Below the pieces are notes generated by a model that saw only the letters and a program-made list of their open reading frames with translations, made no database searches and had not been told where the DNA came from. 33,565 bases of DNA. Source: Opitutia bacterium. Its GTDB lineage: Bacteria > Verrucomicrobiota > Verrucomicrobiia > Opitutales > Seribacteraceae. The first letter of the stretch is position 1, and each line of letters starts with the position of its first letter. The translations under genes were made by a program, and so were the position numbers. The stretch lies in NCBI GenBank assembly GCA_002726435.1, contig PBSV01000090.1, positions 1 to 33,565 of the forward strand. The letters are read 5' to 3'. Below, one piece after another: positions 1-33,565 of this stretch.

Positions 1-3000
1 ATTGGCCCCGAATTGAAGCTTCATCAATGTGGGATTCCAAAGAAAATGGCTTTGATTTTATTCGAACCATTTATAATCCGCAGGTTGAAGGAACTTGGTT
101 TTGTTCACACCGTACGTGGAGCGAGAAAAATGATCGAAAGTCGCTCTCCTGAGGTATGGGATATTTTAGAGGAAGTTACTAAGGGGCATCCTGTTTTGCT
201 CAATCGAGCCCCTACCCTTCACCGTTTGTCAATTCAAGCTTTTGAGCCGGTATTGATCGAGGGTAATGCAATTCGGGTACATCCTTTGGTTTGCACTCCA
301 TACAATGCAGATTTTGACGGAGACCAGATGGCTGTTCATGTCCCGTTATCTGTCGAAGCAATTATGGAAGCCAAGCTTTTGATGATGGCTACTCATAACA
401 TTTTTTCCCCCTCAAGCGGAAAGCCAATTCTGACTCCATCGCAAGACATTGTTTTAGGATCCTACTTTTTGACCATGAATCCCAAGGGGAACGAACCGGG
501 TGAAAAGCAAAGACTACCTTTGATCGCTTCTCTAGAGGAAGCCTTGAGTGCAATGCAGGAAGGAGTTCTTCAACTACATGATTGGATCGAACTAGCCAAC
601 CCAGATAAAGGCAACGAAACACAGTTTGGATTAGCTAAAAAGAGTGTAATCAGGACAACCGTAGGTAGAGTACTTTTCAATACTATCTGGCCTGAAGAAT
701 TAGGATTCTTTAACGCACCTGCTCTCAAAGGAGACTTAGGTAACTTAATTTTGGAAACCTTCAAAATGCTGGGCAAAGAAAGTACCATAGAAGCTCTTGA
801 TCGCTTGAAGGAGCTTGGCTTTGACATGGCCACAAAAGCTGGAATTTCAATCGGAATTTTCGACATGATCATTCCGCCTGAAAAGAAAGAAAGAATTGAG
901 GTTGCCCGCAAGGAAATCGATAAAATTGAAGATCAATTCAAAAAAGGCATCATCACGCGTGGAGAGAGACACAACAAAATTATTGATGTTTGGACTACTG
1001 CAACTGATGACATTGCAAAAGAAGTGTTCCGTTGCCTTGACGAAAACCTTGGCAAAGATACGATCAATCCCGTTTATTTGATGATGGATTCTGGAGCAAG
1101 AGGGAATCGACAACAAGTGCGTCAACTCTGTGGGATGAGAGGACTGATGGCAAAACCATCAGGAGAAATCATCGAGCAACCAATTTTGGCTTCATTCCGC
1201 GAGGGACTTTCCGTTTTAGAATACTTTATGTCTACACACGGAGCCAGAAAGGGTCTTGCAGACACAGCATTAAAAACTGCAGATGCAGGTTACTTGACCA
1301 GAAAACTCTGTGATGTTGCAATGGATTGTATTATTGTTTGCAAAGACGACGAGCGTCGAGACGGTGTCGTGAAGAAGGCAATTATGGAGGGAGATAATGA
1401 GGTTGTGCCCTTGCGTGACAGGATTATAGGCCGGTACTCCACCGAAGATGTCTTCGATCCATCCAATCCCTCTGAAATTGTTATTTCTTCCGGTTCCTTA
1501 ATAACAGAAGAGATTGCCTCTTTAGTAGATGCTCTTGGAATCACTCGGATTCGTGTTATGTCACCCTTGTCCAGTCGTATAAAAAATGGTTTGACTGCGC
1601 TTGAATATGGAATCGATCCATCCACTAATAGTTTGGTTAAACAAGGTTCTTCGGTTGGAATAATTGCGGCTCAGTCAATTGGCGAGCCAGGAACGCAGCT
1701 TACTATGAGAACTTTTCACATTGGAGGTATCGCCAGTGCGGGAAGGGAAGATCCTGTTATAAACATTAGAAAAGCTGGAAAATTAAACTTCAAGGGACTG
1801 AGGCTCGTAACTTTAGCAAATGGTCAGCAAGTCACCTTGAATAAAACAGGTTCCATACAAGTCACCGATCAAGATGATAGAATCGTTGATGATTATCCAA
1901 CTCCTGCCGGAGCGCTTCTACATTTTAAGGATGGCGAGCAGGTGGAAGAAGAGGCCCTTCTTGCCCAATGGGATCCCTACAATATCCCAATTCTTTCCGA
2001 GAAAAAGGGAGTAATTGCGTTTGAGGATATGCTCCCAGGAGTTACGACTAAAGTGGACCGTGATGCCTCCGGTGGAAGGTCTATGGTAGTGATCGAACAC
2101 AAAGAAGATTTAAATCCTCAAATAATCGTTCGTGATTCCAGTGGTAACCCGCTCGCCACTTATTCTGTTCCAACGGGTGCTCAAGTAGCAGTAGACGAGG
2201 GAACTAGGATAGACGCAGGTTCTATAATTGCCAAAACCCCCCGCCAAGCTTCCAAAACTCAAGATATTACTGGAGGTCTTCCCCGGGTTGCCGAACTTTT
2301 CGAGGCACGCCGCCCAAAAGAGGGAAATGTAGGCCAAATGGCTAAAATAGATGGCATTGTTTCTGAGGCTGGAACTCTCCGTTCCAAAAAAAGACTGTTG
2401 GTAACCAATGAAGAGTCGGGTCAAATCGAAGAGCATTTAATACCTCATGGAAAGCATGTTCTTGTTCAACCGGGCGATTTTGCTCAAAAAGGACAGCTTA
2501 TTACTGAAGGTGCCAAGGATCCTCATGAAATATTAGAAATATTGGGACCATCAGCAGTTCAAGAATACTTGATAGAAGAAATTCAAAAGGTGTATCGTCT
2601 ACAAGGGGTCACAATTAACGACAAACATTTGGAAGTCATTATTTCAAGAATGCTCTTTAAGGTGCGAATTACTGATCCGGGTGACACCGAATTTTTCTGG
2701 GGGGACCAAGTCGATCGCTTTGCATTTATGGATTCAAATGAAGAAATTACCGAAAAAGGTGGAAAGCCTGCGGAAGGTGAACCCATTCTTCTTGGAATCA
2801 CAAAGGCGTCACTTGAGACAGATAGTTTTATATCCGCAGCTTCATTCCAAGAAACCACACGAGTTCTTACCAATGCAGCAACCCTAGGCAAGGTTGATGA
2901 ACTAAAGGGTTTCAAAGAAAATGTTATTATGGGACATTTAATTCCTGCGGGCACTGGTTTGCCAAAGTGGAGACGCCTTAAAATCGATACCCTAGGATCA

Positions 3001-3027
3001 GGCAGTGTTGAATCCGCTGCATCATGA
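1..3027 (+). CDS. rpoC: DNA-directed RNA polymerase subunit beta' (5'-truncated at the window edge)
   Basis: ORF reaches the left edge; contains the [16 protein letters not shown] catalytic motif, [28 protein letters not shown] and [21 protein letters not shown]; precedes rpsL. The listed ORF start (13) is an internal Met. Confidence 0.98.
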
Positions 3028-3108
3028 ATCCAGAAATTTTGCACAAAATAGACTTGAGATAAAAATAAAAGATGATACAAAAGATCGCTTTACCCCAAAT
3101 TTCACTCC

Positions 3109-3483
3109 ATGCCTACAATTAACCAGTTAGTTCGTAAAGGAAGGCGTTTGCAGAAAGCAAAAACCAAATCTCCTGCTCTAAAGGCCTGTCCTTTTCGCAG
3201 AGGTGTTTGTGTACAGGTTACAACTCGTACTCCAAAAAAGCCTAATTCAGCAATTAGAAAAGTTGCAAAAGTAAGACTCACTACTGGTCATGAGGTAATT
3301 GCTTATATCCCTGATGAAGGTCATAACTTGCAGGAACACAGCATCGTTCTGCTAAGGGGTGGACGCGTGAAAGATTTAAATGGAGTTCGCTATCACATCG
3401 TGCGCGGTACACTTGACTGTCAGGGCGTGGAAAAAAGGCGCCGTAGTCGTTCCAAATATGGTGTTAAAATGCCTAAAAAGTAA
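3109..3483 (+). CDS. rpsL: 30S ribosomal protein S12
   Basis: [13 protein letters not shown]..., [36 protein letters not shown]; 124 aa. Confidence 0.98.
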
Positions 3484-3489
3484 TTGATT

Positions 3490-3963
3490 ATGTCGCGCAG
3501 AAGACAAGCAACCAAAAGACCCACAATTCCGGACCCCTTGCACGGAAGCCCACTCATAAGCACGCTTGTGAATGCGGTAATGATAAGCGGAAAAAAGTCA
3601 ATTGCTCAAAAAATTGTTTACGGTGCGATTGAGAAGATGGCTGAAAAGGTTGGCAAAGGTAATCCTGTCGAACTTGTTTTGGGAGCACTCGAAAATATAC
3701 GACCTAAAATCGAGGTAAAGAGTCGCAGAGTGGGTGGTGCAACTTACCAAGTACCCATTGAAGTTCCTTTTGAAAGACAGCAAAGTCTAGCCTTTAGGTG
3801 GGTTGTCAACGCAGCAACATCCCGCAAGGGAGTGTCAATGGCCGAATCACTTGCAACTGAACTTACGGATGCGTACAACAACACCGGATCAGTGGTAAAA
3901 AAACGCGAGGAAACACACAAAATGGCTCAAGCAAATCGTGCATTTGCCCATTTACGTTGGTAA
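3490..3963 (+). CDS. rpsG: 30S ribosomal protein S7
   Basis: MSRRRQATKRPTIPDP..., GGATYQVPIEV; ATG at 3490 preferred over the TTG at 3484. Confidence 0.97.
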   Translation: MSRRRQATKRPTIPDPLHGSPLISTLVNAVMISGKKSIAQKIVYGAIEKMAEKVGKGNPVELVLGALENIRPKIEVKSRRVGGATYQVPIEVPFERQQSLAFRWVVNAATSRKGVSMAESLATELTDAYNNTGSVVKKREETHKMAQANRAFAHLRW

Positions 3964-3980
3964 CTCTTGTTTAATTTTAA

Positions 3981-6137
3981 ATGAGCGACAATTCTCAATT
4001 TTCATCTGCTAATGCTTCTGATCGCCCCAGCGTTCTTGAGCACACCCGCAATATCGGAATTGCCGCTCATATCGATGCCGGCAAAACTACATGCACAGAG
4101 CGTGTTCTTTTTTACTCTGGAGTGGTTCACAAAATTGGAGAGGTTCATGAAGGTAGTGCAACCACAGATTGGATGGAGCAAGAGCGCGAAAGGGGAATCA
4201 CTATCACTTCTGCCGCAATTTCATGCGGTTGGACTACCTCAGAAGGTCCTAATGCAGGAATTCCTCACCGTATTAACATTATTGATACTCCCGGGCATGT
4301 TGATTTTACCGCTGAAGTTGAAAGATCTTTACGAGTACTAGACGGTGCTATTGGAGTATTTACTTCTGTCGAAGGGGTTCAACCTCAATCTGAAACTGTA
4401 TGGAGGCAGATGGACAAATACAAAGTCCCTCGTCTCGGGTTTATCAACAAAATGGACCGCATGGGTTCGGATTTTCTCGCTGCGGTTTCTACGATGAGAG
4501 AAAAACTCGGTGCTAATGCCCACCCGCTTTTCCTAGCCATTGGTGCCGAGGAAAATTTTAGAGGCTTAGTCGACTTGGTTAAAATGGTTGCCTACATATA
4601 CGACGAGACGGATTCCTCCGGCGTAAGATTTGATACTGTTGATATACCTGCTGACTTATTAGACCAAGCTCAGGAGTACAGAGAATCGTTGATTGAAGCC
4701 CTTTCTGATTTCGATGATGATATTGCAAACAAATTTTTAGACGGAATAGATTTATCTAACGATGAACTCAAGCAAGGTATTCGCCAAGCAACCCTTTCTT
4801 TGAAATTTGTTGGTGTTATTCCTGGCAGTGCATTCAAAAATAAGGGTGTTCAAATGCTCATGGATGCAGTTGTTGATTACTTGCCAAATCCATTAGATTT
4901 ACCTCCAATGAAGGGCGAGGATTCTGACGAAACTGAGGTGTTGGTATCTCCTGACGACTCAGCTAAAGTTGCTGGTTTGGCATTTAAACTGATGAGCGAT
5001 CCATATGTTGGTAAGCTTGTATTCTACCGAATTTATCAAGGAACTCTTCGCAAAGGCACTTCTCTTTACAATCCAAGAACCCGCAAAACTGAGCGAGTTT
5101 CACGACTCATGGTCATGAAAGCAGATGCACGAGAAGACATTGAAATTGCACACTCGGGAGATATTTGTGCCCTAATTGGCGTTAAGGATGTAGCAACGGG
5201 AGACACACTTGCAGACAAAGGCCTTGACCTGAGACTAGAACCACCGAGTTTTCCGGAGCCTGTTATATCAATGTCCATTGAGCCTGCAACTAAGGCCGAT
5301 CAAGAAAAGATGTCGATTGGTTTACAGAGGCTTGCAGAAGAGGACCCCACATTCGGTCTTTCTACCAATGAAGAGACTGGACAAACAATTATTTCTGGCA
5401 TGGGTGAGTTGCATTTAGAGATTATCCGTGATCGCCTCTTCCGCGAATTCAAAGTTGAAGCCAATGCCGGCAAACCACAAATTGCTTACAGAGAAACTAT
5501 GCTCAACAATTCGGAAGGTGAAGGAAAATTCATCCGCCAGTCTGGAGGTCGTGGACAATATGGTCATGCAGTTATCAAGCTGGAACCACTTGAAAAAGGG
5601 GATGGTGTTAATATTGAAAATAAAATTGTGGGTGGCTCCATTCCTAAAGAATTTATTAAACCTACTTTTGATGGTATTAAAGAAGCCGCATTGAGCGGTG
5701 TGGTCGCAGGGTATCCTGTTATTGATTTTAAAGTTACTTTAGTTGATGGTTCTTTTCACGATGTTGATTCTTCCGAGATGGCTTTCAAAATGGCTGGAAT
5801 TTTCGCCTTCAAAGATGCCATGCAAAAAGCCAAACCCATCCTGCTCGAGCCCATAATGAAAGTAGAGGTTTCAACACCCGATGAGTACCAGGGAGAGTTA
5901 ATGGGTGACCTTAACAGACGCAGAGGTCAAATTCAAGGCATGGAAACGCGAGGAACGGTCTGCGTAATCGAAGCATTCGTTCCTCTTGAAAATATGTTTG
6001 GATACTCAACAGATATGCGCTCACTGTCCTCCGGACGGGCGGACTATTCAATGACACCATCCCATTTCGAACAAGTCCCACAAAGCCTAGTTCAGAACAT
6101 CGTAGAAACATCTTCCAGAGAACCCGCTAGGACATAA
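3981..6137 (+). CDS. fusA: Elongation factor G
   Basis: 718 aa; [10 protein letters not shown]-loop, [27 protein letters not shown]. Confidence 0.98.
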
Positions 6138-6143
6138 TTAATC

Positions 6144-6452
6144 ATGAATAATCAACGTATACGTATAAAACTTCGTGGATTTGATTATCGAGTGATTGAT
6201 CAGTCTGCCTCTGATATTGTTGACACAGCCAAAAGAACTGGGGCTCGAGTTGCCGGTCCTATTCCAATGCCTACACGAATCGAGCGTTACACTGTCAACC
6301 GCTCCCCTCATGTCGACAAAAAATCAATGGATCAGTTTGAATTAAGAACACATAAAAGACTCATCGATATAATTGAACCAACCGTTCAAACGGTTGATGA
6401 GCTTAAGAAACTCAATCTTCCCGCAGGAGTAGAAATTAACATTAACGTTTAA
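6144..6452 (+). CDS. rpsJ: 30S ribosomal protein S10
   Basis: 102 aa; [41 protein letters not shown]. Confidence 0.98.
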
Positions 6453-6469
6453 ATTAAAACCTTTAAAAC

Positions 6470-6514
6470 CTTTAAAGCAGGTTCAAATGGCACATGTGCT
6501 CCTGCCGCTTAAAG
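6470..6514 (+). promoter_or_regulatory. Candidate mRNA hairpin between rpsJ and rplC, ending 2 nt before the rplC ATG
   Basis: CTTTAA(6470-6475)/TTAAAG(6509-6514) and GCAGG(6477-6481)/CCTGC(6501-6505) form an 11-bp stem with a 1x3 internal loop; apical palindrome GCACATGTGC at 6490-6499. Confidence 0.4.
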
Positions 6515-6515
6515 C

Positions 6516-7163
6516 ATGAACTTAGAAATATTAGGAAAAAAGCTTGGCATGAGCCAAGTGTACGACGAAGACAACAACCTCGTTCCAGTTACCATAATTG
6601 AAGCTGGTCCATGTCCCGTTTTACAAATTAAATCGGTTGAAAAAGAGGGTTATTCCTCTGTTCAAATTGGATACAACCCTAACGGCAAGTCACCGAACAA
6701 AGTGAATCGTTGCCAAAGTGGACATTCAGCCAAGTCAAAGACTGACTCGCAACAAGTTTCCCAAGAGTTTCGTCTTTCAGGCAACCACGAATACAAATTG
6801 GGATCTGTTCTTACAGTAGAAGATTTTAAGGACATCAAATCGGTTGATGTAGTTTCCAAGACAAAAGGAAAAGGCTTTCAGGGGGTTGTCAAAAGATGGA
6901 ACTTTGCAGGTGGGCCTGCCTCTCATGGTTCCATGTTTCATAGAAGAGGTGGATCCTATGGATTGTGCCAATGGCCGGGAAGAGTTTTCAAAAACAAAAA
7001 AATGCCGGGACATATGGGCAATGTTAGTCGGACAACGCAAAACCTAGCCGTTGTTAAAATTCTTCCAGAAAAGAATCTTGTACTCGTGAAGGGAAGCGTT
7101 CCAGGTCACAAAGGATCTGTTCTAACTCTGCGAGTGGCAAAAAAATCTCAACCCGCAAATTAA
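6516..7163 (+). CDS. rplC: 50S ribosomal protein L3
   Basis: LGKKLGMSQVYDEDNNLVPVTIIEAGPCPV, HGSMFHRRGGSYG...PGRVFKNKKMPGHMGN. Confidence 0.97.
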   Translation: MNLEILGKKLGMSQVYDEDNNLVPVTIIEAGPCPVLQIKSVEKEGYSSVQIGYNPNGKSPNKVNRCQSGHSAKSKTDSQQVSQEFRLSGNHEYKLGSVLTVEDFKDIKSVDVVSKTKGKGFQGVVKRWNFAGGPASHGSMFHRRGGSYGLCQWPGRVFKNKKMPGHMGNVSRTTQNLAVVKILPEKNLVLVKGSVPGHKGSVLTLRVAKKSQPAN

Positions 7164-7175
7164 CCGACAACGGAA

Positions 7176-7820
7176 ATGAAATTTGTTTTATTTAAAACTG
7201 ACGGCAGCTCATCCGGTGAGAAAGATGTTAAGTTTTTTCCTCAACTTGACGGGGAGAAAGGAATTGATGCTCTTCGTCAAACAATAATTGCCGTTCACGC
7301 CAACAAGCGTCAAGGTAATGCTTCCACAAAATTACGCTCTGAAGTTGCTGGTTCTGGAAAGAAAATTTATCGGCAGAAAGGATTGGGAGTTGGCAGAGCT
7401 GGTGACAAAAAGGCTGTCCAAAGAAGAGGCGGAGGTGTTATTTTTGGTCCACGACCAAGGTCTTATTCCCAGAAAATTAACCATAAGATGAAAAGGTTGG
7501 CCATGGAACGAGCTCTTTACGATCAAGCAAACGCTGAAAACATTTGCCTCATTGAAGGTTGGGAAATAAGCGAGCCCAAAACGAAAAAAATCGATGGCTT
7601 GCTTAGGACAATCGCACCCAGTTCAAAGAAGATTTTATTAGTCTCGGATGTTTTTCAAGATAACATAACCCTTGCCACTCGTAATCTTCCTTATGCCAGA
7701 ACTACAAGATCAAGCAATTTAGGCCCTTTGGATATTGTGCAGGCAGACAAAATAATTTTCAGCGAGAAAGGATTGGACTCACTCTTATCTAAATTCGGAA
7801 AAGAAAAGGAATCATCGTGA
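7176..7820 (+). CDS. rplD: 50S ribosomal protein L4
   Basis: RQGNASTKLRSEVAGSGKKIYRQKGLGVGRAGDKKAVQRRGGGVIFGPRPRSYSQKINHKMKRLA. Confidence 0.97.
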   Translation: MKFVLFKTDGSSSGEKDVKFFPQLDGEKGIDALRQTIIAVHANKRQGNASTKLRSEVAGSGKKIYRQKGLGVGRAGDKKAVQRRGGGVIFGPRPRSYSQKINHKMKRLAMERALYDQANAENICLIEGWEISEPKTKKIDGLLRTIAPSSKKILLVSDVFQDNITLATRNLPYARTTRSSNLGPLDIVQADKIIFSEKGLDSLLSKFGKEKESS

Positions 7821-8107
7821 AAGAGTCAGTAACCATATTAAAAGAGGCTTTGCTGACAGAGAAGGCCACCATGTTGTCTTCTAATTTCAACAAATATTTA
7901 TTTTCTGTTTCCTCTGTTTCCTCTAAACGAAATATCAAGGATGCAGTAGAAAAAACCTTTGGAGTTTCTGTTTTAGCTGTCAATACAATGAATGTTAAGC
8001 CAAAGACTAAAAGAGACAGGTCTCGAAAAAATAAACTGGGAAAAAAAAGCGGCTTCAAGAAAGCAATTGTTACTCTTAAGGCTGGAGACAGCATCGATCT
8101 GGCCTAA
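7817..8107 (+). CDS. rplW: 50S ribosomal protein L23
   Basis: 96 aa; EALLTEKATML...NKYLFSV..., operon position; GTG start overlaps the rplD stop (GTGA). Confidence 0.95.
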   Translation: MKESVTILKEALLTEKATMLSSNFNKYLFSVSSVSSKRNIKDAVEKTFGVSVLAVNTMNVKPKTKRDRSRKNKLGKKSGFKKAIVTLKAGDSIDLA

Positions 8108-8131
8108 AGGGTATAAGGAGAAGACAAAAAC

Positions 8132-8971
8132 ATGCCTATTTTACAACAAAAACCAGTCACACCTTCCGGAAGATTCTACCTCAAGAACAAGCAGGAATTG
8201 TCTGATAATCGGCCAGTAAGGTCATTGACGAAAGGGCATCATCGTAAGAAGGGACGAAACACCTATGGCCGTATTACATCCCGTCGTCGCGGAGGTGGTC
8301 ACAAAAGACTTTACAGACAAATTGATTTTAGGAGACCCCGATTAGATGAACCAGCAAAAGTGCTTTCTTTTGAGTATGACCCAAATCGTACTGCCAATTT
8401 AGCTTTACTCGAATATGCAGATGGAGAAAAAAATTACATTCTTGCACCTGCTTCTCTAACCGTGGGCGACACAATTGTGAGTTCTGCTTCCAAAGTAGAC
8501 TTCAAGGCTGGCAATGCAATGCCGCTTAATCAAGTTCCTCTGGGTACAAAAGTTCATTGTGTTGAAATGTTGCCTGGAGCAGGTGCAAAGATCGCTCGCT
8601 CAGCGGGCTCAGAGGTGAGATTGATTACCATTGATAATGGTCAGGCATCATTAAAAATGCCAAGTGGTGAAATCCGCTTGGTGAAAGAAAACTGCATGGC
8701 GACGATTGGTGCTGTTGGAAATGCAAGTCACCAAAAATCAACCATTGGAAAAGCAGGGCGAAATCGCTGGAAAGGACGGAGACCAAGAGTCCGTGGGGTG
8801 GCGATGAATCCAGTTGATCACCCAATGGGTGGAGGAGAAGGCAGAACTTCTGGTGGTGGACATCCTTCTTCCCCTTGGGGTCAGCTATCCAAGGGTTTTC
8901 CTACTCGAAAAAAATCAAAACCTTCTAATTCACAAATCCTTGTCAGGCGTAATGGTCGCCGCATCAAGTAA
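8132..8971 (+). CDS. rplB: 50S ribosomal protein L2
   Basis: 279 aa; RGVAMNPVDHPMGGGEGRTSGGGHPSSPWG; upstream AAGGAG. Confidence 0.98.
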   Translation: MPILQQKPVTPSGRFYLKNKQELSDNRPVRSLTKGHHRKKGRNTYGRITSRRRGGGHKRLYRQIDFRRPRLDEPAKVLSFEYDPNRTANLALLEYADGEKNYILAPASLTVGDTIVSSASKVDFKAGNAMPLNQVPLGTKVHCVEMLPGAGAKIARSAGSEVRLITIDNGQASLKMPSGEIRLVKENCMATIGAVGNASHQKSTIGKAGRNRWKGRRPRVRGVAMNPVDHPMGGGEGRTSGGGHPSSPWGQLSKGFPTRKKSKPSNSQILVRRNGRRIK

Positions 8972-8980
8972 TTTCAGATC

Positions 8981-9250
8981 ATGACACGTTCAATAAAAAA
9001 AGGCTTCTTCGTAGAGCCGAACCTAATGAAAAAGGTTATAAAAGCACAAGAAGCTGGTGACCGTAAACCGATCAAGACTTGGTCTCGGCGTTCTACAATC
9101 ACTCCAGATTTTGTCGGTCTCAACTTTACAGTTCATAATGGTAAGAGTTTCCTTCCAGTTTATGTTACTGAAAACATGGTTGGGCATAAACTTGGAGAGT
9201 TTTCCGCCACCCGTACCTTTAAGTCTCACAATCCTCACACCCAGAAGTAA
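8981..9250 (+). CDS. rpsS: 30S ribosomal protein S19
   Basis: [18 protein letters not shown]...[13 protein letters not shown]...[24 protein letters not shown]. Confidence 0.98.
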
Positions 9251-9257
9251 TATCAAT

Positions 9258-9593
9258 ATGGAAATTAAATCATATTCAAAATACATGAGGATTTCTCCCA
9301 AGAAGGCCCGTGAAGTTGCTCGTATTCTCCCAGGCAAGAAGGCATCTGATGGAATATCTCTTTTAAAATTTATTCCACGCAAGGCAGCTCGTATGTTCGA
9401 CAAAACCTTGCGTTCGGCGATGGCTAATGCAGAAAATAATTCAAACCTAAATGCAGACGATTTATTCATCAGTGAAGCGATCGTGGAGGAAGGACCAGCC
9501 TTGAAAAGGTTCCGACCTTGTGCAAGAGGTTCCGCCCATCCTTACAAAAAAAGAATGAGTCATTTGCGAATCATACTAACCGACGAGGCTTAA
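9258..9593 (+). CDS. rplV: 50S ribosomal protein L22
   Basis: MEIKSYSKYMRISPKKAREVA...; ATG at 9258 preferred over the upstream ORF start 9057, which overlaps rpsS. Confidence 0.96.
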   Translation: MEIKSYSKYMRISPKKAREVARILPGKKASDGISLLKFIPRKAARMFDKTLRSAMANAENNSNLNADDLFISEAIVEEGPALKRFRPCARGSAHPYKKRMSHLRIILTDEA

Positions 9594-9596
9594 AAA

Positions 9597-10232
9597 ATGG
9601 GACAAAAAGTAAATCCAATTGGTTTCAGACTCGGAGTACGCCGTAATTGGAGTGCCCGATGGTATGCAAATAAGCACGACTATTCCAAGTTCATGGCGGA
9701 GGACAATCTCATCCGCGGTTTCCTCGACAAGAAATTGCGTTTTGCTTCTGTTCCAAGAGTAGTCATTGAACGCGCTTCTACTCGGACACGAGTAACAATC
9801 TGGACTGCCCGACCGGGAATTGTAATCGGTCGAAAGGGTCAAGAACTTGATTCACTTAGAGATTCTTTGAATCGTACGGTTGGTAAAGATATCAGGCTTG
9901 AAATTCAAGAAATTAAAAAACCTGATTTAGTGGCCTCATTAGTTGCAGAAAATGTTGCTCTTCAATTAGAGCGCAGAATTGCGTTTCGACGAGCAATCAA
10001 AAAAGCAGTTCAGACCACGATGTCGATGGGAGCAGAGGGTATTCGTATTCAATGTGCCGGACGTTTGGCAGGAGCCGATATTGCCAGGACTGAGCAACTC
10101 CGTGAAGGACGAGTTCCTTTACACACGCTAAGAGAAAATATTGATTATGGCTTAGTGGAAGCAAACACAGTTTATGGGATAATCGGCATTAAATGTTGGA
10201 TTTGCTTGAAGGATGAAGACAAAATTTTCTGA
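9597..10232 (+). CDS. rpsC: 30S ribosomal protein S3
   Basis: [37 protein letters not shown] motif. Confidence 0.98.
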
Positions 10233-10250
10233 TTTAACTTATTTTTTCCA

Positions 10251-10673
10251 ATGCCTAAATTACTTCCATCCCGCACTAAATTTAGAAAAGTACACAAAGG
10301 CCGCGTTCGCGGTGTTGCCTCTCGTGGAAACACTGTTTCTTTTGGAGAATTCGGAATTCAATCTCTTTCTCGAGGAAGAATGACTTCGAACCAGATCGAG
10401 TCCGCCCGGGTAGCGATTAATCGTCACCTCAAGAGAAAGGGAAAAGTATGGATTCGAGTATTCCCTCACAAACCAGTTACCAAAAAACCCGCAGAGACTC
10501 GCCAAGGAAAAGGAAAAGGCCCTGTCGATCATTGGGTTGCAGTCGTAAAGCCAGGTCATGTTCTTTTTGAGATAGCCGGTTGTTCAATCACATTAGCTCG
10601 TGAAGCGTTAGGTTTAGCAGATGCAAAACTACCATTCCGTTGCCGACTCGTCACCAGACAACAGAATTATTAA
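10251..10673 (+). CDS. rplP: 50S ribosomal protein L16
   Basis: [54 protein letters not shown]. Confidence 0.98.
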
Positions 10674-10682
10674 TAAAATCTC

Positions 10683-10871
10683 ATGAAGTTTTCTGAAATC
10701 AAGGAATTATCCGAAGCAGAATTGCATAAAAAACTGCGCGAACTAGGCGAAGAACTTTTACAACTTCGGATTAGAAAGCAGACTGGCCAGGTTGAAAAGC
10801 CTCACCTCCTTAAATCAATTCGTCGTGATCGGGCTCGAATCTTATCTGCACTAAGGCCGAAAACCAGTTAA
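10683..10871 (+). CDS. rpmC: 50S ribosomal protein L29
   Basis: 62 aa; [49 protein letters not shown]. Confidence 0.96.
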
Positions 10872-10882
10872 TCCCCTCAATT

Positions 10883-11155
10883 ATGTCAGAAGCTAATACA
10901 AGAAATAACCGTAAGGAACTAATAGGCTTTGTTCGGTCAAAGACGGGAGATAAATCCGTTAAGGTGGTATACGAGTACAAAATACCGCACCCTTTGTATA
11001 AAAAGGAAATTCGCAGGAAAACTACTGTCCATGTTCACGACGAAAAGAACGATTCCAGTATTGGTGATAAGGTTAAAATCACTGCAACGCGCCCACTCAG
11101 TAAGCTAAAGCGTTGGCGTGTCTTGGAAGTGTTGGAAAAAGCCCCTTCAATTTGA
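10883..11155 (+). CDS. rpsQ: 30S ribosomal protein S17
   Basis: [47 protein letters not shown]. Confidence 0.96.
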
Positions 11156-11162
11156 TTTACCC

Positions 11163-11525
11163 ATGATTCAATTATTAAGCAGACTAGAAGTAGCCGATAA
11201 TACAGGTGCTAAAAAGGTGCGTATGATTCGCAGACTCGGTCAAAATAAGAAAACTGCATCTGTTGGTGATGTGATTGTTTGTCATGTAAAGGAGAGCTCC
11301 ACCGAAGCTGCTGTAAAAAAAGGCACAGTTGTTCGAGCGGTCGTAGTCCGCACTCGCGCACCCATGAGAAGAAGAGATGGTAGCTACCTTAGATTTGACG
11401 AAAACGCTGTTGTTATTGTCAACAATGACGGAACTCCTAAAGGAACTAGAATTTTCGGACCTGTTGCTCGAGAACTCCGACAAAAATTTATGAAAATTAT
11501 CTCGTTAGCTCCCGAAGTTTTGTAA
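11163..11525 (+). CDS. rplN: 50S ribosomal protein L14
   Basis: [22 protein letters not shown]...; ATG at 11163, not the ORF-track start 11118 that overlaps rpsQ. Confidence 0.97.
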
Positions 11526-11526
11526 A

Positions 11527-11751
11527 ATGGCAACCAAAATAAAAAAAGGCGTTGAGGTCGAAGTGATTACTGGAGACGACAAAGGAAGCAAAGGAAAAGT
11601 GCTTCAGGTTTTCCGTGAGAAAAACCGAGTGATTGTCGAAGGTGTGAATATGATTAAAAAGCACGAACGTAAAACCCAAGATAATCCTCAGGGATCTATC
11701 GTCGAGCGTGAGTCCTCCATTCATTTTTCAAATGTTAAGTTGTCCAAATAA
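11527..11751 (+). CDS. rplX: 50S ribosomal protein L24
   Basis: 74 aa KOW-type: [39 protein letters not shown]. Confidence 0.95.
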
Positions 11752-11772
11752 ACTAGTTTAATTTTATTTGTT

Positions 11773-12348
11773 ATGAATGTACCAGAATTAAAAAAATCTT
11801 ACCTTGATGAGGTCATGCCCGCACTCATGAAGAATTTGGGTTGTTCCAATGTTCATCAACTGCCCAAAATTGAAAAGGTAGTCATTAATAGTTCTTTTGG
11901 TGTCGAGTTAGATAAGAATGGCATCGAAGAATTAAGAAAAGACATTGCCGCCTTGGCCGGACAATCCCCTATCGTGATCAAAGCAAAAGTGAGTGTTTCG
12001 AACTTTAAACTCAGGCAGGGTATGCCTGTTGGAGTAAAAGTTACTCTTCGTGGAAACAGAATGTGGGAATTTTTGCTACGGCTAATTGCAATCGCACTGC
12101 CAAACATTCGTGATTTTCGTGGAGTTTCTTCCAAGTTGGACGGACATGGAAATTACACTTTAGGAATCATTGATCACAGTATATTTCCGGAAATTAATGT
12201 GGAACGCCAACGCGTCAATACGGGCATGGATATTTGTATTGTTACTTCTGCTCAGTCAGATCATGAAGCGATAGAATTACTTAAACACCTAGGTATGCCT
12301 TTTCGAAAACATTCCTCAGACTCTAATCCTGTTCAAGCAGCAGCTTGA
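11773..12348 (+). CDS. rplE: 50S ribosomal protein L5
   Basis: [55 protein letters not shown]. Confidence 0.98.
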
Positions 12349-12364
12349 TAAATCTTCTGACATT

Positions 12365-12670
12365 ATGGCAAAAAAATCCGTAGTTTATCGAAACATCAAA
12401 AGAGAGCGCATGGTCGCTCGCTTTGCCTCCAAACGAGCTGCTTTGAAAAAAATATTAAGCGATCCTGAGACAAGCGAAGAGGAGTTTTATATCGCCCAAG
12501 GTAAACTTTCAAAATTACCAAAGAATTCCTCGTCAGTTCGTTTAGTCAATCGTTGTTCCCTTACAGGAAGACCACGTGCCACTATTAGAAAATTTGGTCT
12601 TTCTCGCATTACTTTTCGCGAACTCGCTTTACAAGGAAAAGTTCCTGGAGTCATTAAAGCCTCTTGGTAA
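12365..12670 (+). CDS. rpsN: 30S ribosomal protein S14 (long form lacking the zinc-binding CXXC pairs)
   Basis: 101 aa; [40 protein letters not shown]; only one Cys in the protein. Confidence 0.97.
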
Positions 12671-12694
12671 ATTCTAAATCCAACCTCTTTTTTT

Positions 12695-13093
12695 ATGTCA
12701 GTACATGATACCATTGGTGATTTTATAACCGTTATCCGAAACGCAGGTGATGCTGGTAAATCCTCCTGTTCTTACCCACATTCGAACCTTCGTGTCGGAA
12801 TTGCCAACATTCTCAAAGAAAGGGGATTTGTGGAAAATTGTTCTGAAGCTGAGAATGAAAAGGGTCTAAAAAATATCGAGATTCAATTAAAGTATGTGAA
12901 CGGTGAGCATGCTATCAGAGGAATTGACAGAGTCAGTACTCCGGGTCGAAGGTCCTATTGTGGTTATCGCGAAATTCCAAGAACTTTGGGTGGTTTAGGT
13001 ATCTCTATTCTTAGTACACCAAAAGGGTTAATGGATGATAAGACTGCCCGAAAAAACAAGCTAGGTGGAGAATTACTCTGCAGCGTTTGGTAA
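12695..13093 (+). CDS. rpsH: 30S ribosomal protein S8
   Basis: VHDTIGDFITVIRNAG, RVSTPGRRSYCGYREIPRTLGGLGISILSTPKGLMDDKTARKNKLGGELLCSVW. Confidence 0.97.
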   Translation: MSVHDTIGDFITVIRNAGDAGKSSCSYPHSNLRVGIANILKERGFVENCSEAENEKGLKNIEIQLKYVNGEHAIRGIDRVSTPGRRSYCGYREIPRTLGGLGISILSTPKGLMDDKTARKNKLGGELLCSVW

Positions 13094-13111
13094 TCTTTTA
13101 CACAACCCATT

Positions 13112-13648
13112 ATGAGCAGAATAGGTAAAGTCCCCGTATCAGTTCCAACAGATGTAGAAGTCACTGTAAAAGGAACTGAGGTTTTGGTCAAAGGTCCAAA
13201 AGGTGAATTAATAAAAGGTTTTTCGTCTTTAGCCAATGTTGAAGTACTTGATAATCAAGTTGTCGTTTCGCCAGCAGACAGTTCCCGTGCGGCTCGTGCA
13301 ATTTATGGTACAACACGCTCAATCATTTCAAATATGGTCGAGGGTGTAGTTAAACCTTTTTCAAAAAACCTACTCATAGAAGGCGTGGGTTTTCGTGCCA
13401 CTGTTAAGGGTAAAATTATTGACCTGGAATTAGGATATTCACATCCAGTCGAGCACCCCATTCCTGAAGGTGTTACCGTTACTGTTACAGACAATGTAAA
13501 AATCCTTGTTGAAGGCCCCGACAAACAAAAAGTTGGTCAAACGGCTGCCGAGATAAAAAAGTACTACCCCGTTGAGCCCTACAAAGGAAAAGGGGTTCGA
13601 ATCCTCGGCGAATTTGTCCGCAGAAAAGAAGGAAAGAAGTCAGCTTAA
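13112..13648 (+). CDS. rplF: 50S ribosomal protein L6
   Basis: MSRIGKVPVSVPTDVEV, IEGVGFRA, LGYSHPVEHPIPEGV, EPYKGKGVR. Confidence 0.98.
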   Translation: MSRIGKVPVSVPTDVEVTVKGTEVLVKGPKGELIKGFSSLANVEVLDNQVVVSPADSSRAARAIYGTTRSIISNMVEGVVKPFSKNLLIEGVGFRATVKGKIIDLELGYSHPVEHPIPEGVTVTVTDNVKILVEGPDKQKVGQTAAEIKKYYPVEPYKGKGVRILGEFVRRKEGKKSA

Positions 13649-13662
13649 ATAATTTATTTGTC

Positions 13663-14019
13663 ATGAATTTAACAAAAAAGAAAGAACTCGCACAAAAGCG
13701 AAAGTGGAGAATCCGTAAAAAAGTAATTGGCTCTGTCAGTCGTCCTCGCGTTGCCGTTTGTTTTACCAATAAAAACATACATGCTCAATGCATTGATGAC
13801 GAGAATTCCCATACATTGCATTCTCTTTCCACTAACAATTCTGATTTTAAATCCGTACTTCCAAATCTTGAGGGAGCCCAAAAACTTGGTTCAGCCTTTG
13901 GGAAAAAACTAAATGAAGGTGGACTCACATCAATTGTTTTTGATCGTTCAGGAAGAAAGTATCACGGCTGCGTGAAAGCCTTTGCTGACTCCCTGCGTGA
14001 AAACGGACTTAAGTTTTAA
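13663..14019 (+). CDS. rplR: 50S ribosomal protein L18
   Basis: [46 protein letters not shown]. Confidence 0.96.
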
Positions 14020-14021
14020 TT

Positions 14022-14621
14022 ATGAGCGATTCCAGAAGAAAATCACACAAATCCAAATCCGCAGTTGTTGAGGAAGAGAACGAACTATTTGAAAAAGTAG
14101 TCCACATCAACCGATGTGCCAAGGTTGTTAAGGGTGGTAGAAGATTTAGTTTTGCCGCTTTGGTTGTCGTCGGTGACCAAAATGGCAATGTAGGCTATGG
14201 TTACGGAAAAGCCCAAATGGTCCCAGATGCAATCCGTAAAGGAACTGATCAAGCAAAAAAAGCAATGCGCCCAGTTTCTATTTCTGGGGATACAATCCCC
14301 CATACAATACTTGGAAATTACGACGGTGGAAAAGTATTACTCAAACCGGCACGCCCAGGAACTGGTATTATTGCTGGTGGAGGAGTTCGGGCTGTATTAG
14401 AAGCTGCTGGAGTAAAGAATATTCTTTCTAAGTCATTGGGCTCAAATAATCAATTATCTGTGGTCTCAGCTACAATGAATGGCTTATCTCAATTACGAAC
14501 AGCCGCTCAAATTTCATTGACCAGAGGCGAATCGGTTTCGGGCCCATCATTTACCCTACCCTCCTCACTTACAAAAAAAGAGCACTCCTCTGACCCTGAG
14601 CCAGTTACGGTTGAGGAGTAA
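14022..14621 (+). CDS. rpsE: 30S ribosomal protein S5
   Basis: [60 protein letters not shown]; about 35-residue Ser/acid-rich C-terminal tail. Confidence 0.97.
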
Positions 14622-14641
14622 TACACCTGCCCAATTTTAAT

Positions 14642-15070
14642 ATGAAAGAAGAAAACATACCATCAGGTGCAAACAAAGGCATAAGACGCGTTGGTCGGGG
14701 AGAAGGAAATGGCCACGGAAAAACCTCTTGTCGTGGCCACAAGGGAGCCGGTGCTCGATCCGGATACTCACTTCGGGCAGGATTTGAGGGTGGCCAAATG
14801 CCTTTATTCCGAAAGTTGCCCCAGCGAGGATTTAATCGTACCCGTTTTCAGTCGCCCCGGTCCGTGGTCAATCTTTCTGACCTATCCCGAATAAACGGTG
14901 ATCAAGTTGACCTTGAAAGCTTAAAAGATGCCGGTCTGGTTCGATCCAATTCAAAAGAAGTTAAATTACTGGGTAATGGCTCCGTGGATAAGGTTTACAA
15001 TGTAAAGCTTGATTCTGTTTCCAAGGTTGCTCAGGAGAAGATCGAAGCGGCTGGTGGGACAATTGGATAA
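14642..15070 (+). CDS. rplO: 50S ribosomal protein L15
   Basis: RVGRGEGNGHGKTSCRGHKGAGARSGYSLRAGFEGGQMPLFRKLPQRGF. Confidence 0.97.
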   Translation: MKEENIPSGANKGIRRVGRGEGNGHGKTSCRGHKGAGARSGYSLRAGFEGGQMPLFRKLPQRGFNRTRFQSPRSVVNLSDLSRINGDQVDLESLKDAGLVRSNSKEVKLLGNGSVDKVYNVKLDSVSKVAQEKIEAAGGTIG

Positions 15071-15091
15071 ATAAAGTTCTTCTCGTAGACC

Positions 15092-16669
15092 ATGCTCTCT
15101 GCTTTTACAAATTCGCTCAAAATTCCTGAGTTAAGGCAAAAAATATTTTTTACCTTGGCTCTGTTGTTTATTGCACGAGTAGGAGCTAACATTCCTTTAC
15201 CGGGAGTGGATCCATCGCCAATAAAAGAGTTTTTTGAATTGCGAGAGCAGACTAGAAGTAGCGACGAGGGTAATGACATTCTTGGCTTCTATAACATGTT
15301 CACCGGTGGTGCTCTTCTCAATGGTGCTCTTTTTGCACTTGGCATTATGCCCTACATTAGCGCTTCGATTATCATGCAACTCATGGGTGCGGTTCTACCA
15401 CAACTGGCTCGTTTGCAGCAAGAAGGTGAACCCGGGAGACAAAAAATTTCTCAGTACACTCGCTATTTAACCATTTTTATTTGTATGGTTCAAGGTGGGT
15501 TGTTAGCAGTTGCACTTCGTGATAGCCCAGGCAGTTTGATTCAGGGTTTTAATCCTTTGGAAATTGGAATGGACGGCAGTCCACTTGGGCGAATAGTTCC
15601 GCTGGAGGAAGGAAGCGAAGGCTTATTTTTATTTAATTCAATAATTTTTCTTACCACTGGGTCGCTTATCCTCATGTGGCTTGGTGAACAGATTACACAA
15701 CGGGGAATTGGTAACGGCATTTCATTACTCATTACAGTAGGAATTTTAGCGGATTTGCCCAAAGCATTAGCAGATGCTTACACCTTAATTTTCGAAGCTC
15801 CCTCTGATGACAACATGGTAATTGTCAAAGCCTTGCTCATGATTTTTTTGTTTCTTTTAGTTGTGGGTGGCATAATTGCGGTCACGCAAGCACAGCGTAA
15901 AATTCCAGTTCAATACGCAAAGCGAATGGTTGGAAGAAAGGTTTTTGGTGGGCAAAGCTCGTTTTTACCTTTGAAAGTGAATTATGCGGGTGTAATGCCT
16001 GTGATTTTCGCAAGTGCGATTTTAATGTTTCCTGCGCAACTACTTCGTACCCTTGGTGCTGCAATTGCTGATTCTCCCTCGGAAACAAATTGGGCCATTG
16101 ATTTAGCTAATGTTTTCGCGAGTCGCGGCTGGTTTTACTATTTGGTTTATGGAGGCTTAATACTTGTATTTAGTTATTTTTGGGTTTCGATCATGTTCAA
16201 ACCGGTTCAAATTGCCGATGATCTCAAAAAAAATGGCGGATATGTTCCTGGAGTTCGCCCTGGAGACCCAACGGCACGTTTCCTTGATTTTACAATGACA
16301 AGGCTCACTCTTGCTGGGGCAATTTTTTTAACTGCTATTGCGGTATTCCCTGACTTTATTTTCAAGACCGCAAATGTTTCCTACAATGTAGCTACTTTTT
16401 TTGGCGGAACCGGTATGTTAATTATTGTTGGAGTTGTGCTTGATACAATGAGGCAGGTGGAGACTTTTCTCTTGCAGCGTCATTACGATGGTTTTCTTCG
16501 CAAGGGACGGATACGTGGGCGTTCCGGATCGTCAAACCAAAGGATAGAATCTCTAGAACTGAAAGCTTTTGAAGCAGAGTGGAGGCCATTGATTTGGATT
16601 TCAATCTTCCTTTTCGTGGTCGGTCTCATTGGATATTTTCTCAAAGACACAAACTTATTCTCAACCTAA
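15092..16669 (+). CDS. secY: Protein translocase subunit SecY (with an extra C-terminal hydrophobic segment)
   Basis: 525 aa; polytopic; ALGIMPYISASIIMQL, QRKIPVQYAKRMVG, GVRPGDPTARFLD, RHYDGFLRKGRIRGR. Confidence 0.98.
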   Translation: MLSAFTNSLKIPELRQKIFFTLALLFIARVGANIPLPGVDPSPIKEFFELREQTRSSDEGNDILGFYNMFTGGALLNGALFALGIMPYISASIIMQLMGAVLPQLARLQQEGEPGRQKISQYTRYLTIFICMVQGGLLAVALRDSPGSLIQGFNPLEIGMDGSPLGRIVPLEEGSEGLFLFNSIIFLTTGSLILMWLGEQITQRGIGNGISLLITVGILADLPKALADAYTLIFEAPSDDNMVIVKALLMIFLFLLVVGGIIAVTQAQRKIPVQYAKRMVGRKVFGGQSSFLPLKVNYAGVMPVIFASAILMFPAQLLRTLGAAIADSPSETNWAIDLANVFASRGWFYYLVYGGLILVFSYFWVSIMFKPVQIADDLKKNGGYVPGVRPGDPTARFLDFTMTRLTLAGAIFLTAIAVFPDFIFKTANVSYNVATFFGGTGMLIIVGVVLDTMRQVETFLLQRHYDGFLRKGRIRGRSGSSNQRIESLELKAFEAEWRPLIWISIFLFVVGLIGYFLKDTNLFST

Positions 16670-16697
16670 TCGAATTTAATTAAAAGAAGGAAAAATC

Positions 16698-17069
16698 ATG
16701 GCAAGATTGCTAGGAGTAGACATACCAAATCGTAAGAAAATAGAATTTTCTTTGCGTTACATTTACGGAGTGGGTCCCACACGTGCCAAGGCCATTCTTG
16801 ATGCGACAAAGATTGATCCGAATCGCAGAACCATGGATTTGAACGAGCAGGAACTCAGCTTGATAAGTAATCACATAATCGATCAAAAGATTATGGTGGA
16901 GGGAGATCTTCGAAGAATGATTACAAATAATTTAAAGCGGTTGCAGAGCATACGTTGCTATCGAGGTCTCCGACATCAAAGAGGTTTGCCTGTGAGAGGC
17001 CAAAGAACAATTACCAATGCACGCACCCGCAAAGGTGGAAGAAAGACCGTTGGTGTCGTGCGTAAATAA
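16698..17069 (+). CDS. rpsM: 30S ribosomal protein S13
   Basis: [62 protein letters not shown]; upstream GAAGG. Confidence 0.98.
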
Positions 17070-17085
17070 CTAAATATTTCCCTAT

Positions 17086-17697
17086 ATGAGTGAAGAAGAA
17101 AATAGTGTAGAAGCTGAAGAAGTTCCTGAAAAAACTGCGGCGGAAAAACCGCTAAAAGCACCCAAGAAAAAAGTGGCGAAGGCGGAAGAGCCCAAAGACT
17201 CGGTTTCTGACAAAGTGGAAAAAGAAGAATCGGAGGAAGGTAAAGAAAGTAGCGAAAAAGAAGATTCATCTAAAAAGGAAGAAACTGCCGCTGATCTACT
17301 TGGTGCCAATATCGAACAAGTAAAGGTAAGAAAAGCAAAAGGAAGTAAGAATATATCTTCCGGAATCTGCTACATAGTTGCTACCTTCAATAATACCAAA
17401 GTCTCTTTTTCCGATATGGGAGGGAATGTAATATCTTGGTCAAGTTCTGGAAAGTGCAACTTTAGAGGATCCCGAAAATCCACTGCTTACGCAGCCCAGG
17501 TTGTTACTCAAGATGCAGGTCGTGTTGCTATGTCCCATGGTATGAAAGAGGTGCTTGTTAAAGTAAAAGGTCCTGGGATGGGTCGGGATTCTGCCATTAG
17601 AGCTTTGCAAAGCTTAGGATTTATCGTCACCACAATCATCGATGTCACCCCAGTGCCTCACAATGGTTGCCGCCCTCCAAAAAGAAGAAGAGTTTAA
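17086..17697 (+). CDS. rpsK: 30S ribosomal protein S11 with an about 80-residue charged N-terminal extension
   Basis: Core [49 protein letters not shown]...[10 protein letters not shown]; extension rich in E/K/S. Confidence 0.96.
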
Positions 17698-17735
17698 GAT
17701 TATTTTTTAAACATTCCCAACTAATTTAAAATCTT

Positions 17736-18344
17736 ATGTCACGATACACAGGACCAACCACTCGAATCAATAGACGATTTGGAATGGCCATTTTCCCGGC
17801 CAACAAAGCGTTCGAAAGAAGAACTTATCCCCCCGGCCAACACGGTCCGTCTTTCAGAAGAAAAGTAAGCGATTATGGAGAAGGCTTGATTGAAAAGCAA
17901 AAACTTCGGATCATGTATGGGCTTACTGAGAAACAATTTCGTAACATGTTCGAACGGGCAAAACGAAAACAGGGAGTGACCGGTGAAGTTTTTCTCACCA
18001 CGCTAGAAACCAGATTGGACAATGTTATTTATCGTCTTGGGTTCGCAAAGACAAGGCAGGCAGCCCGTCAATTTGTTAATCACGGACATGTTTTAGTGAA
18101 CGGTGGAAAGGTCGATATTCCCAGTTTCCAAGTATCAGTTGGAGATGAGATCGGAGTTCGTGAAAAAACATCCTCCAGACAAGTTGCAACAAGAAATCTG
18201 GAAGGTTCACAATACCATCCATGTCCTCCCTGGCTCGAAATCAATGTAGATTCTCTACAGGGAACCGTAAGTAGATACCCTCAAGTCGACGAACTTGAAA
18301 AAAGTGTAAATGTTCAACTAGTCGTTGAATTTTATAGTCGTTAA
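17736..18344 (+). CDS. rpsD: 30S ribosomal protein S4 (no N-terminal zinc-binding cysteines)
   Basis: MSRYTGPTTRINRRFG..., YPPGQHGPSFRRKVSDYGEGLIEKQKLRIMYGLTEKQF, S4 domain ETRLDNVIYRLGFAKTRQAARQFVNHGHVLVNG. Confidence 0.97.
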   Translation: MSRYTGPTTRINRRFGMAIFPANKAFERRTYPPGQHGPSFRRKVSDYGEGLIEKQKLRIMYGLTEKQFRNMFERAKRKQGVTGEVFLTTLETRLDNVIYRLGFAKTRQAARQFVNHGHVLVNGGKVDIPSFQVSVGDEIGVREKTSSRQVATRNLEGSQYHPCPPWLEINVDSLQGTVSRYPQVDELEKSVNVQLVVEFYSR

Positions 18345-18378
18345 ATATTTTAATTGTATTCATTCAACCAAAATCATC

Positions 18379-19377
18379 ATGGCAAAAAGACTCGGAAAGT
18401 TCGAATTACCCAACCGCCTAATTAAAGAAGAAGAAACCGCGACTGAAAAGTACGCTAAGTTTATAGCAGATCCTTTTGAATCGGGATATGGACATACTAT
18501 CGGAAATGCTTTCCGGAGAGTTCTCCTTAGTTCAATTGAAGGTGCCGCGATTTCTTCCCTTAAAATGGACGGTGTTCAGCACGAATTCCAAAGTATCGAT
18601 GGAATTGTTGAGGACATCACAGACATTGTTCTAAACCTCAAGAAAATTCTAATTATTAGTCACAAGGCTGAGCCTGTTACCCTTACCATCGAGGTCGAAA
18701 AAGAAGGCGAAGTAACCGCTGCTGATATTGCTCCTGCGGAAGGCATAGAAATTGTTAATCCTGAACAGCTCATTCTCACCACTGACCGCAAACAAAAGAT
18801 TTTTGGTGAAATGGTGGTTACTGTGGGACGCGGTTTTTGTTTGGGCGAGGATAGTAAGAGCGAGGATCAACCGATCGGTATGATCAATGTTGATGCTTTG
18901 TACAGTCCAGTTCGACTTGTGAAGTACGAAGTCCAAAACACTCGCGTTGGTCAAATGACCGACTACGATAAATTGGTCCTCGAAGTTAACACCGACGGAA
19001 GAATTTCCCCCGAAGACGCCCTCAAACAGTCTGCTGCAATTTTGCGACACCATTTGGATGTGTTCGACCAAATTAGCGAAGAACAAATCGAATTTGAAAG
19101 CCACACCAAAGAAGTGAGCGAAGAACAAAATCGACTACGAAATCTTCTTAGTATGAGTGTCAATGAGATCGAACTATCAGTTCGTGCTGCTAACTGTTTG
19201 AACAACGCGAATATTATCACCGTAGGTGAACTTGCCACTAAATCTGAGCCTGAAATGCTCAAGTATAGAAATTTCGGTAAGAAATCATTGAACGAAATAA
19301 AAGCAAAATTAGAACAGCTGGGACTTTCATTAGGAATGAAATTTGAAAGCCGTTTACTCGAAGCCGCATCCAATTAA
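18379..19377 (+). CDS. rpoA: DNA-directed RNA polymerase subunit alpha
   Basis: GYGHTIGNAFRRVLLSSIEGAAISS, alphaCTD LSVRAANCLNNANIITVGEL; ATG at 18379 (MAKRLGKFELPNRL) preferred over the ORF start 18325. Confidence 0.97.
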   Translation: MAKRLGKFELPNRLIKEEETATEKYAKFIADPFESGYGHTIGNAFRRVLLSSIEGAAISSLKMDGVQHEFQSIDGIVEDITDIVLNLKKILIISHKAEPVTLTIEVEKEGEVTAADIAPAEGIEIVNPEQLILTTDRKQKIFGEMVVTVGRGFCLGEDSKSEDQPIGMINVDALYSPVRLVKYEVQNTRVGQMTDYDKLVLEVNTDGRISPEDALKQSAAILRHHLDVFDQISEEQIEFESHTKEVSEEQNRLRNLLSMSVNEIELSVRAANCLNNANIITVGELATKSEPEMLKYRNFGKKSLNEIKAKLEQLGLSLGMKFESRLLEAASN

Positions 19378-19398
19378 AACAACTTTCAACTAAATCCA

Positions 19399-20121
19399 AT
19401 GAGACACCGCAAACATAATCATCAACTAGGCGTAAAGACAGCTCACCGATCTTCACTGCTTGCGAATCTGTCCTCATCATTGATAGAAAGTGGAAGGATC
19501 AAAACAACTCTTGCAAAGGCTCGAGCGTTACGCCCGTCGATCGAAAAAGTTATTACTCTTGCAAAAAAGGCACATGCAACAAGTGACACTTCGCAGAAAG
19601 TTCACTATCGAAGATTGGCAATTGCTCGAATCAGAAACAAAAAGGCAGTTCAGAAATTGTTTGATGAATTAGTTGAACAATTCGTCGGACGAAACGGTGG
19701 TTACACAAGAATATACAAACTTGCACTGCCCCGACTTGGTGATGCTGCGGAAATGGCACTCATTGAATTTGTTGAAGTTGTTCCCAAGAAAAAATCGAAA
19801 AAGAGAAAATCAACCGCCACTAAAAAGAGTAAAGAACTCAAGGAAACGGTTGCACCTGAAAAGTCTGAGGAAGCAGAGAGTGTAAGCAAAGAGGAAGAGG
19901 TAAGTGAAACCACAGTTGCTGATCTACCTGATTCAGGTGAAGAAGATTCAGTTGAGAATGATCAGTCAGTTTCAACCACTGAAGATTTGAATGAAGAAGC
20001 AGTTTTTTCCGAAAAAGAAGAAGTTCAAGCAAACGATAAATCTGATAAATCCGATAAATCTGAAAAGGCTAAAGAGACTGAGGAAAACAATAAAAAAGAA
20101 TCCCCAGACTCTGATAAATAA
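19399..20121 (+). CDS. rplQ: 50S ribosomal protein L17 with an about 110-residue charged C-terminal extension
   Basis: MRHRKHNHQLGVKTAHRSSLLANLSSSLIESGRIKTTLAKARALRPSIEKVITLAKK; GGYTRIYKLALPRLGDAAEMALIEFVE, then a K/E/S-rich tail. Confidence 0.96.
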   Translation: MRHRKHNHQLGVKTAHRSSLLANLSSSLIESGRIKTTLAKARALRPSIEKVITLAKKAHATSDTSQKVHYRRLAIARIRNKKAVQKLFDELVEQFVGRNGGYTRIYKLALPRLGDAAEMALIEFVEVVPKKKSKKRKSTATKKSKELKETVAPEKSEEAESVSKEEEVSETTVADLPDSGEEDSVENDQSVSTTEDLNEEAVFSEKEEVQANDKSDKSDKSEKAKETEENNKKESPDSDK

Positions 20122-20242
20122 TCGGGCTTACTTATTGTAGTTCAGAAGTTTTTTGCAGCTTTTTTTCTTTTAGCTTGGGTTGCCATACTTGTGGCGTATC
20201 ATTTGAATGATTTATTCTTTTGACCTAAAAAAATAAAGCTAC

Positions 20243-21781
20243 ATGCCACAAACAATTATAGTTTTAGATTTTGGCTCCCAGTATACACAAGTAATAGCGA
20301 GGCGAATTCGCGAGGCGAATGTATATTCGAAGGTTCTTCCATTCGATACCGGAATAAAGGAAATTAAAAGCCTCAATCCTGTTGGTGTTGTTCTGTCTGG
20401 AGGTCCGGCAAGTGTATTAACCAAAGGTTCCCCCAAGCCTAATCGTGCACTATTTAAACTCGGAGTGCCGGTGCTTGGAATTTGTTATGGTTTGCAGTTG
20501 ATGGGTAAATTATTAGACGGGGAGGTACAAAAAAGTCAGCTTAGAGAATATGGAAGAAGTAATCTTCGGGTTGTGAGGAAAGGCTTGTTATTTAAGAATA
20601 TCTCAAGTTCTTTAACAGTGTGGAATTCACATGGGGATTGTTTAACTGCATTACCCTCGGGTTTTCGAGCTTTAGCAGAAACTGAAAATTCTAGTTTTGC
20701 GGCAATTGAAGATCCAAAAAGAAAGTTTTATGGACTCCAATTTCATCCTGAAGTGGAGCATTCCGAAAGTGGCATTGAAATAATAAGAAACTTTCTTTTC
20801 GGGGTTTGTAAATGCAAAGCGGATTGGGACATGGGAGACTTCATTGAATCGTCGATCCGTTCAATTCGTGAAAAAGTTGGGCAAAAGAGAGTAATTCTAG
20901 GCTTGAGTGGTGGGGTAGATTCATCGGTTGCAGCGGCCTTGATCCACAAAGCAATTGGGAAACAACTAACCTGTATATTTGTTGATAATGGTCTGTTACG
21001 ACTGAATGAACGGGAAGAAGTGATAAAATTATTTCGCAATCATATTCCTGGAAAGTTAAAAGTTGCTGCTGCAGCTGCACGATTTCTTAAAAGGTTGCGA
21101 GGGGTTTCAAATCCGGAAACAAAAAGAAAAATTATTGGTAAAACTTTTATTGAGGTTTTTGACCTCGAGGTTACTAAACTGGGGGATGTTGATTTTCTGG
21201 CTCAGGGGACTCTCTACCCAGATGTAATTGAAAGTGTGCCCATTGGAGGAAACCCGGCTGCTCTGATCAAAAGTCATCATAATGTCGGGGGATTGCCTAA
21301 GAAAATGAAACTCAGTTTATTGGAACCACTTCGGGAACTTTTTAAAGATGAAGTTAGAAAATTGGGGAGGTCGTTGGGGCTACCGGATAGTGTATTGATG
21401 CGGCATCCCTTTCCGGGTCCTGGGTTGGGGGTTCGAGTAATTGGCGATATTAATCAACAACGATTGAAAGTCCTTCGAGAAGCTGACGCCATCTTTATTA
21501 ACGAGCTTCATAAATCAGGCTGGTATGGAAAATTGTGGCAGGCTTTTTGTGTATTTCTCCCGGTTAGAAGTGTTGGAGTCATGGGGGATGAGAGAACCTA
21601 CGAAAATGTTATATCATTACGAGCAGTCACAAGTAGCGATGCAATGACTGCAGATTGGGCTAGACTACCAGATAGTCTTTTACGAAAAGTCTCCAATCGA
21701 ATAATCAATGAAGTAAAAGGAGCTAATCGAGTGGTTTATGACATTAGCTCAAAGCCTCCCAGCACAATCGAATGGGAATAA
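20243..21781 (+). CDS. guaA: GMP synthase (glutamine-hydrolysing)
   Basis: Class I GATase [10 protein letters not shown]...[10 protein letters not shown]-loop [20 protein letters not shown]-term [17 protein letters not shown]. Confidence 0.98.
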
Positions 21782-21804
21782 GAGTAGAGGTATTTTGAAA
21801 CTTA

Positions 21805-23106
21805 ATGAATCTTGAATACCGAACTTTTGACTCCAGCTTGTTGGAGGATTTGGCGAAATTTTCATCATCCGTTGCATTGGACGCTCATGTATCTGAAACG
21901 GTAAAAGAAATCCTCTCTGAAATCAAATTGCGTGGCGAGGATGCATTGCTTGAAAGAACTAAGTTATACGACGGAGCTGAATTGACTAAGTCTGAATTAG
22001 CGGTCAAGCAGTCTGAATTAACTGAAGCATTGGACTCACTCAAGGAAAACCAAAGGGAAGCCCTGAAAGAAGCGATGGAAAACATCTCAGTCTTTCATCA
22101 AAAGAGTTTTCCTGACGACTGGAGAGACAATAACTTACACGGAGCAATGGTTGGTGAGACCTACTACCCGATTAAGAGAGTGGGCATTTATGTTCCTGGT
22201 GGTAATGTGCCTCTGGTTTCTACGGTTTTAATGACTGCGACATTAGCAAGAGTCGCAAAAGTTCCGGAGGTGGTGGTGGTCACTCCTCCCAATACAGATG
22301 GAGAGATCGCCTCCGAGTTGTTAGGGGCCCTTCATTTGCTGAACATATCAGAAGTATACAAAGCCGGTGGTGCCCAGGCGATTGGTGCCCTAGCCTATGG
22401 AACGGAATCAATTAGACCAGTTGATAAAATTTTCGGACCAGGGAACTCTTATGTAAACGAAGCAAAGAGGCAGGTTTACGGAACTGTCGGAGTTGACCTT
22501 TTGCCTGGTCCAAGTGAAGTAATGGTAATTGCCGATGAGTCGGCAAAGGCAGGTTTTGCCGCCGCCGCCTTATTGGCACAAGCAGAACATGGATCGGGCA
22601 AGGAGAAGATTTATTTTCTTTTTACCAAACAATCATTTTTTGAAGAGGTGGTTCGGGAAATAGAAATACAACTAGAAACATTATCCCGTCGAACAGCCAT
22701 TGAAGAAGTCTTAGAAATTGGTTTCAAGGCGGTGTGGATTCCAGAGTTAAAAAAAATTGCAGAAGTGGCTGATTTTGTAGCGCCTGAACACCTCGAATTA
22801 CAAGTTGCAGAGGAAAAGTTAGACTACCTGACTGAAAATATCACAACTGCAGGGGCAATTTTATTAGGCCATGCCAGTGCAACTGCTTTGGGAGATTTTG
22901 TGGCTGGTCCCAGTCATGTACTTCCAACTGGGCGGTCTTCCCGATTTTCTTCCGGTTTGAGGCTGCAGGATTTTTTAAGACGCACGAGTTTAATTAAGTA
23001 TGATAAAGAATCCTTGAAAGCGGCTAGTGCGTGTGCCAGTTGCTTTGCGGAGATGGAGAGGTTGGATGGACACGGCCGTTCGGTTGAATTGAGAGTGGAT
23101 TCCTAG
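21805..23106 (+). CDS. hisD: Histidinol dehydrogenase
   Basis: RVGIYVPGGNVPLVSTVLMTATLARVA, KIFGPGNSYVNEAKRQVYGTVGVDLLPGPSEVMVIAD, FVAPEHLEL. Confidence 0.98.
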   Translation: MNLEYRTFDSSLLEDLAKFSSSVALDAHVSETVKEILSEIKLRGEDALLERTKLYDGAELTKSELAVKQSELTEALDSLKENQREALKEAMENISVFHQKSFPDDWRDNNLHGAMVGETYYPIKRVGIYVPGGNVPLVSTVLMTATLARVAKVPEVVVVTPPNTDGEIASELLGALHLLNISEVYKAGGAQAIGALAYGTESIRPVDKIFGPGNSYVNEAKRQVYGTVGVDLLPGPSEVMVIADESAKAGFAAAALLAQAEHGSGKEKIYFLFTKQSFFEEVVREIEIQLETLSRRTAIEEVLEIGFKAVWIPELKKIAEVADFVAPEHLELQVAEEKLDYLTENITTAGAILLGHASATALGDFVAGPSHVLPTGRSSRFSSGLRLQDFLRRTSLIKYDKESLKAASACASCFAEMERLDGHGRSVELRVDS

Positions 23107-23119
23107 GAATGATCGGTTC

Positions 23120-24220
23120 ATGAACTCTCCTGAAAAGTATTTAGCTTCAAACTTACAATCTCACCATCCTTACAAACCAGGGATTCAGCCAAAGTTTTCC
23201 GCTCAGGTCCTCAAACTCAATACTAATGAGAACCCCTATCCTCCCAGTGAATCCGTAAGCGGAGCGATTTTAGAAGAAGTTCAAAACTTAAGACTTTATC
23301 CCAATCCTGCTTCAGAAGATTTGCGTAGATGTATTGCAGATCTTTATGGATTTTCTGAGCAACAAGTGATTATTGGAAATGGATCGGATGACATACTTAA
23401 TCTTTGTATGCGCAGTTTTTCGGACCAAAAATTAAAGGCTGGAATGCTTGATCCAAGCTATTCTCTTTATGAAGTATTGTCTTCTATTCAAGGATCTGAA
23501 ATTGAAAGGATTGTTTTCAAAAGCGATGATTTTGAACTTCCGGTCGCTCCAATCATTGAATGTGGAGCAAATATCTTTTTTTTGACAAATCCTCATGCGC
23601 CAAGTGGAAGAGAGTATGCCAGAGAGGATATAGAGACCATTCTCGAAAACTTTAATGGAATTGTAGTGATCGACGAAGCTTATGTTGATTTTGCCAGGCA
23701 AAACTCTCTGGCCCTTTTAGGAAAGTTCGAAAATTTAATTATAAGCAGAACACTTTCAAAGTCCTATTCATTGGCTGGACTACGAGTCGGATACGCACTT
23801 TCCTCGGCCGGAATTATTTCAATTCTGGACCAAGCAAGGGAAGTATACAATGTCGACCGACTTGCACAGGCGGGTGCAATTGCTGCCATAAAAGACCAAG
23901 AATATTTTACTTTTACTAAAAGTGAAATTCTCAAGCAACGGGACTTATTACTGGCAAACTTTAATGAATGGGGATGGAAGACAATACCAAGTGGAGCAAA
24001 TTTTTTGTTCACGCAACCTTTGAACCGAGATTTTCAAAGCGATCCAAAAGTAGCCCGGGATCTATACGAGTTTTTATCCAAAAATGAAATACTCGTGAGG
24101 TATTTTCCGCTCAATTCATTAACTTCCTCCTATTTGAGAATCAGTATTGGCAAGCCAACAGAGATGAGTATTCTTGTGGAGAGGGTAAAACAATGGCAAG
24201 TCCAAGAAAAGCAGAAATAA
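23120..24220 (+). CDS. hisC: Histidinol-phosphate aminotransferase
   Basis: [50 protein letters not shown]. Confidence 0.97.
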
Positions 24221-24795
24221 AACGGGAGACTAGTGAGACTACGATAAAGATCTTGCTTGATTTGGATGGTGATGGCCAAGGATCAATATCCACTGGAATC
24301 CCATTCATGGATCACATGCTTGATTTATTTTCCAGGCATGGATTTTTTGATCTTTCAATCGAGGCAAGAGGAGACATTGAAATTGATTATCATCACTTGG
24401 TCGAGGACCTGGGAATTTCTACGGGTCAAGCCTTTCAAAAAGCATTGGGAGACAAATCGGGAATTCGCAGGTATGGATTTTTTGTCCTTCCCATGGATGA
24501 AACCTTAGTTTCAGTGGCCACGGATTTGAGCAATCGCTCCTACTTTGTTTGGCAGGTTGATCCATCCATTGGTCTGGTGAGAGACTTTAATGTTCAATTA
24601 TTCAAAGAGTTTTTTCAAGCCTTTGCCAATGAAGTGGCTTGTAATTTGCATATCCGCTTGGAGCATGGAGAGGAACCTCACCACGTAGCAGAGGCTATCT
24701 TCAAAGGATTTGCAAAAGCATTGGATATGGCTACCAGGGCGGAACCTCGCTTGGCCGGCAAAATTCCTTCCACCAAAGGAACTCTTTCAACTTAG
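24193..24795 (+). CDS. hisB: Imidazoleglycerol-phosphate dehydratase (monofunctional)
   Basis: [55 protein letters not shown]; overlaps the hisC 3' end by 28 nt in another frame. Confidence 0.98.
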
Positions 24796-24819
24796 GGTTT
24801 CCTTTTTCCTCCGTAAGAC

Positions 24820-25443
24820 ATGACTCAAAAGATTGGAGTGATTGATTACGGAACTGGAAATCTTCGTAGTGTAGTGAAGGCATTTGAGCACTTAGGTGCT
24901 ACAGTTACAATTTTAAGGAATCCAGATTTAATTGAAGAAGAGCATGCATTGGTTTTCCCCGGCCAAGGGACTTTCGATCAATGTGTAAGCGCATTGAATC
25001 AATCTGGATTTGATCAAGCGATTAAAGAATGGATCACTCAAGGACGGCCCTATTTTGGAATTTGCCTGGGGTTACAAGTACTCTTTGAAAAGTCTGAGGA
25101 AGGATCTTTGCCCGGGCTTGGGATCTTTGGAGGAAGGGTGAAAAAATTTGATCTCGGGGAAGGTTACAAAATTCCGCACATGGGCTGGAATTCAGTTCGA
25201 TGGAATTTGCCGGAAAATAATCCGATGCGCAAAAACCTTTGGGATGGTGACCAGTTTTACTTCGTTCATAGTTATCATGTTGTGGATGTGGAACCGGGGT
25301 TAACGACTTTCACTTCTGACTATAAAAATACTTTTACAAGCGGAATTTTATCAGATCGATGCCTGGCAACCCAGTTCCATCCCGAGAAAAGCCAAGTAAA
25401 AGGTTTGCAACTCTACAGGAACTTTCTTGATAAAGTCTCCTGA
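24820..25443 (+). CDS. hisH: Imidazole glycerol phosphate synthase, glutamine amidotransferase subunit
   Basis: IGVIDYGTGNLRSV, FPGQGTFDQC, GICLGLQVLFEKSEEG, HMGWNSV, TQFHPEKSQ. Confidence 0.97.
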   Translation: MTQKIGVIDYGTGNLRSVVKAFEHLGATVTILRNPDLIEEEHALVFPGQGTFDQCVSALNQSGFDQAIKEWITQGRPYFGICLGLQVLFEKSEEGSLPGLGIFGGRVKKFDLGEGYKIPHMGWNSVRWNLPENNPMRKNLWDGDQFYFVHSYHVVDVEPGLTTFTSDYKNTFTSGILSDRCLATQFHPEKSQVKGLQLYRNFLDKVS

Positions 25444-25492
25444 AATTGGCAGTAATGTACATTCTACTTTTACCCCCACCTACCCCCCCAAC

Positions 25493-26779
25493 ATGTCAAA
25501 ATCAGCAGATTTACGAATAAACGATCAATCTTACAGCCTCGATATTATTACTGGCACTGAGCAAGAGCAGGCAATTGATGTAAGTAATCTCAGAAAAGAA
25601 AGTAAATTCATTACCTTTGACGATGGTTATGGAAACACTGGGTCCTGTGAAAGTTCAGTTACTTACATAGATGGAGATAGTGGTATCCTGAGGTATCGTG
25701 GATATGACATTACAGAGTTGGCAGAAAAATCGAACTTTTTAGAAACCTGTCACTTATTATTGTATGGTGAATTGCCAACTGCTGACGAACTTGGACTATT
25801 GGAACAGCGAATCTCAAAATTCGCCAATCTTCCGGATGAAGTGCTGTCCACCATTAATGCTTTGCCTTCTTCCGCCCATCCGATGGCAGTCTTGTCCTGC
25901 GGATTACAGGCTTTGGGCGGAGCTTTCCCCGAACTTGCTACCAACGACCGGAAAAAGGACATTGAAAACTTCGACGATGCTGCCGCCCTGATAATTTCAG
26001 CGACTCGTTCAATCACGGCATCCAGGTATCGCCATCAACACGGAAAACCCATTATTCCCTCGGATTCAAGTAAGGGATACTGCGATAATTTTTTATCAAT
26101 GATGTTTTCCTCTGAGACTGGACAATCCGGGGTTCCTGAACAGGTGAGCAATGCACTGGATCTGATTTTTCTTCTTCACGCTGATCACGAGCAAAATTGC
26201 TCCACTTCCACCTGTAGAATGATTGCTTCCGGAGGGGCCAATCCATTTGCTTCTGTTGCTGGTGCAACCTCTGCATTATGGGGCCCCCTTCATGGTGGAG
26301 CCAATATGGCGGTCATTAGGATGCTCAATGAAATTCACGAGTCTGGAGACGATGGCAGTCGATTCGTAGAGTCCGCAAAACTCGGAAAATCTCGCCTGAT
26401 GGGATTTGGTCATCGGGTGTACCGGAATTACGACCCCCGTGCTAAAATTTTGAAATCTGCTTGTGACGATGCTCTGGAAGCACTCGGTGTTTCCAGTCCA
26501 ATTCTAGAAATTGCCCGCAAACTGGAAGAAGTTGCCCTGCAGGACCCGTATTTTATTCAACGTAAGCTCTATCCAAATGTTGATTTTTACAGTGGCATTA
26601 TTCTGCAGGCCCTAGGTTTTCCCACTGATACATTTACTGTTTTATTTGCAATTGGGCGTACCCCGGGCTGGCTCGCCCACTGGCGGGAGATTGCATTAAC
26701 GGGTAAAAAAATTCACCGCCCCCGACAAATTTATCAGGGCTCTAACCTGCGTTCCTACACTCCGCTTTCGGAGCGCTGA
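25493..26779 (+). CDS. gltA: Citrate synthase (hexameric type II-like)
   Basis: 428 aa; DGDSGILRYRGYDI, LLHADHEQNCSTSTCRM, WGPLHGGANMAV, MGFGHRVYRNYDPRA, AIGRTPGWLAHW; ATG at 25493 preferred over the TTG at 25427. Confidence 0.96.
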   Translation: MSKSADLRINDQSYSLDIITGTEQEQAIDVSNLRKESKFITFDDGYGNTGSCESSVTYIDGDSGILRYRGYDITELAEKSNFLETCHLLLYGELPTADELGLLEQRISKFANLPDEVLSTINALPSSAHPMAVLSCGLQALGGAFPELATNDRKKDIENFDDAAALIISATRSITASRYRHQHGKPIIPSDSSKGYCDNFLSMMFSSETGQSGVPEQVSNALDLIFLLHADHEQNCSTSTCRMIASGGANPFASVAGATSALWGPLHGGANMAVIRMLNEIHESGDDGSRFVESAKLGKSRLMGFGHRVYRNYDPRAKILKSACDDALEALGVSSPILEIARKLEEVALQDPYFIQRKLYPNVDFYSGIILQALGFPTDTFTVLFAIGRTPGWLAHWREIALTGKKIHRPRQIYQGSNLRSYTPLSER

Positions 26780-26791
26780 ATAAAAGGATTA

Positions 26792-27556
26792 TTATCCCTT
26801 TTTCTTGGGGCTCTGGGCGAGTGTATCCTCAAGCTCAAGACCTGTGAGTGTACGGATTCCCTTAATCAGCAACCAAAATGCATAGGCACTTACCACCATG
26901 CACGGAATACTAATGATTGGAAAACTCCATCCCATCATCTTTCCGACTTCGTCATTGTAGGCGGTTTTGTCAATGGCCGGTTCGGTCACCACAATCCATG
27001 TCGCAAGGAAATAATTAAGAGTGGCACTGAGAATAAATGTCATTGCTATGAGCCAGGTACATTTTACCAGAAGCTGATCAAAGGCTAATTTTGTATTTCT
27101 AATCTTTAATCGCTCTTCCACAAGGTCTACCCGGATGACTTCAGGATTATAAAGAAATAATCGAATAAGAGGCTTTTTTGTCTTGAGGGTGATAATTGTA
27201 AGTATGCCCAATATTGCTGGCAGTGCGGCTTCCTTAATCGCAAACATTTGAACCGTGGCCCCGGGAATTAATCCAATCCCCCCGGTCAAAAGAGCACTGA
27301 TTGCACCCAGAATCGAAATAAAATTCCATTTTTTCCTTTTTGCAAAATCCCAGAGTCCATATCCAATTGGAAAAGAAATCGCCACCAACAGAAGAACCGA
27401 TCCTATTAATGTGGAGCCCGATGGAACCCCAAGTAATTCACTGAGATGGGGACCAAACCATTCGTCGCCTTTTCTGAGAAATAAAATTGGCAGCAAAAGA
27501 TTAAATCCAAGATTAAACCAAATATTTTCTTTTTTGGGAGCAGGATTTTCTGTCAT
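26792..27556 (-). CDS. Polytopic membrane protein, possibly VC0807/septation-protein-A-like
   Basis: About 254 aa with several hydrophobic helices (IGSVLLLVAISFPIGYGLW, WNFISILGAISALLTGGIGLIPG, LPAILGILTIITL, CTWLIAMTFILSATLNYFLATWIVV, FPIISIPCMVVSAYAFWLLI); ATG at 27556 preferred over the TTG at 27571. Family name is tentative. Confidence 0.8.
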   Translation of the reverse strand: MTENPAPKKENIWFNLGFNLLLPILFLRKGDEWFGPHLSELLGVPSGSTLIGSVLLLVAISFPIGYGLWDFAKRKKWNFISILGAISALLTGGIGLIPGATVQMFAIKEAALPAILGILTIITLKTKKPLIRLFLYNPEVIRVDLVEERLKIRNTKLAFDQLLVKCTWLIAMTFILSATLNYFLATWIVVTEPAIDKTAYNDEVGKMMGWSFPIISIPCMVVSAYAFWLLIKGIRTLTGLELEDTLAQSPKKKG

Positions 27557-27608
27557 TGGCAGATCATACAATCATCAACATAACAGAATGTCTCTCTTAA
27601 TAGTTAAA

Positions 27609-28247
27609 ATGAATAAACAAATGAGATGTCTGATTTCCGCGGGACCCACCCGAGAGTGGCTGGACCCCGTAAGATTCATTTCCAACCCATCCTCGGGAAA
27701 AATGGGGTATTCCATGGCCAGTGAGGGGATTTCGAGAGGCATGCATGTAGATTTGGTCAGTGGGCCAACCTCTCTGGAAGCCCCACCGGGGGTATTCCTA
27801 GTTAATGTCGAGACTGCGCTTGAAATGGAAAATGAAGTGAATGAATGTTTTTCAGGGGCCGACATCATAATTATGACTGCCGCAGTATGTGATCATCGGC
27901 CGGAAACGAATCATCAAAACAAAATAAAAAAAGATCAATTTCCATCCACAATGACTTTTATTCCAAATCCAGATATTTTACTGGGCTTAGGCCATAAAAA
28001 AGTAGATTCTCAGGTTTTAGTCGGATTTGCCGCGGAAACTGAAAACCATTTGGAAAATGCGAAGAATAAACTCGTTGAGAAAAAACTGGACTGGATCATC
28101 ATGAATGACATATCCAAAGAAAATACTGGATTTCAGTCGGATTTTAATAGGATAACCATGTTGTCGGCTCAAAACGAATCAATCGAATTTGGTTTTGAAA
28201 AAAAGGAATTTTTAGCCAAGAAAATATTTGATGTCATTTGTCGATGA
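27609..28247 (+). CDS. coaB: Phosphopantothenate--cysteine ligase domain protein (CoaB-type, without a CoaC domain)
   Basis: CLISAGPTREWLDPVRFISNPSSGKMGYSMA, ADIIIMTAAVCDHRPE, NPDILLGLG, VGFAAETENHLENA, LDWIIMNDIS; the ORF-track start 27255 overlaps the opposite gene and is unlikely. Confidence 0.92.
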   Translation: MNKQMRCLISAGPTREWLDPVRFISNPSSGKMGYSMASEGISRGMHVDLVSGPTSLEAPPGVFLVNVETALEMENEVNECFSGADIIIMTAAVCDHRPETNHQNKIKKDQFPSTMTFIPNPDILLGLGHKKVDSQVLVGFAAETENHLENAKNKLVEKKLDWIIMNDISKENTGFQSDFNRITMLSAQNESIEFGFEKKEFLAKKIFDVICR

Positions 28248-29443
28248 ATCCTAAACTTAGCAGAAGTCCATTGGATAAAGTACTTGGTCGAATTGATGAC
28301 CTTGACGAGGTAAACCTTGGCATTCTCGTACAGCGTCTTGCCCGCGAGCGAAAACTTCTTGAAACTGTATTTGATGTGATTCGTGACGGCATTCTTGTGC
28401 TCGATGAAAATGGAGTTCTTACTTATTCCAACCTCCAGGGCCGTAGGTTGATCGGATTAAAGGAGACCCAGTCGGAAAAGATTTTTCTTCATCGGGCCGC
28501 ACCGGAACTTGCCCGCTCGCTGGGGTTGGACAGAAATAAATTTGATCCCCGCCCAGAAGTAGTGGTTCGTGAAATGCAAATTTCTTATCCGGAAAAACGG
28601 CAAATCCGCGTGTATGCCGTACCAATTGAAGATGCCGGGGCAAACAAGGAATCTCCCGACAAAGTTGGCTTGGCGGTGGTAATGACTGATGTCACTGAAG
28701 AAAAAGACAATTTAAAGGCTCAGATCGAAAGCGAACGGGTCTCGAGTATAATGGATCTCGCTGCCGGTGTGGCTCATGAACTCGGAAATCCATTAAATTC
28801 CATAAATATTCACTTGCAGGTTTTACAACGAAGCCTGAAATCTGTGCTCCCGGATGAACAAAAAGCAAATAAATCACTGGTTACCTGCATTAAGGAAGTC
28901 CAGAGATTGGACGGAATCATTTCTCACTTCCTGAAGGCGATTCGTCCGAGTGAACCAAATTTTAAGAAGATTAATCTTCTTTCCATAATTGAGGAAACCG
29001 TTCGTATTCGGGAGAAGGAAATTAGCGGAAAGAAAATTACCATTCGCATGGAAGCGGGTGTTCGCGAACCCATGATTCAGGGAGATGTCGATCAAGTGAA
29101 GCAAGTTTTCTTCAATGTCATTGGCAATGCAGTGGACGCTGTGTCGGAGGGCTCTGAAGTCCGCATCGTTACCGGCTTGGATGATGAATATGTTTTTGCT
29201 CAAGTAGTTGACCAGGGCATTGGCATAAAGAAGGAAAATATATCCCGTGTATTTGAGCCCTATTTTACAACCAAGAAACAGGGGCACGGGATTGGAATGA
29301 TGATCGTACATCGAATCATGCGTGACCATGAAGGAGAAGTAGGGGTAGACAGTAAGGAAGGATCAGGTACGATAGTCACCTTGAAATTCCCCCGTAAATC
29401 AGCCAGCCGGCAATTACTCGAATCCACCGAGAACGAAGCCTGA
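28244..29443 (+). CDS. PAS-domain sensor histidine kinase (NtrB-like, no TM segment)
   Basis: PAS-like VFDVIRDGILVLDENGVLTYSN; H-box DLAAGVAHELGNPLNSI; N-box VFFNVIGNAVDAV; DQGIGI, GHGIGMMIVHRIM; ATG overlaps the coaB stop (ATGA). Confidence 0.95.
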   Translation: MNPKLSRSPLDKVLGRIDDLDEVNLGILVQRLARERKLLETVFDVIRDGILVLDENGVLTYSNLQGRRLIGLKETQSEKIFLHRAAPELARSLGLDRNKFDPRPEVVVREMQISYPEKRQIRVYAVPIEDAGANKESPDKVGLAVVMTDVTEEKDNLKAQIESERVSSIMDLAAGVAHELGNPLNSINIHLQVLQRSLKSVLPDEQKANKSLVTCIKEVQRLDGIISHFLKAIRPSEPNFKKINLLSIIEETVRIREKEISGKKITIRMEAGVREPMIQGDVDQVKQVFFNVIGNAVDAVSEGSEVRIVTGLDDEYVFAQVVDQGIGIKKENISRVFEPYFTTKKQGHGIGMMIVHRIMRDHEGEVGVDSKEGSGTIVTLKFPRKSASRQLLESTENEA

Positions 29444-29449
29444 TCATAC

Positions 29450-30814
29450 ATGAAGCCTAACTTGTTAATCGTAGACGATGAAGAACACACCCGTGAGGGG
29501 CTGGAGCTTGCACTTGAAGAGAAGTTTGAGGTCTTCCTTGCCTGCAGTGCAGAAGAAGCCTTCAACGCCCTGGAGGCAGAGAAGTTCGAGGTCGTGCTGA
29601 CTGATTTGAGAATGTCGGGAGAATCCGGCATGAGCGTGATCGATTTTGCCCTCAAGCATGCATCCGATCCAATTTGCATCATGATGACCGCCTATGGAGA
29701 AGTGGAGGTGGCAGTCGAAGCAATGAAGCGTGGAGCGTTTGATTTTCTATCCAAGCCGGTGAATTTGGAAAAACTGGAACTTTTAATCACACGCGGGCTG
29801 AATGAGCGCAAATTAAAGGCTGAAAATCATGAACTTCACCAGCGTTTGGACAAGACCTACAGCTTCGAGGGAATCCTCGGAAAATCTCCCGCCCTGGAAA
29901 AAGTACTCGAACAAGTCAAATTGGTTGGCCCATCCAAGGCCACCGTGCTGGTTACTGGGGAGACAGGCACGGGAAAAGAACTCGTTGCTCAATCTATACA
30001 TCAGAACAGCGAGCGGTCCCGTGGGCCATTTGTACCGGTGCATTGCGCCGCCCTCCCTTCCAATCTTTTGGAAAGTGAATTATTTGGTCATGAAAAGGGA
30101 GCTTTTACGGGTGCGAACGAACGAAGAATTGGGCGCTTTGAATCAGCGGGCGGGGGAACCTTATTCCTTGATGAAATTGGAGAAATTGATTCCTCCACCC
30201 AGGTAAAACTGCTACGATTTTTGGAAACTAAATCAATTGAAAGACTGGGCAGTTCCAAGACTATCGAGGTCAATGCCCGCTTAGTCTGCGCCACCAACCG
30301 GAATCTTTTGGAAATGACCAAGAATGGAGAGTTCCGGGAGGATTTATATTATCGCCTAAATGTAGTAACCGTTGAACTTCCACCACTCCGTGAACGTGGG
30401 GACGACATTAATTTACTCCTGCAGCACTTCCTGGAATATTTTGCATCAGATAATAATTTTACAATTCCAATTTTGGAGCCAGATGCCCGCTCGATTCTCC
30501 GCAATTATTCCTGGCCTGGCAATGTTCGAGAACTACGTAATTTTTGTGAAAATCTGGTGGTTTTAAAGCGCGGATTATCCGTCAGCCAGTATGATTTGGA
30601 CCCAAGATTTTCCTCACCCGCGACTCAGGGAGAAAATAATGAGATCCTGCCCTCCACGAGTAATTTATCAGTGGAGGAAAATGAAAAACGACTCCTTCGC
30701 AATGCACTTTTACAAGCCGGTGGAAACCGTACAAAAGCGGCGAAATTGATGGGAATCAGTCGACGGACCCTGCATCGAAAGCTCAGCCGTTGGCCCGAAT
30801 TGGACTTAAAATAA
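29450..30814 (+). CDS. Sigma54-dependent NtrC-family response regulator
   Basis: Receiver LIVDDEEHTREG...VVLTDLRMSGESG...SKPVNL; AAA+ TGETGTGKELVAQSIH, ESELFGHEKGAFTGA, GGTLFLDEIGE; Fis-type HTH GGNRTKAAKLMGISRRTLHRKLSRW. Confidence 0.97.
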   Translation: MKPNLLIVDDEEHTREGLELALEEKFEVFLACSAEEAFNALEAEKFEVVLTDLRMSGESGMSVIDFALKHASDPICIMMTAYGEVEVAVEAMKRGAFDFLSKPVNLEKLELLITRGLNERKLKAENHELHQRLDKTYSFEGILGKSPALEKVLEQVKLVGPSKATVLVTGETGTGKELVAQSIHQNSERSRGPFVPVHCAALPSNLLESELFGHEKGAFTGANERRIGRFESAGGGTLFLDEIGEIDSSTQVKLLRFLETKSIERLGSSKTIEVNARLVCATNRNLLEMTKNGEFREDLYYRLNVVTVELPPLRERGDDINLLLQHFLEYFASDNNFTIPILEPDARSILRNYSWPGNVRELRNFCENLVVLKRGLSVSQYDLDPRFSSPATQGENNEILPSTSNLSVEENEKRLLRNALLQAGGNRTKAAKLMGISRRTLHRKLSRWPELDLK

Positions 30815-30819
30815 AAGAA

Positions 30820-30894
<75 letters not shown>

Positions 30895-30968
30895 AACATG
30901 ATAATTAATATGTTCAAAAACTTTCCTTCTGTCAATCACGAGCAGAAATTCGAAGGATTAAATTGAGC

Positions 30969-31000
30969 AAAGAAAAAGGCCCTCGTTTCCGAGAGCCTTT
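30969..31000 (-). terminator. Rho-independent terminator
   Basis: Minus strand AAAGGCUCUCG-GAAA-CGAGGGCCUUU (11 bp with one U.G, GNRA loop) followed by UUCUUU. Confidence 0.85.
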
Positions 31001-31122
31001 AACTTGTGCTCGTATCAATCTAACATTGATTGAAAGTGGCACCCAGTCCCTCGATTGCCAGGAGGAACTGGGTGATTAAGGTCCTATGCGGTATTGCCAA
31101 GCCGCATATAAAACAAGTTAAA
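30969..31122 (-). ncRNA. Candidate structured RNA (3' UTR-derived or independent sRNA): closed multibranch fold plus terminator
   Basis: 10-bp closing helix 31113-31122/30998-31007 encloses three hairpins (31085-31108, 31040-31074, 31015-31033) followed by the terminator; two loops share UGGCAAU; the plus-strand C.A mismatch becomes G.U on the minus strand. Confidence 0.55.
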
Positions 31123-31167
31123 CATATTTTTTAAATTTTGGTTAACCTGAAACAAACAAACAAGACC

Positions 31168-33297
31168 CTAAAAATCGAATTCCATACCGATGCTCCAAAT
31201 TCTTGGTGCACCAACCCGATAACCATCGGGAAGAACGCTGTGAACATAAACTTCGTCCGTAACATTCGATACTTTTGAAAACATTGAGACGCCCTCCTTC
31301 AGTTTATAGAAAGCAGACCAATTCAATATGCCATAAGAATCAATTGTGTCAGTATTTTCACCATTAGCAAAAACTGAATCTTGGTAATGGTAATTTAAGT
31401 AAGTACTCGCTTTTTCTCCTTCCAAGCCTGCTCTTAAATTAAGCATAAAATCAGGGATAAAGGGAAATTCATTTCCAGCAACTGCATTCTTAAGATATCC
31501 TGATAAAGGTGAGGTAGCAGATTCAAACTCCGTGTCGGTAAAGGTAGCAGAAACTGATACTGGTATCCCTAATCCGGAATCATCTCCAATATCCGTTGCG
31601 ACTAATATTTCTACACCGCTAATGCTTCCTTCTCCCACATTTGCAGAGCCTGCGGCACCTCCAGATAATGAGCTGAGAATAAGCATATCTTCAAGACTGG
31701 TGTGGAAATAGGCGATTTCATAAAAAACATCACCAACAGACCCACGGGCACCAAGTTCAAAATTGAGTGATTTTTCTAAATCAAGACCTTTACCTGTCGA
31801 TGATCCATTATAATCCGCTGCAGATTGAGCGTCTGGAAAAGTATGTCCCTGATGAACTCCACCAAATAGGCTTGATGAATCAGTAAGTTCGTAGCCGAAT
31901 CCAAGACCCAGAAGTGTATTGTCAAGAGTTCTTTCGTACTTACCCTTGTAGGTATATTCGTTGCTAGAGTACCGAATTCCGGGAGATAAAGACAACTTGC
32001 CCAAGTCTACATTGTCAACAATGTAAGCCTCAAATGCTTTAGCGTCTTTGTACGGGTCAACAGGATCTTTAGCAGTAACAGATATTCTGCCAATGCTGGA
32101 ACCGTTAACTTCGTACATATCTTGATGCCATGGATTTTTGATGTAATGATCATCTTGAACCCTAAAACCGAAGTCCAAGTCGTGAATCCCAAGTTCGTAA
32201 TCAAAATTAGCCTGTAAACCTTTGGTTTTGTAACTTCGATCATTCGCTTTAACGGTATAAAATCCAGGGGAAACGCCTCTCAGAATAGCAAAGTCAGTAC
32301 CTGATGAGTTATCATCGTATTCAGTGTCACCACCGTCAAGTTTGTACCAATTACGATTGAATTCATTGTAATAAGCAGTTGCTGACATAGAAAAAGTGTC
32401 AGAAAATTCTTTATTATATCTCAGGTAATATCGTGTTTGATCAGAATTCATATTGTCTTGAGCAGTTCCTGGATACCTGAGGTATGGATTACTGTCCAAA
32501 TCACTTTTTGATAATCCCTGGTAGCTCACGTCAGCATCCAAGTCGGCGCGACCAGCTTTGAATTCAAGGTAATCACCTTCTCCAAATTCGTAGCTTAATT
32601 TAAGAATGAGGTCGGTGTTGGAAATTGGCATGTCATCGTCCATTCTAGAAAGAAAGGTACCGAGTTCTTGCCAACCATCTGAAGTGTGGCTGAAGTATTC
32701 CAATAAATACCCAAGTTTACCACCACCGAAGTCAATTTTTCCACCGGAATAAGCATGTGCAATTTTCTCATTGAAATCGCCATAACTCGCTCTGAGGTAA
32801 GAAGATTGTTCTTCTGGAATTGGAGTTGATAAATAGTTAATGACTCCTCCGGTTGTGTTAGGACCATACTTGAGCGAACTAGACCCCTTTAATACTTCAA
32901 AACCAGCCATACGACCTGCTACAGGAGAATAATAAGCAGCAGGGTCTGCATAAGGGGCAGGAGAAGAGGGAACCCCGTCTTCCATAATGGTGATTTTATT
33001 CGAACGTTCTGGGTCGACACCACGCATGCTGATGTTGGGGAAGAATCCGTATCCAGTTTCAGGGCGGACATACACTCCAGGTACTTGACGAAGAATGTCG
33101 TTAATGTCCGTGTGCATGAACTTACCGAGGTCGGAAGAATCTAGGACTGTTCCCGATCCTTTAAGAGAAGAGACATCGTCTTTTGATCCTATTACATTAA
33201 AAGGGGACAGGTAATCTGTTCCCGAGTCTTGGGCTTGTATGCCTGACGCAAAAATTAGCGTAGCAGTAAGCCCTGATATTATTTGTTTGTGTTTCAT
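31168..33297 (-). CDS. TonB-dependent receptor, FecA-like (ferric siderophore/dicitrate type)
   Basis: 709 aa; signal peptide MKHKQIISGLTATLIFASGIQAQ; plug DINDILRQVPGVYVRPETGYGFFPNISMRGVDPERSNKITIMEDGVPSSPAPYADPAAYYSPVAGRM...EVLKGSSSLKYGPNTTGGVINYLSTPIP; C-terminal aromatic IWSIGMEFDF. Confidence 0.95.
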   Translation of the reverse strand: MKHKQIISGLTATLIFASGIQAQDSGTDYLSPFNVIGSKDDVSSLKGSGTVLDSSDLGKFMHTDINDILRQVPGVYVRPETGYGFFPNISMRGVDPERSNKITIMEDGVPSSPAPYADPAAYYSPVAGRMAGFEVLKGSSSLKYGPNTTGGVINYLSTPIPEEQSSYLRASYGDFNEKIAHAYSGGKIDFGGGKLGYLLEYFSHTSDGWQELGTFLSRMDDDMPISNTDLILKLSYEFGEGDYLEFKAGRADLDADVSYQGLSKSDLDSNPYLRYPGTAQDNMNSDQTRYYLRYNKEFSDTFSMSATAYYNEFNRNWYKLDGGDTEYDDNSSGTDFAILRGVSPGFYTVKANDRSYKTKGLQANFDYELGIHDLDFGFRVQDDHYIKNPWHQDMYEVNGSSIGRISVTAKDPVDPYKDAKAFEAYIVDNVDLGKLSLSPGIRYSSNEYTYKGKYERTLDNTLLGLGFGYELTDSSSLFGGVHQGHTFPDAQSAADYNGSSTGKGLDLEKSLNFELGARGSVGDVFYEIAYFHTSLEDMLILSSLSGGAAGSANVGEGSISGVEILVATDIGDDSGLGIPVSVSATFTDTEFESATSPLSGYLKNAVAGNEFPFIPDFMLNLRAGLEGEKASTYLNYHYQDSVFANGENTDTIDSYGILNWSAFYKLKEGVSMFSKVSNVTDEVYVHSVLPDGYRVGAPRIWSIGMEFDF

Positions 33298-33321
33298 TTG
33301 GCTGTTTGTGTGGGTTGATAC

Positions 33322-33358
33322 TGAGACTCAATCTCAGAATTAATGAGATCCAGTCTCA
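33322..33358 (-). promoter_or_regulatory. Two tandem 7-1-7 inverted-repeat operators (Fur-box-like) upstream of the TonB receptor
   Basis: Plus strand TGAGACTCAATCTCA (33322-33336) and TGAGATCCAGTCTCA (33344-33358), 22 bp centre to centre, 25 bp upstream of the start codon. Confidence 0.6.
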
Positions 33359-33457
33359 ACAAATCACTCAAAAAGTCAATGCCCTATTGTTAAAAATCCA
33401 AAATGAGTGAAACGATACCAGCCGATTACCATTACCAATGATAGGAAGTTAAGGCTT

Positions 33458-33565
33458 CTAAAAGAAAAAGGCAGCAGCCAGGGTAAGATTAAACCAATCT
33501 GCAATGTATTTCACAACCAATTGGGTATCGCTCTTAATATTGAGTAGGAAGCCGAAAACCGAAAT
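33458..33565 (-). CDS. C-terminal fragment of an unidentified, probably membrane, protein running off the right edge
   Basis: Open minus frame ISVFGFLLNIKSDTQLVVKYIADWFNLTLAAAFFF* from the edge to a stop at 33458; only 35 codons visible. Confidence 0.3.
   Translation of the reverse strand: MSVFGFLLNIKSDTQLVVKYIADWFNLTLAAAFFF

Follow-up and report, generated by a model that had tools for sequence, protein, structure and literature searches.

A covarying structured RNA at the 3′ end of an exchangeable TonB receptor gene in marine Verrucomicrobiota, and its possible feedback on the receptor message

Introduction

What is the structured element that lies between a TonB-dependent receptor gene and a tRNA-Asn gene in an uncultured marine member of the Verrucomicrobiota, and what might it do there? 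A preliminary description of this locus proposed a minus-strand RNA of three hairpins, enclosed by a perfect 10-bp closing helix, followed by an intrinsic terminator and belonging to no known family. The window referred to below is the whole 33,565-nt stretch of DNA that was analysed (contig C90); its source genome is 1.6 Mb in size and 62% complete. The element is framed by the following features.

31168..33297, minus strand: TonB-dependent (siderophore-type) receptor, 709 aa (Pfam PF00593 and PF07715), whose 3′ UTR houses the RNA
33322..33336, minus strand: putative Fur-like operator TGAGATTGAGTCTCA, in the receptor promoter region
33282..33290, minus strand: ACAAACAAA, receptor codons 3-5, a 9-bp Watson-Crick complement of the GUUUGUUUGUUU element of the RNA
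30820..30894, minus strand: tRNA-Asn(gtt), the downstream neighbour, with its own promoter TTGACA-17-CATATT at 30935..30907

The receptor also matches TIGR01783 at 1e-48, which is below the cut-off of that family, and its PDB match is FecA. The RNA occupies the interval between the receptor stop (31168) and the tRNA-Asn gene; after it come the terminator and then tRNA-Asn under its own promoter, together with a convergent regulator gene.

Results

Conservation and distribution

That the minus strand encodes a structured RNA is borne out by folding, with the segment 31130..30970(-) giving -60.7 kcal/mol compared with -36.9 +/- 3.9 for dinucleotide shuffles (z = -6.07, 0/200). The sequence contains the three hairpins described earlier and also the terminator with its GAAA loop, on which a terminator scan agrees. 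The proposal that the RNA matches no known family also stands, since a scan against Rfam (release 15) gives no match at the gathering score. Only tRNA was found in the window, where the highest score below threshold (21.3 bits; the cut-off is 50) was judged to be noise, and the loci of three relatives likewise returned tRNAs only.

The limits of the element have to be redrawn. When relatives are read side by side, conservation starts near the TonB stop codon, and the 5′ end is placed at 31171, ~50 nt upstream of the limit first given. The most conserved single-stranded motif is GUUUGUUUGUUU, which lies just outside the element as originally delimited, and not the UGGCAAU loop emphasised in the preliminary description.

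Conservation in relatives, which had been suggested as a check, was found by BLASTN in five other genomes of the genus. A gapped pattern search added four further copies in three more genomes (two of them in G006) and one chance match within coding sequence (G013:C56, L037). For a wider survey the interval between the TonB receptor and tRNA-Asn was read, with tRNA-Asn as the anchor, in those genomes of the family for which the interval was assembled and the locus returned. Homologues are present in all 21 of the 21 genus genomes with the interval assembled, 15 of them canonical and six variant, and the position after TonB and ahead of tRNA-Asn is constant across the genus. The canonical core (n = 15) makes up groups A, B and C, with G001 diverged. 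The variant group D (n = 6) carries UUUGUUUGUUUC, a rebuilt P2, a P3 with a GGGCAG loop, and P4, and has no P1 (helices as listed below). GUUUGUUUGUUU is kept in 14/14 aligned canonical homologues, with a 1-nt deletion in two, and its counterpart in the variant group and in the sister genus is UUUGUUUGUUU. By inspection, four sister-genus members have UUUGUUUGUU(U) together with a terminator hairpin whose loop is GGGCAA or GGGCAG; another, G041, has no such element.

Searched across 272 genomes of the order, a covariance model finds one match per genome in 12 genus genomes and one marginal match elsewhere, of 26 bits in G050 (L159), which has no element-like context and was judged to be chance. 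The source genome holds no second copy, so that the RNA is single-copy there. A collection-wide pattern scan pointed to ~20 loci in other phyla, none of which the covariance model scored convincingly, and a search of phage DNA gave nothing beyond short terminator-like matches.

Architecture of the RNA

In the revised structure a core helix, P1, encloses the single-stranded GUUUGUUUGUUU and the hairpins P2 and P3, and the hairpin P4 follows the core.

31162..31171, minus strand: P1 5′ strand UUAGGGUCUU, overlapping the TonB stop codon (31168-31170), within which it begins
31150..31161, minus strand: single-stranded GUUUGUUUGUUU, the proposed seed (pairing) region, placed by conservation
31114..31149, minus strand: P2 hairpin, in which CAGGUUAA (31142-31149) pairs with UUAACUUG (31114-31121)
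31086..31107, minus strand: P3 hairpin AUGCGG-CUUGGCAAUA-CCGCAU, with a UUGGCAA loop of which GGCAA is conserved
31076..31085, minus strand: P1 3′ strand AGGACCUUAA, pairing with UUAGGGUCUU, from covariation and folding
31040..31074, minus strand: P4 hairpin of 12 pairs (the second hairpin of the preliminary description)
31015..31033, minus strand: P5 hairpin UCAAUC-AAUGUUA-GAUUGA (the third hairpin of that description), in groups A, C and D only, by inspection
30973..30999, minus strand: intrinsic terminator with a GAAA loop, from folding and the terminator scan

The extended sequence folds at -71.2 kcal/mol, with mean pair probabilities of 0.92 for P1 and 0.95 for P2; in single-sequence folds of four group B members the probability of P2 is low (0.02-0.26). 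The 3′ ends also differ between groups. In group B P4 comes last and is followed by a U-run, so that it looks like a terminator there; P5 and a second terminator come after P4 in groups A, C and D. Most members of groups A, C and D (for example L126 and L119) have a conserved AUGCA or GUGCAU between P5 and the last terminator.

The 10-bp closing helix finds no place in this structure. The sequence that would supply its 5′ strand is taken up by P2 as the 3′ strand there, which leaves the helix a pair probability of 0.000; forcing it to form gives -63.1 compared with -71.2 kcal/mol, a cost of 8 kcal/mol. The relatives compared by eye have not retained it, and its 3′ strand lies in the downstream extension (P5 and the second terminator) that is missing from group B homologues. 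The mild mutual exclusivity envisaged between this helix and the terminator is thus an artefact of placing the start of the element too far downstream. The idea of a loop motif common to two hairpins survives for one of them: GGCAA, GGGCAA or GGGCAG is found in the P3 loop of nearly all homologues and is not generally conserved in P4, the exceptions being G027 and G017, which have GATAA in the P3 loop and GGGCAA in P4.

Covariation

The 14 canonical homologues were aligned by hand around anchors, and the alignment tool retained this alignment for P1-P3. Both the 5′ strand of P1 and P2 are anchored gaplessly to GUUUGUUUGUUU, apart from the one-base deletion within GUUUGUUUGUUU in two rows. Gaps were written as N so that the tool kept the hand-made structural alignment, and minority columns were dropped for the covariance model, which comprises the P1-P3 core; P4 was left out since MAFFT shifted it between groups, and its pair counts are taken from our own alignment.

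In this alignment, which was made with pairing in view and so favours structure, 94.4% of the cells of P1-P3 are paired and 17 of the 30 pairs change on both sides. Double-change cells number 70, compared with 23.1 +/- 3.8 after shuffling (0/500), a control that ignores relatedness. Pairing falls to 44-45% when the partners are slid by one column and is 28-45% over all slides. Double changes occur in five of the 10 pairs of P1, in three pairs of P2 (where 98% of cells are paired) and in nine of the 12 pairs of P3; in P4 all cells of the 12 pairs are standard-paired, mostly with double changes. P1 is formed by UUAGGGUCUU/AGGACCUUAA in the window; its strands in group B are UUAAGACCUA/UAGGUCUUAG, and group C has UUAAGGUCUA/AAGACCUUAA. 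Since several groups have different stem sequences, one inherited change cannot account for the covariation. The RNA structure is under selection, and the strand-specific G-U pairs noticed at the outset, now joined by compensatory change, place it on the minus strand.

Transcriptional setting

A minus-strand promoter scan from the receptor to the RNA found no clear promoter for the RNA alone, which lends no support to the suggestion of an independent sRNA; the scan picked up only the promoter of tRNA-Asn and a weak 9/12 match within the TonB open reading frame as promoter-like sites, and their total equals the shuffle expectation. On the simplest reading the RNA would be the 3′ UTR of the receptor message, as the preliminary description had offered among its possibilities, and its position agrees with this.

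Iron control, the other part of that suggestion, is hinted at by the Fur-like box TGAGATTGAGTCTCA, which we take as a Fur box by resemblance. With at most one mismatch allowed, sites of this type occur once in the source genome and once in G016, while G027 and G008 each have two at the receptor promoter and two elsewhere; the box is nearly private to the receptor promoter. One further box, TGAGATTCAGTCTCA, lies in L238 (G027:C60:91239), 66 nt upstream of the gene for a coiled-coil periplasmic-type protein that presumably resembles the DUF3450 proteins of TonB/ExbB energy-transduction loci, suggesting a small shared regulon.

Exchange of the receptor

The receptors found at this locus belong to two classes that are about 20% identical. 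The sigma-54 regulator next door sorts the genomes into the same four groups as the RNA (A, B, C and D), and the receptor classes cut across these groups. Between G027 and G017 the regulator is 96% identical and the DNA is 92-100% identical in two stretches, one spanning -200 to +100 and the other beginning at the stop codon, with receptor proteins that are about 57% identical. The reverse is seen between G025 and G008, for which the body is 80-98% identical in most bins and the flanks about 30-60%. The crossing of receptor classes over the RNA and regulator groups, together with these opposite identities of body and flanks, implies that the receptor body has been exchanged between a fixed leader plus signal peptide and a fixed 3′ RNA. 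The low receptor identities of G011 are unreliable, its predicted C-terminus being frame-disrupted by ambiguous bases.

More generally, the leader, signal peptide, 3′ RNA, tRNA-Asn and sigma-54 regulator follow the species tree, and the receptor locus is hypervariable. G006 has two receptor alleles with nearly the same RNA and tRNA-Asn (L034 and L042, on two contigs of which one ends at the tRNA), reflecting either strain variation or duplication. Extra sequence lies between the RNA and tRNA-Asn in G011 (~1.3 kb; L003/L108) and G022 (~0.2 kb; L004/L109), with a common remnant beside tRNA-Asn, and perhaps stems from an element integrated at the tRNA.

Complementarity to the receptor leader

The start region of the receptor gene reads ..CACACAAACAGCCAAAUGAAACACAAACAAAUAA.., a CA-rich leader without a clear Shine-Dalgarno sequence. 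In the region from -60 to +25, the 23 receptors of the locus have a mean longest Watson-Crick match to the element of 8.1 nt, compared with 5.93 +/- 0.24 for dinucleotide shuffles (maximum 6.74 of 500) and 4.74 for 50 other open reading frame starts. The sdhC starts of 25 genomes average 4.68, and eight non-cognate TonB genes from three genomes give matches of 4-6, versus 8-10 for three cognate receptors. These low values for sdhC and the non-cognate receptors show the CA-rich complementary leader to be a feature of the receptor that carries the 3′ RNA rather than of TonB genes at large.

How much of this match is due to composition? Scrambled elements match the same CA-rich leaders equally well in 52/2000 trials (P about 0.026), and composition accounts for part of the match. 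The Watson-Crick statistic, with its shuffle, other-gene and scrambled-element controls, was adopted after a sliding duplex-energy scan had failed, the leader not being the top site in most loci; duplex energies do not discriminate because G-U pairing lets many sites score well. Since the statistic was chosen after the first had failed, the scrambled-element control is the fairest single number. The leader duplex is A-U rich and weak. Group B receptors match over only 6-8 nt, 6 being the shuffle level, and four of the five are at or near that level; G001, in which GUUUGUUUGUUU is lost, has a match of 6, among the weakest. The site of the match shifts between -43 and +11 relative to the start codon and the match is nevertheless retained, a wandering more easily explained by pairing than by constraints from coding or ribosome binding. 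About 10 ACAAACAAAY sites, counting both strands and including that of the receptor, occur in the source genome, one other being at a start codon. We regard the leader match as real and a function for it as likely.

Discussion

What could a structured RNA at the end of a receptor message achieve? The reading that we favour, tentatively and at a little below an even chance, is that a structured 3′-UTR RNA feeds back on its own receptor message through pairing between GUUUGUUUGUUU and the leader. The element would be the structured 3′ UTR of an iron-receptor mRNA, whether set free as an sRNA or still attached to the message, in which P1, P2 and P3 would keep GUUUGUUUGUUU single-stranded and exposed. 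Acting either in cis or in trans, GUUUGUUUGUUU would then pair with the CA-rich leader of its own message and with the codons that open the reading frame (ACAAACAAA), and this pairing would hinder translation initiation, mark the message for decay, or both. The circuit would amount to negative feedback on receptor synthesis once low iron has de-repressed the promoter. It builds on a covarying structure, a fixed position, a single copy, complementarity and receptor exchange, to which we add, by inference, transcription of the RNA, GUUUGUUUGUUU-leader pairing, translational repression and iron control. Because the receptor body between the leader and the 3′ RNA is exchangeable, such feedback would work for any installed allele. 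A bolder form of this idea, which we consider conceivable though rather doubtful, is a 'universal receptor socket': a species-fixed leader and structured 3′ RNA would form a feedback loop round an interchangeable TonB body, and unrelated receptors (about 20% identical) plugged into it would fall at once under the same iron promoter and RNA brake, without detectable Hfq.

Several other explanations account for some of the same observations. A 3′-UTR-derived sRNA might act in trans and have other messages as its main targets, using the GGGCAA loop of P3, GUUUGUUUGUUU or both, with the own-leader match secondary. The P3 loop (GGCAA, GGGCAA or GGGCAG) is indeed almost as conserved as GUUUGUUUGUUU, across groups with wholly different stems, and in G016 (L190) the sequence AAACAAACAAAC, a 12-nt complement of the element, lies immediately upstream of the sdhC start. 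That match is missing in 24 of 25 genomes, however, so that sdhC was rejected as an iron-sparing target; in the source genome the complement is found at only one other start codon, and a search of a few genomes with one motif gave no conserved second target. The trans-acting reading seems unlikely to us. We give a similarly small chance to the view that the 3′-end structure serves solely for termination, protection from 3′ exonucleases and insulation from tRNA-Asn. P4 and the final hairpin are GC-rich, U-runs follow them in various members, and groups A, C and D have two consecutive terminator-like hairpins, as this view would predict; but such roles need no invariant 12-nt single strand, no invariant loop, and no P1 and P2 conserved by compensation.

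A sensor in the 3′ UTR, in which the GGGCAA loop or the three-way junction would bind a small ligand or a protein, seems improbable to us, even though such a junction, combined with a loop and a single strand that are conserved, is an architecture of the binding type. A protein partner other than Hfq could also be needed, for the Hfq family PF17209 was unmatched in five genomes (completeness 92% or more in four), with five of 14 control genomes positive. Against a sensor, aptamers usually contain dense invariant purines, which are missing from the junction core; P1 is absent in group D; and the transcript of the RNA holds no following gene to control, as a riboswitch or cis-acting leader would have, tRNA-Asn having its own promoter. 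Least credible of all, and very improbable, is that the conserved stretch acts as DNA, providing a fixed right-hand homology block for receptor-swapping recombination. Receptor bodies have been exchanged between a conserved leader and a conserved 3′ RNA, which is what such a block would allow, but the compensatory changes, together with G-U pairs that form on one strand only, call for selection acting at the level of RNA. Moreover, the G025 and G008 flanks are about 30-60% identical against 80-98% for the body; blocks that differ between groups that exchanged receptors cannot have been the homology in those transfers.

Feedback of the kind that we favour has counterparts in other bacteria. OppZ and CarZ of Vibrio cholerae are autoregulatory sRNAs that derive from 3′ UTRs, are cut free by RNase E and repress their own transcripts (Hoyos et al. 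2020, PMC7398697). The present RNA, like them, lies in the 3′ UTR of the mRNA that it would regulate, starting here at the TonB stop codon, and ends at the intrinsic terminator of that mRNA; its complementarity to the same transcript, weak in group B and partly a matter of composition, may be a further parallel. It is unlike them in being larger, multi-helix and covarying, and in a genus where Hfq was not found, and the sequence, host phylum and gene are unrelated. Since it is known here from sequence alone, and since a host gene for Hfq, expected of an Hfq-dependent sRNA, was not detected, we do not assign it to the OppZ/CarZ class. Direct 5′-3′ UTR pairing is known for the icaR mRNA of Staphylococcus aureus (Ruiz de los Mozos et al. 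2013, PMC3868564), whose 3′-UTR motif is a C-rich anti-Shine-Dalgarno sequence that covers the Shine-Dalgarno sequence and creates an RNase III site (PMC3868564). The present RNA would resemble it in having a motif within the 3′ UTR that can pair with the region where translation of its own mRNA starts. The motif described here is G/U-rich, faces a CA-rich leader and is embedded in a conserved three-helix domain, and its match falls on CA-rich sequence at -43 to +11, where no Shine-Dalgarno sequence is covered.

GcvB, a free-standing Hfq-bound sRNA with dozens of targets, uses a G/U-rich R1 seed between hairpins that faces C/A-rich leaders. The present RNA would offer a similar G/U-rich single-stranded seed between hairpins to a C/A-rich leader, but it has one conserved target found and is part of the transcript of that target. 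Iron-sparing sRNAs of the RyhB type are made under low iron and pair with mRNAs for iron proteins such as sdhC. The present RNA would likewise be produced when iron is scarce, provided that the Fur-like box functions as a Fur box; no conserved iron-protein target was found for it, with the sdhC leaders unmatched in 24/25 genomes.

The RNA thus represents an undescribed structured family, with covariation support, from uncultured marine Verrucomicrobiota, and the literature searched held no comparable structured 3′-UTR RNA in this phylum. It is tied to a receptor locus at which the protein has repeatedly been exchanged and both regulatory flanks have stayed in place. It offers a concrete, mutable pairing hypothesis of 9-12 nt, and a case for how RNA feedback could work without detectable Hfq. 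Finally, the turnover of receptors at a fixed socket may bear on siderophore piracy and on escape from phages or bacteriocins in the ocean.
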